Below, one piece after another: positions 1 to 58,557 of a stretch of DNA of 58,557 nt. Source of the DNA: Bdellovibrionia bacterium (lineage in GTDB: Bacteria > Bdellovibrionota > Bdellovibrionia > Bdellovibrionales > UBA1609); contig JAUILT010000004.1 in the NCBI GenBank assembly GCA_030432925.1, positions 1-58,557 of the forward strand. The letters are read 5' to 3'. Both the position numbers and the translations under genes were made by a program. Under the pieces are notes generated by a model. That model searched no databases and was not told the DNA's origin. It saw only the letters and a program-made list of their open reading frames with translations. The first letter of the stretch is position 1, and the number at the start of each line of letters is the position of its first letter.

Positions 1-159
1 ATTTTTAAGCAACTCCAATTTGCTCCTCCTCGAATTGGCTTCTGGCCAGTCCTTCGTCGTCTCGCATTGAATTTGCTCAAAAATTCCTGCGCTGCCGGTG
101 AAAAATTTTATTGGTTACGACACTAGTAAAATGGGTGGCTTTGGGTATAATCTGAAGTG

Positions 160-693
160 ATGCTGTTTTTTTTGAAGACAATTTTGTTTCTGACTGCGAT
201 TTTCACCTGTTTTCAGCCACAAGTTCTGGCTCAGTCAGGTACATCCGAAGCAGACCCTACAGGCCAGAATGTTCTTTGGGAGTGGGGAGTTCATGGTGGT
301 AACCTGCTCCCCAACCAAATTCCAGGATTGACCGAAATCACGGGGCTTGGTGGAGTGCGAGGAGGTTACCGAATCGCCCCTTCCGGCTTTTTAGAATCTG
401 GAATTGCCACGGGGAGTGGGTATGGGGCAACTTGGACCAACGCGCATATTGCGGCTCGTATGGAAATTCCAGTAGAAACACTTGTTGGTCATGTCTTTGC
501 TGGACTGGATACTATTTACTATCAGGGAGCCGGTCGCTCCAAAAAACTTTTTGGTGGTGGACATGTTGGCGGTGGTATTCAGGCTCAGTTAGGAGGGTCG
601 GTTTGGTTTCGCTCCAATATGAAGTTCACTGTTAACCCAGGAACGTCCATGTACATTGATTTTGGAATCATGTTTCGTATTCCTGGGTCATAA
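160..693 (+). CDS. Hypothetical secreted, Gly-rich beta-strand protein
   Basis: I do not recognise this gene. About 177 residues: an N-terminal signal peptide with a hydrophobic core at residues ~4-22 and a likely cleavage after Val-Leu-Ala, then a Gly/aromatic-rich body with alternating hydrophobic residues, as in a small outer-membrane barrel or periplasmic beta protein. It ends with Phe-Gly-Ile-Met-Phe-Arg-Ile-Pro-Gly-Ser. GTG at 157 and ATG at 160 are adjacent in-frame starts; neither has a clear Shine-Dalgarno site. A TATAAT box at 146-151 lies so close that the mRNA might be almost leaderless. Its 3' end overlaps the convergent nadB gene by 6 bp. Confidence 0.6.
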   Translation: MLFFLKTILFLTAIFTCFQPQVLAQSGTSEADPTGQNVLWEWGVHGGNLLPNQIPGLTEITGLGGVRGGYRIAPSGFLESGIATGSGYGATWTNAHIAARMEIPVETLVGHVFAGLDTIYYQGAGRSKKLFGGGHVGGGIQAQLGGSVWFRSNMKFTVNPGTSMYIDFGIMFRIPGS

Positions 694-2253
694 AATAGTG
701 TCTTTTTTCCACTCTTGTCGTGTTTCCGGATAATCTAAATTAAAGTGAATACCTCGGGACTCTTTGCGCCTGAGAGCACAGCGAACTGTTAGTTCGGCGA
801 CAAGTGCAATATTTCTCAGTTCCTCAATATCTGAGTGAGGGGGGAGTTGAGAGTAGTAATCATGAATCTCTTGGTTGATCAGTTGTAACCGATGCAAAGC
901 TCGTTGCAGTCTACGGTTGGAGCGAACAATGCCCACGTAGTTCCACATTAATCTTCGGATTTCTTCCCACATGTGATGAATAACAACCATTTCATCATCA
1001 TTTTTTAATAATTTTTTTGATGTCGTAAAAATGGGCTTCATGAGTGAAACAGTTTTTACTGGATCTTGCGATATAATTTTTGCACAATGGTGAGCTGTCA
1101 CCATGCACTCCAGCAGAGAGTTGGATGCTAGTCGATTAGCTCCATGCAAGCCCGTACATGCTGATTCTCCCAAGCAGTACAGATTTTTTATATTTGTTCT
1201 GCCCGAAATATCGGTAAGTACTCCACCACACAGATAGTGAGCAGCAGGCACAACAGGCATTGGGGTTTTGCTGATATCAAGACCTAGGCCTTGGCAGCGA
1301 GAAAAAATTTGTGGAAATCGTTTTTGCAAAAAATCACGGTTATGGTGGGTCATGTCCAGGCGGACATAATCATCTCCAGATCTTTTCAACTCACTATCGA
1401 TAGCTCGGGCAACAATGTCTCTGGGAGCAAGGCTGTCAGTGAACTCTTCTCCATGGCCGTTGATAAGGCGTCCTCCCTCTCCACGCAAGGCTTCTGAAAT
1501 AAGAAAGTTTCTGGAGGTGGGGTTAAAAAGGCAGGTGGGATGAAATTGCATGAACTCAAGGTTGGCCACGCGGGCTCCGGCTCTGTAAGCCATAGCGATT
1601 CCATCTCCTGTGGCTCCTTCCCAGTTGGAGGTGTAAAGATAGGATTTGCCTGCACCTCCTGTGGCTAAAACAGTGTGCTCTGCCAGCAAAGGTTTTATAG
1701 TACCCGTCTGTTTGTTCAGAATGTGAACACCAATACAAGGGGTGTCTTCCTCTTGTTGAGGAGCAAGGTCACTCATTAAAATTAAATCGGTAGCAAAAAG
1801 GTTTTCTTGAAGATCAATATTTTTGTGATCTATGGCTTTTTGCAGTAGGTGTCTATGAATGGACTGTCCTGTGTGGTCAGATATATGCAGAATTCTTCGT
1901 TCCGAATGTCCGCCCTCTCTACCCAGGGAAAACTCTTCACTGGAATCGGAGCGATCAAACTCAACACCCCAATTTGCCAAGTCGCGAATTCTCTCAGGAG
2001 CCTCCTCTGTGATTTGTTGAACAACATCCGGTTGGCAGAGCCCTGCTCCAGCCCTCAGTGTGTCTTCAAAGTGTTTTTGAGGAGAGTCTCCTTTGTTGAT
2101 AGCGGCTGCAATTCCTCCTTGAGCCATGGACGTGTTGGTCTGATTCAGAGATACTTTGGAGATAAGAGTGACTTTGCGGTGAGAAGCGAGCTTGAGTGCA
2201 AAAACCAGCCCGGCCAAGCCTGAACCGACAACAATCACGTCTTGATTTTGCAT
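688..2253 (-). CDS. nadB: L-aspartate oxidase NadB
   Basis: FAD-dependent oxidation of L-aspartate to iminoaspartate, the first step of de novo NAD synthesis; cytosolic. The 521-residue length fits the family. An N-terminal Rossmann FAD motif (VVGSGLAGL, residues ~7-15) is followed by the NadB/SdhA-type segment SMAQGGIAAA near 42-51, the substrate-site segment GREGGHSERRI near 111-121, and the C-terminal succinate-dehydrogenase-flavoprotein helical domain. The start is preceded on the minus strand by a GGGAGG-like ribosome site. No nadA or nadC lies next to it. It is divergent from the signalling pair that starts at 2410 and converges on the small secreted-protein gene, overlapping it by 6 bp without a visible terminator. 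Confidence 0.95.
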   Translation of the reverse strand: MQNQDVIVVGSGLAGLVFALKLASHRKVTLISKVSLNQTNTSMAQGGIAAAINKGDSPQKHFEDTLRAGAGLCQPDVVQQITEEAPERIRDLANWGVEFDRSDSSEEFSLGREGGHSERRILHISDHTGQSIHRHLLQKAIDHKNIDLQENLFATDLILMSDLAPQQEEDTPCIGVHILNKQTGTIKPLLAEHTVLATGGAGKSYLYTSNWEGATGDGIAMAYRAGARVANLEFMQFHPTCLFNPTSRNFLISEALRGEGGRLINGHGEEFTDSLAPRDIVARAIDSELKRSGDDYVRLDMTHHNRDFLQKRFPQIFSRCQGLGLDISKTPMPVVPAAHYLCGGVLTDISGRTNIKNLYCLGESACTGLHGANRLASNSLLECMVTAHHCAKIISQDPVKTVSLMKPIFTTSKKLLKNDDEMVVIHHMWEEIRRLMWNYVGIVRSNRRLQRALHRLQLINQEIHDYYSQLPPHSDIEELRNIALVAELTVRCALRRKESRGIHFNLDYPETRQEWKKDTIL

Positions 2254-2409
2254 AACCTGGAGCCTCCCTGGACCCCAGGTTATATACCCAAAATGGTTGA
2301 GAGAGGCTTTAAAACGCCTAGCGTTAATTTTCTCTGTCAGGACTCTCGTCTTGCGTTCCTTGGGGGACTAAAACTAAAATAAGATCGAGGACTTAAGAAG
2401 AGTTCAAGA

Positions 2410-4641
2410 ATGTCATGGAAGGTGAAGACAATGCGTGTAAAATTAGCCATGGCTATTGGTCTGGGAATTTTAGCTCTGACCTTCATGACGGCCATTAAAA
2501 TCACCTCATTGGGGAGCGAGGAGCGGTCCCGCTTTCTTCGTGGCAGCGTTCAGAGTGAGGTGGGGCTTGCTAAGACAAATGCCAGTCTCTTGTCAAAAAA
2601 TTATGCTGAGCTTTTAACTCAGGCGACCTCTGTTGAGGAGTCTATTCGTAGGGAAAGCTCTCCCGGAGTGGTCAATTCTATTTTTATTAAAGGCCCTTTT
2701 TTGACAGTGGCTCTTTTGGAGCCTGCGGATATTTCTGGTTGGAATTTAAGATGGATAAAAAATAAGACAGATCAAGAGGGGGCCTGGACGCAGTCCAATG
2801 GTCAACAAGTGGCTCAAGATTTACCGTTGGCCGCAGTGAGTGACGAAAATATAATCTGGCATAGACATTTATCAAAGACTGGACATGCACTTTACACATT
2901 AATGATTCGAGTGAGGGTGCCCAACCCTGAAACTGGAAAAATGGTCAATATGGTAGCCCTTGGAACTTTGAATAATCAGGCCTTTTCAACAGTTGTGGAG
3001 AGTTTTAAGTCCACCACTAGAGAAGTTATGGTTCTTGATGATAAGGGATATGCTTTGGCTTACACAAGCCAACAGTATGTAGGGGCTCCCATGAACACTC
3101 ACCCCATGGTGGAAACTCTTTTGAATGAGAGAAAAGTCATTGATATCGGAAGCTATCAAGATAGAGGTGGAGCAGATATAGTTGGCGCCTATGAGCGTCT
3201 TGACGAGAGCAACCTTTATGTTGCTGTGGCTCAGAAACTGGGGAGCTATCCGAGTTTATTTTCAGCTCAACTTGTGAGCCTTATCGGATTGGCAGTGGCA
3301 TCATTTTTGATTGCTATTTCTTTTGGTTTTTTGTTGGTTCGCCCTACAATAGCTGCTTATGAATATCTCCAGGACCTTGCCATTGCATTGGGGCAGGGGC
3401 TGCCGGTGAGGCAGCCAGCTTATTTTGCCGACATGCCCCCGGTATTGATTCAATCCATTCAAAAACTTCAGGCAGATCCCCCTCCTGTGCACCCTTCAAC
3501 TGAAGCCTCTGGGGATACGTTATCCACGCGGCCGTCTGTAGCGCAGGAAGTGAGCGAAGAGGAAAAGGTAAAGATCTATAAGGAGGTAGCTTCTGGTTTG
3601 GCCATGGCGTTGAAAGAGCCAGTGAATGTTATACTTGGGCAATCACAGCTAGCACGAGCAAAGTTGGAGGACCAGGGTATTACAGACCACTATACTGCTA
3701 TCGAACGTGAGGCTCGAAGAGTACGTTCTACAGTAGAAAACCTCATGAAAGTTTCAGGAGCAGAGTCTCTTCAACTGCAACGGGAGGATTTGCATGAAAT
3801 TGTTCTTTCTGCCCTTAAAGAGGTACGACCAGAGTTGGAAGCATTTGGAGTGCAGGTTCGAAAGGATTTACGTCCTGCGAGTCCAATCAAAGTAGACGCA
3901 AATCGTCTGAGAACGGCTATTACAGAAATTTTGAAAAATGCAGTGGAGGCTATGCAAGATGTTGCAGATAAGGAGCTTTTTCTACTTATTAAAGATGAGG
4001 GAAAATATTTGACCTTGACTATTCAGGATACAGGTGGAGGAATTTCTGAGCAGGGGCTCTCCCGAGTCTTCACACCTTTTTATAGCACTAAATCGGAAAT
4101 GCAACATAAAGGCTTGGGACTTTCTGTAGCCAAAGGAATTGTAGAGTCTTGTTTAGGAAAATTAAGAGTGGACTCTACGGGGCCGCAAGGAACTCGCGTT
4201 ATTATGGAGTTTCCCTTACTTCAGGCAGCTAGTGATAAGTCAGAAGAATCTCCAGCAGTGAACACTCCAGTTGAAGAGGGAGTTCAACCTTTAGTGGCAA
4301 AAATGCCTAGTCTTGAAGACAAGTTGCCTGAAATTGATCAGGTAGACCTTGCCGGAGTTCGGCCATTGACTGGGTCTGATGCAGATAACCTACCTTCACC
4401 ACCTTCTGATGAGGAGGAGGCAGAGCTGCATCAAATCCGTATGCAAGATGCTACGACAGATATTCGAGATCTATCGAGTATGGAAGAAGAGCTTGATGAT
4501 GAGTCACAAATAGCGATTCTTGAAGAATCTGTCGCAGGTAGTGACTTGGACCTGATCAGTGGTGACGATGATTCCAACGACAATGATGAGCCCGGATTCA
4601 CTGTGACCATTCGCAAACCAAAAGTGGGAAGCGGTGAATGA
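2410..4641 (+). CDS. Histidine-kinase-like sensor without the phospho-acceptor His (pseudo-kinase)
   Basis: A 743-residue membrane protein. TM1 is at ~11-30, an extracytoplasmic Cache-like sensor region at ~35-280, TM2 at ~287-311, then a linker, a dimerisation-helix region at ~385-450, a GHKL ATPase domain at ~455-602 and an acidic tail of ~140 residues. The ATPase boxes look intact: N box with Asn510, G1 Asp540-Thr-Gly-Gly-Gly, F box Phe555-Thr-Pro-Phe, G2 Gly-Leu-Gly at 568-570. The H-box helix reads GLAMALKEPVNVILG where the family has G-x-A-H-E-x-x-x-P-L; the His and Glu are Met399 and Ala400 (codons 3604-3609). So it cannot autophosphorylate in the usual way and may be a nucleotide-dependent scaffold (inference). 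ATG at 2431 has a better ribosome site (GGAAGGTG) and is an alternative start. The stop overlaps the next gene as ATGA. Confidence 0.85.
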   Translation: MSWKVKTMRVKLAMAIGLGILALTFMTAIKITSLGSEERSRFLRGSVQSEVGLAKTNASLLSKNYAELLTQATSVEESIRRESSPGVVNSIFIKGPFLTVALLEPADISGWNLRWIKNKTDQEGAWTQSNGQQVAQDLPLAAVSDENIIWHRHLSKTGHALYTLMIRVRVPNPETGKMVNMVALGTLNNQAFSTVVESFKSTTREVMVLDDKGYALAYTSQQYVGAPMNTHPMVETLLNERKVIDIGSYQDRGGADIVGAYERLDESNLYVAVAQKLGSYPSLFSAQLVSLIGLAVASFLIAISFGFLLVRPTIAAYEYLQDLAIALGQGLPVRQPAYFADMPPVLIQSIQKLQADPPPVHPSTEASGDTLSTRPSVAQEVSEEEKVKIYKEVASGLAMALKEPVNVILGQSQLARAKLEDQGITDHYTAIEREARRVRSTVENLMKVSGAESLQLQREDLHEIVLSALKEVRPELEAFGVQVRKDLRPASPIKVDANRLRTAITEILKNAVEAMQDVADKELFLLIKDEGKYLTLTIQDTGGGISEQGLSRVFTPFYSTKSEMQHKGLGLSVAKGIVESCLGKLRVDSTGPQGTRVIMEFPLLQAASDKSEESPAVNTPVEEGVQPLVAKMPSLEDKLPEIDQVDLAGVRPLTGSDADNLPSPPSDEEEAELHQIRMQDATTDIRDLSSMEEELDDESQIAILEESVAGSDLDLISGDDDSNDNDEPGFTVTIRKPKVGSGE

Positions 4642-6146
4642 ATATTCAAAAGTACCGGTCCTCTTTTACCTGTCACATTATTACTGACAAGGGCACTGGT
4701 GAAGGGCTTGCTCGAGGAGTGGCTCAGGCAGGCTATCGGACAGCGGTATTTGAAGATTTTACGATATTTCTTCAAGGGGCAAGACAAGACCCTCCCCACT
4801 TTGTGCTACTGATGAGAGAGGGCTTTGAGTCTGAAGTTGTTAAATCAGAGCTTTTGAAAATTCACCAGTTGCTGCCAGAATCTGAGGTCATTTTACTGGT
4901 AAATCATGAGCAGCTCTCTCTGGCCTGGGAGCAAGTAGGACGCAGCGTATTTGCAATGACTTCATTTCCACTGAACCATCCACTTCAAGTGATTAAAGAG
5001 TTAGATCACGCGGCTCAAAATACTTTTTTTAAATACCAAAATGAACAACTACACGAAGCGCTTAAAGAGGTTCATGCGAGTTCAAGAGATGTGCAAAGGC
5101 CTGCCCCTGAGGTTGAAGTCTCCGACCCTTTCTTCAGTTATGCAGATTATCAACGGTCTTTATTTCAACAATTGAGTCATGGCTCTAGCATTGAAATTTT
5201 CATGAAAGAGTTACATAGATTTTTTAAGTCACAGTCAGGAAAAGCCATTTACTTTAAGTATATTGGTGCTAGAAAAACTATTATTCATCAGTTTTCTGCA
5301 GGGTTGGAGAGAGATGATATTGCGGACTTGGGAATTAATTTTTCAAAAGTTGATTCTGCTTTTAGAAAGTCTCACATCAAGCGAGTAGAAACGCATCCCG
5401 CCTTTCAAGAGATGTTAAAAAATGTTTTTAACGTGGACCGCTTTCATGCCCTTAAGCTTGAGGTGTTAGGGGAGGTTTTTGGAGTCCTCATTTTATGGGA
5501 TATACAGGCGGACTCAGAAGATTTTTCTTATGTGGAAAATAGTTTTTTTCTGCTCAACAGAAATTGTCTGGCTGTGGAGTTAGAAAAACGTTTACATACA
5601 AATCAGATTTATGATCTAGCTTCCCAAGCTTATAACAAACATCATTTTTTACAGCGAATGACCGAGGAAATTGCGAGGGCTCGTCGTACATCTCTTCCCG
5701 TCAGTTTTATCTTACTGAGTATCGATAGAATGGAAGAAGTTACTCAAGGATGTGACAGAGAAGATCTTTCGTTGTTTTTGAAGTCTTTGGTAAGAATTAT
5801 CCAAAAGCACTCTCGGATTAACGACGTCATTGGTCGATTAGGGCAGGATGAGTTTGGACTTTTACTTCCACACACAGCATCCAAAGGTGGTGCTATTAAG
5901 GCCGAGAGGATTCGTAGAATGATTGAGTCTGCTGATTTTTCGCAGGTGCTTCCTGGTTACTCGCAAATGACTCTGAGTTTGAGTGTTAGTGAGTACCCGG
6001 GAGTTTGCAAAGATGCAGATGAACTTTTTCAGTCTGCAGACAGAGCACTTTATGATTTGAAAAAAAATGAGTTAAACAAAGTTGTTATGGTCAAAGCCCC
6101 TGAGGGGTTTATTGCTGACTTTGTAACTCCTAAACCGAACTATTAG
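4638..6146 (+). CDS. Degenerate GGDEF-domain protein with intact RxxD I-site (probable c-di-GMP receptor)
   Basis: 502 residues and soluble. Residues ~10-125 look like a response-regulator-like fold without a clear phospho-acceptor; ~165-320 is GAF-like; ~335-490 is a GGDEF domain. It aligns without gaps to the PleD-type core from the metal Asp to the signature. The metal-ligand Asp is Ser361, the substrate Asn and Asp are Thr369 and Ser378, and the signature is GQDEF (402-406). The inhibitory RxxD site is kept (Arg393, Asp396), spaced normally before the signature. Inactive GGDEF domains with an intact I-site are known to act as c-di-GMP receptors, so that is the favoured role (inference). 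The start overlaps the stop of the pseudo-kinase gene (ATGA), implying translational coupling and probably a shared pathway. Confidence 0.85.
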   Translation: MNIQKYRSSFTCHIITDKGTGEGLARGVAQAGYRTAVFEDFTIFLQGARQDPPHFVLLMREGFESEVVKSELLKIHQLLPESEVILLVNHEQLSLAWEQVGRSVFAMTSFPLNHPLQVIKELDHAAQNTFFKYQNEQLHEALKEVHASSRDVQRPAPEVEVSDPFFSYADYQRSLFQQLSHGSSIEIFMKELHRFFKSQSGKAIYFKYIGARKTIIHQFSAGLERDDIADLGINFSKVDSAFRKSHIKRVETHPAFQEMLKNVFNVDRFHALKLEVLGEVFGVLILWDIQADSEDFSYVENSFFLLNRNCLAVELEKRLHTNQIYDLASQAYNKHHFLQRMTEEIARARRTSLPVSFILLSIDRMEEVTQGCDREDLSLFLKSLVRIIQKHSRINDVIGRLGQDEFGLLLPHTASKGGAIKAERIRRMIESADFSQVLPGYSQMTLSLSVSEYPGVCKDADELFQSADRALYDLKKNELNKVVMVKAPEGFIADFVTPKPNY

Positions 6147-6155
6147 GTACCCCCA

Positions 6156-7325
6156 TTGATTACAGAGATATCGACCTCTAATTTTAGAAAAACACGTGCA
6201 TTGATTGATTTGAATGCTATTAAAAGCAACCTCCTGTTTTTGAAAAGCCAGCTTCAATCTAAAGATCAGTTTTTTTGTCCCATGGTTAAATCCAATGGCT
6301 ACGGTCATGGAGATATTGAAGTGGCTCGTATTTGTGAGCAAGTGGGTGTAAGTGGTGTGGGAGTTGCTCTCTTGGAAGAGGGCATACGTCTGCGAAAGTC
6401 TGGTATTAGTTGTGATATTTTTGTATTTGGCCCCATTCTTGATGAGGCCGTGGGAGAGTTGGTCACACATAGGCTGGTTCCTGTTATAGGCCAGTGGCCA
6501 GAGCTACGTGCTTTGAAAAAGGTGATTGGTGACTCTGGTTCAGTGGATGTGCATATCAAGTTTAATACGGGTATGAACCGACTGGGCTTTCCAATTCAAG
6601 AATCTGATAGATTAGTGAATTTTTTTGAATCAGAAAAAAATATTAATCTTGCAGGCATATGTTCACACCTGTCTGATGGTGATGACGTGGGAGTTGTAGG
6701 AGGGGTTTCAGAAAGGCAGATTGAGGCGCTTGTAGACCTTGAGAAAAAATTTTTAAAATTTTCGCCAATTGTTCATTTATGGAACTCTTCTGGCTGGTTT
6801 TCAATGTTGAAGCACAAGTCCGAATTAGAAGCTGTATCTCAGTGGGGAGTTCGACCAGGCATTGCTATTTACGGTGTTCAGCCTCTTGAAACAGAAATAT
6901 TTACGGAGCTGAAGCCAGCGATGATTCTTGAATCAGAAATTGTGACTATACAGAAGGTGTTGAAGGGGCAAAGTGTATCTTATGGATCTACATGGACAGC
7001 TGATAAAGATACTCTCGTTGGGGTTATTCCCATTGGTTATGCTGATGGCTACTCCCGTGCATTTTCCAGAAAGGGCCAGATGATTGTCGGTGGGCAAAAA
7101 GTGCCGGTGCTGGGAGTTATTTGTATGGACTATACCATGGTAAACCTTACCGACTTAAATATTGATCCTAAACAGGATTTAGGTAAGGAAGTCATCCTTT
7201 TAGGTCGTCAAGGTGACCAGAAAATCACTGCAGAAGAACTTGCAGAGGTGATTGATACAATTCCTTATGAGATAATCACGTGCATAGGGAGAAGAGTTCC
7301 CAGAGAGTTTAAGGGTCACCTATAA
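6156..7325 (+). CDS. alr: Alanine racemase
   Basis: PLP-dependent interconversion of L- and D-alanine, supplying D-Ala for peptidoglycan. The 389-residue length is normal. The PLP lysine is Lys45 in MVKSNGYGHG, a Ser/Gly variant of the usual KANAYGHG. The C-terminal domain carries GYADGYSR with the catalytic Tyr, and CMDY near the substrate site. The start is TTG, nine bases after the stop of the GGDEF-like gene, with a weak AGG upstream. The TAATG overlap with mlaE at 7323-7327 suggests one transcript running into the lipid-transport genes. Confidence 0.95.
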   Translation: MITEISTSNFRKTRALIDLNAIKSNLLFLKSQLQSKDQFFCPMVKSNGYGHGDIEVARICEQVGVSGVGVALLEEGIRLRKSGISCDIFVFGPILDEAVGELVTHRLVPVIGQWPELRALKKVIGDSGSVDVHIKFNTGMNRLGFPIQESDRLVNFFESEKNINLAGICSHLSDGDDVGVVGGVSERQIEALVDLEKKFLKFSPIVHLWNSSGWFSMLKHKSELEAVSQWGVRPGIAIYGVQPLETEIFTELKPAMILESEIVTIQKVLKGQSVSYGSTWTADKDTLVGVIPIGYADGYSRAFSRKGQMIVGGQKVPVLGVICMDYTMVNLTDLNIDPKQDLGKEVILLGRQGDQKITAEELAEVIDTIPYEIITCIGRRVPREFKGHL

Positions 7326-8161
7326 TGCTTCAATATTGGTTGCAACATAGAGATAGGGTGAATAATACGCTGGATGAAATTTTCATATCAGTGGGCCTTA
7401 AGATTATTGGTTTTTTCCATAACACTGGAAAGACTTTTCTTTTCTTTTTTGAATGTTTTCCTTTAGCTTTCAAGAAGCCTTCTCGCATTGATGAGATTAT
7501 TAGGCATATGGAGTTTGTCGGAAATAAATCTATTCTTATTATCATACTCACTGGAAGCTTCACAGGAATGGCCATGAGCTTTCAGATTTATCTAGGGTTT
7601 CAACTGGTCAATGCAACAAACTTAGTTGGCCCTACTGTGGCTTTGGGAATCACTCGAGAGTTGGGACCTGTTTTGACGGGGTTGATTGTAGCAGCTCGAG
7701 CTGGCGGAGCTATGGCTGCGCGACTGGGAACGATGCGAGTGTCTGAGCAAATTGATGCTCTAGAAGTTATGGGTGTCGATCCCAAGCAGTACCTAGTGGC
7801 GCCGAGAATTTTGGCAGCATTTATTACCATGCCGTTGTTGTGTGGGGTTTTTGATTTTATTGCTATGGTGGGAGCTCATGTTTTGTGTATTAATATTCTC
7901 GGGCTTGATGAGGCCATTTTTTGGGACAAGATTCAGCTGTGGATCGATCCAGGAGATATTAATGAAGGACTATTAAAGTCTGCTGTATTCGGTCTGACTT
8001 TTGCGGCCATTTGCACCAATAAGGGTTTCAATACTACGGGCGGGGCTAAAGGAGTTGGAGAGGCCACCAATCAGGGAGTTGTTAATAGTATGGTGATGAT
8101 TATTGTAATTAATTATTTTATGACAAACCTGATCAGATTTTTTTACGCGGTGACGGGGTAA
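7325..8161 (+). CDS. mlaE: MlaE-family ABC lipid-transport permease
   Basis: Inner-membrane permease of the Mla-type phospholipid transporter, which works with an ABC ATPase and an MCE substrate-binding protein to move lipid between inner and outer membranes. 278 residues with about five hydrophobic segments. The family core LGPVLTGLIVAARAGGAMAA, followed by the EQIDAL and MGVDP segment, is clear at ~115-155. Genes for the ATPase and the MCE protein follow directly; no mlaB or mlaC homologue is visible nearby. Confidence 0.93.
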   Translation: MLQYWLQHRDRVNNTLDEIFISVGLKIIGFFHNTGKTFLFFFECFPLAFKKPSRIDEIIRHMEFVGNKSILIIILTGSFTGMAMSFQIYLGFQLVNATNLVGPTVALGITRELGPVLTGLIVAARAGGAMAARLGTMRVSEQIDALEVMGVDPKQYLVAPRILAAFITMPLLCGVFDFIAMVGAHVLCINILGLDEAIFWDKIQLWIDPGDINEGLLKSAVFGLTFAAICTNKGFNTTGGAKGVGEATNQGVVNSMVMIIVINYFMTNLIRFFYAVTG

Positions 8162-8163
8162 GT

Positions 8164-8922
8164 TTGGAAATAGCCATTGATTTATTGAATCTGAAAAAAA
8201 GTTTTGACGGAGGTAAAGACTATGTCCTTAAAGGAGTTGATCTGACTATTCCAAAAGGCTCTTTGACTGTGATTATTGGTTTTTCGGGGACTGGAAAATC
8301 TGTGTTACTCAAGCATATTCTAGGGCTTATTAAACCTTCGTCAGGGACTATTAAAGTTTTAGGTAAAAATTTGACAGAAATGTCCATGGATGAATTGATT
8401 CATTTTCGAACTAACCTTGGAGTATTGTTTCAGTATGCAGCACTTTTTGATGATATGAGTGCATTGGAAAATGTTTGTTTTCCTTTACATGAACACAGGA
8501 GAAACCTTCCCGCAGAACAGATTATAGAAATTGCTGAGAGAAAGTTAATTGCTTCAGGGCTCGATGAGAAGCATTTTCATAAGCTACCTGCAGAAATGAG
8601 CGGTGGAATGAGAAAGCGTGTAGGGCTGGCAAGAGCTCTGGCCTTAGATCCTGAAATCCTTCTTTATGATGAGCCGACAACGGGACTAGACCCAATTTTA
8701 ACAGAAATGGTGGATAATTTGATTGTGGAAACTCATGAGGCTCATGAAGGGACAACGAGTGTGGTGGTATCTCACGACCTGATTGCAGCTTTTCGTATAG
8801 CTCATCACATTGTGATGTTGGATAAGGGAAAAGTTCTTCTTCAGGGGACTCAGGAAGACTTCAAAAACTCCGATGTAGAATTGGTACAAAGATTTTTAGC
8901 TAAAGGACTTAGAACACAATGA
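8164..8922 (+). CDS. mlaF: MlaF-family ABC transporter ATP-binding protein
   Basis: Cytoplasmic ATPase that powers the MlaE/MlaD lipid transporter. 252 residues with Walker A GFSGTGKS (~39-46), Q-loop Gln in FQYAALFDD, signature MSGGMRKR (~143-150) and Walker B LLYDEP with the catalytic Glu, then an SHD H-loop. The start is TTG, two bases after the mlaE stop. The stop overlaps the ATG of the MCE gene (ATGA at 8919-8922), which suggests coupled translation. Confidence 0.93.
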   Translation: MEIAIDLLNLKKSFDGGKDYVLKGVDLTIPKGSLTVIIGFSGTGKSVLLKHILGLIKPSSGTIKVLGKNLTEMSMDELIHFRTNLGVLFQYAALFDDMSALENVCFPLHEHRRNLPAEQIIEIAERKLIASGLDEKHFHKLPAEMSGGMRKRVGLARALALDPEILLYDEPTTGLDPILTEMVDNLIVETHEAHEGTTSVVVSHDLIAAFRIAHHIVMLDKGKVLLQGTQEDFKNSDVELVQRFLAKGLRTQ

Positions 8923-10256
8923 ACCTTATTGGGTCACCAGAATTCAAAGTGGGCATACTTGTCGTGATTGTTTCAGGGCTAATTGGTGTGATGTCTATAA
9001 AAGTGGCTGAAGGTCCGGGGGTCCTAGCGGGAGACAAAGAGGTCCACTTTGTTGTGGATGATGCTGGAGGGTTGGTTAAGAACAGTGCCGTAAAGATGGC
9101 CGGCATTAAGGTGGGAGTCATTGATGAAATTGAACTTGTGGATGGCAAGGCTAAGGTACATTTAGTTCTTGATGGAGACGTCCCTCTGACTACATCTGGA
9201 AAAGTTGAGTTGCGCTCCGATGGGATTCTGGGGGACAAACACGTAGAGCTGGTTCCAGGGAGCCCCACAGACCCTGAGGTTAAAGAGAACTCTCAGCTTC
9301 CAATGTCTGATACTCAAGCGGGACTTGATAACATCATGAAAGAAGTGGGGAAAATTGCTCAATCTCTGAACCAGTTAGGAGACAACCTCAACAAAGCCAC
9401 TTCCGGCGATGGTGATCCGAACACTCCAGTAGGGCGTATCATCTTGAATATTGAGAAATTGACAAAAGATTTGGCTGAAGTCTCTGCTGAGAACAAAGAA
9501 AAGATCAATAATATCATTGCTCGTGTGGATAGCCTAACGACGAACTTGGATACTTATATCAACCAAGAGAGCCTGGCACGTATTGACAAGTCCATTCAGA
9601 ATATTGAGGAAATCACCACCAAGATCAATGAGGGTGAAGGGACCGTGGGGCGCTTAATCAATGACGATGAAACAGTAGAAAAAATCAATACAGCCGTGGC
9701 CAAGGTGAATGACTTTTTGGGGGGTGCGGATAAAATGGAAATGAGTATTGATTATCACTCAGAGTATCTGGCTGACGTAGACCTGACTAAATCTTACCTG
9801 GGAGTGAAGATCAAGCCAGGGCTGGATCGTTATTACGATATCCAAGTTGTGGACGATCCACGTGGCGTGGTTCGAAAAACCAAAACTGAAACCAACCTGA
9901 GCCCCACAGAAGAAAAAACAGTCACATTTTATAACAAAATTAAACTGACGGCTCTATTTGCTAAAAACTTTTATAACTTTACTATTAAAGGAGGCTTGAT
10001 CGAAAACTCTGGAGGTGTGGCCTTTGATTACCACTTATTTGACCGGCGCTTGACCCTGTCGGCAGAGTTTTTTGATTTTGATGATCTTTATATAAGAAGT
10101 TTTGCTCGACTGAATATTTTAGATGGAGTCTACCTAATTGGTGGAGGGGATAACCTGATGTCCTCAGGAGACACCAGCTCTAGCGCCTTTGTGGGAGCCG
10201 GAATCTTTATTACAAATGACGACCTGAAGACTCTGGCATCATTTGCGAGTTTCTAG
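8919..10256 (+). CDS. mlaD: MlaD-like MCE-domain protein with long beta-rich C-terminal extension
   Basis: Periplasmic, inner-membrane-anchored lipid-binding subunit of the Mla transporter. The TM anchor is at ~9-27 and one MCE domain at ~40-118 (core GLVKNSAVKMAGIKVGVID). A predicted helical region (~125-265) is rich in Asn, Thr and Lys. The last ~170 residues alternate hydrophobic and polar residues, with FAKNFYNFTIKGGLIENSGG and repeated strand-like segments. At 445 residues it is far longer than the ~180-residue E. coli MlaD. The extension could span the periplasm or dock at the outer membrane (inference). It is co-translated with mlaF. Confidence 0.88.
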   Translation: MNLIGSPEFKVGILVVIVSGLIGVMSIKVAEGPGVLAGDKEVHFVVDDAGGLVKNSAVKMAGIKVGVIDEIELVDGKAKVHLVLDGDVPLTTSGKVELRSDGILGDKHVELVPGSPTDPEVKENSQLPMSDTQAGLDNIMKEVGKIAQSLNQLGDNLNKATSGDGDPNTPVGRIILNIEKLTKDLAEVSAENKEKINNIIARVDSLTTNLDTYINQESLARIDKSIQNIEEITTKINEGEGTVGRLINDDETVEKINTAVAKVNDFLGGADKMEMSIDYHSEYLADVDLTKSYLGVKIKPGLDRYYDIQVVDDPRGVVRKTKTETNLSPTEEKTVTFYNKIKLTALFAKNFYNFTIKGGLIENSGGVAFDYHLFDRRLTLSAEFFDFDDLYIRSFARLNILDGVYLIGGGDNLMSSGDTSSSAFVGAGIFITNDDLKTLASFASF

Positions 10257-10359
10257 TACATCACACCAGAATCTGGGCTTCGTAACGATACTCCCTTGTG
10301 CAGAGAGTAGGTATTTGATAGAAGTGAGGGCACAACCACAACTCTTAAGGATGCCTCCT

Positions 10360-11883
10360 ATGAAATTTCAAAATGCCCTTGTCAGCGTCTCCGACAAAAC
10401 CGGTCTTGTTGATTTTATTAAGCCTTTGGCTGAGCAAGGTACGCGCATTGTCTCGACCGGAGGAACAGCAAAAGTATTACGAGAAGCAGGGGTGGATGTA
10501 GTGGATGTGAGTGAGCAGACCGGGTTTCCTGAAGTGATGGATGGGAGGGTTAAAACTCTGCACCCTCATATTCATATGGCTCTGCTGGCTAGAAAAGATC
10601 ATCATGCTGACAGCGAGGTGCTTGAAAAAAATGGATTAGAGCCTTTTGATTTGGTTGTAGGTAACTTATATCCCTTTGCAGAGGCCTTGAAAAAGAATTT
10701 GACATTGAAAGAGCAGGTGGAGTTCATTGATATTGGTGGACCCTCATTTTTGAGAGCTGCAGCCAAGAGCTTTGAGCGGATGGCAGTGGTCTGTGACCCA
10801 TCAGATTACTCTTGGGTTCTTGAGGTCAATGAGCTTTCCGGTGAGCAGAAAAAAAAGTTGGCCGGAAAGGTTTTTGCTCATACGAGTACTTATGACTCAA
10901 TGATTTCAGAATATTTGCTAAAAGGTGAAGTGGGAGGGAGTGAATGGACTCTATCCGGTCAAAAGGTGTCTCGTCTTCGTTATGGTGAAAACCCCCAGCA
11001 AAAAGCAGACTGGTACAGTTTTTCTGGTAACCAAGGAGGTTTGCATGAGGCTGAGAAGCTTCAGGGTAAGGAACTCTCCTATAATAACCTTTTAGATCTA
11101 GATGCAGCCCTTTCCACTTTGAGAGATTTTCACTTTGGCCCAGCCTGTGTTTCTGTAAAGCACAATAATCCCTGTGGAATTGCTACTGGAGACTCCATTG
11201 AGGAAGCCGTTCAGCTCTCTTTAAAGGCAGATCCTGTCAGCGTGTTTGGAGGAATTGTTGCTTTAAATGAAACTGTTTCTGAAGAAGTTGCTCGCTCTTT
11301 AACGGAACTTTTTTTAGAGTGTGTTGTGGCACCAGATTTTTCGAAAGCAGCGTTGGAGCTTCTACAAAAGAAAAAGAACTTACGATTATTAAAATGGCCT
11401 CAAATGATGCAAAAGTACGGCGATCACACAGTCAAAGTGGTAGATGGAGGTTTTTTAATTCAAGATTTTGATGTTTGCAATGGCTGGCAGAGTGATTGGA
11501 AGGTCTTTGGAGAGAACATAACAGAACAAGGTCGACAGGCCTTTGTGTTTGCGTGGAAATCGTGCGCCCATTTGAAGAGCAATGCCATTGCTATTTGTAA
11601 TCATCGGCAGAGCATTGGTATGGGGATGGGCCAGGTGAATCGTGTAGACGCTGTTCAACAGGCCATTCAACGGTGGCAGAATTTTCATAATGGTATCGAT
11701 GATGTTGTCTTGGCTAGTGACGCCTTTTTTCCATTTTCAGATTCCATTGAGCTGGCCTATAGTGCAGGAATTCGTAAGGTGATTCAGCCTGGAGGGTCAA
11801 TTAAAGATGAGGAAGTGATTGCTAAAGCTCTGGAGCTGGGAGTTCAGATGGTGTTGACTGGTCAGCGTCATTTTCTGCACTAA
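10360..11883 (+). CDS. purH: Bifunctional AICAR transformylase / IMP cyclohydrolase PurH
   Basis: Catalyses the last two steps of IMP synthesis: formylation of AICAR, then ring closure. The N-terminal MGS-like cyclohydrolase domain begins MKFQNALVSVSDKTGLVDF; VVGNLYPF is near residue 100. The transformylase domain has the catalytic Lys-His in VKHNNPCG, and the C terminus has the family ending GGSIKDEE through TGQRHFLH. ATG at 10360 is chosen: it has AAGG at a 9-nt spacing and gives 507 residues, normal for PurH. ATG at 10351 lacks ribosome-site spacing, and an upstream in-frame GTG-type extension would overlap mlaD. Confidence 0.96.
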   Translation: MKFQNALVSVSDKTGLVDFIKPLAEQGTRIVSTGGTAKVLREAGVDVVDVSEQTGFPEVMDGRVKTLHPHIHMALLARKDHHADSEVLEKNGLEPFDLVVGNLYPFAEALKKNLTLKEQVEFIDIGGPSFLRAAAKSFERMAVVCDPSDYSWVLEVNELSGEQKKKLAGKVFAHTSTYDSMISEYLLKGEVGGSEWTLSGQKVSRLRYGENPQQKADWYSFSGNQGGLHEAEKLQGKELSYNNLLDLDAALSTLRDFHFGPACVSVKHNNPCGIATGDSIEEAVQLSLKADPVSVFGGIVALNETVSEEVARSLTELFLECVVAPDFSKAALELLQKKKNLRLLKWPQMMQKYGDHTVKVVDGGFLIQDFDVCNGWQSDWKVFGENITEQGRQAFVFAWKSCAHLKSNAIAICNHRQSIGMGMGQVNRVDAVQQAIQRWQNFHNGIDDVVLASDAFFPFSDSIELAYSAGIRKVIQPGGSIKDEEVIAKALELGVQMVLTGQRHFLH

Positions 11884-11981
11884 TTTGAAGTCACACGAGT
11901 TGTCGCAGCACTCAAAGGCCTCCAGGACGTTGGTTGAGATCCCCCTCCTGTCGTGACACTGTTTATAAGTTCCTCCATTAT

Positions 11982-13775
11982 ATGGATATGGATCTGTCGG
12001 AGAAAAGAAGCTGGCTGGTTAAGGCCAGCGGCCGGATAATGGGACCACATACAAAATCGGAGATATTTGATCTTCTTAAGAAAAAGGAGATAGTTGTTCT
12101 TAATGAAGTCATGCCTCCTTTCCGGCGTTGGCAGTACATTCGTGATTTGGATGAGTTTGCTGATATTGTCGAAGAGCTGAGAGTTCTTGAGTTTGGCAGT
12201 AACGAAGATCATACCATGACAACGTCACAAACAGTTTCGGTGACAGAAAAACTAGAAAACACCTATGACGATGATCGAACTCAGGATTTTCCTATTGGAG
12301 TACCTAAGGAAATTATTATTAATGACATTAAGGAAACTCCTACAGGCTCTGCTAAAGTTCGCCCTTCTAGTGTGCGTACTCAGTTTCGAGCAGATTTTCA
12401 GAATGTGGAGGTTGAAAAGGAGTCTGATCGAATCACTCGGTCAATATGGGTTGGTGCAATAGGAGTGATACTTGCTGTAGCTGGATATGTGTTATTTAAA
12501 AAAATTGAGCCAGTGAAAAAAGAGAAAATCTACTCGGCTAAGGAATATACGAAAATGGCCTTAAGTCACTACTACGCTGGTGATTACCAGCTGGCCTTAC
12601 CTCTATTACATAAAGCAAGAAACTTAGATCCTGGTAGTGAAAAAGTTAATTCTTTGATTGCACCATTAATGGTTTTTCTTGAACCAGAAAAAAAAGATGA
12701 ACTAGAGAATATACTGGATCAATTGAGAGGGTCAGACAAAATCAGTCAAGAGAGAGCCCTCACATTAGAAGGTCTTCTTGATATCAAAGAAAAGAATTTT
12801 CGTTCTGCAAAAAGGTTTCTTAATGAGGCCCTCAGTAAAAACCCTTTTTTCTGGCAGGCTTTTGCTAACTTGGGAGTTATTAGTTTTCTTGAGGGCGATT
12901 ACCTCTCTGCAAAAAATCATTTTGAATCAGCGTTGAGTGTGGATGTACCCAATCGAACCTCTCGTGGTGAAGTGTATCTGATGCGTGCGGCTTCAGAAAT
13001 TTATCTTTGGAAAGAGAAAAATTCCAAAAATTATCTTGAAAATGCAAAGTCTGGCTTGGAAAGCTATATTTCTGAATACAGTGACTATAAGCAGGAGGCT
13101 TATTTGCTAAAAAGTTTTGTCGACTTTGCATTAAATGAAAAAAATCAGGCACAAAAATCTATAGACGATATGGTCAACACAGACCCTATGTTGACTCAGG
13201 AGCATGCCAAAGACCCTATGGTGGATCGCAGCCCCATCAGTTGGAAGCAGCTACTTCCTTGGTGTGAAGCTCTTGTCAGTGGAATGGGAGCCTCTGGTCC
13301 GGTAAGTGCCATGTACTCCCTTTGTTTGGTGCATAATGGTGAGAACGATATTGATGCTAAGGTAGAAATCTCCAAGGCCATGTCACAGGCGCCCACCGAC
13401 CCCCTAGTAAACTCTGTATTTTCCTACATCACTTGGGTATTGGGGGAGGAGTCCAAGGCAGAAATGCTTGTAACCAAGGCTATCGATCTGAACAGAACCC
13501 GAATGAAAACTTTACCTCACGTTGTGAAGGCACGTATTTGTGAAAAATCTAAGAACTATGAGTGTGCTATTGAACACTGGCAGGCCGTCAAGGTTCTCGA
13601 TCCAACATCGGTTTCTGCCTCAGGAGGACTGGCTTACAATTACCTCAAGTCCAAAAAATTTTCATTATTTGAGACAGCTTTTACTGAGGGCAGCAGATAC
13701 TCTCGGTATTATAAGCCGCTTTTGAGATCAGAGGTTTTGGCTGGAGAAGAAGGGCTGAATGTTCGACGTGATTGA
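11982..13775 (+). CDS. GYF_2-domain, single-TM, TPR-repeat protein
   Basis: About 597 residues. An N-terminal GYF_2-type domain (~8-60, with VKASGRIMGPHTKSEI) precedes a charged linker, one TM segment (~153-172) and a C-terminal region of at least four TPR-like helical pairs. By composition the N terminus is cytoplasmic and the TPRs periplasmic. GYF_2 domains occur in GltJ/AgmX of the Myxococcus gliding machine, so a link to the cluster at 19-30 kb is possible, but the exact role is unknown. A TTG 16 codons upstream could also start it; ATG 11982 and ATG 11988 are both near the domain start, with no strong ribosome site. It overlaps the lipoprotein gene by 17 bp. Confidence 0.8.
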   Translation: MDMDLSEKRSWLVKASGRIMGPHTKSEIFDLLKKKEIVVLNEVMPPFRRWQYIRDLDEFADIVEELRVLEFGSNEDHTMTTSQTVSVTEKLENTYDDDRTQDFPIGVPKEIIINDIKETPTGSAKVRPSSVRTQFRADFQNVEVEKESDRITRSIWVGAIGVILAVAGYVLFKKIEPVKKEKIYSAKEYTKMALSHYYAGDYQLALPLLHKARNLDPGSEKVNSLIAPLMVFLEPEKKDELENILDQLRGSDKISQERALTLEGLLDIKEKNFRSAKRFLNEALSKNPFFWQAFANLGVISFLEGDYLSAKNHFESALSVDVPNRTSRGEVYLMRAASEIYLWKEKNSKNYLENAKSGLESYISEYSDYKQEAYLLKSFVDFALNEKNQAQKSIDDMVNTDPMLTQEHAKDPMVDRSPISWKQLLPWCEALVSGMGASGPVSAMYSLCLVHNGENDIDAKVEISKAMSQAPTDPLVNSVFSYITWVLGEESKAEMLVTKAIDLNRTRMKTLPHVVKARICEKSKNYECAIEHWQAVKVLDPTSVSASGGLAYNYLKSKKFSLFETAFTEGSRYSRYYKPLLRSEVLAGEEGLNVRRD

Positions 13776-14475
13776 GTTGTATTTCAAGCGGTTTTTGGTC
13801 TTAGCCATTGTTATCGTTTTTGTGGCATGCTCTGAGCAGAAGCCATTGAGAGAATTAAACGGGTACAGTGATGGCTCTATTTATAAGTCTGATAAAGATG
13901 CTCCGATTCCCAGATCACTCGTATCTATGCTAGAAAAAGACTATATTGCTGTTTTTAGAGAAGAGCATCAGGACTCGCCCCTATCCGATTTACAACTGCA
14001 ACTTCAGGTTCCAAGGCGTCTTTTACAGATAAATGTCTTTATTAAAGAAAAGACGCCAGGCACTCTGGTCAAAGATTTTCGATTCTCACTGCCTCAAGGG
14101 GGGGCATCTATAGACCTAGCAGAGGTGGTGAATGAAGGTAAGGGCCTATTTTATGTTGATTTTGGGTTTGGAGGTCTCACAGATGAGCAAAAGAAAAAAA
14201 TAAAAGTTTATTTTGTAAGCAATGCTAAACGTTTTGACGTCCATGGCAAGACCTTTGGAGCCGGGTGTGGAAAATTTATGGATATCACCAGCTATTTTCA
14301 TAAATCTATACGGGTCAAAGGGGTTGAGCTGGCTGCTGCTGATTTTAGATATCTGGGCCAGCTTTTGGGGAGCTTTTTTTTCACATTTGCTGAGCCTGAT
14401 GCCTTATTTGTGGGAAGTGCAAGCTTTATTGACTCACGCTATCAGGAATCACACTGCCGATTTCCTGAAAGTTAA
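13759..14475 (+). CDS. Hypothetical lipoprotein
   Basis: I do not recognise a named family. 238 residues with a hydrophobic signal at ~10-22 and a lipobox-like Phe-Val-Ala-Cys (Cys24), so probably a lipoprotein facing the periplasm or outer membrane. The body is a mixed alpha/beta globular region without obvious catalytic motifs. The start overlaps the preceding GYF/TPR gene by 17 bp and has GGAGAAGAAGGG upstream, pointing to co-expression. One Cys (in GAGCGKF) and a late Cys (in ESHCRF) could form a disulphide. Confidence 0.75.
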   Translation: MFDVIELYFKRFLVLAIVIVFVACSEQKPLRELNGYSDGSIYKSDKDAPIPRSLVSMLEKDYIAVFREEHQDSPLSDLQLQLQVPRRLLQINVFIKEKTPGTLVKDFRFSLPQGGASIDLAEVVNEGKGLFYVDFGFGGLTDEQKKKIKVYFVSNAKRFDVHGKTFGAGCGKFMDITSYFHKSIRVKGVELAAADFRYLGQLLGSFFFTFAEPDALFVGSASFIDSRYQESHCRFPES

Positions 14476-14555
14476 GAGTTGCAAATTGGATCAGTATAAA
14501 TAACGCAGTTATTCATGGCCTCGCAGTCAGAGCCAACTTGAGGTAGTCTTTTTTT

Positions 14556-15533
14556 ATGAGCAACAAGCAGTTTATTAAAGATCTTCAGGAAAAAGACCAA
14601 ATCAAATCTGTATTTATAGCTACAGACAAAGTGATCATGACAGATCGTAATGGTAAAAATTATTTATCATTGAATATTAAGGATGCCACAGGGTCCATGA
14701 ATGCTCGTATGTGGGATCGAGCGGACGAGTATGAAGGCTCTTTTCAATCGGGAGACTTTGTTTGGGTCAAAGGGCATGTTCAGGTTTACCAAAATCGCAG
14801 ACAGGTGGTTTTGCATGATATTAAGCCAGCTCCTGAGAGTGATTATAACCTTGATGACTTTATCAACGGTACTGAGAAAAGCGTTGATGATCTTTGGAAA
14901 GACTACCTGGAGTACTTAGACTCCATTGAAGACCCTCATATTGAGACCTTTTTAAAAAATATAAGTCAGAATCCAGAATTTCAGAATCTTCTTAAAAAAG
15001 CTCCAGCAGCAAAGTCTATACATCATGCCTATATGGGAGGATTACTTGAGCATATCATTTCTATTTGTGGCTTGATGGATGCTGTGGCTTCCCATTACTC
15101 TTGGCTGAACAGAGATTACCTTATTTTTGGGGCTATTTTTCACGACATAGGTAAAGTTGAGGAGTTGGTTTTTGAGTCCGGCATACAATATTCTGATAAG
15201 GGTAAACTTGTCGGTCACATGAATATTGCCTGCAGTTACATTGATAAATACTCTCAAGACATCGATGGTATGACAGAGTTAAAGCGGGATATCCTCAAGC
15301 ACATTGTTTTAAGTCACCATGGGAAACTTGAGTATGGCTCACCAAAACTCCCATTTTTTCCAGAGGCTATGATTGTAGCTATGATTGATGATCTTGATAG
15401 CAAGTTGAATACTATTTTTAAGTTTATGGAGTCTGAACTAGAAGGTGGAGAATCTTGGTCTCGTTTTCATCAGGGATTTGAGCGCTACTTTTACCTGGAT
15501 ATCTTTAGAGAAAAGCTGACAAATAGTAAGTAG
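14556..15533 (+). CDS. YhaM-family 3'-5' exoribonuclease (OB-fold + HD domain)
   Basis: 325 residues. The N-terminal OB-fold nucleic-acid-binding domain (~15-95, SLNIKDATGSMNARMW) is followed by an HD phosphohydrolase domain. The metal ligands are visible in HHAYMGGLLEH, FHDIGK (the HD pair) and VLSHHG. This order and length match the YhaM/CBF1 family, which trims RNA (and DNA in some reports) from the 3' end; cytosolic. GAGG lies ~13 nt before the ATG. It ends 57 bp from the convergent RsmI-like gene with no clear intrinsic terminator between them. Confidence 0.9.
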   Translation: MSNKQFIKDLQEKDQIKSVFIATDKVIMTDRNGKNYLSLNIKDATGSMNARMWDRADEYEGSFQSGDFVWVKGHVQVYQNRRQVVLHDIKPAPESDYNLDDFINGTEKSVDDLWKDYLEYLDSIEDPHIETFLKNISQNPEFQNLLKKAPAAKSIHHAYMGGLLEHIISICGLMDAVASHYSWLNRDYLIFGAIFHDIGKVEELVFESGIQYSDKGKLVGHMNIACSYIDKYSQDIDGMTELKRDILKHIVLSHHGKLEYGSPKLPFFPEAMIVAMIDDLDSKLNTIFKFMESELEGGESWSRFHQGFERYFYLDIFREKLTNSK

Positions 15534-15590
15534 AAGCGGTCTCAATCCCCTCAAAAAGGAACAAAATTGTGTGAGAGTCGAAGGAATTCT

Positions 15591-16247
15591 TCAAAGGATA
15601 AGAAGGACAAACTCTGCCTTATCAAATGGAAGTGATTTTAGTAGCTTAGACGCTAGCCCCTGTAAAACTGTTTCGTCATTATGGCTCATTTTTAACCCCA
15701 GGACTAAGGTGCGCTGAGGAAAATACTTTTGGCACTCTTCCAGGGTCTTTTTTAGCCGATAGGGAGTGTCCATAATCACTAGAGAGTCTTTGAGGTTTTC
15801 CAAATATTTGAGTCTTTTTTGTCGTTCTTCAGTTTTGGCCGGTAAAAAGCCCTGAAAATAAAATTGATCCAGCCGGTGGCCACAGACACTGAGTAGAGCT
15901 GTCAGGCTGGAGGGACCTGGAATACTATTGATGGAAACCTTATTTTGTCGACATAAGGCCACGAGACGAGCCCCTGGATCACAAAAGCCAGGCGTTCCAC
16001 AATCAGAGATCAGGGCGACAGTTTTTGAGCGGCACAGGTTTAATAAAGCCTGGAGATCCTCTTTGGTGCTGTGTTCATTAAGCAGGTGAATCTTTTTTTG
16101 TGGCGAGAGTCCCACACTCTTGAGGAGGCGCCGAGTGGGCTTGGCTTCTTCACCGATAATGATGTCGGATTCATCCAAAAGACGTTTTGCACGAAGACCA
16201 ATATCTTCTGGATGACCAATAGGTGTAGCGATAACGTAAAGTGACAT
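15591..16247 (-). CDS. RsmI-like SAM-dependent methyltransferase (tetrapyrrole methylase fold)
   Basis: 218 residues. The N terminus matches the RsmI pattern: LYVIATPIGHPEDIGLRA, then a GEEAKPTRRLL segment where RsmI has AEDTRHTRKLL, then ALISDCGTPGFCDPG for SAM binding and IPGPSSLTALL. RsmI makes the 2'-O-methyl of C1402 in 16S rRNA. This protein lacks the C-terminal region of full RsmI (~280 residues), and the ED/TRH signature differs, so it may be a paralogue with another substrate. Its leader on the minus strand contains the structured element at 16258-16354. Confidence 0.85.
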   Translation of the reverse strand: MSLYVIATPIGHPEDIGLRAKRLLDESDIIIGEEAKPTRRLLKSVGLSPQKKIHLLNEHSTKEDLQALLNLCRSKTVALISDCGTPGFCDPGARLVALCRQNKVSINSIPGPSSLTALLSVCGHRLDQFYFQGFLPAKTEERQKRLKYLENLKDSLVIMDTPYRLKKTLEECQKYFPQRTLVLGLKMSHNDETVLQGLASKLLKSLPFDKAEFVLLIL

Positions 16248-16257
16248 TTTACTATTG

Positions 16258-16354
16258 GGTACGCCGTACCTTTTTGTGGTTGGGCGAGTTTTAGTGGTGA
16301 GGCCACTAGAACTCGCTGGCTTGTCACAGAGGTAGGGCGTGCCGTACGTTTTTT
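16258..16354. promoter_or_regulatory. Two-tier inverted-repeat element before the RsmI-like gene
   Basis: An outer stem pairs GGTACGCCGTACC (16258-16270, itself palindromic) with GGTAGGGCGTGCC (16331-16343); 12 of 13 positions can pair, one by G-U. An inner 14-bp stem pairs 16284-16297 with 16303-16316 around a 5-nt TGAGG loop, with one G-U pair. A T6 run at 16349-16354 on the plus strand could make it a terminator for plus-strand transcripts. On the minus strand it is the leader of the RsmI-like gene and sits just after the stop of the 130-residue gene. Confidence 0.6.
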
Positions 16355-16357
16355 AAA

Positions 16358-16750
16358 TTAGTTCTTGCTTATGCAAATCTGATATTTGAGGCCAGCTGCA
16401 AGAACAATATTAACTGTTTTGGGTGTAAAGACCTGCATAAAAGCTTCGATTTGCCCTCCACAAGTTGAAACAAGTCCGTTGAGAAACTCTTCTTGTTCCT
16501 GCTCGGTGAGCTTTTCTTGTTTGGAGACTTTTTCAACAGCTAAAGACATATCAGCCTTTTTAGCAAAGCACTCATACAGATCGCCAGCAAGAGTGACTTT
16601 TGAGCCAGACTCTTTAGCTACTTTTTGGTCTTCGGCATCAAAGCTGGCCTTGTATTGAGCATGCATTTCTTCGCAGGACTGAAGTGGCTCTTGTTGAGCG
16701 ACTGCAGAAAATGCAAGTCCAGCGGCCAATATACAAAAGAGTAGTTTCAT
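16358..16750 (-). CDS. Small secreted hypothetical protein
   Basis: I do not recognise this gene. 130 residues: a signal peptide (~1-18, cleavage after Ala-Val-Ala) followed by a mostly helical, charged mature domain with four Cys (in LQSCEEM, LYECFAK, STCGGQ and YQICISK) that could form two disulphides. Probably a small periplasmic helical protein. The ribosome site is strong (AAGGAG, 8 nt before ATG on the minus strand), so it is likely expressed. Downstream on the same strand are the structured element and the RsmI-like gene. Confidence 0.75.
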   Translation of the reverse strand: MKLLFCILAAGLAFSAVAQQEPLQSCEEMHAQYKASFDAEDQKVAKESGSKVTLAGDLYECFAKKADMSLAVEKVSKQEKLTEQEQEEFLNGLVSTCGGQIEAFMQVFTPKTVNIVLAAGLKYQICISKN

Positions 16751-16867
16751 GGGGAGCTCCTTAAAGGTGGTTATTGTTTCTATAGTGGTATATAATGCAA
16801 AGCAGCGAATCGCAAAGAAACCTCAGCTAAAACTTTGTTTGTGAAACTTTTTTAAATGATTCCTTTC

Positions 16868-16926
16868 ATTGCGGATATGTTAACCGCTTCTATATGAAGC
16901 TACTAGCATCCGCAATTAAGGGGACC
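16868..16926 (-). repeat. Palindromic dispersed repeat, copy A
   Basis: A stem-loop with outer arms ATTGCGGAT (16868-16876) and ATCCGCAAT (16908-16916) and an inner GCTTC/GAAGC hairpin with an ATATA loop. Read on the minus strand, 31 nt (16926 to 16896) match 45002-45032 with three mismatches, so this is a dispersed element and not only a terminator. It covers the last codons and the TAA stop of the HAD gene. Confidence 0.7.
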
Positions 16927-17677
16927 AGTTTGTAAAGTTCCACTCGAAGCGGATTCTGGGAAGGTGTTCCGGAGCCTGCTCTCTGCCAGAGTTCACGGAG
17001 TGCATATAAACAATCTGAATTTCGGGAAATTTCTCAGCAACTTTGTTGATAATAACGGGTTCATTTTCAAAAAACCACACTTTTGAAAGGTCCAAATCTG
17101 ACCATTCGGAAAAAACCTGTAACTTATACAGTGTGTCTTCGACGGAGGTATCTGGCTTCATACGCAGGCAGTCCGGACTCTTTAATGGGAAACCATGATA
17201 GGCCAGGGACTTGAGGGTGCCAGCCTCCATTCGCTGGCGATCCCGGCCAGTGAGGTAGTACACCTCAACGCCTTGATTATGGACATGATTCACAAACTTC
17301 ACCGCACCTGGATAAGGGGTGTCCTGATCCAGGTGGTGACTACTGAAGAAGTGTTGAATCCAGTACTCCCGTGCAGCCTCAAAAAACTGAAGAGTCTCTT
17401 TAATACCGTGTCGGTTCAGCACGGTTTTAATTCCCCAGTCAGAAGGGGTGGCCTTGATAGACTGGAGCTTTGCTGCAGCTTCGGGAAATTGATCCTGAAT
17501 ATGAGCCTCTTGGGCGAATTTTCTCAGAATGAACTCAGTTCGAGGGCTCACGCAAAACAAAGTGGAGTCGAGGTCAAATACAAACCGTGGGGTGACCCCT
17601 TGTTTCAAAAGGCGGTGAGCCTTTTCTAATGTCTCATTAAGGACAGGTGAGCCTTGGTTTGTATCATTTTCTTTCAT
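16916..17677 (-). CDS. HAD-superfamily hydrolase
   Basis: About 253 residues with the haloacid-dehalogenase motifs in order: motif I FDLDSTL (nucleophile Asp, then acid/base Asp two residues on), motif II YYLTGRD (Thr), motif III Lys in RMKPD and a motif IV-like FENEP. The insert after motif I (~70 residues, helical) is a C1-type cap. Likely a cytosolic phosphatase; the substrate cannot be deduced. ATG at 17677 (MKENDTNQ) is chosen over TTG at 17704, although neither has a strong ribosome site. The 3' end lies inside the dispersed palindromic repeat, so its last residues (Trp-Ser-Pro) and stop come from repeat sequence. Confidence 0.85.
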   Translation of the reverse strand: MKENDTNQGSPVLNETLEKAHRLLKQGVTPRFVFDLDSTLFCVSPRTEFILRKFAQEAHIQDQFPEAAAKLQSIKATPSDWGIKTVLNRHGIKETLQFFEAAREYWIQHFFSSHHLDQDTPYPGAVKFVNHVHNQGVEVYYLTGRDRQRMEAGTLKSLAYHGFPLKSPDCLRMKPDTSVEDTLYKLQVFSEWSDLDLSKVWFFENEPVIINKVAEKFPEIQIVYMHSVNSGREQAPEHLPRIRFEWNFTNWSP

Positions 17678-17948
17678 TTCAGCTGGTTTTCCGAAACAGT
17701 TCAAATTATCGACAATGTTTCGTAAATGTAGCTATCAATTGAATAGAAGTCAGTCAAAAACCTCAAATTCTCGATCTGAATGTTTCAAAAAGATTCAACA
17801 CCTTCATTGAAGTCAGACTTAAAATCTCGCTTTCCTTAAGTCCAGCACGGCTTTGGCCGATTTCAATAAAAATATCTGTGGAAAAAGTTTTTGTTAGACC
17901 CTGTGTCTTCATGGGGTGGAACGGTTTAAGGTGCAAGAAAGGTTAACT

Positions 17949-18821
17949 ATGAGTAAGTATCATATTTCTCATCAAGGGAAAACTATCGGACCCTACGAGT
18001 TCGAAGAGATCCTCAACAAAGTCAAGTCTTCAGAGTTGAACCTTATGGATTTCATTTATGATGAAGAGAAATCAGATTGGGTGATGCTTATGGAGTTTGG
18101 TCCCTTGGCTGAAAAGCTGAAAGATATCAAACCTCAAGCTCCACCGAAACCAGAGGCACCACCAAAAGCAAAAGAGGAGCAAGAAGAAGAACAGGAATTC
18201 CAGGCAACGGCAGAAAGAGTTAAGAAGGACAACTCTGGAGCAGCCAACGCAGATCACCTGGTGACAGAGTGGTATGTTCTTAAAGGTGAGAATAAATTTG
18301 GCCCATTTGCCTTTACGGATGTTCTTAAAATGCTTCAGCAAAAAGTTGTTTTTGAGTTTGATTTTGCCTGGCACCCAGGGCTATCCACCTGGAAGCGAAT
18401 TGCTGAATTAGAGGCTTTTGGAGTCGAAAATATCAATCAGCTCAAGACAACTTTGATGCCAGAGATTGAAGATGTGTTTTTTCGTAGAAGGCATCGGCGT
18501 GTAGGATATGGAGCTACCGTGTTGGTTCACGACAATAGTCAGATTTGGAAAGGTCAAGGAGTAGAGATCAGTGCAGGGGGAGCGGGTGTTATTATGGAAA
18601 ACTCTATGCTTCAGCCGGGACAAACTTTGCACTTACACTTTAAACCTTGTGATGGAGTTCCTCCCTTTAATGCGGTCTGTGAAGTGGTTAGTAAGAAGTA
18701 TGTGGATGGGATAAAAGATAAGCATGCTCCGATTCGATATGGTTTGAAATTTACTAATATTAATGAGCAAACACAGAAAGTATTGCAGGACTATTCCAAG
18801 TCTGGATCATCAGCCGCCTAA
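17949..18821 (+). CDS. Double GYF_2 + PilZ domain protein
   Basis: 290 residues. The first GYF_2-like domain is at ~3-55 (ISHQGKTIGPYEFEEIL). A Pro/Glu-rich linker follows at ~60-100, then a second GYF_2-like domain at ~108-165 (WYVLKGENKFGPFAFTDVL, then WHPGLSTWKRI). A PilZ-type domain lies at ~180-285, entered by RRRHRRVGYG, which may serve as the Arg-rich c-di-GMP switch, with the later ISAGGAGV in place of the usual D/NxSxxG. Probably a soluble c-di-GMP effector whose GYF domains bind Pro-rich partners. ATG at 17949 has AAAGG 7 nt upstream. It lies just before the gliding-type operon, which suggests a regulatory link (inference). Confidence 0.85.
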   Translation: MSKYHISHQGKTIGPYEFEEILNKVKSSELNLMDFIYDEEKSDWVMLMEFGPLAEKLKDIKPQAPPKPEAPPKAKEEQEEEQEFQATAERVKKDNSGAANADHLVTEWYVLKGENKFGPFAFTDVLKMLQQKVVFEFDFAWHPGLSTWKRIAELEAFGVENINQLKTTLMPEIEDVFFRRRHRRVGYGATVLVHDNSQIWKGQGVEISAGGAGVIMENSMLQPGQTLHLHFKPCDGVPPFNAVCEVVSKKYVDGIKDKHAPIRYGLKFTNINEQTQKVLQDYSKSGSSAA

Positions 18822-19043
18822 GTGCTGATATTGAAATAGTTTAAGTGGTTCGTTTGTTGTGTATGTAATCTGAGAACCAATACTTCCGTAACGGCTATGC
18901 CTGATCGGAGCTATTGAGGGCTCGTCGCATGTACTCAGTCCAAATACCCTCAATTTATTTAAAGAAATCAATGGATCAGCACCCGCCCAGTGTTAAAGCA
19001 CGGGGCTTGTGCCACTTTGACCACTACTCAAGGGGGTGAGGCA
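18822..19043 (+). other. Intergenic leader of the Agl/Glt-like operon
   Basis: 222 bp with no gene. It contains TTGAGGG (18914-18920) and CCCTCAA (18949-18955), a 7-bp inverted repeat with a long loop followed by a short T-rich stretch, possibly a weak terminator for the GYF/PilZ gene. An AAGGGGGTGAGG ribosome site at 19030-19041 fixes the start of the next gene. I see no convincing -35/-10 pair. Confidence 0.4.
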
Positions 19044-19769
19044 ATGGAAAATTTAGTCACAATGATCACAGATAGCGGTATTGCGGGCTATGTGATTATT
19101 ATTATGGGTGCAGCTGGTCTGGCCTTGATTATAGAGAGAATTAAGACTTTGTATTTTGATTACAATATCAAAACAGAGGATTTTATGAGGCAGGTAAAAA
19201 GCCTGGTGATGAACGACAAAGTAGAAGAGGCTGTAACATACTGTGCTGCCAATGAACAGGCGCCACTTGCCCACGTAGTTAAGGGAGTCCTTGAGCGTTC
19301 TGACCGTGATGATGAAGGTATCAATCAGGGTCTGGACATTGCTCTTGCTGAAATTATTCCTAACCTTGGAAAGAGATTAGGATATCTTGCGATGATTGCC
19401 AATGTGGCAACTCTGACAGGTTTACTTGGAACAATTCATGGCTTGATTATGTCATTTCAGGCGGTCAGTTTTGCTGATCCAGCGCAGAAGCAGACTATTC
19501 TAGCTCAAGGGATCTCTATGGCCATGAATACAACAGCGTTGGGTTTGAGTGTGGCTATTCCGGTTTCCATGATGTATGCATTTTTGCACTCAAGGCAAAA
19601 TCATATTCTAGAAGAAATTACAGAGCATTCCGCAAAGGTTGTGGATCTATTGACAACCCGTCATTACACACCCTTTACCAGCACGGGAGCCTTTCCACAG
19701 AATATGTCAGATGCAGATATTGCCGGATTAAAAAAGCAACCTCCAGCGCCTAGTAACAAGGCTGTGTAA
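19044..19769 (+). CDS. TolQ/ExbB/MotA-like proton-channel subunit (AglR-like)
   Basis: 241 residues, inner membrane. TM1 is at ~12-32, and a cytoplasmic loop leads to two more TMs at ~113-140 and ~158-182. The core LGTIHGLIMSF and NTTALGLSVAIP match the TolQ/ExbB family, including a channel-lining Thr. In Myxococcus the homologue AglR forms the gliding motor with AglQ/AglS. Two ExbD/TolR-like genes follow at once. ATG at 19044 is chosen because AAGGGGGTGAG precedes it; an in-frame start 18 codons upstream is spurious. Confidence 0.9.
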   Translation: MENLVTMITDSGIAGYVIIIMGAAGLALIIERIKTLYFDYNIKTEDFMRQVKSLVMNDKVEEAVTYCAANEQAPLAHVVKGVLERSDRDDEGINQGLDIALAEIIPNLGKRLGYLAMIANVATLTGLLGTIHGLIMSFQAVSFADPAQKQTILAQGISMAMNTTALGLSVAIPVSMMYAFLHSRQNHILEEITEHSAKVVDLLTTRHYTPFTSTGAFPQNMSDADIAGLKKQPPAPSNKAV

Positions 19770-19782
19770 GAGGGAGTGAAAA

Positions 19783-20343
19783 ATGGCTAAGACGTATCAC
19801 AAGATTAAAAGAACTGAGGATTTTGAAGCTAACTTTGAGCTAGACCTCTCGCCGATGTTGGCGTTAATGGTTTGCCTTATCCCCATTATGCTTTTGTCCA
19901 CGGTTTTTGTAAAAGTGACAGTCATTGATACGCCTCTTCCTCAGGTAGTGCAAAAAGCCATTGAGAATGATCGCAAAAAAAAGCAGCGGAGCGTGGAGAT
20001 TACTGTGGCTATGCATAAAAATAAAGAACTTCAACTATTGGTGACAGTGGATGGAAAGACATCGGTTAAAAAGAGCATCAAAGCCACGGCGAATGCTTGG
20101 AACTATAGTGATTTAAATGCAGAGTTGGTCAAGGTTAAGCAACAATATCCAAAAGTTTTTCAATTGAACCTGAATCCTACAAAAGAAGTTTCATACGATG
20201 AAATTGTCAAAATAATGGATGAGGTGAGAACTGTTAAAGATGAAAATATAAAACTTTATGTGACTGATGAGGACACTAAAGAAAAGGTCGAGACCAATAT
20301 CATGTTTCCAGATGTGATATTTGCAAATGTGTTGGAAGGGTAA
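19783..20343 (+). CDS. TolR/ExbD-like protein lacking the conserved membrane Asp
   Basis: 186 residues: a short cytoplasmic N terminus, one TM (~22-42) and a periplasmic domain, as in ExbD/TolR/AglS. The family TM begins with the pattern T/S-P-x-x-D and its Asp carries protons. Here the segment reads LDLSPMLALMVCLIPIMLLS, with Ala27 in place of that Asp. The periplasmic domain ends in a TolR-like dimerisation fold (EVSYDEIVKIMDEV). It may be a structural or regulatory stator subunit that assembles with the second ExbD-like protein, which keeps its Asp (inference). It lies 13 bp after the TolQ-like gene and 4 bp before the next. Confidence 0.88.
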   Translation: MAKTYHKIKRTEDFEANFELDLSPMLALMVCLIPIMLLSTVFVKVTVIDTPLPQVVQKAIENDRKKKQRSVEITVAMHKNKELQLLVTVDGKTSVKKSIKATANAWNYSDLNAELVKVKQQYPKVFQLNLNPTKEVSYDEIVKIMDEVRTVKDENIKLYVTDEDTKEKVETNIMFPDVIFANVLEG

Positions 20344-20347
20344 TGTC

Positions 20348-20860
20348 ATGAGAAGAGCTGTGGATAAATTTAAGCAAAATAATAAAAAAGCTACTTTCAC
20401 ACTTCAACTGACAGCTATGGTGGACATGTTCACTATTATGATTGTATTTTTGTTGAAAAGCTATTCTACAAGTGCTGTTCATATTACCCCTCAAAAAGGT
20501 TTAAAACTTCCTCATTCATCATCCTATACGCAGCCAGTGGAAGCTTTGAAGTTAGTAGTGTCTTTAGATGGAATTTACGTAGACGATAAGCAAATTGTTC
20601 CTATGGAAAATGGTGAGCTGGCTAAAGCTGACACAGACTCTAATGATCCGGATTTTATTAGAGGTCTTTATGAGGTTCTCAATCGAGAGGCAGAAAAATC
20701 TCGTGATATTGCGAAAGAAAATGAAGAGCATGAGTTTGAAGGTAAGGTGGTGATGCAAGCTGATTCTCGCTTGGCCTACGGCGTTCTTAAAAAAGTGATG
20801 TATACATCATCCATGGCGGGCTTCGCAGATATGAAGTTGGCCACAGTGAGTTTTGATTAG
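20348..20860 (+). CDS. TolR/ExbD-like proton-channel subunit (AglS/AglQ-like)
   Basis: 170 residues with one TM (~18-40). The membrane Asp is present (Asp26 in TAMVDMFTIMIVFLL), so this is the likely proton-conducting partner of the TolQ-like channel. The periplasmic domain follows TolR (RLAYGVLKKVMYTSSMAGF). ATG at 20348 is chosen, with AAGGG upstream; the nine codons before it would overlap the previous gene. Together with the two preceding genes it forms the predicted motor. Confidence 0.9.
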   Translation: MRRAVDKFKQNNKKATFTLQLTAMVDMFTIMIVFLLKSYSTSAVHITPQKGLKLPHSSSYTQPVEALKLVVSLDGIYVDDKQIVPMENGELAKADTDSNDPDFIRGLYEVLNREAEKSRDIAKENEEHEFEGKVVMQADSRLAYGVLKKVMYTSSMAGFADMKLATVSFD

Positions 20861-20872
20861 GAGAAAATGTAA

Positions 20873-23800
20873 GTGAAGTTACTGCACCGACAATTGACAG
20901 TTTTAGGTATATTGATCGCTTTCTGGGCAACACAGGCGATAGGGCAAGGCACTGCCGTAGGCAACACTCTTGATGCTCTTAAATATATCGAGGGTAACGA
21001 AACAGAAAATGAAAAACGAGCGGCAAAAACAGAGCTATTGGTGGCTGCTAGTGAAAAGCGGGCTCTTTCTCAGTTAAAGAAGCTGATTCGCAAGCATAAA
21101 GGGACTTATATTGAGGCTGATTTGTGGTTTCGAATGGCAGAACTTCATATGAGGCGCTCAAAAACGGAAAGATTTTTTGAACTTCACAGAAAATCTGAAA
21201 CTGTAGTGAATCTGGCTCCTCGAAAAGTTAAAAAAGCGTCTTCAAAAAGAGAAGTTGTTAAAGCTGTTGGAATTTACGAGAAGCTACAGAGAAATTTTAG
21301 AAAGTTTGAAAAAATGGACTTGGTGATTTTTAATAACGCTTTTGCTAGGCAAACGTTAGGGCAAACAAAGACGGCTTCTAGGTTATATAATGACCTGATT
21401 AAGCTATTTCCTAGGTCACCTCTTGTTCCAGATGCTCACTTAGCTATTGGAGAGATTCAGTTCGATAAACAGAAGTTTCAAGTGGCACTGACGCACTTTT
21501 TATCTATCGAAAATTATCCGACTTCTCGAGTTTTTCCATATGGAATGTATAAAGCTGCATGGACTTACTACAATTTAAGAAAAGAAGACTTGGGGTTAAA
21601 AAAGTTAGAGGAAGTTGTAGCTTTTGGAAAAATGGTTGAAGAAAAGGGTATTGACTCTAGGTTAGACTTAAGAAAAGAAGCCTTGGCAGATATGACAATC
21701 TTTTTTGAAGATGTTTACCCGTCGACAAAAGCATATAGTTATTTTTCACAACAGGCTGGAAGCCTGCCGGTGACGCCAGTAATATTGAAATTGTCGTACA
21801 TTTACGACCGCCATAGCCGTTATCAAGATAAGCTGACAGTTCTGACAGATCTTATGGACAAACAGCCTTATGCTCAACTGATTCCTGAAGTTCATGATCA
21901 GCTGATTTGGAACTACGAAAATATGAAAAAGCGAGAATTAGCTGTTAAGCAAATGGAAAAATTCTATGAAACCTGTGAACCCGATAGTCGTTGGACGCGC
22001 AGGCAGTTCAAAATTGCTGAAACTGAATACAAAGTAGCTTTACAGACGCCAGATAAGGGAGTTGAGAAGCCCAAAATTGAAACCATTGCCAACGATTGTC
22101 AAAAAATGATCAATGCAACGTCTCTGAAATTAGCAGGGAAGTGGTTAAGAACTTGGAAAAAGAATAAGGGATATCCTATTTTTGCCGAATCTGCTGAAGC
22201 GGCTTATGCTATTTACCTAAGAAAGTCTAAACCCTCTAAGGTAGCAAATAAAGCTCGCTTCACCTACGCGGAGCTCTTATTTCAAAGAAAAAAGTTTCGT
22301 GAGGCGAGTGCTCAGTATGCTCAAACAGCTGAAAATACCAAAGATAAAAAGTTAAAACATGATTCTGGTTATGCGGCGCTTTTGTCTTTAGAAAAGTCAG
22401 CGGGTGATCAGTGGTCATCTTCTGATGAAGAGCTTTTCAAAAAACTAGCAAAGGCTTACGTAAATGCCAATCCTAATGGAGAGTTTCGGTTAGATATTGA
22501 GTTTAAAATTGGTCTCATAGCCTACGAGAAAGAAAGATACGATGAAGCAGCTCCCATTTTTCTGGGATTGGGAAGAAAATACGGGAAAACTGAAAAGGGT
22601 TTGAAGGCTCAAGATTTGTATTTGGATATTTTGAATATTAAAAAAGACTATGCGGCCTTAACAGCTTTTTCAAAAGAACTTTTAAGCACTGGGGGAAGTC
22701 AAGAGCGCCTCGATAAATTGAGCAGGGTCTATCAACAGGCGTGGTTTTTACAGATCCAACATCTGGAAGAAAAAAAGGAGTACGCCAAAGCAATTACTGA
22801 ATATCAAAAATTCACAAAAGAAAATCCAAACTCCATACTCTCTGAAAAAGCTTGGTGGAATGTCACGCAATTACTTTATAAAACCCTTAGATTCGATGAG
22901 GCAGCAGCTTCAAGCCTAATATTTTATAATAGATACCCTAAAGCCAAACAAGCTCAAGATGCTCTCTTGAAGGCAGCCCAAACCTATGAGTCATTGGGGC
23001 AGTTGAATCAGGCTGTAGTTGTTTTACAAAAGCTAATGAAAGTAGATGTGGCTAATAAAGAAAAGTGGATGACTTTGGCTGCAGACTTTTCTTTTTTGAG
23101 TCATCAAAGGGAAAAATCTAAAAAGTGGTATAAGGAGTTACTGAAGTCAGAAAATCCTGAGGTATCTTCAAAGGCTTTGGAGCAATTACTAAAAATTGCA
23201 GATATTGAAAGTGACCAAGAGACTATTAAAAAATATCAGGCTGAGGCTTTGATCCAAAATGTGCAGCCTCGAGCGAGTTTAGTTCAGTTAGAGCGAGTAG
23301 AGGTGTTGTATAAATCTGGTCAGGCCAGTGAGGCATTTACTCAAGCAAAAAAGGTTTTGAATATGGGAGAGGCAGCCTCTAAATATGCTAAATCTAAAGC
23401 TCGATTTATTCAAGCTCGGATTTTAGAGGATGAGTTCCGAAGGCAAAGCGTAAAGACGCGTGTAGAGCGGGTGGCTCTGGTTTTAGGAATGAAAACTGAA
23501 AAGCTAGAGAAAACACAAAGGGCTTATCAGTCAGCGATGAGGTATGGAGATCCTTATGTGGCTGTTGAATCGCTGCAAAGATTGGCGAACCTTTATCAGA
23601 CTTATGTGAATGACCTGAAAACAATGCCTTTGCCCACGGGATTAACAGCCAACGATGAGCCAACATTTCGTGGAGAAATATCTCAACTTTCGATTCCTCT
23701 AGAGGAGAAGAGTGTAGAGACTATGGCAAAGGCCTTGGAGGCCGCTAAAGATTTGGAGATAAGAGATGGAACCATTGCAGAACTTCGACAAAAGCTGGAT

Positions 23801-23890
23801 GACCTCAATATGAAGCCCAACACTCGTCTCAAGCTAAATATTGAACCGGCCCGTTTGTCTGTTCCTGTGGTGAAAGGGGTGGGATCATGA
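20873..23890 (+). CDS. Large periplasmic TPR protein (GltD/AgmU-like)
   Basis: 1005 residues with a signal peptide (~1-24, cleavage after Ala-Ile-Gly) and then tandem TPR-like helical hairpins over almost the whole length, e.g. ADLWFRMAELHMRR, AHLAIGEIQFDKQKF and AWWNVTQLLYKTLRF. Size, position after the motor genes and predicted periplasmic location match GltD (AgmU) of the Myxococcus gliding complex. GTG start with AGGA ~10 nt upstream. It overlaps the next gene (ATGA at 23887), indicating coupled translation. Assignment to GltD rests on synteny and architecture, not on a search. Confidence 0.82.
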   Translation: MKLLHRQLTVLGILIAFWATQAIGQGTAVGNTLDALKYIEGNETENEKRAAKTELLVAASEKRALSQLKKLIRKHKGTYIEADLWFRMAELHMRRSKTERFFELHRKSETVVNLAPRKVKKASSKREVVKAVGIYEKLQRNFRKFEKMDLVIFNNAFARQTLGQTKTASRLYNDLIKLFPRSPLVPDAHLAIGEIQFDKQKFQVALTHFLSIENYPTSRVFPYGMYKAAWTYYNLRKEDLGLKKLEEVVAFGKMVEEKGIDSRLDLRKEALADMTIFFEDVYPSTKAYSYFSQQAGSLPVTPVILKLSYIYDRHSRYQDKLTVLTDLMDKQPYAQLIPEVHDQLIWNYENMKKRELAVKQMEKFYETCEPDSRWTRRQFKIAETEYKVALQTPDKGVEKPKIETIANDCQKMINATSLKLAGKWLRTWKKNKGYPIFAESAEAAYAIYLRKSKPSKVANKARFTYAELLFQRKKFREASAQYAQTAENTKDKKLKHDSGYAALLSLEKSAGDQWSSSDEELFKKLAKAYVNANPNGEFRLDIEFKIGLIAYEKERYDEAAPIFLGLGRKYGKTEKGLKAQDLYLDILNIKKDYAALTAFSKELLSTGGSQERLDKLSRVYQQAWFLQIQHLEEKKEYAKAITEYQKFTKENPNSILSEKAWWNVTQLLYKTLRFDEAAASSLIFYNRYPKAKQAQDALLKAAQTYESLGQLNQAVVVLQKLMKVDVANKEKWMTLAADFSFLSHQREKSKKWYKELLKSENPEVSSKALEQLLKIADIESDQETIKKYQAEALIQNVQPRASLVQLERVEVLYKSGQASEAFTQAKKVLNMGEAASKYAKSKARFIQARILEDEFRRQSVKTRVERVALVLGMKTEKLEKTQRAYQSAMRYGDPYVAVESLQRLANLYQTYVNDLKTMPLPTGLTANDEPTFRGEISQLSIPLEEKSVETMAKALEAAKDLEIRDGTIAELRQKLDDLNMKPNTRLKLNIEPARLSVPVVKGVGS

Positions 23891-24834
23891 ATCGCACACT
23901 ATTGAAATTAATATTACTGGGATTCGTATTGATATCTGTTGGTTGTGCCAACAATGGTGTCAAAAAGGGTAAGACGGCGAGTGAATCTGCTGTTTACTTA
24001 AAGGGTATTCATTCAAAGATATTGGATCCAACAACAAAAAACAAAACGCTTTCTTGTAAGGTGCAGTCAGAAATAAAAGAAAAAAGCTGGGTAAAGATTG
24101 TGGCTTGGGCCAATGATTGTGTTCAATTGGGCCATTTTAAGCAGGTGGAGTTCTATGGTAATTACTTAGCGAAAAACCATCATATGGGACCTTGGGGGGC
24201 CTATTTTCTCAGTTTAGCGGCTGAGAATAGAGGAGAAGTGGATCGAGCTCTCTGGATGATCGAACTGGCATTAAAGAAAACACCTAATGAAGGTTTACTT
24301 TTATATCAAAAGGGACGTTTAACTTGGGCTGCCAAAGAGTTCGAAGTGGCTGTTAAAATATTTGAGAGAGCTTTAAAACTTAGGCCTGACCTTTTGGGGG
24401 CTCGAATGATGTTGGGGCAGCTTTATTACCGAGATCAAGAGTTTGCTCAAGCAAAAAAACACTTTTCTGTAGCTGTTAAACTTGACAACCGTATGACAGA
24501 TGCCTGGGTTGGACTGGCTGAATGTGAGCTGGAGAACGGTAACGCTGAAGCGGCTCTTGCATCTCTAGAAAAGGCTATTGATTTAGCTCCTAAAAACTTG
24601 GATTACCGAATGCGTGAAGCTTTTGTTTATGAGAGAGTCATCAAAAATAATCAGCAAGCCCTCTCTGCATATAAGAATATTCGTAGAATGGGGAGACGCC
24701 TTGGAATGACACCGTCTGTGACAAAGCAGTTGAACGAAAAGATTGAACAGTTAAAAAGTCAAGTTGCCAGGGAAACTCCAGGAGAGCAGGTGAGTCAAAG
24801 AAGCCCTGCCCGGGAAGAGGGGGTGTCCAAATGA
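23887..24834 (+). CDS. TPR lipoprotein (GltE/AglT-like)
   Basis: 315 residues. The signal is at ~4-19 with a lipobox Ile-Ser-Val-Gly-Cys (Cys20), so lipidated. At least four TPR units lie at ~95-265 (GAYFLSLAAENRGEVDRAL, LYQKGRLTWAAKEFEVAV, ARMMLGQLYYRDQEFAQA and AWVGLAECELENGNAEAAL). A TPR lipoprotein after the large TPR protein fits GltE (AglT) of the gliding machine, which connects periplasmic parts to the outer membrane. It overlaps both neighbours by 4 bp. Confidence 0.82.
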   Translation: MNRTLLKLILLGFVLISVGCANNGVKKGKTASESAVYLKGIHSKILDPTTKNKTLSCKVQSEIKEKSWVKIVAWANDCVQLGHFKQVEFYGNYLAKNHHMGPWGAYFLSLAAENRGEVDRALWMIELALKKTPNEGLLLYQKGRLTWAAKEFEVAVKIFERALKLRPDLLGARMMLGQLYYRDQEFAQAKKHFSVAVKLDNRMTDAWVGLAECELENGNAEAALASLEKAIDLAPKNLDYRMREAFVYERVIKNNQQALSAYKNIRRMGRRLGMTPSVTKQLNEKIEQLKSQVARETPGEQVSQRSPAREEGVSK

Positions 24835-25076
24835 AGGTCTTAATATTTATTGCTATGTTATTCGTATATACAGATGTGCAAGCAGAAGATGGCAAGAAGG
24901 TTAGATACAAAAAAACTCAAAATGTCAGTTTTGATGGAACAGATATCGATGGGACTGTTAGAAGTCCCGATGGTGCCTATTTGGTACAGAAAAAGGGGAT
25001 TAAATTTTTGCCTTTGTATAAAGTCAAGAAACAGTTTGATGAGAGCATAAAGGAATCTGTGGATTACTTGAGGTAA
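24831..25076 (+). CDS. Small periplasmic component of the Glt-like cluster
   Basis: 81 residues: a signal peptide (~1-18, cleavage after Val-Gln-Ala), then a basic, mixed alpha/beta mature part of ~63 residues with FDGTDIDGTVRSPDGAYLVQ. It overlaps the TPR lipoprotein gene by 4 bp and ends 5 bp before the FHA gene, so it is clearly an operon member. Its position suggests the counterpart of GltF, but no motif confirms that. Confidence 0.75.
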   Translation: MKVLIFIAMLFVYTDVQAEDGKKVRYKKTQNVSFDGTDIDGTVRSPDGAYLVQKKGIKFLPLYKVKKQFDESIKESVDYLR

Positions 25077-25081
25077 GGGTT

Positions 25082-26581
25082 ATGAAAAGAGTTGAGTTGG
25101 AAGTCGAGCATAGCTATAAAAACCGATTCGTTGGAAAGCATCGGTTGAAGCCTACTGACGATATGACAGTGATGGGCTCATCAAGAAATGCACAGATTCG
25201 TTTATTGGGAGATGCTGTTGCTGGAATTCATGCCACTTTAGAGCATACAGATGATGGCTGGATACTTTCTGATTTGGGGAGTGACAAAGGTACTTGGATT
25301 AAAAAGAGACCTATTGTACAGCAGCAGATTCGAGGCACAGTGAGTGCGAATATTGGTGGTCATGTCATCAAAATGACTCCTCATGAGATCAATAGCGATA
25401 TTTTCAAGACAGATAAAGCCATAACCTCTCAAGGAAATCAGATGTTTCATCAGGTGATTTTGAGAAAGCGTGGCATGGTTGTGGAGTCCATGTTGTTGCC
25501 TCAGGAAGAGGAGTATAGATATTCACATGGTGATACATTCACTATTATCAAGGCGCCAACGAGCAAAGATAAGTGGGTGACTAAAAGTATTGGTGAAGTC
25601 ACTATTCAAAGTAGGCTGACTAGTTCAGATCATATGCAACTTTCTGGCAAAGAAAAAATAGCTGGACTTGTTGACCCATCATTAAGAGCTCCCCTTGGTG
25701 GAGCTGTGCTGCTACTTATGTTATTTTTTGCCATCATTTTATTTGCCCCCATGAAGCCCAATGAGGATTTAGTAGAGTTAAAGCCAGAAAAAAACCCTTA
25801 CACGCGAATGATTTTTGATGCCAAAAAAATTAAGAAGAACAAGAAAAAAGCAGTCAAGATTACCAAAAATATCAAAGGGCATACAAAAAAGGCTCAAACA
25901 AAAACTCCTGTAAATGTAGCAAAATCTAGCGCTAAAAAGAAACCCAGCAAGAGGGCAGCTAAAGTGGTTAGCAAAATTAAAGCAGCGGGACTTGGTCAAT
26001 TGATTGGGAAAATTTCAAAACGTGCCGCTAAAACAGCCACTTTTGTGCAGGCCTCAGGAAGATCGCCAGACTCTAAGGGTACAGGTCGGGCTCTCGGCTT
26101 GGCTGGAAGTGCTACACTTGGAAAGACTGGAAAAATTGGTGGCTCTGCGGGAGAAAAAATTGGTGGTGTTAGTACGGCTGGAAAAGGGGGAGGCAGCTCT
26201 GCCTATAAAGGTATTGGAGGATTGGCTCAAGGAAATGTGGGCAATGCTGAGGTCGGTGTGCTCGAAGAGGAAACTGAAGTTCAAGGTGGCTTGGAGCGTG
26301 AGGTGATTGCCAGATATATTAAATCCCAGTTAGGGCAGATTCGTTATTGTTACGAAAGGCAGCTGAGTGCTAGTCCTGATTTGTACGGAAAAGTAAAAGT
26401 AAAGTTTACTATTGGTGCTGCGGGCAGTGTGGTGGCCCAGGCAATCAATGCAACATCATTAAAGAACGCCATGGTTGAAGGATGTATCTTGAGGCGTATT
26501 GCAGGTTGGCGGTTTCCTAGGCCAGAGGGCGGAACACAGGTCAACGTTTCCTACCCTTTTCTCTTCAAGAGTACGAAGTAG
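25082..26581 (+). CDS. FHA-TM-TonB-like trans-envelope protein (GltG-like)
   Basis: 499 residues. The N-terminal cytoplasmic FHA-like domain is at ~5-80; a second beta domain may follow at ~115-185. One TM is at ~208-226. A periplasmic Lys/Ala-rich and then Gly-rich stalk spans ~230-400, and a C-terminal AgmX/PglI-type TonB-like domain lies at ~405-497 (IRYCYERQL, then GKVKVKF). This is the architecture of GltG, which links cytoplasmic signals to periplasmic parts of the gliding complex. The FHA phospho-Thr pocket looks weakened: the usual Gly-Arg is Gly32-Ser33 and the usual Ser-x-x-His is Ala47-x-x-His50. The preceding TTATG has a close GGT ribosome site. Confidence 0.88.
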   Translation: MKRVELEVEHSYKNRFVGKHRLKPTDDMTVMGSSRNAQIRLLGDAVAGIHATLEHTDDGWILSDLGSDKGTWIKKRPIVQQQIRGTVSANIGGHVIKMTPHEINSDIFKTDKAITSQGNQMFHQVILRKRGMVVESMLLPQEEEYRYSHGDTFTIIKAPTSKDKWVTKSIGEVTIQSRLTSSDHMQLSGKEKIAGLVDPSLRAPLGGAVLLLMLFFAIILFAPMKPNEDLVELKPEKNPYTRMIFDAKKIKKNKKKAVKITKNIKGHTKKAQTKTPVNVAKSSAKKKPSKRAAKVVSKIKAAGLGQLIGKISKRAAKTATFVQASGRSPDSKGTGRALGLAGSATLGKTGKIGGSAGEKIGGVSTAGKGGGSSAYKGIGGLAQGNVGNAEVGVLEEETEVQGGLEREVIARYIKSQLGQIRYCYERQLSASPDLYGKVKVKFTIGAAGSVVAQAINATSLKNAMVEGCILRRIAGWRFPRPEGGTQVNVSYPFLFKSTK

Positions 26582-26649
26582 AAAAAAGGTTGGGAAACCC
26601 ATTTTGGAAGGCAATAAGGTTGGAGTGAAGGCTCCAGGAGGATACATCT

Positions 26650-27399
26650 ATGAAACAGAAGTTTTTAAAAGCCATGCTTTTGAGTTTATTGATAGGCTCT
26701 ATTTCTGCATGGTCTCAGCAAAAACCTAATAATAAAGTTCCTGTTGCACCTCAAAGAGATGGAAAGGTAGATATTTCAGATCTAGAGAATAAGTATTGGG
26801 CTCCAAAAGACACGGATTTTAGTGTTGTACAGAATAGGACATACACGAAGACAAAAAGAGTCTCTTTGTCGTTGATGCCAGCCCTGTTATTGAGAGATAG
26901 TTATAGTGAGGGTGTGGGGCTCAATGCAACTCTCAACTACTACTTTTCTGAGAGAAGTGGAGTGGAGTTGTCTTATTTAAAAATTACTCCTGAAAATTCA
27001 GACACCATTTCTGGTTTTGACAACCAGTATGGAGGACTCATACCGGATCATGGAAAGATAGATTCATTAATTGATTTAGGTTACAACTATGTTCCCTTTT
27101 ATGCAAAAGTCAGCGTTTTGGGTAAGAGGATCATCTACTTTGATATGATGTTCACCCCCACAGTGGGAATGGTAGGGTATGATATCCAGTTGCGATCGGG
27201 CAATGAATCAGAGTCCACGTTTTCCTATGGGTTTGACATCTCTCAGCACTTTTTTTTAAGTGAGCGCTGGACAGTCCGGATGGATATTAAAAATCGCTGG
27301 TATAATGAAGATAGGAAAGTATGGAATACCGGAGTTAGTACGGGCTCTATTTTTAAGAATACAACATTCTTTAACCTGGGAGTGCAGTTCTTTTTTTGA
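26650..27399 (+). CDS. Outer-membrane beta-barrel protein of the Glt-like cluster
   Basis: 249 residues with a signal peptide (~1-22) and then strongly alternating strands (SLSLMPALLLRDSYSEG, GLNATLNYYFSERSGVELSY, FYAKVSVLG), ending in VQFFF, the C-terminal Phe signal for Bam insertion. It resembles the outer-membrane beta-barrel family found with GltA, GltB and GltH in gliding clusters. CCAGGAGGATACATCT before the ATG is a strong ribosome site. Confidence 0.82.
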   Translation: MKQKFLKAMLLSLLIGSISAWSQQKPNNKVPVAPQRDGKVDISDLENKYWAPKDTDFSVVQNRTYTKTKRVSLSLMPALLLRDSYSEGVGLNATLNYYFSERSGVELSYLKITPENSDTISGFDNQYGGLIPDHGKIDSLIDLGYNYVPFYAKVSVLGKRIIYFDMMFTPTVGMVGYDIQLRSGNESESTFSYGFDISQHFFLSERWTVRMDIKNRWYNEDRKVWNTGVSTGSIFKNTTFFNLGVQFFF

Positions 27400-27503
27400 T
27401 TTGAAACAGTTTTTTTCAAAATACTCGGTATGTAAGCTCTCAAAAATTTCGAAGCAGTCTTTTGAAGGCCGCTTCTGGTGCCTTTCAAAAAAAGGGGAGA
27501 GTT

Positions 27504-30008
27504 ATGAAGGCCGTTTATTTAGCCGCGATCATCTACTGTATGGTCAGTCTGGTGACGATCAATTCAGCCGATGCCCGTCCGGTGAACCCGGTGGGGGCAG
27601 TGTCCGAAAGTGCGTTGACAGAGGGCCCTCAGGTCGAAGCCAAAACCAGTCAGTGGGACAAGGTGAAAAACACCGTTTCCAGCTGGTATGACAAGGCCAA
27701 AACCAGCTTTTTTGGTAACTCCCCCAAAACGACCAAAGGTTCGTCAATTGCGAATAAAAAGGCTCAACCTCCAAAGCCAGATCCGGTAAAGGAGCTGACG
27801 GCTCAGTTGCCTGACTACAAAACAAAAGACAAGGGTGTCAGTCAAAAGGACATTGATGCTGCTCAAAGGCAGATTTCTGAAGGTGCCACACGGGTGGCGA
27901 CTCCGGGACGTGCTGCCGATGCGAGTCTACCTACAAACAAGTTGGGAATTCCTCAAGTACCCGCTACGGATGCAAAGCAGGTTCAGGGGAAAGGTGGAAA
28001 AACCACAACCATCCGGGTTGCAAAAAAGAAGATTCCTTTACTGAATGTGGGGCTGGAAGGCACTCTGGAACTCAATGAGTTTATGCTTCCCAACTTCAAG
28101 CTGGCAAAAGTTCCCGAAAAAAATGCCAAGGCACTCAAAACGCCAAAGTTGATGAGCAAAAAACAGCTGGATAAAACATTGAAGAAATACCCAGTGAAAA
28201 AAATTGCTGCCAGTAAAGACCCTCGTAAAGAGGCTAAAATGAAGTCTGAGCTAGTGACACAAAAAATGATCGACGCAATTATGTTAGCTATGGATCCCGA
28301 CAAACCAGTCAATGAAATGGAGTACCATGGGTTTTCCAAGGCGGACATAAAAATGCTGGCAGCAGTGATTCTTAATCAGGGGTGGAAGAACTGTGAAGCT
28401 GTGATGGGTCTGTTTTACGATTTAAAAAAAGAAATTGATAAAAGTAAAGAGAGTGAATTTCATATAGGTGCATGTGCGGCAAAACTTAAGTTATATACAA
28501 CAGCATTTAAGTATCTTGGGCAGTTGATTCGTGAAGAGAATACTATTTACGCAGAAAGAGCTTTGAGCCTGTTGGCAGAAGAACTTCCACGAGATCTTGA
28601 ACCTAAGTTCGCAACCATGATTTTGAAGTTAAAAAATAAATCTATTATCACTCAAAACGTTCAGGATGCTGTTTATTATCGAGTTGCTAAAGGTGCTTAT
28701 GATGGCCGTCAATTTAAGGAGGCAAAAAATTATGCATCTAAAGTTTCTGAAAAATCTAAATTTGGTCTTGATGCTTTGTATGTTTCAGCTATCTCCGACT
28801 ACGCGTTGGGAAGAAAAAATACGGCAGCAAAACAGCTAGAGCAGCTGATTGTTAAAGCCAAGGAAAATAAAGAGAAAAATAAAGAGATGATGTCTTTGGC
28901 ATCTATTAACCTGGGTCGTATTCGTTTTACACAAGAAAAATTTGAACAGTCTCTAGCTTACTTTAAAGGTGTTCATAAAAACACTTCACTTTGGGTGCGG
29001 GCCCTTGTCGAGCAGGGGTGGGCTCAATTGATGATGGGTGATGCTCCTGGAGCTATTGGAAATATGTACTCTCTGCATTCACCTTATTTTACAGCTGTCT
29101 ACAAACCAGAGTCCTACGTGGTGAGAACTATAGGTTATTTAAATATTTGTCAGTATGGAGATGCCTACAAGACATTAAGTCTTCTTGAAAATGACTACCG
29201 TCCCTGGCAAAGTGCTGTGGCCAGCTATATTCAGAGCAAGCCGGCTTCGACTTCTTTTTACCATACAGTAAAAAAATACTTGATGGGCAAGAGTTCGTCG
29301 AATGTCGATGGGTTGCCCTATCAGGTGATTCGTGAAATGGCTCGGCAAAAGGGTTTTCTTAATGCTCAGGGATCCATTAACGAAAAGTTTGATGAGAAAC
29401 AAAGATATGAGAATGTTTACTCAGCAATTAGAAAGAAAAAGGCTAACTATAAATGGCGTCGAAATAAAGCGAGAGAGCGTCTCAAGAAGGCTCATGCTCT
29501 ACTGAATAAATCTAAAACTGACAACTCTTTAGCTCCTCAGGTCAATACGTTGAAAGCCCAGGTGAGAAATGAGTCTCGATTGATAACTAGCTATGATTAT
29601 TTAATTTATCTCATGGGTGAGAGCCGTAGAAGCTATAAAACTATGTATCGGGCGGACAATAAAATTTTAGCTCGCTATAAAAAGCATCTCGAAAAAAAGG
29701 CCGGAGAGTCATTGGTTGCCCATTTAAAAAAGCTTGAAGTGGATATGGCAAGGATGCTCAGTAACAATGAGTTTTTGCGCTATGAAGTATTTGCTGGAAG
29801 TGGGCAGAATATCCGTTATCAGGTGGCTGGAGGAAATACTGCTAAGACACAAAGAATTCCAGCAAGTATTAAACCTGAGAAGTCTCTGAATTGGAGCTTT
29901 AGCGGGGAGTATTGGGAAGATGAAATTGGAGCCTACAGGTCTTCACTAAAGAATAACTGTCCGCAAATGGGTCATTATAACAGTTTGAAAAAAGATAGTA
30001 ATATTTAA
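27504..30008 (+). CDS. Large periplasmic TPR protein (GltC-like)
   Basis: 834 residues. The signal peptide is at ~1-24, then a Lys/Pro-rich low-complexity stretch (~30-130) and a helical TPR-rich body from ~270 to ~700 (LKLYTTAFKYLGQLIREE, DALYVSAISDYALGRKN), followed by a coiled coil and a C-terminal tail. Architecture and position after the barrel match GltC. ATG at 27504 follows AAGGGGAG at good spacing; the 14-codon upstream extension would start inside an imperfect hairpin (27461-27489) and is rejected. Expected to sit in the periplasm of the envelope machine. Confidence 0.8.
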   Translation: MKAVYLAAIIYCMVSLVTINSADARPVNPVGAVSESALTEGPQVEAKTSQWDKVKNTVSSWYDKAKTSFFGNSPKTTKGSSIANKKAQPPKPDPVKELTAQLPDYKTKDKGVSQKDIDAAQRQISEGATRVATPGRAADASLPTNKLGIPQVPATDAKQVQGKGGKTTTIRVAKKKIPLLNVGLEGTLELNEFMLPNFKLAKVPEKNAKALKTPKLMSKKQLDKTLKKYPVKKIAASKDPRKEAKMKSELVTQKMIDAIMLAMDPDKPVNEMEYHGFSKADIKMLAAVILNQGWKNCEAVMGLFYDLKKEIDKSKESEFHIGACAAKLKLYTTAFKYLGQLIREENTIYAERALSLLAEELPRDLEPKFATMILKLKNKSIITQNVQDAVYYRVAKGAYDGRQFKEAKNYASKVSEKSKFGLDALYVSAISDYALGRKNTAAKQLEQLIVKAKENKEKNKEMMSLASINLGRIRFTQEKFEQSLAYFKGVHKNTSLWVRALVEQGWAQLMMGDAPGAIGNMYSLHSPYFTAVYKPESYVVRTIGYLNICQYGDAYKTLSLLENDYRPWQSAVASYIQSKPASTSFYHTVKKYLMGKSSSNVDGLPYQVIREMARQKGFLNAQGSINEKFDEKQRYENVYSAIRKKKANYKWRRNKARERLKKAHALLNKSKTDNSLAPQVNTLKAQVRNESRLITSYDYLIYLMGESRRSYKTMYRADNKILARYKKHLEKKAGESLVAHLKKLEVDMARMLSNNEFLRYEVFAGSGQNIRYQVAGGNTAKTQRIPASIKPEKSLNWSFSGEYWEDEIGAYRSSLKNNCPQMGHYNSLKKDSNI

Positions 30009-30018
30009 GGAGATGAGG

Positions 30019-30654
30019 ATGAGATTAATAACTACAACCAGTCTGGCCATGACATTTATTATTTCGACAGCTTTTGCTGAGACGAATATAGATGAAAGTA
30101 TAGAGCAATTGAAAACCAATGTGGATAATGCAAAATCCAACTATGAGCAGTATAACGAAAATGCAAAAATTGCTGATAAGAATTTTAGTACGACAACTCA
30201 AGCCATTGAGGTTTTGAAAAATCAAAAAAAGCAAGTTCTTAAAACTGATGTAAACATTGATGAAAATCAAAAAGTTCTGGATCAAGTGAAAGTTCAACTC
30301 AAAGGACTCAAGTCTAAGGAGCAAAAGAAATTCGATGAAGAGCAGAAACAGGTGCAAAAGTTAGAGGCTCGTTTAAACGATCTAAAAAAGAATTTGGAGA
30401 AGCGTAAGCTTAACCTTCAGGCCTATGATCGTAAAATGACTGAAATTGATAAGGAAAAGAAAGACTGGGAGTTCCAAAGAAAAAACATGCAGAACCTTGT
30501 CTCTCAGATTCAAGAAAAACAAAAGCAAGCAGAGGCTGAAAAAGTGACCTGGGGTCAAAAGAAAAAATCTTATGAGGCTGAGGCAAAAAAGTGGAAAAAA
30601 GCGAGTAAGACCGCCGAAAAGCAGTTGGCTCACATTGAAAAAATAAAAAACTAA
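30019..30654 (+). CDS. Periplasmic coiled-coil protein
   Basis: 211 residues: a signal peptide (~1-19, cleavage after Ala-Phe-Ala), then an almost uninterrupted coiled coil rich in Lys, Glu and Gln to the C terminus. No known family is recognised. It starts 10 bp after the GltC-like gene. AAGGAG at 30007-30012 is 6 nt from ATG 30019, so that start is preferred to ATG 30013. It could be a structural spacer for the envelope machine (inference). The IS256-family element begins about 25 bp after its stop. Confidence 0.75.
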   Translation: MRLITTTSLAMTFIISTAFAETNIDESIEQLKTNVDNAKSNYEQYNENAKIADKNFSTTTQAIEVLKNQKKQVLKTDVNIDENQKVLDQVKVQLKGLKSKEQKKFDEEQKQVQKLEARLNDLKKNLEKRKLNLQAYDRKMTEIDKEKKDWEFQRKNMQNLVSQIQEKQKQAEAEKVTWGQKKKSYEAEAKKWKKASKTAEKQLAHIEKIKN

Positions 30655-30678
30655 AAGGGGTGGAAAAAAACGATGAAA

Positions 30679-30710
30679 GAGGGTCTGTAAATAATTCTGT
30701 GTTTTAGTGA
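30679..30710 (+). repeat. Left terminal inverted repeat of the IS256-family element
   Basis: The A/T-rich end starting GAGGGTCTGTAAATAATTC fits IS256-family left ends and is correctly placed before the transposase ribosome site (AAGGAG at 30741-30746). No matching right copy is seen in the window. Confidence 0.6.
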
Positions 30711-30755
30711 CGAAATCACTTCTTGTTTGTAAAACTCTAACAAGGAGAATTTCTG

Positions 30756-31997
30756 ATGAACCAGGAAAACAAGTTTCTTTTCGATCCCGAAAAGGTAAAC
30801 GAAGTATTTAAGTCTGCAAAGAGCATGGACGACCTTTTTGCCGAGGGTGGTGCTCTTCAGCTCATGCTCAAAAACTCAATGGAGACGATGCTCAAGGCTG
30901 AACTTGAGGATCATCTCGGCTATCCCCATCGTGACTCGAAAAACAAGAAAACGTCAAACTCTAGAAATGGCAGCTATAAAAAATCTGTGAAGACAACGAC
31001 TGGGAAGGTTGATCTTGATATTCCAAGGGATCGAGACGGATCTTTTGAGCCAAAAGCTGTTCCGAAGTATGAGGGAGTCAGCTCAAAACTCGAAGAACAG
31101 ATCATTTCGGTGTATGCCAAAGGAATGACGACTCGTGATATTGAAAGCCATGTAAAAGAAATTTACTTTGGGTTAGAAATTTCTCCGACGGCGATCTCTA
31201 GCATCACCGAGAAGATTCTAGACCACGCAAAAGAATGGCAAGCACGGCCTCTCAATGCGCTTTATCCGGTAGTCTTTTTTGATGCCATTCATTACAAGGT
31301 CCGTGTTGACGGCAAAATCATTTGCAAGGCTGCTTACACCTGCCTGGGTATTGATAAAGATGGCTTGAAGGACGTTCTAGGCATTTACATTGGCGAGAAT
31401 GAGTCCTCAACTTTTTGGCTTTCTGTTCTGACCGATCTTCAAAACCGAGGCGTTCAGGACATTCTCATCGCCTGCGTGGATGGTTTAAAAGGATTCCCCG
31501 ACGCCATTGCCAGCATTTTTCCAAAAACAGAAATTCAGACCTGCATAGTTCACCAGATTCGCAACTCGCTTAAATATGTCGGCTCAAAACACCAGAAAGA
31601 TTTTATGAAAGATTTGAAGCTGGTTTATCAAGCGGCCACAGAGGAGACGGCCCTAAAAGGCCTGGATGCTCTAACTGATAAGTGGGGCGAGAAATACCCC
31701 GTTGTCGTCAACTCATGGAAAAACAACTGGTCAACGCTTTCCAACTACTTCAAGTATACGCCGCCGATCAGAAAAATCATCTACACGACGAACATTGTTG
31801 AGAACCTTCATCGCCAAATGCGAAAAGTGACAAAAAACCGAGCTGTCTTCCCGACAGACAACTCTCTCTTCAAGCTGCTCTACCTGGCGGTGAAAGACGT
31901 GGCAGTGAAATGGACGACCCCAAAGTGGAATTGGGGGCAGGTCATTGCACAGCTTTCAATCCATTTTGAGGACCGAGTTCAGCTGGACCTCATATAG
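30756..31997 (+). CDS. IS256-family (Mutator-type) transposase
   Basis: 413 residues, full length for the family. The DDE catalytic residues are visible: Asp in VVFFDAIHYKVR, Asp in LIACVDGLKGFPDAI, and Glu in TTNIVENLHRQMRK, the last inside the usual K-x7-Y-like signature region. The N-terminal helical domain (ELEDHLGY, then SRNGSYKK) is also typical. AAGGAG precedes the ATG. The reading frame is intact, so the protein may work in trans even if this copy cannot move. Confidence 0.95.
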   Translation: MNQENKFLFDPEKVNEVFKSAKSMDDLFAEGGALQLMLKNSMETMLKAELEDHLGYPHRDSKNKKTSNSRNGSYKKSVKTTTGKVDLDIPRDRDGSFEPKAVPKYEGVSSKLEEQIISVYAKGMTTRDIESHVKEIYFGLEISPTAISSITEKILDHAKEWQARPLNALYPVVFFDAIHYKVRVDGKIICKAAYTCLGIDKDGLKDVLGIYIGENESSTFWLSVLTDLQNRGVQDILIACVDGLKGFPDAIASIFPKTEIQTCIVHQIRNSLKYVGSKHQKDFMKDLKLVYQAATEETALKGLDALTDKWGEKYPVVVNSWKNNWSTLSNYFKYTPPIRKIIYTTNIVENLHRQMRKVTKNRAVFPTDNSLFKLLYLAVKDVAVKWTTPKWNWGQVIAQLSIHFEDRVQLDLI

Positions 31998-32190
31998 AGA
32001 GCTTCCCGGGGGCCGAGGCGTCGGCCCTAGCTCCTCCTAGACGACAAATGTTGAGACTTAGAACCTTAAACTGGACCTGCAAGTTTCGATGTTATTTTAT
32101 CTGACCAAACAAAACGTTCCTCCCGCAGGCAAGTTAGTACACTTCTTGCTACTTCGTCTTGTGGTCTCTCAACTAAAATAAGGTGGATTT

Positions 32191-32595
32191 ATGTGTAGGG
32201 TTTTTGTAGTTTTTTTATCGATAGTGACAATTTTTGCGCCTACATCCTTCGCATGGGAGCTATGCTCTGATCGAATTTTAAACGAGGCTCCAGAAACCTT
32301 TCCTGTAAATCAAGTCAATATTCCTTGCCTGCAAAACTTAATTCTTGGAATGCCTTCAGTTGATCGCATATGTGGAGTTAGTAGAGATCGATTTAATTAC
32401 TTTGACCATTTGGAAATGCTGAGAGAACACAGAAAGCTTCTAATTGAAAAGCTTAACTCCGAAGAAGTGAAGAATAACGAGACTGTAAAAGATGCAGTTT
32501 TAACTTTTATATCTGATAACGAACAGAGTATCGAGCGGCACTTGCAGCCTCTAAATGAAGCCTTATCCGAGATCGCAAGAGTTTGCGTAGAATAA
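32191..32595 (+). CDS. Small secreted hypothetical protein
   Basis: 134 residues: a signal peptide (~1-21, cleavage after Ser-Phe-Ala), then a helical mature domain with four Cys (in ELCSDR, IPCLQN, RICGVS and RVCVE) that could form disulphides. Family unknown. TAAGGTGG before the ATG is a good ribosome site. It lies between the IS256 element and the HipBST operon, converging with the toxin gene, and may be part of the same accessory insertion. Confidence 0.65.
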   Translation: MCRVFVVFLSIVTIFAPTSFAWELCSDRILNEAPETFPVNQVNIPCLQNLILGMPSVDRICGVSRDRFNYFDHLEMLREHRKLLIEKLNSEEVKNNETVKDAVLTFISDNEQSIERHLQPLNEALSEIARVCVE

Positions 32596-32889
32596 AAAGG
32601 CTTCTTCTATTCACTTGAGTTATTAGGCATCTCTTTTTTTCAAGCGCTCAACAAACGGTCAAACTAAGGAAAGAACACTTTTTTGAGAATGGCCATTCGA
32701 CATAAAAGGCCGAGGTAAGAAAGTCGTTGCCATGGAGGGCAAATTTGGCTAGATCTGTTGGTGCAAGAAGTGACGCTGCTCGCTCATACACAAAATTCCT
32801 TACAGTCTCTACACAGTGCTCTGCGAACTCTTCACTCTTTTCCACTTCTTTTGGCTGGAGCTTTAACGGTTATATGGTCCTGATTATGT
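32596..32889. other. Intergenic stretch with a possible gene remnant
   Basis: 294 bp between convergent genes. The minus strand carries a 65-codon frame (32648-32845, GTG start) with protein-like composition (EEFAEHCVETVRNFVYERAA) that is open for a further eight codons upstream with no good ribosome site. I treat it as a possible gene fragment and not a confident gene. No terminator hairpin is obvious. Confidence 0.3.
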
Positions 32890-33879
32890 TTACAGTCTCT
32901 CTAACTCTGAAAAGTTCGATGGCACCGATAAGGAAAGAGTTTCAGCTCTTTCCTTTACTAGATTCAAATATTTTTGAGCTCTATCATCTGATAAGAAACT
33001 CATTGATATTGTTTTTCTAAACATCGGCAAACATTTCTCAAATCTCTTAAGAACATTTTCACAAGCTTTTTCATTAATTTTACAATATTCTGCAAACTTT
33101 CTAAAATCTTGAATATTCAAGCTATTTTTTTTTCCACAAATTGTTAGAGCTACTTCCTCCAGATCTTCTGGCATCACAAGTTTCGTAGCTAACAAGTCAT
33201 ATGCAGGAGATAAGGTTGTTATTCCATCATTGTTGTATACAAGCGAGAAATTTTTCAAATGCATATCACTATTGCCAGTAAGAAATGAAAACAGTGTTAC
33301 TTTGAATAGCTCCAATAACTCCAGTCCTTTATTTGTTGTATAGGTATTAACTGCCTTCGCAACCTTTTCCATTGAACTGTTGTATTTATTCTCAGTAAGA
33401 AGACCTGTAATTTGGCACATATCTTCTTGATGAATTTTTAAAACTTTATTTCTCTTCACAAGTCTGTCAAATCGAGTCGACAGATAAGCTAATTCACCAG
33501 ATTTAAACCTAATCAAGCTATGTGTCGCTGTTTTAATCCCTACTATTTCGGATAAATGCATTGTTAAGTCTTCGTTTTGTGGAAGCTCTGGAAACTCTTT
33601 ATTCTGGGGCTTTAATACATACAGCCCCTCCCACAACCCAACAATTGTTAGTCTTTTTCCAGGTGTATCTGTATTTTCTAAGGTTAGTGATAGTTTCGGT
33701 TGGACTCCAGGTATAGCAACTCTTTTTTTAATAACTTCTTTGGCAAGGTCGTTAATTTCATCAAGCGTATAATCTAAGGCTGGGGCCTCCTTTGATTTAA
33801 ACATTTTTTTACTACATTTTTCATGAAAAGACTGATCAGAGTTTTCGATCTCTTTGTAACATGATAAACACTTGTTCAT
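32890..33879 (-). CDS. hipT: HipT-type Ser/Thr kinase toxin (HipBST system)
   Basis: 329 residues, HipA-family kinase core without the N-subdomain 1, which is encoded separately just upstream, as in HipBST systems. The N terminus has a Cys4-x2-Cys7, His19-x2-Cys22 cluster, a possible zinc site. GVQPKLSL (58-65) is the Gly-rich/regulatory Ser segment. The catalytic Asp is Asp205 in GNSDMHLKN, and the metal-binding Asp is Asp228 in SPAYDLL. HipA/HipT kinases phosphorylate aminoacyl-tRNA synthetases and stop growth; the target here is unknown. It starts 2 bp after hipS, so is co-translated with it. Confidence 0.9.
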   Translation of the reverse strand: MNKCLSCYKEIENSDQSFHEKCSKKMFKSKEAPALDYTLDEINDLAKEVIKKRVAIPGVQPKLSLTLENTDTPGKRLTIVGLWEGLYVLKPQNKEFPELPQNEDLTMHLSEIVGIKTATHSLIRFKSGELAYLSTRFDRLVKRNKVLKIHQEDMCQITGLLTENKYNSSMEKVAKAVNTYTTNKGLELLELFKVTLFSFLTGNSDMHLKNFSLVYNNDGITTLSPAYDLLATKLVMPEDLEEVALTICGKKNSLNIQDFRKFAEYCKINEKACENVLKRFEKCLPMFRKTISMSFLSDDRAQKYLNLVKERAETLSLSVPSNFSELERL

Positions 33880-33881
33880 CT

Positions 33882-34211
33882 TTATACCTTCGAAGAAATA
33901 TCTTTTACTTTAACGGCTCCAATACAATCGTTACATAGCGTAAGCAAAAGGGACATTCTGTCTTTTCTATCTAACTTCCAGTTTGCCTCTGCAATATTTA
34001 AAAGCCAGCCTTCCGGGATTAATCCATCAAAAAAGGGAATCATTGTTTTTTCTGTAAACGGCTCTTTTTGAAGTGGCAAGGTCACACTCAGTGGTTTGCT
34101 CTTTTTGTCTTGTAAATATGACTTGTCGTATTGGAACCTATATTCTCCTTCTGACTGCTCAATGGTACCGGCAACAACATCATTGAAGTAAACTTTCCCA
34201 ACTCTTCTCAT
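33882..34211 (-). CDS. hipS: HipS-type antitoxin (HipA N-subdomain 1 homologue)
   Basis: 109 residues matching the N-terminal subdomain of HipA: GKVYFNDVVAGTIEQ at the start, the FFDGLIPEGWLL segment, and CNDCIGAVKV at the end. In described three-gene HipBST systems the HipS protein, not HipB, neutralises HipT; the same is inferred here. The start overlaps the hipB stop by 4 bp (ATGA on the minus strand) and it ends 2 bp before hipT. Confidence 0.88.
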   Translation of the reverse strand: MRRVGKVYFNDVVAGTIEQSEGEYRFQYDKSYLQDKKSKPLSVTLPLQKEPFTEKTMIPFFDGLIPEGWLLNIAEANWKLDRKDRMSLLLTLCNDCIGAVKVKDISSKV

Positions 34212-34423
34212 AACTCTCCATTTTTAGTAGTTTGTGGTACCGGACCAAGCTTTGCCCCAAAGAGAGCTAACACTTGATTTACGGTGTCACACCTTAAGGT
34301 TTCTTTACCCCTCTCCAGCTCCCTGACAAACCTTAATCCAACCCCTGCATTTTCAGCTAACTGAACCTGGGTTAAGCCAACTTGTTTTCTCTTTTGCTTT
34401 ACGTAATTTCCTACTTCTTTCAT
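34208..34423 (-). CDS. hipB: HipB-type XRE-family DNA-binding regulator
   Basis: 71 residues with a Cro/XRE helix-turn-helix at ~8-60 (LTQVQLAENAGVGLRFVREL) and a short C-terminal tail. First gene of the hipB-hipS-hipT operon, all on the minus strand. Directly upstream are four palindromic sites with TATACC/GGTATA arms, the expected kind of HipB operator, so it probably represses its own operon. The ATG at 34423 has no strong ribosome site. Confidence 0.92.
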   Translation of the reverse strand: MKEVGNYVKQKRKQVGLTQVQLAENAGVGLRFVRELERGKETLRCDTVNQVLALFGAKLGPVPQTTKNGEL

Positions 34424-34437
34424 TTACGCCTAACTCA

Positions 34438-34577
34438 TATACCCTATCGGGTATAAAAATCTTGTTTATTTGTTATATTATACCTGATAGGGTATGAAAA
34501 TCAATAAATCACAATTTTTATACCTGATAAGGTATATTTTCTAGAATTTTAACCTATTTTATACCTGAAAGGGTATA
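34438..34577. promoter_or_regulatory. Four phased HipB operator palindromes
   Basis: Four 18-bp sites with TATACC/GGTATA-type arms around a central AT-rich core: O1 34438-34455 (perfect 7-bp arms), O2 34479-34496, O3 34519-34536, O4 34560-34577. The centres are 41, 40 and 41 bp apart, close to four helical turns, so all sites face the same side of the DNA. O2 lies between the -35 and -10 boxes of the predicted hip promoter; O1 is in the leader. O4 is only 26 bp from the stop of the ABC exporter gene. Confidence 0.85.
34477..34504 (-). promoter_or_regulatory. Predicted hipBST promoter
   Basis: On the minus strand: -35 TTGATT (34499-34504), a 16-bp spacer, and a perfect -10 TATAAT (34477-34482). 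Transcription would start near 34470, about 50 nt before the hipB ATG. The spacer and -10 are covered by operator O2, so bound HipB would block RNA polymerase. Confidence 0.65.
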
Positions 34578-34602
34578 AAATTAAGGTCTTTCACGATCAA
34601 CT

Positions 34603-36444
34603 CTACACTGAGCCTTGAGGTGCCTCGGCCTCTGCCACCCGAGTCTTCTGGTCTTCAAAGTTGTTTTTTAAGTGCTCAAATTGTGAGTGATAAAGGTCCG
34701 CATAGTAGCCGCCCTTTTTCAACAATTCGTTGTGAGAGCCTATTTCAATGATTTCTCCATGGGACATGATCACAATTCTGTCACAATTTTTGATTGTGGA
34801 AAGTCTGTGAGCAATAATTATACTGGTGCGGTTTTTGGTGATGACCTCTGTGGCCTGTTGAATCTTCAGCTCACTTTCAGAGTCAATGTTGGCTGTGGCT
34901 TCGTCCAATACAAAAATATCTGGGTTAAATGCCAAAACGCGAGCAAAGGCAATCAGTTGTCTCTCACCCACACTTAGGTTAGAGCCATTTTCTTCTACTT
35001 TAGCATTCAGTCCACCTCGACGTCTTTCTAAGATATCCAAGCAGCCGGTGAGTTTGGCGGCTTGTTGCACCTGTTCATCGCTGATATCAGGGTTGTCCAG
35101 GCGGATATTAGAGGCCACAGAGCCTTTGAAGATAAAGTTCTCTTGTTGAACGACTCCTATATGGGACCGTAAATGCCCATTTTCTATTTCGTTGATAGGC
35201 TGACCATCGATAAAGATTTTTCCTTCTTCTAGGGGGTACATTTTTTGAAGCAGCTTAATCATAGAGGACTTTCCACTACCAGTACGTCCAACCAAAGCGA
35301 CGCTTTCACCTGGCTGAATTTCAAGGTGAATGCCCTTTAAGATATAGGGGTTGTCTTTACTATAGCGAAAGCTGAGATTTTCATAAGTCACAAGCCCTTG
35401 CACAGGAGATCTCAGCCTTCCTTTTGTATTTTCCTCCTTTGCTTCATCCAGCATGGCGAAGACCCTGTCGGCACTGGCCAGAGAGTTTTGCATCTGAGAA
35501 TAGCGCTCAAGAATCACTCGAAATGGACGGAAAAAACTTTGCAGTAAAAGTACGAAGGCACTGAGTTCTCCAACAGTGAGGTCTAGAGTTTCTCGAAAAT
35601 AACCTCCAAAAAATAAGGCTGTGGCCACGGTGGCTACGCTAAAACCTTCGAGTAAGGGCCAGAGAAGGGCGAACTTTTTGACCGTTAAAAGTTGTAAATG
35701 ACGATACTTAAACGACAGTTCCTGAAAGTGCTTCCGACTGGAGTCCGTACGATTGAAGAGTTGCAAGATTTTCATGCCATTGAGATTTTCGGCGGTGAAA
35801 GAGTTGATACTGGAGAGGACCTTTTTGGCAGCTTGGGAAACTTCTCGCAATGAGCGGCTGATTTTTAGGCTCATCCATATGATGACTGGAGCCACTACGA
35901 CAGTCAGAAAAGTAAGGCGCACTGAGATAAAGCACAGAGCAATAAAAATGGAAACAATCTCCAGAGAGTTAACAAAAATAGCCGTGAACCCCTGGGCGAA
36001 GAGCTCTCCAAGGGCGGCCATATCGTTGGTGATGCGTGTGACGGTGCGGCCCACAGGGGTCTTATCAAAAAAGTTATTGGAAAGATGCTGCACATGGTGG
36101 ATGAGGGTCTCTCGCAGGTCATAAAGTGTTCGATTGCCCAGTCGTTGCATGAGGTAACTTTGCCCAAAGGCAAGAATGGCCCTTGTCACCTCAAAGGTCA
36201 AATAGGCCATGGCAACATAAAAAATAACCTCGGCTTGCTGCTTTTTAATTCCTTCATCAATAGCGTATCCAAAAAGCAAGGGCAGGGCTCGGCCCACAAC
36301 CACAAAGAGCAAAACAATACCTACAACAAAAACCACCTGAATTAGGTGACTGGAGAGAAAAGGCCACATTCTAACGAGTATGGCTTTTAAGGTCATTGTA
36401 CGAACAGTGGATTCTTTTTTGATGTATTCTTGAGTCACGTTCAC
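34603..36444 (-). CDS. ABC exporter half-transporter, canonical ATPase site (MdlB-like)
   Basis: 613 residues: six-TM exporter domain (~20-320) fused to an ATPase domain (~350-590). Walker A is GRTGSGKSS, the signature is the variant LSVGERQL and Walker B is VLDEA with the catalytic Glu; H-loop IIAHRL. The first codon overlaps the stop of the partner gene by 4 bp. With the partner it forms a heterodimer of MdlAB/SmdAB type, exporting lipids, peptides or drugs; the substrate is unknown. No terminator is seen before the hip operators, so read-through into hipBST is possible. Confidence 0.9.
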   Translation of the reverse strand: MNVTQEYIKKESTVRTMTLKAILVRMWPFLSSHLIQVVFVVGIVLLFVVVGRALPLLFGYAIDEGIKKQQAEVIFYVAMAYLTFEVTRAILAFGQSYLMQRLGNRTLYDLRETLIHHVQHLSNNFFDKTPVGRTVTRITNDMAALGELFAQGFTAIFVNSLEIVSIFIALCFISVRLTFLTVVVAPVIIWMSLKISRSLREVSQAAKKVLSSINSFTAENLNGMKILQLFNRTDSSRKHFQELSFKYRHLQLLTVKKFALLWPLLEGFSVATVATALFFGGYFRETLDLTVGELSAFVLLLQSFFRPFRVILERYSQMQNSLASADRVFAMLDEAKEENTKGRLRSPVQGLVTYENLSFRYSKDNPYILKGIHLEIQPGESVALVGRTGSGKSSMIKLLQKMYPLEEGKIFIDGQPINEIENGHLRSHIGVVQQENFIFKGSVASNIRLDNPDISDEQVQQAAKLTGCLDILERRRGGLNAKVEENGSNLSVGERQLIAFARVLAFNPDIFVLDEATANIDSESELKIQQATEVITKNRTSIIIAHRLSTIKNCDRIVIMSHGEIIEIGSHNELLKKGGYYADLYHSQFEHLKNNFEDQKTRVAEAEAPQGSV

Positions 36445-38222
36445 ACCTCTGTCTGTAAGTGAAAGAGGTTTTTGTAAGTGGGAGAGTTATTCAGTAGCTG
36501 GTTGTGATGGTCGAAGGCCTCGACAACTCCATCTTTGAGAACAAGAATTTTATCTGCCCATCTTAAAGAGGCCAGGCGGTGTGAAATGATCACAGCCGTG
36601 GTTTTCTTTTGTTCTCCATTTTGAGACAGTTGACCTTTGAGTTGATTCAGAATTTGTTTTTCGGTGTGAGCGTCCACAGCACTCAGTGAGTCATCCAGGA
36701 TCACCACTTCAGATTTTCGGATCAAGGCTCTGGCCAGAGTGAGCCTTTGTTTTTGCCCTCCACTCAGATTAACGCCCTTTTCACCCAGATAGGCTTCATA
36801 GCCGCCGGGAATTTCTTGGATCTCCTTGTTCATGTTGACGGCTTTGGTGATCTGGTAGATGTCTTCCATGTTCCATTCATCCATACCGAAGGCAATATTC
36901 TCAGAGACTTTTTTGGAAAATAAAAAGGCGTCCTGGGGCACAACAGAAAACAGATTCATGAGGTCAGACTTTTTATAGTTCTCAATAGAAGTTCCATTGA
37001 GCCAGATTTTACCTGGTTCTACGGGATACTGTCGGCAGAGCAGTTCAATGATTGTGGATTTGCCGCTGCCAATGGGGCCCACAAGTCCTAAGGTCTCGCC
37101 TCTATTGAGTGTGAACGAAATATTGCTGAGCGTGGGTTTGTCCTCGTTGGGGTAGGTGAAGGTCAGGTCCTTCACCTCAAGGCTGTCAAACCGATCCACG
37201 GACAAGGTGCCCGTATCTGGTACGTTGTGCTCTTTGTCCAGAAGGTTCACGATTCTGTCAAAAGAGGCTCGGCCTTTTTGAATAAAGTTGACCCCAAGGC
37301 CAATGGCCGTCATGGGCCAGATCATGCGCTGGATATACTGATAAAAAGCAAAGAAAGATCCAACGGTCACCGCACCACTCATTACTTCGGGAGCTCCGAC
37401 AAACAAAAGAATGACCGACCCTGTGGTCACACCTAATTCCATAATGGGACTCCAGAGTGAGTCCACCTTGGCCACCTGGTTACAGGCGTCCTCATAGCGT
37501 TTGTTATAACTATTGAAAAGGCGGGTCTGATTGAGTTCCTGGGCATAGCTTTTGATCACTCGGATACCGGCCACAATCTCCTGAGAGATGCCCGACATTT
37601 CACCGAACTTGTCCTGCTGGTTTTTATAAGAGTTACGAATAGCACTCATGAGTTTTCGGATAACAAATGGAATCAGAGGAATCAGAATCAGGGTTTTCCA
37701 AGTCCATGAGGGGGAGATGCTGATCATCAGTGGCGGTACAATACAAATGATGAACAGGGCGTCCATTAATATCAAAATCCCCGGGCCAATAGCCATTCGG
37801 AAGGAATTGACATCATTGTTGATCAGGCTCATCAGTTGTCCCACCGAGTTGGTGGAGTAAAAGTCCGGTCCGAGATCGGTGTAGCGGTTGAAAATACGAA
37901 TGCGCAAATCAGCAGCCACCGAGTGATGAAACTGTCCCCAGAAGATGCGCCACATGTAGCGGAAAAGGGAAAGAAGCACTGTGACTAAAACCAGAATTCC
38001 AAGAGTTTTGCCCATTTTGTCAAAACCTTCACTGCCACTGATCTGATCGATGGCCATACCAATCAACAATGGAGGCAGGGCATCCAGAATATTGGTCAAC
38101 AGTAGACACACCAGTCCCACGACAAAGGTGCGTTTGTGTTGTCGGAAGTAATACAGAAACGGCTGCTTCTTCAACACTTCCGGCGTGGTTGAGACATCAA
38201 AAACGGCAGGGGATTCAGACAT
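36441..38222 (-). CDS. ABC exporter half-transporter, degenerate catalytic Glu (MdlA-like)
   Basis: 593 residues from ATG 38222, which has AAGGAG 11 nt upstream; an extension to GTG 38291 would run into a 23-bp palindrome and is rejected. Six-TM exporter domain plus ATPase: Walker A GPIGSGKST, signature LSGGQKQRL, but Walker B VILDDSLSAVD, where the catalytic Glu is Asp. One degenerate and one consensus site is the normal asymmetric pattern of heterodimeric ABC exporters such as MdlAB. Its stop overlaps the partner gene start. Confidence 0.9.
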   Translation of the reverse strand: MSESPAVFDVSTTPEVLKKQPFLYYFRQHKRTFVVGLVCLLLTNILDALPPLLIGMAIDQISGSEGFDKMGKTLGILVLVTVLLSLFRYMWRIFWGQFHHSVAADLRIRIFNRYTDLGPDFYSTNSVGQLMSLINNDVNSFRMAIGPGILILMDALFIICIVPPLMISISPSWTWKTLILIPLIPFVIRKLMSAIRNSYKNQQDKFGEMSGISQEIVAGIRVIKSYAQELNQTRLFNSYNKRYEDACNQVAKVDSLWSPIMELGVTTGSVILLFVGAPEVMSGAVTVGSFFAFYQYIQRMIWPMTAIGLGVNFIQKGRASFDRIVNLLDKEHNVPDTGTLSVDRFDSLEVKDLTFTYPNEDKPTLSNISFTLNRGETLGLVGPIGSGKSTIIELLCRQYPVEPGKIWLNGTSIENYKKSDLMNLFSVVPQDAFLFSKKVSENIAFGMDEWNMEDIYQITKAVNMNKEIQEIPGGYEAYLGEKGVNLSGGQKQRLTLARALIRKSEVVILDDSLSAVDAHTEKQILNQLKGQLSQNGEQKKTTAVIISHRLASLRWADKILVLKDGVVEAFDHHNQLLNNSPTYKNLFHLQTEV

Positions 38223-38287
38223 ACCCAGGGGATCTCCTTGGCTGGTTGTTGAACACATATGGCGGTGCAGGCGGAAAGACTCTTCTA

Positions 38288-38310
38288 CCACAAATCCAAT
38301 GGATTTGTGG
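38288..38310. repeat. 23-bp perfect palindrome upstream of the exporter operon
   Basis: CCACAAATCCA, one central A, then TGGATTTGTGG (38288-38298 and 38300-38310). It lies ~65 bp upstream of the chosen exporter start on the divergent side facing nuoB. It has no T-run, so an operator for a dimeric regulator is more likely than a terminator. Confidence 0.6.
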
Positions 38311-38338
38311 AATGAAATTCATATTTCAAACGGGATTC

Positions 38339-38531
38339 TAACCTGAAATGAGCAAAAGATTGAGCGCTAAACCGCTGACGCTCCCATGAAACCAGCTTTA
38401 CAGGCGACGTGCTCGCCAAAACCGAACTCCACGTAGCTTTAGCTACGAGTCGTCCGATTTTTGCTGCGTCAGTCACCTTTAAAACTGGTTTCATGGGTTT
38501 ATCATCTCAATCTTTTGCTCATTTCAGGTTA
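38339..38531. repeat. 193-bp nested inverted-repeat element (MITE-like)
   Basis: The outer arms are a perfect 26-bp inverted repeat, 38339-38364 (starting TAACCTGAAATGAGC) and 38506-38531. An inner 18-bp pair, 38383-38400 and 38480-38497, matches with one mismatch (arm starting CCCATGAAACC). The centre has the hairpin CGTAGCT-TT-AGCTACG (38432-38447). No coding capacity is convincing. Size, perfect ends and AT-rich flanks fit a MITE or a large cruciform regulatory element; I see no clear target-site duplication beyond a few bases. Confidence 0.75.
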
Positions 38532-38693
38532 AAACTCCAGATCCTTGGCTCGATGGGCCAGCCCCCGTATCACGGAATGAAAGGCATTGGCGGTTTTCAG
38601 TTTTTGCGGTTCAAAAATTTGATTCAGTTCGTCATGGATAGAGAGCCAGTGTTGATAGCTTGCCACCTTCCATTTTTGCCCCGCGACAAACAT
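38529..38693 (-). CDS. Possible small protein abutting the inverted-repeat element
   Basis: A 54-codon frame from ATG 38693 to a TAA that coincides with the outer end of the inverted-repeat element (38529-38531). The product is helical, charged and Trp-rich (WKVASYQHWLSIHDELNQIF), which looks more like protein than shadow sequence. The frame stays open upstream of the ATG to 38742 without another start, so it may be the 3' remnant of a longer gene. No strong ribosome site. Confidence 0.35.
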   Translation of the reverse strand: MFVAGQKWKVASYQHWLSIHDELNQIFEPQKLKTANAFHSVIRGLAHRAKDLEF

Positions 38694-38826
38694 GATTCCA
38701 AGTGTGAAGAGGTTTTTAAAATATTCAGCTCTGGCAACGAGTTAACGGCTCGACAGTGCGTTTTTTCAGTGTTAAATATTTGGCATTTGGCTTGAAAATC
38801 AATTGAGATTCGAAAGGGAATCGCTC

Positions 38827-39405
38827 ATGTCTGAGATAGCCCAGCCGGCGGCATCGCGTTCGGCAATCCCCAGTGACCGTGAAATGGTGGAGCAAACAAG
38901 ATCTTTCGCTTTCACCACTCAAATTGACAAGATCGTCGCCTGGGGGAGAAAGAACTCCCTGTGGCCCATGCCTTATGGAACTGCTTGTTGCGGAATCGAA
39001 ATGATGTCTGTGATGGGGCCCAAGTATGACCTGGCCCGTTTTGGGGCGGAGGTTGTGCGGTTCAGTCCCAGACAGGCCGATCTTTTGATTGTGGCCGGAA
39101 CTATCACTGAAAAAATGGCTCCTGTGATCACCCGGATTTATGAACAGATGCTGGAGCCCAAATATGTTTTGAGCATGGGTGCCTGTGCCAGCTCTGGTGG
39201 ATTTTACCGCGCCTATCATGTGCTTCAGGGTGTGGACAAGGTGATTCCCGTGGACGTGTATGTTCCTGGGTGTCCCCCCACTCCGGAGGCTGTGTTGGAT
39301 GGTGTGATGGTGATTCAAAAAATGATTGAAGACAACAACCCCAGACCCTGGCGCGATAATTGGGAGCCCGGTGTGTATCGCAAGGGATTGGGAGGCAGAA
39401 AATGA
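38827..39405 (+). CDS. nuoB: NADH-quinone oxidoreductase subunit B
   Basis: 192 residues of the peripheral arm of respiratory complex I; carries the terminal N2 4Fe-4S cluster that reduces quinone. Cluster ligands: adjacent Cys pair in [10 protein letters not shown], Cys in GACASSGG and Cys in [12 protein letters not shown] at 38827 (MSEIAQPA) is chosen with AAGGGAATCGCTC upstream; the first in-frame start at 38803 adds only 8 residues. The stop overlaps nuoCD (ATGA). No nuoA precedes it, unlike most bacterial nuo operons. Confidence 0.95.
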
Positions 39406-41090
39406 ATATCATCACCGACCTGAAAGACAAACTCTCCGGACAGTTTCCCGTCGACAGTTTCAAGTTCGATTACTCTTTTGACAACAACGTTATTTGGCTG
39501 CCCAAAGACAACGTGGTTCCTGTGCTGAAGCACTTCAAGGACAACGGCCAGTTTGATTTTCTCATGTGTATCTCCGGTGTGGACTATCCTGAAAGGGAAG
39601 ATCGCTTTGAAGTCTGTTATGAACTGTTTTCCTCAAAATCCATTCGCCGGGTGCGGATCAAGACCTCTTTAAAAGAAGGGGAGAAAGTTCCCACGGCTCA
39701 GTTTGTGTGGAAGGCCGCCGACTGGTTTGAGCGTGAAGTTTATGATATGTTTGGAATTGAGTTTGAAGGGCATCCCAACATGCGCCGGATTCTGGTGCAT
39801 CAGGAGTTCGAAGGGCACCCTTTGAGAAAAGACTATCCGGCGGATCGTCAGCAGCATTGCTCAACGGCGCTGCCCGTTCATTTTGACAATCCTAGAGACG
39901 GTTCCAAGTACGTTGAAGAGAGCGGCAAGGATCTTGTACCTCTCAACATCGGCCCGTCTCACCCGGCCACTCACGGAACCTTGAGAGTTATGGTGGAGCT
40001 GGATGGTGAAAAAGTTCACCGCGCCAACGTGGAACTGGGGTATTTGCATCGTTGTTTTGAAAAAATGGCCGAGACCCACCCGTACAACCAGGTAATTCCC
40101 TACACAGACCGGTTGAACTACTGTTCTGCTCCCATGAACAACATTGGTTACTGTAAGGCTGTGGAAAAAATGCTGGGTGTGGAGATTCCCCCCAGAGCCC
40201 AGGCTCTGCGGATCATTCTGGCAGAGATGTCCAGAATCATCGACCACATTGTCTGTCTTGGGGCATCGGCTGTGGATCTGGGTGCTCTGACGGGTTTCTT
40301 TCATCTGTTCACTTACCGCGAAAAAGTCTACTCGCTGTTTGAAAAACTCTGCGGAGCCCGTCTGACAGTATCTCTGACCCGTATCGGTGGAATGGCTCAA
40401 GATGCCCCAGAAGGCTGGTTTGATGATGTCCTTCAGTTTTGCAAAGAGATGACTGTTGGAATCAATGAGATCGATGGCCTTTTGACAGGCAATAAAATCT
40501 GGATTCAGAGAACCCGTGGTGTGGGATCCATCTCTGCCGAAGAGGCCATTGAGTGGGGCTACACGGGCCCTTGTCTTCGGGCTGCAGGTGTGAATCTGGA
40601 TTTGAGAAAAGCCGATCCTTATTATGGTTATGATCAGTTGGATTTTGACGTGCCCATTGGCACCAGTGGTGATGTCTACGACCGATACCTAGTGCGTGTG
40701 GCTGAAATGCGTGAGTCTGTAAAAATCATTGAGCAGGTTTGCAAAAACGTGCCCGGTGGTGATTACACGATTCGTGACAAGGGTATCGTGCTTCCTGAAA
40801 AGAAAGACGTTTATGGAAACATTGAAGGCCTGATGAACCACTTCATGCTGGTAATTAATGGTTTGCGTCCTCCCAAGGGCGAGGTCTATGATGCCACGGA
40901 AGCCGCCAATGGCGAGCTAGGATTCCATTTGGTCTCTGATAATAGCGGAAACCCTTATCGTCTGAAGGTACGGCCGCCGTGTTTTGCGATTTACCAGTCG
41001 TTTTCTGAGCAGGTCACTGGAGGCCTTGTGGCCGACGTGATTGCTATTCTTGGAAGTATGAACCTTATTGCCGGAGAGTTGGACAGGTAA
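39402..41090 (+). CDS. nuoCD: NADH-quinone oxidoreductase fused subunit C/D
   Basis: 562 residues joining the 30-kDa NuoC domain (~1-170, [19 protein letters not shown]) and the 49-kDa NuoD domain (~185-562, [20 protein letters not shown] and the conserved Asp/His region lining the quinone pocket). Such fusions are known in several bacteria. Part of the peripheral arm near the quinone site. ATG 39402 overlaps the nuoB stop, with GGAGG upstream; an upstream in-frame start inside nuoB is rejected. Confidence 0.96.
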
Positions 41091-41093
41091 GCT

Positions 41094-41576
41094 ATGTTTG
41101 AGTTGTCTGAAGAAGGAAAACAGTTCGTTAAAAAAGAGTTGGAACGTTATGAAGACCGTTATTCTGCCATCATTCCTAGTCTGTATCGGGTGCAAAAGGA
41201 AAATGGTGGATGGGTGAGTGATGAGTGTGTGGCTTACCTGTCTCAACTGATGGATCTGCCAGAGGCAGATATCTATGAGGTCTTCAAGTTTTACACCATG
41301 TTCAATCAAAAGCCGGTGGGCCAACTGCACGTTCAGGTTTGCACCAACATCTCCTGTTCCATGAACGGCGGTCGTGAGTTGGCGGATCATATTTGTAAGG
41401 CCTACAACGTGAAGTCGGGGGAAGTGAGTTCCGATGGCAAAGTCACCGTCAGCAGGGTGGAGTGTCTCGGATCTTGTGACACAGCTCCCATGATGCAGGT
41501 GAATGACCGGTATCTTGAAAACCTCACCCCTGAGTCTGCCCTGGAACAGCTGAAAAGTCTGGAGAGTGAACTATGA
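41094..41576 (+). CDS. nuoE: NADH-quinone oxidoreductase subunit E
   Basis: 160 residues, thioredoxin-like 2Fe-2S subunit of the NADH-input module. The four ligands are in QVCTNISCSMNG (two Cys) and ECLGSCDTAP (two Cys). It starts 3 bp after nuoCD and its stop overlaps the nuoF ATG by 4 bp. Confidence 0.95.
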   Translation: MFELSEEGKQFVKKELERYEDRYSAIIPSLYRVQKENGGWVSDECVAYLSQLMDLPEADIYEVFKFYTMFNQKPVGQLHVQVCTNISCSMNGGRELADHICKAYNVKSGEVSSDGKVTVSRVECLGSCDTAPMMQVNDRYLENLTPESALEQLKSLESEL

Positions 41577-42853
41577 TCACGGAAACCAAGCTCCTTTCTG
41601 AGCACTATGACAACCCCGAATTCAAAGGCATCGAAGGTTACAAAAAACTGGGTGGCTACAAGGTTCTGGGTGACGCCCTAAAAATGGACAAACAAAAAAT
41701 CATTGATGAAGTCAAGGCCTCGGGTCTGCGTGGCCGTGGGGGTGCTGGATTTCCCACAGGTGTGAAGTGGGGCTTCCTGCCCAAAAACGATGAAACAAGA
41801 TATCTGCTATGCAATGCCGATGAGGGTGAGCCAGGAACTTTCAAAGACCGAAAAATGATGGAACGTGCTCCTCACCAGTTGATAGAGGGTATGATTATTT
41901 CGGCTTTTGCCATTAACTCTCCCAAGTCTTATATTTATATTCGCGGTGAGTATGACTCTTGTATCGAGGCCTGTGAAAAGGCTATTGAAGAGGCTTACAA
42001 GGCGGGTTATCTGGGGAAAAACATTCTGGGGTCGGGATTTGATCACGATATGGATGTTTACCGGGGAGCCGGCGCCTACATTTGCGGTGAAGAGACGGGC
42101 ATGATCTCCTCTCTAGAAGGGAAAAAGGGGCAGCCCAAACTGAAGCCTCCGTTTCCGGCTGTTCAAGGGTACTTGGGCAAGCCGACCATTGTGAACAACG
42201 TGGAGACCCTGGCTGCCGTCAAATATATCATTCGGGACGGCGCCGATGCCTACAGAAAACATGGCACTGAAAAATCCGCGGGAACCAAACTGTTCTCCGT
42301 CAGTGGAAACGTGCAGGACCCAAAAACCGTGGAGGTTCCCTTGGGAATGCCACTGATGGACCTGATTGAGTTGTGTGGTGGCCTCAAGCCGGGCCGCAAG
42401 CTGAAAGCCGTGATTCCAGGAGGATCCTCAGCCCCTGTTTTGAATGTCGAAGACTGTGCTAAGGCCAAAATGGATTATGAGAGTCTTGCGGAGTTGGGCA
42501 GTATGTTGGGCTCAGGCGCTGTGATCATTATTGATGACTCCAACTGTATGGTGGATATTCTGGCCACAATCATGCATTTTTACCACCATGAGTCCTGCGG
42601 ACAGTGCACCCCCTGTCGTGAGGGTACGGGTTGGCTCAACAAGATTGTTCACAGTATTGCCAAGGGTGATGGGCGTCTTCAAGACATCGATCTGATCACC
42701 AAAGTGGCCGAGCACATGATGGGTCGAACGATTTGCGCCCTTTCCGATGCCGCAGCTTTGCCAGCCACCAGTTTTGTCAGTAAGTTTCGTGATGAATTTG
42801 AATTTTTCGTTCGAGAGGGACGCTCCAAAGTTAAAGGAGGCCTGAATGCCTAA
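41573..42853 (+). CDS. nuoF: NADH-quinone oxidoreductase subunit F
   Basis: 426 residues; holds FMN, the NADH site and one 4Fe-4S cluster. The NADH-binding loop GLRGRGGAGFPTG is at ~51-63, the FMN segment YLLCNADEGEPGTFKDR at ~82-98, and the cluster ligands SCGQCTPCREG with a later Cys in TICALSDAA. It overlaps nuoE by 4 bp and nuoG by 8 bp. Confidence 0.96.
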   Translation: MITETKLLSEHYDNPEFKGIEGYKKLGGYKVLGDALKMDKQKIIDEVKASGLRGRGGAGFPTGVKWGFLPKNDETRYLLCNADEGEPGTFKDRKMMERAPHQLIEGMIISAFAINSPKSYIYIRGEYDSCIEACEKAIEEAYKAGYLGKNILGSGFDHDMDVYRGAGAYICGEETGMISSLEGKKGQPKLKPPFPAVQGYLGKPTIVNNVETLAAVKYIIRDGADAYRKHGTEKSAGTKLFSVSGNVQDPKTVEVPLGMPLMDLIELCGGLKPGRKLKAVIPGGSSAPVLNVEDCAKAKMDYESLAELGSMLGSGAVIIIDDSNCMVDILATIMHFYHHESCGQCTPCREGTGWLNKIVHSIAKGDGRLQDIDLITKVAEHMMGRTICALSDAAALPATSFVSKFRDEFEFFVREGRSKVKGGLNA

Positions 42854-44399
42854 AATTACAATCAACGGTCAGGAAGTGGAAGTCGAAGAGGGGTCCACGG
42901 TTATTGAGGCCTATAAAAAGCTAGATGAGAATATTGCCCATTACTGCTGGCACCCGGGTCTGTCCATTGCCGGCGTCTGTCGCTTGTGCATGGTGGAGGT
43001 GGAAGGCCATCCACGTTTGCAGATTGCCTGTAACACCACAGTTCAGGATGGAATGGTTGTGAATAACAACTCAGAAAAAGTCCGCGACACGGTGAAATGG
43101 GGTCTGGATTTTCATCTGATCAACCACCCGCTGGATTGCCCGATCTGTGACCAGGCCGGGGAGTGTGGTCTGCAGGAACAATATATGGAGTACGGCAAGT
43201 ACGATCCTGAAATGGCCGAGCGAAAAGTCAAAAAGAGAAAGGTTGTGGACCTGGGACCTACTGTGGTTCTGGATTCTGAGCGTTGTATTCTCTGCTCCCG
43301 TTGTGTCCGTTTCACTGAAGAAGTCACTGAAACCAATGAGCTGGGGATCTTCAACCGTGGGGATCGTAGTGAGATCGGGACTTTCAAGGATAAGCCTCTG
43401 GACAACAAGTACTCCCTGAACACTGTGGACATTTGCCCGGTGGGAGCATTGACCTCCAAGGATTTTCGTTTTCGTCAACGGGTCTGGTATCTGAAAGAGG
43501 CCGACACCATTTGTACCGGCTGTTCCACAGGTTGTTCTGTGAAGGTTTATTACAACGAAGAGGGCGCCTGGAGAGTGAAGCCCCGACACAATCCGGATAT
43601 CAATGGGTACTGGATGTGTGATGAGGGCCGTGACGTCTACAAGTTTGTGAACAAGGACGTGCGCCTGCTGACAGGCCTGCAAAGAAAAGACGGTCAGAAT
43701 CAGGAATTGCCCAGCGTGGATGCCGCCAAGCTGGCTGGAACTGTGGTTCGGGATGAGCTGGAGAAAGACAAAAATGGTGTGGCCCTGGTCATGACCGGAC
43801 AGTTCACGGTAGAAGAGACCCAGAGCCTGGTGGGGACTTTTGCCGGAGACCTTGGGTGCAAGCAGGTGTATCACTGGATCAATAACGAAGACAGCTTTGA
43901 CTCCTTTGACGGACTGCTGCTTCGTGGAGACCGCAACCCCAACACCAAGGGGCTGGAAAAGGTTTTGAATGATCAGGCCATTAACAACACCTGGGCGGAT
44001 CTGAAGCAGAAACTGGAAAGTGGAGCTATCAAAACTCTTGTGGTTGCTGCTCCTGAAAATCCATCGCTGTTTCCAGATCTGGATGAAAAGATCGCACTGT
44101 TTTCAAAAGTCCAAAACCTTGTGTGGCTGAGTGCCGCCAAAAATGAGGCTTTGGACGGACTGAACACCAATGTCTGGCAGGTGCCTTTAAAGACATTCAT
44201 TGAAAAGTCAGGAACTTATGTGAACTTCCAGGGCAAGGAACAGCCGGTGAAAGCAGTCACGACCATTATTGAAGATGCTCTGACGCTGACGGAAGTGGCT
44301 GGTCTGTTAAAGGGTTCTGACGTCAATGTGACGGATGAGGCCCAGAAAATGACATCTCTGAAATACAATTACTTCACACAAAAACGAGGCAACCTATGA
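42846..44399 (+). CDS. nuoG: NADH-quinone oxidoreductase subunit G, short form
   Basis: 517 residues, shorter than the 700-900 usual for NuoG. The 2Fe-2S ferredoxin domain (CWHPGLSIAGVCRLC) is present, then the His-Cys3 4Fe-4S segment (CPICDQAGECGLQ), the CILCSRCVRF cluster and a fourth set in CTGCSTGCSVKV. After ~residue 250 only a shortened molybdopterin-oxidoreductase-like domain remains. The electron path from NuoF to NuoI looks complete. GGAGG sits just before the start, and it overlaps both neighbours. Confidence 0.93.
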   Translation: MPKITINGQEVEVEEGSTVIEAYKKLDENIAHYCWHPGLSIAGVCRLCMVEVEGHPRLQIACNTTVQDGMVVNNNSEKVRDTVKWGLDFHLINHPLDCPICDQAGECGLQEQYMEYGKYDPEMAERKVKKRKVVDLGPTVVLDSERCILCSRCVRFTEEVTETNELGIFNRGDRSEIGTFKDKPLDNKYSLNTVDICPVGALTSKDFRFRQRVWYLKEADTICTGCSTGCSVKVYYNEEGAWRVKPRHNPDINGYWMCDEGRDVYKFVNKDVRLLTGLQRKDGQNQELPSVDAAKLAGTVVRDELEKDKNGVALVMTGQFTVEETQSLVGTFAGDLGCKQVYHWINNEDSFDSFDGLLLRGDRNPNTKGLEKVLNDQAINNTWADLKQKLESGAIKTLVVAAPENPSLFPDLDEKIALFSKVQNLVWLSAAKNEALDGLNTNVWQVPLKTFIEKSGTYVNFQGKEQPVKAVTTIIEDALTLTEVAGLLKGSDVNVTDEAQKMTSLKYNYFTQKRGNL

Positions 44400-44920
44400 G
44401 TTTGGTAACACGACCAGGAGAACTTTCCAGGTGGTACCTTCCGGGGATTCTTTCCGGACTGGTTTTCACGTTCAAAAAAATGGTGAGTAACATCTTTAAC
44501 AAAAAGAAGATGCCCACGCTCAACTATCCCGAAGAGCAGTATGAGTATGGCCCGCGCTTTAAGGGCAATCATGTTCTGACAGTGAAAAAGGATGGATCCC
44601 TTCGTTGTACGGCCTGTATGCTTTGTGCGACCAACTGCCCAGCCCAGTGTATTACGATCACTGCGGCCGAACATGAAGATCCTACCGTTGAGAAGTATCC
44701 CATTTCTTATGAGATCGATGTTCTCCGCTGTGTTTTCTGTGGATTTTGCGAGGAGGCCTGTCCTGTGGATGCCATTCGGATGGGGCCTGAATGGCAGACA
44801 GCCGCCATTTCTGGAAGTGAGTTTCAGTATGATATCCGCCAACTGGCCTATCGTCCCAGCCTTCAAGGCGGGGTTGAAAGTCGGGTGGATGAGCAGGAGC
44901 GCCACTCTTCAGGAATCTAA
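44396..44920 (+). CDS. nuoI: NADH-quinone oxidoreductase subunit I
   Basis: 174 residues, two 4Fe-4S ferredoxin motifs: CTACMLCATNCPAQC and CVFCGFCEEACPVDAI. It passes electrons between NuoG and NuoB. An N-terminal amphipathic or hydrophobic helix (~12-30) contacts the membrane arm. In many bacteria nuoH lies between nuoG and nuoI; here they overlap directly by 4 bp. It ends the operon; nuoA, H and J-N must be encoded elsewhere if the complex is complete. Confidence 0.95.
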   Translation: MSLVTRPGELSRWYLPGILSGLVFTFKKMVSNIFNKKKMPTLNYPEEQYEYGPRFKGNHVLTVKKDGSLRCTACMLCATNCPAQCITITAAEHEDPTVEKYPISYEIDVLRCVFCGFCEEACPVDAIRMGPEWQTAAISGSEFQYDIRQLAYRPSLQGGVESRVDEQERHSSGI

Positions 44921-45155
44921 ATAGTGAGTTGACCATTACCTAGGTACGTCGCGCTCCTTGCGACTTGGCGAGTCATTTTGGTTGGGTGATATTTATAAAC
45001 GGGTCCCTTGAATTGCGGATGCTAATAGCTTCTGATATTTAGGAGCCGGTAAAAGGGCTGGGCTGCATTCTTTAAGTCTTCAGTTCTATTGTTTTTTCTC
45101 CGAAACTCAATGATATTTATGTATATAGGTTTTTCTTCGGGAGCTGAATCAATCA
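44921..45155 (+). other. Intergenic region after the nuo operon
   Basis: 235 bp without a gene. A short hairpin (GTCGC/GCGAC, 44948-44964) has no T-run, so it is not a convincing terminator. The second copy of the dispersed palindromic repeat lies at 45002-45032. No confident promoter for the following STAS gene. Confidence 0.4.
45002..45032 (+). repeat. Dispersed repeat, copy B
   Basis: 31 nt beginning GGTCCCTTGAATTGCGGATG match copy A (16896-16926, opposite strand) with three mismatches. The next bases keep a GCTTC/GGAGC hairpin (one G-U) like the inner hairpin of copy A, but the outer ATCCGCAAT arm is missing, so this copy is partial or diverged. Confidence 0.65.
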
Positions 45156-45659
45156 ATGGCCACGTCAATCAAAGAAACCAGGCAGGACAATATTGTCACA
45201 GTGGAGCTGAACGGCTACATCGGTGAAAACTCACCACTGTTTGAAGTCTCGTTGCATAGGGTGGAAAAGCTAATCATTGATATGTCCAAAGTGAATTATA
45301 TTAACTCTGTGGGCATTAAAAACTGGATTCTTTGGTCTCGTAATATCCCTGAAGGCTGTAAAATGGAACTCTATAAAGTCCCACCATCTGTAGTCACTCA
45401 AATTAACCAGGTGGCTGGCTTTCTTCCTCAGCAGGCGGTGATGTGCTCCATTCAGGTCCCTTATTACTGTGATACTTGCAGTAAGGAGGACACACGGATC
45501 TACGAACTAGGTAAGCAGTACCAATTAGGACAAGGCGAGAAAGAGGGCACTGTTCATCATCCCGAAGGTGTTCAATGTGGTAAAGAAGAATGCACCTATA
45601 CTACAGATGTTTTAGAATCCAAGTTTTTCAAATTTCTCAAGTTTCACAAACCGTCATAA
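45156..45659 (+). CDS. STAS-like domain protein with cysteine-rich C terminus
   Basis: 167 residues. The N-terminal ~100 residues fit a STAS (anti-anti-sigma) fold: VTVELNGYIGEN, LIIDMSKVNYINSVGI with a Ser in the phosphorylation position, then a beta-alpha ending. The C-terminal part has CDTC (Cys-x2-Cys) and later CGKEEC (Cys-x4-Cys), a possible zinc site. No kinase or sigma-factor partner is next to it. Possibly a switch protein in a partner-switching system, but the role is unknown. Confidence 0.7.
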   Translation: MATSIKETRQDNIVTVELNGYIGENSPLFEVSLHRVEKLIIDMSKVNYINSVGIKNWILWSRNIPEGCKMELYKVPPSVVTQINQVAGFLPQQAVMCSIQVPYYCDTCSKEDTRIYELGKQYQLGQGEKEGTVHHPEGVQCGKEECTYTTDVLESKFFKFLKFHKPS

Positions 45660-45878
45660 ACTAAACCGGGTCGGTATAGACAGGTATTATTAGGGTATAA
45701 GTAATTTTTAGATCATGTATTGTTCAGTGTTTGTTATTTTCCCTAAATTACAAGAATACACAGTGAGTGATTATTTATAATGGGAATTTCTGACAATATA
45801 TTAAGCTTTCATACACTCTTCTCTGAACGACTGCTAGCTTGCCTGTGAGTAAGGGGTAATTAAAGGGGAGATAGTTAT
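45660..45878 (+). other. AT-rich intergenic region
   Basis: 219 bp, A/T-rich, with no gene, repeat or convincing terminator that I can support. AAAGGGGAGATAG at 45863-45875 is the ribosome site of the next gene. Confidence 0.4.
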
Positions 45879-46973
45879 ATGTATATGGGGGAGAAAAGTT
45901 TTTTCTCTTGGGTGTTTGGAGTATTATTGTTGTTTTGTGGAGAGGGGCAGGCTTTATCAGCCCACTCCAAACACCTTCTTGGTTTACAAAATGAGTTTCA
46001 AAATGCCACGCCACTTCACACAATTGTCTATATTGATCGGGAAATTTTACGTGAACGAATGCAAGGTCAGGACATCAACCTTCTAGAAGATCAGGACATT
46101 CGTAATCAATACATCGCAGAATTTGTTTGGGAACGAACTGGGGTGCGGCTCGATAAATCAGCCTCTGACATTATCGGCGATTATTATGCGACAGGTACCC
46201 ATGTGGCTGTGCCCACTGAGGTGAAAGAAACCGGAGAGAGTGTATGTGCTGTGCTTGGGGCAGATCCGAACACCACAGCTCGTGAAGAGGCCGAGCGGTT
46301 TTTATACTGGGAGCACATGAAGGGGCATACGCCTGAGTATGAAGGCAAAGAGATTGATAAAATCCTGACGGATAGAGAGTTTCACTTGTTGGCGGATATG
46401 CATGAAACATTTCACTGTATGGATCCCTATTACATTGTGAAACAAAAAACCTATGATTACGAAAATGAACCAACAGTTCACAGAGCTGAGAGCTATGCAG
46501 AGGTAGGGGCTTTACTGTATCTCGCAGGTAAAAAAGGTTTGACTCAGCTCAGTGAAACTCGGGCTCTATATCGTATTGTTGGTTCCTTTATGGTTGGTCG
46601 TTATGGTGAGAAACTTTTGGGGCCTAATTTCTTTTCAGGAATCAATTTTGGAGTTGTTTACAGTTTTTATCCGGCGCTATTTGCCACTCAAGAATTGATT
46701 GATCTGGGAGTGGGACATCTGGGGTTAAATGATATTCAGAGATTAGCACACTCTATTGTGGAGGAGAATGCCTTGGAGAGTGATATGGCTCACGCTATGA
46801 CTCAATACCAGGAGCGACCCGAGAGCCTTCAGTCCATGATCGAGACTTTTAAGCAGGATGACAATGAGGCACTAAGGGCCCGGTTTGAGGCTGTAGAAAA
46901 GTACAGAGACGAATACGTGGAAATTCTCGAGGGAGCTTTTGCGGAGCTGTTCCGACCAGATCGGTATAAATAG
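45879..46973 (+). CDS. Secreted HExxH protein, putative zinc metallopeptidase
   Basis: 364 residues: a signal peptide (~6-25, cleavage near Gly-Gln-Ala) and a mature domain with one HExxH motif, His175-Glu-Thr-Phe-His179. Glu204 or Glu208 in HRAESYAEVGALLYL, 25-29 residues later, could be the third zinc ligand in gluzincin style. I do not recognise a named family. Likely periplasmic or exported; a role in prey or cell-wall protein cleavage would be guesswork. AAAGGGGAG precedes the ATG. It converges on the UDP-glucose dehydrogenase gene 3 bp away. Confidence 0.75.
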   Translation: MYMGEKSFFSWVFGVLLLFCGEGQALSAHSKHLLGLQNEFQNATPLHTIVYIDREILRERMQGQDINLLEDQDIRNQYIAEFVWERTGVRLDKSASDIIGDYYATGTHVAVPTEVKETGESVCAVLGADPNTTAREEAERFLYWEHMKGHTPEYEGKEIDKILTDREFHLLADMHETFHCMDPYYIVKQKTYDYENEPTVHRAESYAEVGALLYLAGKKGLTQLSETRALYRIVGSFMVGRYGEKLLGPNFFSGINFGVVYSFYPALFATQELIDLGVGHLGLNDIQRLAHSIVEENALESDMAHAMTQYQERPESLQSMIETFKQDDNEALRARFEAVEKYRDEYVEILEGAFAELFRPDRYK

Positions 46974-46976
46974 CAC

Positions 46977-48278
46977 CTAAATACGGGCTTGGCGTCCGAT
47001 GCCGTAGTATTCGATGCCTGCTTTTGAGATTTTGGCGGGATCGAAGATATTGCGTCCGTCAAAGATCAAGGGGTGGTTCATCACTTTCTTCAGTTCGTTA
47101 AGATTGGGCGTTTTAAATTCAGTCCATTCGGTGACGATCAATAGGGCATCTGCACCTGTGGCAGCTTCCATGGCAGAGGCGCAGGCTGTGAACTCAACAG
47201 GACAGGAAATGGTGGCGTTATCAGTGGCTACAGGGTCATAAGCTTTGACAGTGGCACCGTTGCTCACAAGGTCTTCAATCATTTTTAATGAAGGTGCCCT
47301 TCGTACATCATCTGTTCTGGGCTTAAAAGCCAGCCCCCAGAGGGCAATGGTTTTTCCTTTCAAAGACCCTAGGTTCTCTTTGAGGCGACTGGTAAGGATC
47401 GTTTTTTGGCGTTCGTTGACGTCATCAGCAGCATTCAGAAGTAAAAGATTGAGGTCTTGCTTTTTACCAATCTGAATGAGCGCTCTCACATCTTTGGGAA
47501 AGCAGCTTCCGCCGTAGCCGATTCCTGGATAGAAAAATGCTGGATTGATTCGGTTGTCCGAAGTAAAGCCCTCACGAACCCGGTCGATGTCGGCACCGAG
47601 TTTATCAGATAAAAGGGCGAGCTCGTTGATAAAACCAATCTTCATAGCCAAAAAAGAATTGGCCGCATACTTGGTCATCTCAGCAGAGGTATTGTCCATG
47701 AAAATAATGGGATTGCCGTTTTTTAAAAAAGGCTGGTATAACTCGGTCATCAGTTTTTTTGCCTCTTCGCTTTGGTGACCAATGACCACGCGGTCGGGTT
47801 TGAGAAAGTCTTCTAGTGCGGCTCCCTGCCGGAGAAACTCAGGGTTGCTAATGACTTCGATACGGACTTTGGAGTGATCACTACAAAAGGATTGAACCTG
47901 CTGAGCAGTACCAATGGGAACAGTGCTTTTGAGAACAATGTATTTGGGCTCAGTGGCGGTTTTGCAGATCTCTTTTAAGACATTAAATGTGAAGGACATG
48001 TCTGCACTGCCATCAGGTAACTCCGGTGTTCCCACAGCTACAAATACCACATCAGCTTTGGTGACAGCCTCTTTCACAGAAGAAAAAAAAGCCATGCGCT
48101 TGAGATTGAGCCTAAATAGATCCTCAAGGCCTGGTTCATAAAAGGGGACCTTGCCATTTTGGAGCAGGGAGATTTTTTCAGGGTCCGAGTCTACGCAGAA
48201 CAGCTGATGCCCGGCGTCAGCAAAGCAGACACTTGCCACTAGACCAACGTAACCTGTACCTATAACTCCGATATTCAT
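46977..48278 (-). CDS. ugd: UDP-glucose 6-dehydrogenase
   Basis: 433 residues; oxidises UDP-glucose to UDP-glucuronate with NAD+, for exopolysaccharide, lipid A or capsule sugars. N-terminal Rossmann MNIGVIGTGYVGLVAS, catalytic Cys in GYGGSCFPKD (~255-264), and the C-terminal UDP-binding domain with LAFKPRTDDVRRAPS. Cytosolic. Divergent from the YbhN-like gene; no other sugar genes are adjacent. Confidence 0.95.
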   Translation of the reverse strand: MNIGVIGTGYVGLVASVCFADAGHQLFCVDSDPEKISLLQNGKVPFYEPGLEDLFRLNLKRMAFFSSVKEAVTKADVVFVAVGTPELPDGSADMSFTFNVLKEICKTATEPKYIVLKSTVPIGTAQQVQSFCSDHSKVRIEVISNPEFLRQGAALEDFLKPDRVVIGHQSEEAKKLMTELYQPFLKNGNPIIFMDNTSAEMTKYAANSFLAMKIGFINELALLSDKLGADIDRVREGFTSDNRINPAFFYPGIGYGGSCFPKDVRALIQIGKKQDLNLLLLNAADDVNERQKTILTSRLKENLGSLKGKTIALWGLAFKPRTDDVRRAPSLKMIEDLVSNGATVKAYDPVATDNATISCPVEFTACASAMEAATGADALLIVTEWTEFKTPNLNELKKVMNHPLIFDGRNIFDPAKISKAGIEYYGIGRQARI

Positions 48279-48405
48279 GATCTTCTCCCTCGCCGGTTGG
48301 TGGGCCTGTTTTTGGGCCCGAGATTGAAACGCTTAAGGACGCTAAGCTATCATGGATAGTAGGAAATCAGCTCATTCGTCAACTCTTCACCGGTGAAAAT
48401 GCATC

Positions 48406-49392
48406 ATGAAGCTGTTAAAAAATGATCAAGTTATAAAGCTGCTGAAATTTGTCGTGGCCTTTAGTTTAATTGGCTGGATGATCCATAAGGGGCTGATTGA
48501 TTTTTCTGTATTGTCCTTGATGGCTAAGCCTCAGTATATAGTTGTGGCACTGCTTCTGGGCTTTTTAAACCTGGCAGTCGCTAACTGGCGATGGACATTG
48601 TTACTTCAAGCCCGGGGTTTTGAGGTGGGCTTGGGGAGAACAATGCCTCTCACGTTGATTGCTGATTTTTTCAATTTTGCAATTCCAGGGGCTATTGGTG
48701 GAGATGTGGTTAAAGCCTATTACATTGCTCAAGATCATCCCTCTCGAAAAATGGAAGCCATCACTTCTGTAGTGGTGGACCGGGTTCTAGGGCTCTATGC
48801 GATGGTGATTTTGGCCCTAGTGGCTATTGTGGTGAACGTGGAGTTTGTAGTTTCTCAACCAGAGCTGGTGTTTGTGACTCTGACATCTGTGGGAGTTTTC
48901 TCTGTAATGACGTTGTTTTTGGCAGCCAGTCTCTCTAAGCGCATTCGGGTATTTTTAAAAATGGATCTGATTTTGGAAAAGCTTCCCGCTGGTCAGGTAG
49001 GGAAACGTTTTTATGAAGCCATTCATTGTTATCGAGCTCATGGTAGTACCTTGTTCTACGCTATGGTTTTGAGTTTTGCAGCTCAACTGGTAGCCATTGG
49101 ATTTATGATTTTTGTTGGTTATGTCATTGGTGAGACAGGTTTATCTTTTGCAACATTTTTGTTTGCTGTTCCTTTGGGCTTTATTATTTCGGCAGTGCCC
49201 ATTGCTCCTGCAGGAATCGGAGTCGGCCAGTACGCCTTTTTGGCATTGTTTCGAATGTTTTCAGGTACTGAAACCAACCTGGGACAGATTTCTATTACAG
49301 CCTTTCAGGTGACGTTATTTTTATGGGGTTTGGTGGGAGGATTCTTCTATCTGAAAAAGAAAAAACCTAATCTTCAGGAAGTAGAAGTATGA
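48406..49392 (+). CDS. YbhN / LPG-synthase-TM-like membrane protein
   Basis: 328 residues with about eight TM segments, matching the flippase-like family (LPG_synthase_TM, UPF0104). Family segments include ANWRWTLLLQARG, FFNFAIPGAIGGDVVKAYY and VVDRVLGLYAM, and a late PIAPAGIGVGQ loop. Members are proposed to flip lipids or polyprenyl-linked sugars; this one lacks a C-terminal aminoacyl-PG synthase domain. The stop overlaps mgtE by 4 bp. Confidence 0.85.
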   Translation: MKLLKNDQVIKLLKFVVAFSLIGWMIHKGLIDFSVLSLMAKPQYIVVALLLGFLNLAVANWRWTLLLQARGFEVGLGRTMPLTLIADFFNFAIPGAIGGDVVKAYYIAQDHPSRKMEAITSVVVDRVLGLYAMVILALVAIVVNVEFVVSQPELVFVTLTSVGVFSVMTLFLAASLSKRIRVFLKMDLILEKLPAGQVGKRFYEAIHCYRAHGSTLFYAMVLSFAAQLVAIGFMIFVGYVIGETGLSFATFLFAVPLGFIISAVPIAPAGIGVGQYAFLALFRMFSGTETNLGQISITAFQVTLFLWGLVGGFFYLKKKKPNLQEVEV

Positions 49393-50735
49393 GTGAAGAC
49401 CGCTCAAAGATGTTGTCAATGACCATTCAAAAGCTTCATGCTCGAGGAGCCCGGTCCAATATTAAAAACATATTAGATAAGACACATGCTGCAGATGTGG
49501 CAGAAATGCTGGATCGACTTCCTCCCGAAGATCGCTATGAGATTTTTCTGATGATTAAAGAGGAGGAAAAAGCAGAGGTTCTTTCTCATTTAGAAGAAGA
49601 AGAACAAACGGAGCTTATTGCTCTTTTAAGTAAAGATGATGTTTTAAAAATTGTTTCTGATATGGATTCTGATGACGCTGCAGATCTTTTGGGGAATATT
49701 CCTGAGGAAGAGGCCGATGAAATTTTGAGCTCCATGGAAACAGAGGAGTCCAAAGAAGTGGCGGGTTTGATGGGATACCCAGAAGACTCCGCTGGTGGAA
49801 TTATGAGCTCCGATTACTTTGCTTTGCCACAGTCGTTGAGCGTGGCCCAGGTGATCAGTCGTATTCAAGAGGAGGGAGACCAAGGGACGGTGCTCTTTTA
49901 TGTTTATGTGGTCAATGACACTAACCAACTGGTAGGTGTCAGCAGTTTAAAGCAGCTATTGCTCTCTAAAAAAGACGACCTCCTTTCAGAAATCATGTTC
50001 ACTGATGTGATTTCTGTTGATGTGACCACCCATCAAGAAGAAGTAGCTAAGACAGTAGAAAAGTATGACTTTTTATCGTTGCCGGTGGTGTCCAATGGCA
50101 ATGAGTTAGTGGGCGTAATCACCGTGGATGATGTGATTGATGTGATTCGTGAAGAGGCCGAAGAAGACCTTCTAGCCATGGGACAGGCTGGTTGGGGCTT
50201 GAATATGTCCACGTGGGAACACTTTCTGGCGAGGATTCCCTGGTTATTATTTGCCTACTTAGGGGGAGGTATCTGTTTTGTGATTGTTTATGTTTTCAAA
50301 TCCTCTGATTCTTCTGATGTTACAAGTCTTTGGCTGGCGGCGGCTTTTGTGCCTTTGCTATTGGCTATGGGAGCGACCACAGGCTCTCAAGCCGCAACTA
50401 TGGCGGTGGGGAATATTCGATCTAGTGGCTTTGATATTTCCAAAGCCATCAAACAGTGGCAAAAAGAGCTGAAGTTGAGCATGGGTTTTGCTCTATTATT
50501 TGCTGTTACCACCTGGCTGCTGGCCTGGGTGTTTCCGTCTGTTGGAGATTTTGGTCTGCTATTTTCTGTAGCTATTGCCATTCAGATTATTGTAGCTATG
50601 ACTATTGGTAGCGGTATTCCTGTATTATTGAGTCGCTTGGGTGTGGATCCTACAGTGGCCTCCGTCCCTTTATTTACTGCTTTCGCCGATGTAACAGCTG
50701 TTGCTGTTTTGTTTGGTTTGATGCATAACTGGTGA
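49389..50735 (+). CDS. mgtE: Magnesium transporter MgtE
   Basis: 448 residues in MgtE order: N-terminal helical superhelix domain (~1-130, acidic, with ADVAEMLDRLPPEDR and DSDDAADLLGNIPEEEADE), two CBS domains (~135-255), a connecting helix, and five TM helices (~285-447) with MGATTGSQAATMA and the late Asp in FADVTAVA. It is a Mg2+-gated channel/transporter of the inner membrane. Overlaps the preceding gene by 4 bp. Confidence 0.94.
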   Translation: MSEDRSKMLSMTIQKLHARGARSNIKNILDKTHAADVAEMLDRLPPEDRYEIFLMIKEEEKAEVLSHLEEEEQTELIALLSKDDVLKIVSDMDSDDAADLLGNIPEEEADEILSSMETEESKEVAGLMGYPEDSAGGIMSSDYFALPQSLSVAQVISRIQEEGDQGTVLFYVYVVNDTNQLVGVSSLKQLLLSKKDDLLSEIMFTDVISVDVTTHQEEVAKTVEKYDFLSLPVVSNGNELVGVITVDDVIDVIREEAEEDLLAMGQAGWGLNMSTWEHFLARIPWLLFAYLGGGICFVIVYVFKSSDSSDVTSLWLAAAFVPLLLAMGATTGSQAATMAVGNIRSSGFDISKAIKQWQKELKLSMGFALLFAVTTWLLAWVFPSVGDFGLLFSVAIAIQIIVAMTIGSGIPVLLSRLGVDPTVASVPLFTAFADVTAVAVLFGLMHNW

Positions 50736-51329
50736 ATGCAAAAAGTTTCTGATCGTTTTATTATTTTAAGGGCTCTTAAACACTCTGAATCTGATTTAAT
50801 TATTCACGCTTTATCTCCAGTAAGAGGGCGACTGAATCTCATTGCCAAGGGAGCTTTAAAGAGCAAAAAACGATTTGGTGGAGGAGTGTTGCAACCAACA
50901 CATTTTGTCGAAGCGTCTTTCAAGCAAAAATCAGATATGCAGGAGGGGCAGCTCCATTTTCTTGAAGAGGCTCAATTATTAAACGGGTTTGAAGCTCTGA
51001 GAGAGGATTATGATCGGCTCTCTTTAGCCTTTTCATTTTTGCAGCTCATTATTAAAGTCACTCAGGAAAATGACCCTGAAAGCCAGCCAATTTTTGACCT
51101 TCTGGGAAACACCTTGAAGGCCTTGGAAACGACTCAAAAGCCGGAACTGTTAAAACTACTGTTTGAAGGGAAGATGTTGTTAATTCAGGGGGTGATTCCC
51201 AGTGACCTTCCACACAATGATCTGTTTTGTCTCTCGGTTAGAGATCATGAGCAAAGTTGCATGCATGAGTCTGACGTGTCTCAACTACGGGGGCATATTC
51301 AGTATGCCCTGAAGTCTTACTTGGCTTGA
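50736..51329 (+). CDS. recO: DNA repair protein RecO
   Basis: 197 residues with the RecO N-terminal OB-fold (RFIILRALKHSESDLIIHAL, GRLNLIAKGALKSKKRFGG) and helical C-terminal domain. Loads RecA on SSB-coated DNA with RecR. At the short end of the family (usually 220-250) and lacks the Cys4 zinc motif of some homologues. The ATG directly follows the mgtE stop. Followed by a strong intrinsic-type hairpin. Confidence 0.9.
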   Translation: MQKVSDRFIILRALKHSESDLIIHALSPVRGRLNLIAKGALKSKKRFGGGVLQPTHFVEASFKQKSDMQEGQLHFLEEAQLLNGFEALREDYDRLSLAFSFLQLIIKVTQENDPESQPIFDLLGNTLKALETTQKPELLKLLFEGKMLLIQGVIPSDLPHNDLFCLSVRDHEQSCMHESDVSQLRGHIQYALKSYLA

Positions 51330-51375
51330 ACTTCAAATCTGCCATGAGCTGTGGCACCGGACGGTGTCAATCCCA

Positions 51376-51402
51376 CAAAATCCCACATCGTGTGGGGTTT
51401 TG
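51376..51402 (+). terminator. Intrinsic-type terminator after recO
   Basis: An 11-bp stem AAAATCCCACA / TGTGGGGTTTT around TCG with one G-U pair, ending in TTTTG, then T-rich DNA. It would end the YbhN-mgtE-recO transcript. Confidence 0.75.
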
Positions 51403-51471
51403 TAATTGATTTTTTAGAGTGCCTTGTTGATGCTGATCGAAACAAGTAGAATCAAAGGATTGGATCAGCCA

Positions 51472-51816
51472 ATGATTATTGAAAACCTACATGACGTGTT
51501 CGAAAATAGAAAGCGAAGGAGACCGGGATACTCCTTGAGAGCATTTGCCAAGTCTTTGGAGCTAGATGCTTCTTGTTTATCGGCTCTTTTGAAGTCCAAA
51601 CGAAAACTTACTTTTAAAATGGCTCAGAAAATTGTTGAGAACGTCAAAGAGTTCTCTCCGGAACAGCGCTATCAGCTCTTAGAAGGGCATGCTGAGTCGG
51701 CGAATGAAAACTCAAACTCACGAATGCTTCTCAATGACAAATTCTCGCTGATCAGCGATTGGTGGAATTTTGCAATATTGGCCATTGGACGAAATGCCAG
51801 CCGTTGGCTGTCATAG
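51472..51816 (+). pseudogene. Truncated TIGR02147-family regulator
   Basis: About 114 residues from ATG 51472 (an in-frame upstream start at 51424 also exists). It resembles the N-terminal half of the TIGR02147 family common in Bdellovibrio and Fibrobacter: DVFENRKRRRPGYSLRAFAK, then an HTH-like LDASCLSALLKSKRKLTFKM, then SDWWNFAIL. The family runs to ~270 residues; here the likeness stops after about residue 105 and a stop follows. The IS91-type element lies just downstream, so the gene was probably cut by insertion. The C-terminal half was not found beyond the element. Confidence 0.7.
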
Positions 51817-51952
51817 AGCCCACAGCGGTGTTTCGGGGCGAGAAGTACTGATGAGGTAGGTCAACGTCTGGGCAAGAAGTGCCTATCCATCACCGAGAGT
51901 CAAAGGTTTATCCTTTTAGGTAAGTTCAACGCCTAACAAGGAGGAATAAACT

Positions 51953-52842
51953 ATGGCTACCGAACTCAAAAAACGCATGATCGAAGAGATGGAGCTCAGA
52001 AACTTAAGTGATCTGACGAAGTCTGGCTATTTAAAGTCAATGAAGGCTTTTGCGAACTATTTTAAGAAGTTCCCTGACAAGCTCGGAGTAGCTGATATAA
52101 AGACTTATCAGCGCTACCTGATCCAGACAAAAAGGATGTCGCCGAACTCAGTCAACCGGCACCTCTCAGCGATTCGATTTTTTTATAAAAACGTCATGAA
52201 TCGCCCGGAATACGTCGACCAAGTTCCACGGGTTAAGGCGAGAAAGAGCCTTCCAAATGTTTTAACTGAGGCTGAAGTGGGAAAAATGATTCAGTCGGTG
52301 GATAACCTTTTGTGGAAGGCTATATTAATGCTGAGCTATTCAGCGGGTTTAAGGCAAAGCGAGGTTCGTGGCCTTAAAGTTACTGATGTGGACAGTAAAA
52401 AGATGACACTTCATATTCGAGGGAAAATGGGCATTGAGCGTAAAGCCTTGTTAACCCCTATGGCGTTAGAGTGTCTTCGCGACTACTGGAAAAGCTACCG
52501 GCTTCGTCATCCAAAAAAGTCAGACTACTTGTTCATGCCATTAAAAAATAGCTACAACGGCAAGTTCAACAAGCAGCTGTCGCATACGGCCATCGGTTAT
52601 ATGGTCAGCAAAGCCGCTGAGCTTGCCGGTGTTAAAAAAAAGTTTACCCCCATTTGCTTCGCCATTCATTTGCCACTCACCTCTTAGAAAGAGGCGTTAA
52701 CCTCCGTCATATCCAGACTCTTTTAGGTCACCGAGATATAAGGTCGACAACAGTCTACACCCACGTCGCTGATCTTAACGGCATCTGTGCCCCTTGTCCA
52801 ATGGACGAGTATTTAAAGGGGGCCAAGAAAAATGGAAAATAA
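51953..52842 (+). CDS. Tyrosine recombinase, joined by a probable -1 frameshift
   Basis: The zero frame (51953-52687) encodes the N-terminal SAM-like domain ([20 protein letters not shown]-type helices) and the start of the catalytic domain, with Arg in [11 protein letters not shown]. It then ends out of frame. The -1 frame continues with the HxxR box [15 protein letters not shown], the GHRDIRS His and the nucleophile Tyr in TVYTHV, to a stop at 52842. Slippage on A_AAA_AAG (52636-52642) gives [14 protein letters not shown] and a ~296-residue protein, the normal XerC/D size. Without it all of HxxR, His and Tyr are lost. A disabling single-base deletion or a homopolymer sequencing error is the alternative. 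AAGGAGGAATAAACT precedes the ATG. Confidence 0.85.
52636..52642 (+). promoter_or_regulatory. Slippery heptamer A_AAA_AAG
   Basis: Within an A8 run (52634-52641) the zero-frame codons are GTT AAA AAA AAG, forming the classic -1 slip site used by IS3 and related elements. A 6-bp hairpin CCTCTT-AGA-AAGAGG lies ~40 nt downstream, further than usual for a stimulator, and the upstream Shine-Dalgarno-like match is weak. Confidence 0.5.
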
Positions 52843-53995
52843 AAAACGCCCCGAAGTTGAAGTGGCCGATATTTTTCGCCAGTTCGATCATTTATTGGGT
52901 CCGATGCCAAAGAGTCATTGGAAGGTGGTGCAAGCTATTAAAAACTGCAGGACGGGTGCCCTTGGGGGGCACCTTCTTAAGTGCGGTGATTGTAGCCATG
53001 AAAGCCAGGCTTTTAACTCTTGCCGCAATCGGTTTTGCCCGAAGTGTGGCTATACCGCCAGATCCGAATGGGTGGAAAAGCGAACCAAAGAGTTGCTACC
53101 ATGTCCTTATTTTCACGTTGTATTTACACTGCCTTCAGAGTTGAGGGCCGTGGTTTTAAGAAACCAAGAGGTCTCTTATAATATTTTATTTAAAGCGGCT
53201 TCTGAAACCCTTAAGAGTATGGCTAAAAAAAATATCAATATAGATATTGGACTGATTGCGGTTCTCCACACATGGAGTCAAACACTGATTAATCACCCCC
53301 ATATCCACTGCCTGGTTCCAGGCGGTGGCCTCTCTGAAAATAAAAACAAATGGAAAACCTGCAAAGAAAGTTATCTCCTACCAGTGACGGCCCTTGCAAA
53401 AGTTTTTAAAGGCAAAATACTGGAGGCCTTTGAAGACGCGTTCAACAAAGATCAACTCAAATTTATGGGACAAATTGATTACCTCAACTGTCCAGGAAGT
53501 TTTAAAGATCTTTTGATCAAATGTGCCGGGAAAAACTTCCACGTTTATTGTGAAGAACCCTTTGCAGGACCTGAGCAAGTATTAAAGTACTTAGGAGAGT
53601 ACACTCACCGCATAGCTATATCCAACTACAGGATCATCAAGCTGGAAGATGGCAAAGTCTACTTCAAATACCGAGATCCAGACAACCCTGCAAAGAAAAA
53701 AGTGATGGCTTTGGAGGTGAAGGAGTTTATGCGAAGGTTTTTGCTCCATGTCCTGCCAAAGGGTTTTGTGAGAATCCGGCACTTCGGGCTTCTTGCCAGT
53801 CGGTTTAAACAGATCAATATAGACACCATAAAGAAGTTGATGGAAGTCGTAGAGACTACCCTAGAGGATCTCGAAAAATCCTGGCAAGACATTTTAGAAG
53901 ACACTTTGGGAAAGAAGTTGGACCAGTGCCCCAAGTGTCAAAGTGGCATTTTAAAGGCGGTGTTCTCGTACAGAGCCTTTTACGACACGGCTTGA
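52832..53995 (+). CDS. IS91-family HUH transposase
   Basis: 387 residues. The N-terminal zinc-binding domain is at ~50-75 ([14 protein letters not shown], then RFCPKC). The HUH metal motif is [12 protein letters not shown] (~153-164), and the catalytic Tyr region is [17 protein letters not shown] late CPKC motif precedes the C terminus. It moves by rolling-circle transposition. AAAGGGGGCC before the ATG; the start overlaps the recombinase stop by 11 bp, so the two are probably co-translated. Confidence 0.94.
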
Positions 53996-53999
53996 GTCG

Positions 54000-54434
54000 A
54001 CAAAAAATTCCAAGCGAAAGTAACGACCCTTATGTGGGCGTGATGGAGAGCTTTATTAATATCAAACAAAATAAAAAAATCTGAGGCTTCGATGAAAAAA
54101 ATACTTATCAACATAGGCAGAATGGACTGTGGCCACCCAGTGTTTTTAAGAAAAATCGTATCTTATGCGACGCTCGACCTTCGATTGAAAACCCATAGGC
54201 AGCGCGTAACGGCTGGATCTCGTCCACTGGGCGTTTAATCCCCGACCAAAACCTTACCAAATCATCATCAACCAATGAAACCAAGAAAAGGGGGCAGCCC
54301 AAAGATCAGCTATGCTGCGGTCGACGATTAAACGCTATACATTACCACCTGAATAAAAAGGAATGTCAGAAACATCAGGTTGCACAAAATGCCTGAGGCT
54401 TGGCTGACAAAATATACGCCATATGGGCAAATTT
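54000..54434. other. Post-transposase non-coding region
   Basis: 435 bp, probably the right part of the IS91-type element and its junction. A 48-codon plus-strand frame (54092-54238) and a 64-codon minus frame have no ribosome site and low protein likeness; I do not call them. No TIGR02147 C-terminal remnant is evident. Confidence 0.4.
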
Positions 54435-54944
54435 TTATTGCTCTTTGATCATTCGCTTAATTTCAGAGACTTCGCGGTCAACTTTTTCTTCTAATGTCTG
54501 CTGTTTTTCGTAAACTTGGTTGTAGCCATCCAGAACAAATCTGTTTCTGTCTTCTTGTGCTTCAACAAGGGCATTTGTTCTATGTACTGCTGCAACAAGT
54601 TTTTCTATTTTAGAATCCATCTTTTCAAGCTTTGAATTCATATCTGATCTAAGAGATTTTAAATCAGAGCGTACTGATTCAACTTCAGATTTGACTGACT
54701 CAACTTCAAATTTAACTGACTCAACTTCAAATTTAACTGACTCAACTTCAAATTTAACTGACTCAACTTCAGATTTAATCGAATCAACCTTTAAGTCTAC
54801 AGAGGTAAGCTCGGATTTTAATTCGGCCCTAAATTCATCTAGATGTTTTTTGGAGGCTGGGATATCTGGGGATTTTCTAGGTGAAGCAGCCTTTTTCTTC
54901 CCCGATTTTTTCACTACTTTTTTCGTTGATTTTTTCTTAGCCAA
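54435..54944 (-). CDS. Lys-rich tail plus heptad-repeat coiled-coil protein
   Basis: 169 residues. The N-terminal ~28 residues are almost pure Lys/Ser/Ala (histone-like AKKKSTKKVVKKSGKKKAAS). Residues ~55-130 form a long coiled coil whose middle is five heptads of V-K-[FS]-E-V-E-S, encoded by the 21-bp tandem repeat. The C-terminal region is also helical. Similar SPEC-like small proteins with polybasic tails exist in bacteria, perhaps nucleoid-binding, but no role is shown. Divergent from the secreted-protein gene. Confidence 0.75.
   Translation of the reverse strand: MAKKKSTKKVVKKSGKKKAASPRKSPDIPASKKHLDEFRAELKSELTSVDLKVDSIKSEVESVKFEVESVKFEVESVKFEVESVKSEVESVRSDLKSLRSDMNSKLEKMDSKIEKLVAAVHRTNALVEAQEDRNRFVLDGYNQVYEKQQTLEEKVDREVSEIKRMIKEQ
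54675..54779 (-). repeat. Five 21-bp tandem repeats inside the coiled-coil gene
   Basis: Five near-identical 21-nt units (TGACTCAACTTCAAATTTAA-type on the plus strand), the middle three identical. 21 nt equals one seven-residue heptad, so copy changes keep the frame and lengthen or shorten the coiled coil by exact heptads. Confidence 0.85.
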
Positions 54945-55177
54945 TTGGAAGCCTCCACATCCAGCTCAATAAAACATAAAAAACCTTAAATGTCGCTAAA
55001 TTACTGTTGTCTGGCTGGCAGTAGAGGCTTTTAACTGCCCCAAATGGCCACTATTTGGGACAAAATTTCGTTCGAAAGCTGTAAGTATTTCATGGGCTTC
55101 CCGCTTATTTAAGTTCTTGATATTTCGTTAAAAACCCTTAGGTTTTAGATGAAAGTCCTTTTGTTGTAGACGTTTAC

Positions 55178-55193
55178 TGGCACAGGGGGTGCA
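55178..55193 (+). promoter_or_regulatory. Sigma54-type (-24/-12) promoter candidate
   Basis: TGGCACAGGGGGTGCA carries the invariant GG (55179-55180) and GC (55191-55192) with exactly 10 bases between; only the first T of the TTGC box is changed. The start would be near 55204, beside a GTACTT-AATC-AAGTAC hairpin (55203-55218), 40 bp before the secreted-protein start. Confidence 0.55.
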
Positions 55194-55240
55194 TAGGCAG
55201 GGGTACTTAATCAAGTACGTATTTGGGCTAAAGGGTGTCA

Positions 55241-55996
55241 GTGAATATCAATTGGATTGGAACTATTCTGGGCGTTTTTATGTTTTTGGCTGGAGCGGAG
55301 TTCGCTCAGGCTAGGTGCTCCCATGCCATAAACAAAATTATCGATTCGGACAATCCTGTCTATGCCTGTCAGCTGGCCACCGACGACATGAAGTTTTGCA
55401 CCTCCTCTAAAAGAGGATGTTACAAGGTGGACTTCTCCTCAGCTGAAAAAAACCTTAGAAGTAAACTCAAAAATCAGCCTGGATACGCCAATAGAAAAGC
55501 TCTGCGTTTTTTGAAGAGAACTTCTGGCAAGGCAAAAGGTGTGTTGCTTGGGTATATGGATCTGATGAAGTGGGATAAGAAAGTTCGCGTAAAAACTCAT
55601 TTTCTGGTGCAGACAGGTCCTTACGGAAAAGTTCATATCACTGACAAACCCACGTCTGTCCGGTGCCTGACAGAAATTATGCATTCTGCCTACTTACTGG
55701 AGACCCATTTTTCTGAATACAGTTTTCAGATTGATGGAGATATTCGTAGTTGTCGCAACTTGAAATCTGGCGTTGAAGATTTGGTGAATAACAAGCACCG
55801 GGTGAAAAAGAATATTGCCAAGTTTCATTCCCCCATGCACACCGTTTATCTGACAACCCAAACCAAATTCAATCACTTCTTGGTGGGAAAAATGGGGCTT
55901 TACATCAATGTCAATCGCAGTAATGAGATCCCGAAGAGACTTATTAAATTTCGGGTGGGAACAAGTCAGATTGCCCATGAGACAAAAAGTCTATAA
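55241..55996 (+). CDS. Secreted hypothetical protein, six cysteines
   Basis: 251 residues from GTG 55241, which has AAGGG 6 nt upstream (GTG 55235 is an alternative). A signal peptide (~1-24, cleavage after Ala-Gln-Ala) is followed by a basic mature domain with paired Cys (RCSHA, ACQLA, KFCTSS, GCYKV, RCLTE, SCRNL) that suggest three disulphides. No family is recognised. Candidate exported effector or periplasmic protein. Preceded by a sigma54-like promoter. Confidence 0.7.
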   Translation: MNINWIGTILGVFMFLAGAEFAQARCSHAINKIIDSDNPVYACQLATDDMKFCTSSKRGCYKVDFSSAEKNLRSKLKNQPGYANRKALRFLKRTSGKAKGVLLGYMDLMKWDKKVRVKTHFLVQTGPYGKVHITDKPTSVRCLTEIMHSAYLLETHFSEYSFQIDGDIRSCRNLKSGVEDLVNNKHRVKKNIAKFHSPMHTVYLTTQTKFNHFLVGKMGLYINVNRSNEIPKRLIKFRVGTSQIAHETKSL

Positions 55997-56071
55997 AGGC
56001 ACAATCAAGAGGTTCTTTTCCTTTATGGGTAATTTCAGAAAGAGGACCACGAGGGGTTGTTACAGCACTCA

Positions 56072-58201
56072 TTAAAAGGAGGTTTTTGAAATCAAATTGG
56101 TAGTGACTGTGTACTTACTGTATTGATTGGAACTGACATCAGAACCATTATTATTATAGGCAAGGGCCAGGCTGAAATTTAACCATTCATTTATGGGGCG
56201 AGAGAGACTGGTGTTGACTCCGGTATTCAGATCCGTTCGTTTTGTTGAGGCATCCGGATAGGTTTGTTGATAGACAGATAGACCCAATGTCCACGTGCTT
56301 TCCCACCAGTGCAATGGTTTAATAAATGTAGCTCCTGCCTCAATTCGTTGATACTTTTTATCTTTTCCGTCGGCGGTATTGAGTACGAATCCAAGGTAAG
56401 ACATCAGTATTTTTTTTCGCTTCTCATTGAGAAAATTGATGTGTTTAGTTTTGAGTGTGTACTTCATAGCATCGGCATTGGCATCACCAGTAGAAGAGGG
56501 AAGTAGTGAGTCATCCATTCGTGCTTCAAAAATATAAGAGGCAATCCACTTTTTCGACATCACAAAGGTGTTATCGATATTGGCCAGATAGCTATTTTGC
56601 ACAACCTCTCGAGTTCCATCATTGTTGGCATCGAGGTTTAAAGTTTCATAAGCGGGTTTAGCGGTCAAAGTGTAGCCCTTGCCCCAGGCAGTGCCTTTGT
56701 ATTTGTAGGGGGCTGAGAGATTATTCAAAAAAGGATCTGCTGTGGACACGGAGTCTTTGGAAGACCTTTGGTAATAGGTCATAAACGTTGGAACCCACTC
56801 GTGGGTGCGTTCAAAAATGGCCCGGTACTGAAGAAGCCCCATTAAGGTTCCTCGCATATCCCCTTCAATGGCTGTTCCTGACCCAGTATCTCCGTCTGGT
56901 GTCAAAAGCACATTGGAGTCGTACATGGCCCCCATCATGGCAGTTAGGGTGAAGGGTTTTTCTTTCTTTTTGTCCCAGGCCTGTTGGGCAGAGATAGACT
57001 CAATGTAGGCTTCTGCTTGGTTATCCATAGCTGGATCTGTGGAGGTGTCGAGCACATGCTGGAAGCTTTCTTTAGCGGGCTCCCATTGTTTGTTGCTCAT
57101 CTGAATCAGTCCTAGATAGAACGCAGCAGAAGGGCTCATGTTTTTGTCGTTCTTTTCTTTTACAAATTCAAATTGAGGGGTGGCATTGGGAAAGTCTTTA
57201 AGGTTGAAATAAGAAAGTCCCTGATAGAATCGCTTCTCGACAACCCGGGGGGTGTTCTGTGGAACCAGGTCAAACATCACCAGGGCTTCGTTGTATTTTT
57301 TTTGCCGGTACAGCGCGATCCCATAGTTCATATAGTAGTCTTTGTTCTCCGGGTTCAATTCCACGGCCTGTTGAAATAAATCACTGGCTTTTGCAAAATC
57401 ACTTTTAACAAAAAATCCCATAGCCTGTTGGGCTAGGTTCACAGCCTGAGTGGCTCGTTTTGCTTTCTCCGCAGCGGCCATAGTGGCCATCATTTTCAAT
57501 CGTTCTTGCTCTTTCTGGCGCTCAATCTGCTCCAGTCGTATACGTTCAGCCTCTTTTTTGGTGGCTTCGATTTCAGCGAGTTTCTTTTTCTTTTCTTCTT
57601 CTGCCAGCTTTTCTGACTCTAGAACGGACTCATCAGTTTTAGCTTTTTCTAGAAGGTCTTTGGTTCTTTGACTGCGCTTGTCCAGTTCGGCTTGTTTGTG
57701 AGCTTGCGTTTTCATGATTTCGTAGGCTTTTTTTGCCTGTTCTTGGGTGTCATAAACATCTAGGGCCATGCCGCCACCCTCAGTTTTTCGAAATACAACG
57801 GGTTTGTTTTTGATTTTTCCAGAGACGAGCATCTCTCGGAATTTTTTCATTCCATTTTCTCCCCGGAGGTTTTGTGGAGGAATGTAAACGTAGGGGCGGG
57901 TTTTTTCTACATCTCCCCAGTTGAGAGAGAATGCTCCTGAAAATGTGGAAGAGTCTGGCTGGGATTCGTCTAAAATTACTTTGGCGATACGACCAGACTT
58001 GCGATCCCGTAAAAATAAAAATGCAGAGTCAATTTTTGCCGGATCTGTATTCCAGGTAACGCTGCCATAAACAATGCGCGTGGCAGTTCCGGATCTTTTT
58101 TTGGCTACTGGAATCTGGCGAAGTTGGTCAGCCTGTTCCTGAGCGAAAGTAAAATATGACAGAGTGAAAGTCAGAGTGATGAGTACAAGATGGCGAATCA
58201 C
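56072..58201 (-). CDS. Outer-membrane barrel with coiled-coil and TPR N-terminal region
   Basis: 709 residues. Signal peptide (~1-20, Ala-Gln cleavage region), then a globular segment to ~155, a Lys/Glu coiled coil (~160-245), four TPR-like units (~255-410, AQQAMGFFVKSDFAKASDLF, YYMNYGIALYRQKKYNEAL) and a C-terminal barrel (~430-709) of alternating strands ending in Thr-Ser-Phe. The layout recalls TPR-plus-barrel secretion or assembly proteins, but I cannot name a family. Confidence 0.75.
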   Translation of the reverse strand: MIRHLVLITLTFTLSYFTFAQEQADQLRQIPVAKKRSGTATRIVYGSVTWNTDPAKIDSAFLFLRDRKSGRIAKVILDESQPDSSTFSGAFSLNWGDVEKTRPYVYIPPQNLRGENGMKKFREMLVSGKIKNKPVVFRKTEGGGMALDVYDTQEQAKKAYEIMKTQAHKQAELDKRSQRTKDLLEKAKTDESVLESEKLAEEEKKKKLAEIEATKKEAERIRLEQIERQKEQERLKMMATMAAAEKAKRATQAVNLAQQAMGFFVKSDFAKASDLFQQAVELNPENKDYYMNYGIALYRQKKYNEALVMFDLVPQNTPRVVEKRFYQGLSYFNLKDFPNATPQFEFVKEKNDKNMSPSAAFYLGLIQMSNKQWEPAKESFQHVLDTSTDPAMDNQAEAYIESISAQQAWDKKKEKPFTLTAMMGAMYDSNVLLTPDGDTGSGTAIEGDMRGTLMGLLQYRAIFERTHEWVPTFMTYYQRSSKDSVSTADPFLNNLSAPYKYKGTAWGKGYTLTAKPAYETLNLDANNDGTREVVQNSYLANIDNTFVMSKKWIASYIFEARMDDSLLPSSTGDANADAMKYTLKTKHINFLNEKRKKILMSYLGFVLNTADGKDKKYQRIEAGATFIKPLHWWESTWTLGLSVYQQTYPDASTKRTDLNTGVNTSLSRPINEWLNFSLALAYNNNGSDVSSNQYSKYTVTTNLISKTSF

Positions 58202-58258
58202 TGGATGCTCCTCAAAATTGTGAATTAGGAGCTTTTATTATAGTGAAAGATAAAAACA

Positions 58259-58287
58259 AAAGGGACCTCTGATTAAGAGATCCCTTT
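58259..58287 (-). terminator. Intrinsic terminator for the right-edge gene
   Basis: A 12-bp stem (58259-58270 with 58276-58287, one G-U pair) around a 5-nt loop, followed on the minus strand by TTTTGTTTTT. It lies 37 bp after the stop of the partial gene at the right edge. Confidence 0.8.
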
Positions 58288-58323
58288 CATGGTCGGGCTA
58301 AAATTTTTAACCGCGCCTAAGGT

Positions 58324-58557
58324 CTAGTTGCCGCTTTGAATTTCGATCAGAATTCGTGCCGTTCCAGATTCAATAATATCTCTACAGGTATCGCACTCGG
58401 GCACTTCAGGAATATCTGGAATGCCTGAAATATCATCAATCCCTCCCGGAAGATCCGGGATATCAATAACATCAATGTCACTTGGCGGTGGTGGAGGTAG
58501 ACAGCCGGCACATGCGTGGGGTGGAGGGTCTGCCGGAGGAGGGTCGTTGGGTTCTAC
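58324..58557 (-). CDS. Partial Pro/Asp-rich protein with CxxC motifs (runs off the window)
   Basis: The last 77 codons are visible; the start is beyond the right edge. The sequence is rich in Pro, Asp and Ile (PPPADPPPHACAGC, DIDVIDIPDLPG) with two Cys-x2-Cys motifs (HACAGC, ECDTC), possibly a disulphide or metal pair. Probably an exported, low-complexity tail. A good terminator follows. Confidence 0.6.
   Translation of the reverse strand, partial: VEPNDPPPADPPPHACAGCLPPPPPSDIDVIDIPDLPGGIDDISGIPDIPEVPECDTCRDIIESGTARILIEIQSGN

Follow-up and report, generated by a model that had tools for sequence, protein, structure and literature searches.

The window, by which I mean the whole 58,557-nucleotide stretch of DNA analysed here, belongs to a group of predatory-type bacteria related to Bdellovibrio and carries a pair of overlapping genes, one for a dead kinase and one for a dead cyclase. 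The best explanation of the pair, and a probable one, is that both have been kept as a membrane-tethered receptor for c-di-GMP, a peptide at the end of the kinase docking the cyclase-like protein CdgA. The kinase is likely to be the missing partner of CdgA, a c-di-GMP receptor that Bdellovibrio requires to invade its prey quickly, and the proposed contact is pinpointed to a peptide of nine residues. Relatives of the pair furthermore form an ordered series, from intact to dead, of a phosphorelay-cyclase pathway turning into a receptor.

The window, contig 96 of a 3.04-Mb genome, carries on its plus strand, in this order, the kinase-like gene, cdgA, alr, mlaE, mlaF, mlaD and purH. The locus comprises:

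688..2253, minus strand: nadB, conserved upstream neighbour on the opposite strand (gene-neighbourhood comparison)
2410..4641, plus strand: kinase-like gene, 743 aa, with a degenerate DHp, an intact ATP-binding domain and a long acidic C-terminal extension
4638..4641, plus strand: ATGA overlap of the kinase stop and the cdgA start (read from the sequence)
4638..6146, plus strand: CdgA ortholog, 502 aa, pseudo-receiver - GAF-like - degenerate GGDEF
6156..7325, plus strand: alr, conserved downstream neighbour, followed by mlaE, mlaF and mlaD (gene-neighbourhood comparison)

The first-pass annotation of this DNA had reported the ATGA overlap with a pseudo-kinase gene, which is confirmed at 4638-4641, and had proposed conservation of gene order in related genomes as a check. 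The order nadB'-kinase-cdgA-alr-mlaEFD is kept across the class, in nearly all loci compared, about 40 in number, as well as in the outgroup order, and the kinase and cdgA genes are adjacent throughout, mostly overlapping or abutting (ORF starts were assigned mechanically, and the loci are partly MAG fragments). Relatives of the window cdgA occur in 56 of 59 sampled genomes, and full-length ones in 106 of the 127 genomes of the order and also in a second order of the class; a search at E 1e-150 returned no relative of comparable strength elsewhere in the phylum. In B. bacteriovorus kdesi the same locus encodes the sole degenerate GGDEF among the four of that genome, with the motif GVNEL, and the locus of genome G062 encodes GVNEF, which is the motif published for CdgA (Bd3125). 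Because of the shared locus and of this GVNEF/GVNEL degenerate GGDEF in the Bdellovibrio counterpart, the 502-aa window protein is identified, by comparison of genomes, as an ortholog of Bdellovibrio CdgA (Bd3125). Identity between the two is only 27%; what they share is a conserved neighbourhood, full-length similarity and a degenerate GGDEF with RxxD. CdgA is cyclase-inactive and binds c-di-GMP (PMC3271064). Its Kd for c-di-GMP is about 2 uM and it makes no c-di-GMP in vitro; it is located at the invasive pole and contacts RomR, the TPR protein Bd2492 and Bd1971. I infer that the window protein behaves likewise. The receptor half of the pair, which had been put forward as part of an undescribed system, is hence none other than the known CdgA.

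The kinase is composed as follows:

3604..3606, plus strand: codon of Met399, which replaces the phospho-acceptor His (alignment)
3895..4218, plus strand: HATPase_c domain, residues 496-603 (E=5.6e-20; N, D and G boxes kept)
4225..4638, plus strand: predicted disordered acidic extension, residues 606-743 (AF2 pLDDT below 50)
4597..4623, plus strand: C-terminal tail motif FTVTIRKPK, residues 730-738, the proposed CdgA tether (conservation)

With Met399 in its DHp, the window protein lacks the phospho-acceptor His of a sensor histidine kinase, while the N, G1 and G2 boxes of its ATP-binding domain are kept (Asn510, Asp540 and Gly568). Its N-terminal part consists of a periplasmic region flanked by two hydrophobic segments, as judged by eye; a dCache-like match of the sensor region is weak and found in relatives only, and the AF2 model of the window kinase is too poor (pLDDT 45) for a fold search. 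The three genomes of the window's genus carry Met (window), Gln (L031) and His (L032) in the His column, so the death of the kinase is recent and variable within this genus.

The tail motif, approximately x-V-x-I-R-[RK]-P-[KG], is C-terminal and follows a variable linker. A strict regular expression matches 65 of 79 kinases versus 24 of 871 other C-termini (2.8%), shuffled tails giving about 4. The window genome and G062 together hold 52 matches to the pattern, nearly all of which were checked, and none of these was the C-terminus of another plausible long protein; the G062 kinase has the motif. In Bdellovibrio HD100 the kinase upstream of cdgA ends in HVEIRRPGKRI. Since it is found both in the fully intact outgroup and in 15 of the 20 loci whose kinase core is degraded or absent, the tail outlives catalysis. 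One outgroup kinase (L165, f11) carries two copies, FKVNIRRPS and FRVKITRPK. A short conserved C-terminal peptide on a flexible linker, together with a co-conserved partner, is what characterizes a tethering peptide, and the combination of linker and conserved peptide in this kinase appears to be new.

The partner in question is CdgA. Of the 80 loci whose CdgA is full-length, 78 have the tail, as against 0 of the 13 that have a truncated CdgA or none (Fisher 4e-14; kinase L128 was left out of the scoring, its end being masked). In a tree of CdgA domains, no more than two contrasts between loss of the tail and loss of the receiver had support (p=0.5); more loci were then added, and a FastTree tree of five neighbour genes was used as the species tree. 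Phylogenetically independent contrasts between tail and CdgA amounted to 6/6 (sign test, p=0.031), or 7/7 (p=0.016) when two ambiguous loci are counted as reduced. The 17 further loci came from genomes missed by the first search and were added after the coupling idea had been noted; among those that could be scored, the tail is absent in 7/7 with reduced or missing CdgA and present in 4/5 with full CdgA. The kinase extension, with a median of 162 aa, shrinks to 16-40 aa in 9 of the 13 loci with reduced or absent CdgA, and the kinase gene itself persists where CdgA and tail are lost. Within a single genus, L044 has both CdgA and tail and L172 has neither. Six loci with a receiver-less CdgA are among those with the lowest tail scores, and their surroundings yielded no receiver-like remnant. 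Two loci, L062 and L176, have a full CdgA without a tail. The joint loss of tail and CdgA could in part stem from a general decay that affects the locus in reduced genomes. L168 has lost cdgA as well as the tail, yet its kinase retains a His in the DHp (DGISHSLQTP), which suggests a switch to another target.

These patterns bear on two alternatives. CdgA might be the receptor on its own, the kinase being an unconnected remnant whose tail binds some other protein that was lost alongside CdgA. The published partners of CdgA are RomR, SgmX and the phosphodiesterase Bd1971, and none of the papers found mentions the kinase beside cdgA; however, the adjacency of the two genes, mostly overlapping or abutting, is class-wide, and the tail is gone in every lineage that has lost or truncated CdgA even though the kinase gene stays, which makes this alternative unlikely. 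Much less likely still, the 3' end of the kinase gene could be a translation-initiation or coupling element for cdgA, with no protein motif at all: the motif sits approximately 20-70 nt from the cdgA start and vanishes along with cdgA. Yet third codon positions of the tail are nearly free (0.02-0.48 bits; Arg is written with six codons and Pro with four), so that selection acts on the peptide. The spacing from motif to C-terminus furthermore varies from 6 to 23 residues, and the REC-less loci encode a CdgA remnant yet have no motif. A peptide kept for its contact with CdgA remains the preferred reading.

The domains and active-site residues of the window CdgA are:

4638..5027, plus strand: pseudo-receiver domain, residues 1-130, with Met59 in the phospho-Asp column (AF2 fold)
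5190..5585, plus strand: GAF-like region, approximately residues 185-316 (predicted fold, moderate confidence)
5610..6077, plus strand: GGDEF domain, residues 325-480 (Pfam GGDEF, E=1.2e-21)
5718..5771, plus strand: lost metal and substrate residues, Ser361 (5718-5720), Thr369 (5742-5744) and Ser378 (5769-5771) (alignment)
5814..5825, plus strand: I-site RxxD, Arg393 (5814) to Asp396 (5823) (alignment)
5841..5855, plus strand: GQDEF replacing GGDEF, residues 402-406 (alignment)

In an alignment with PleD, WspR and 41 orthologs, the columns of PleD D327, N335 and D344 hold Ser361, Thr369 and Ser378 in the window and GGDEF has become GQDEF, while Arg393 and Asp396 of the I-site are retained, the RxxD standing five residues upstream of the degenerate motif. 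All these residues had been called correctly by the first-pass annotation, which overlooked the N-terminal pseudo-receiver and the C-terminal tail of the kinase. The window protein therefore lacks the metal Asp, the substrate Asn/Asp and the GG[DE]EF of an active diguanylate cyclase. Residues 1-130 adopt the alternating beta/alpha fold of a receiver in the AF2 model (mean pLDDT 70), but what makes a receiver phosphorylatable is missing: where basal orthologs read DDDTK, the window has T-MVF and no longer the acidic pair. The best Foldseek matches of the whole chain are to PleD in its c-di-GMP-bound form. Since Asp363, which comes second in the DxD pair, is retained, as is the Asp-Glu of GQDEF, one could imagine a weakly active cyclase under feedback from its I-site, in the manner of atypical motifs such as the AGDEF of VCA0965, an enzyme published as active (PMC3974145). 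This is hardly credible, since other residues stand in place of the metal Asp, the substrate Asn and Asp378, since these columns are free to vary in orthologs, and since the ortholog CdgA is inactive in vitro.

How the pair came to be dead can be read from its relatives. An intact kinase His together with an intact receiver (DD/D/T/K) and cyclase (D-N-D-GGEEF) occurs only in families f2, f3, f4 and f7 and in the outgroup order f11; the outgroup protein matches Response_reg at 1.5e-29 and GGDEF at 2.8e-48 (Pfam). The ancestor of the locus, as reconstructed from these sequences, was a complete two-component diguanylate-cyclase pathway made of a membrane His kinase and a receiver-GAF-GGDEF regulator. 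The CdgA tree calls for two changes in the receiver Asp, two in cyclase integrity and seven in the kinase His, and all of its dead receivers fall in one 74-row branch (support 100). The receiver Asp was lost about once, and the kinase His later and repeatedly; the Bdellovibrio kinase retains the phospho-acceptor His. The I-site Arg and Asp are present in 85/85 orthologs, among which the metal Asp, substrate Asn and Asp378 columns vary freely. The I-site by itself was dropped as a mark of special function, given that it also occurs in 13 of the 15 intact GGDEF paralogs of the related genomes examined; what is meaningful is therefore how it contrasts with the decaying catalytic columns, and its retention in every ortholog despite that decay exceeds chance. 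The locus offers a series of losses in which the receiver goes first, the cyclase close to it, the kinase later and repeatedly, and the ligand site never. In two genera of family f10 (L120 and L121), D, N, D and GPDEF are kept beside an Asp-less receiver; this may be an intermediate, perhaps with a cyclase freed from phosphorylation control. That the window genes are simply a pseudogene pair decaying toward loss, as several reduced genomes in the family of the window, with cdgA truncated or lost, might hint, is most implausible, given that in the window each of the two reading frames runs uninterrupted for more than 500 codons, that orthologs of full length survive in different genera, and that I-site and tail are kept.

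The same comparison qualifies the earlier picture of two coupled pseudo-enzymes. It holds for the window, where a non-catalytic receptor accompanies a His-less kinase, but is not uniform, as the Bdellovibrio kinase keeps its His. Coupling of a c-di-GMP receptor to the kinase is supported by the ortholog CdgA being inactive and binding c-di-GMP, and by the co-dependence of the two genes in genome comparison. Orthologs with intact active sites, which the first-pass annotation had set against its own proposal, do exist in the basal families, for both partners, but represent the ancestral state and leave the call for the window standing.

The tethered receptor favoured here would work as follows. 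In the window lineage, the kinase has lost its His (now Met399), the receiver its Asp (now Met59) and the cyclase its active site, and CdgA would act as a receptor binding c-di-GMP via its I-site. The kinase would be a membrane sensor with an ATP-binding domain and a flexible C-terminal extension ending in FTVTIRKPK, and this peptide would dock on CdgA, thereby holding the receptor at the membrane. CdgA would then relay c-di-GMP occupancy to its partners, which in Bdellovibrio are RomR and SgmX at the invasive pole. The role of the tether in the intact ancestor would have been phosphotransfer, and in the window it would serve recruitment or positioning only; ATP binding by the pseudokinase may contribute a conformational switch. 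I infer both the binding of the peptide to CdgA and the domain bound from sequence comparison. The most likely docking site is the (pseudo)receiver domain, because loss of the receiver alone coincides with loss of the tail in several lineages. Docking on the receiver specifically is weakened by L171 and L173 (genus f8g51), which keep a receiver-like part although neither the GGDEF domain nor the tail of the kinase is left. The broader reading, in which Bdellovibrio has the tether too and uses it to place CdgA at the pole that invades prey, has about even chances of being right. The window genome contains seven GGDEF genes, among them apparent counterparts of DgcA (receiver-GGDEF, L088), DgcB (FHA-GGDEF, L092) and DgcC (L084), and because of these counterparts c-di-GMP is probably made elsewhere in the cell.

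Among known systems, CdgA (Bd3125) itself resembles the window protein in locus, domain order, degenerate GGDEF with intact I-site and Asp-less pseudo-receiver, and differs in having GVNEF rather than GQDEF and an upstream kinase with the phospho-acceptor His where the window has Met. PleD, the closest fold to the whole window chain, is by contrast an active, phosphorylated cyclase, and has two receivers. PopA of Caulobacter crescentus likewise joins a receiver to a GGDEF with a dead active site and an intact I-site and is a polar c-di-GMP receptor (as cited in PMC3509222). It belongs, however, to another lineage and has another domain layout. PopA has two receivers and no GAF, and I know of no tail-bearing partner kinase for it. 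In SgmT of Myxococcus xanthus a kinase is coupled to a degenerate GGDEF that binds c-di-GMP by its I-site and controls location (PMC3509222), but there both reside in one cytoplasmic polypeptide and the kinase is active. The chemoreceptor pentapeptide for CheB/CheR differs in its motif, NWETF, and in the proteins concerned, and its binding is demonstrated whereas that of the kinase tail is proposed; the design is nevertheless the same, a membrane sensor that recruits a response regulator by the short peptide at the tip of its flexible extension (PMC8609364).
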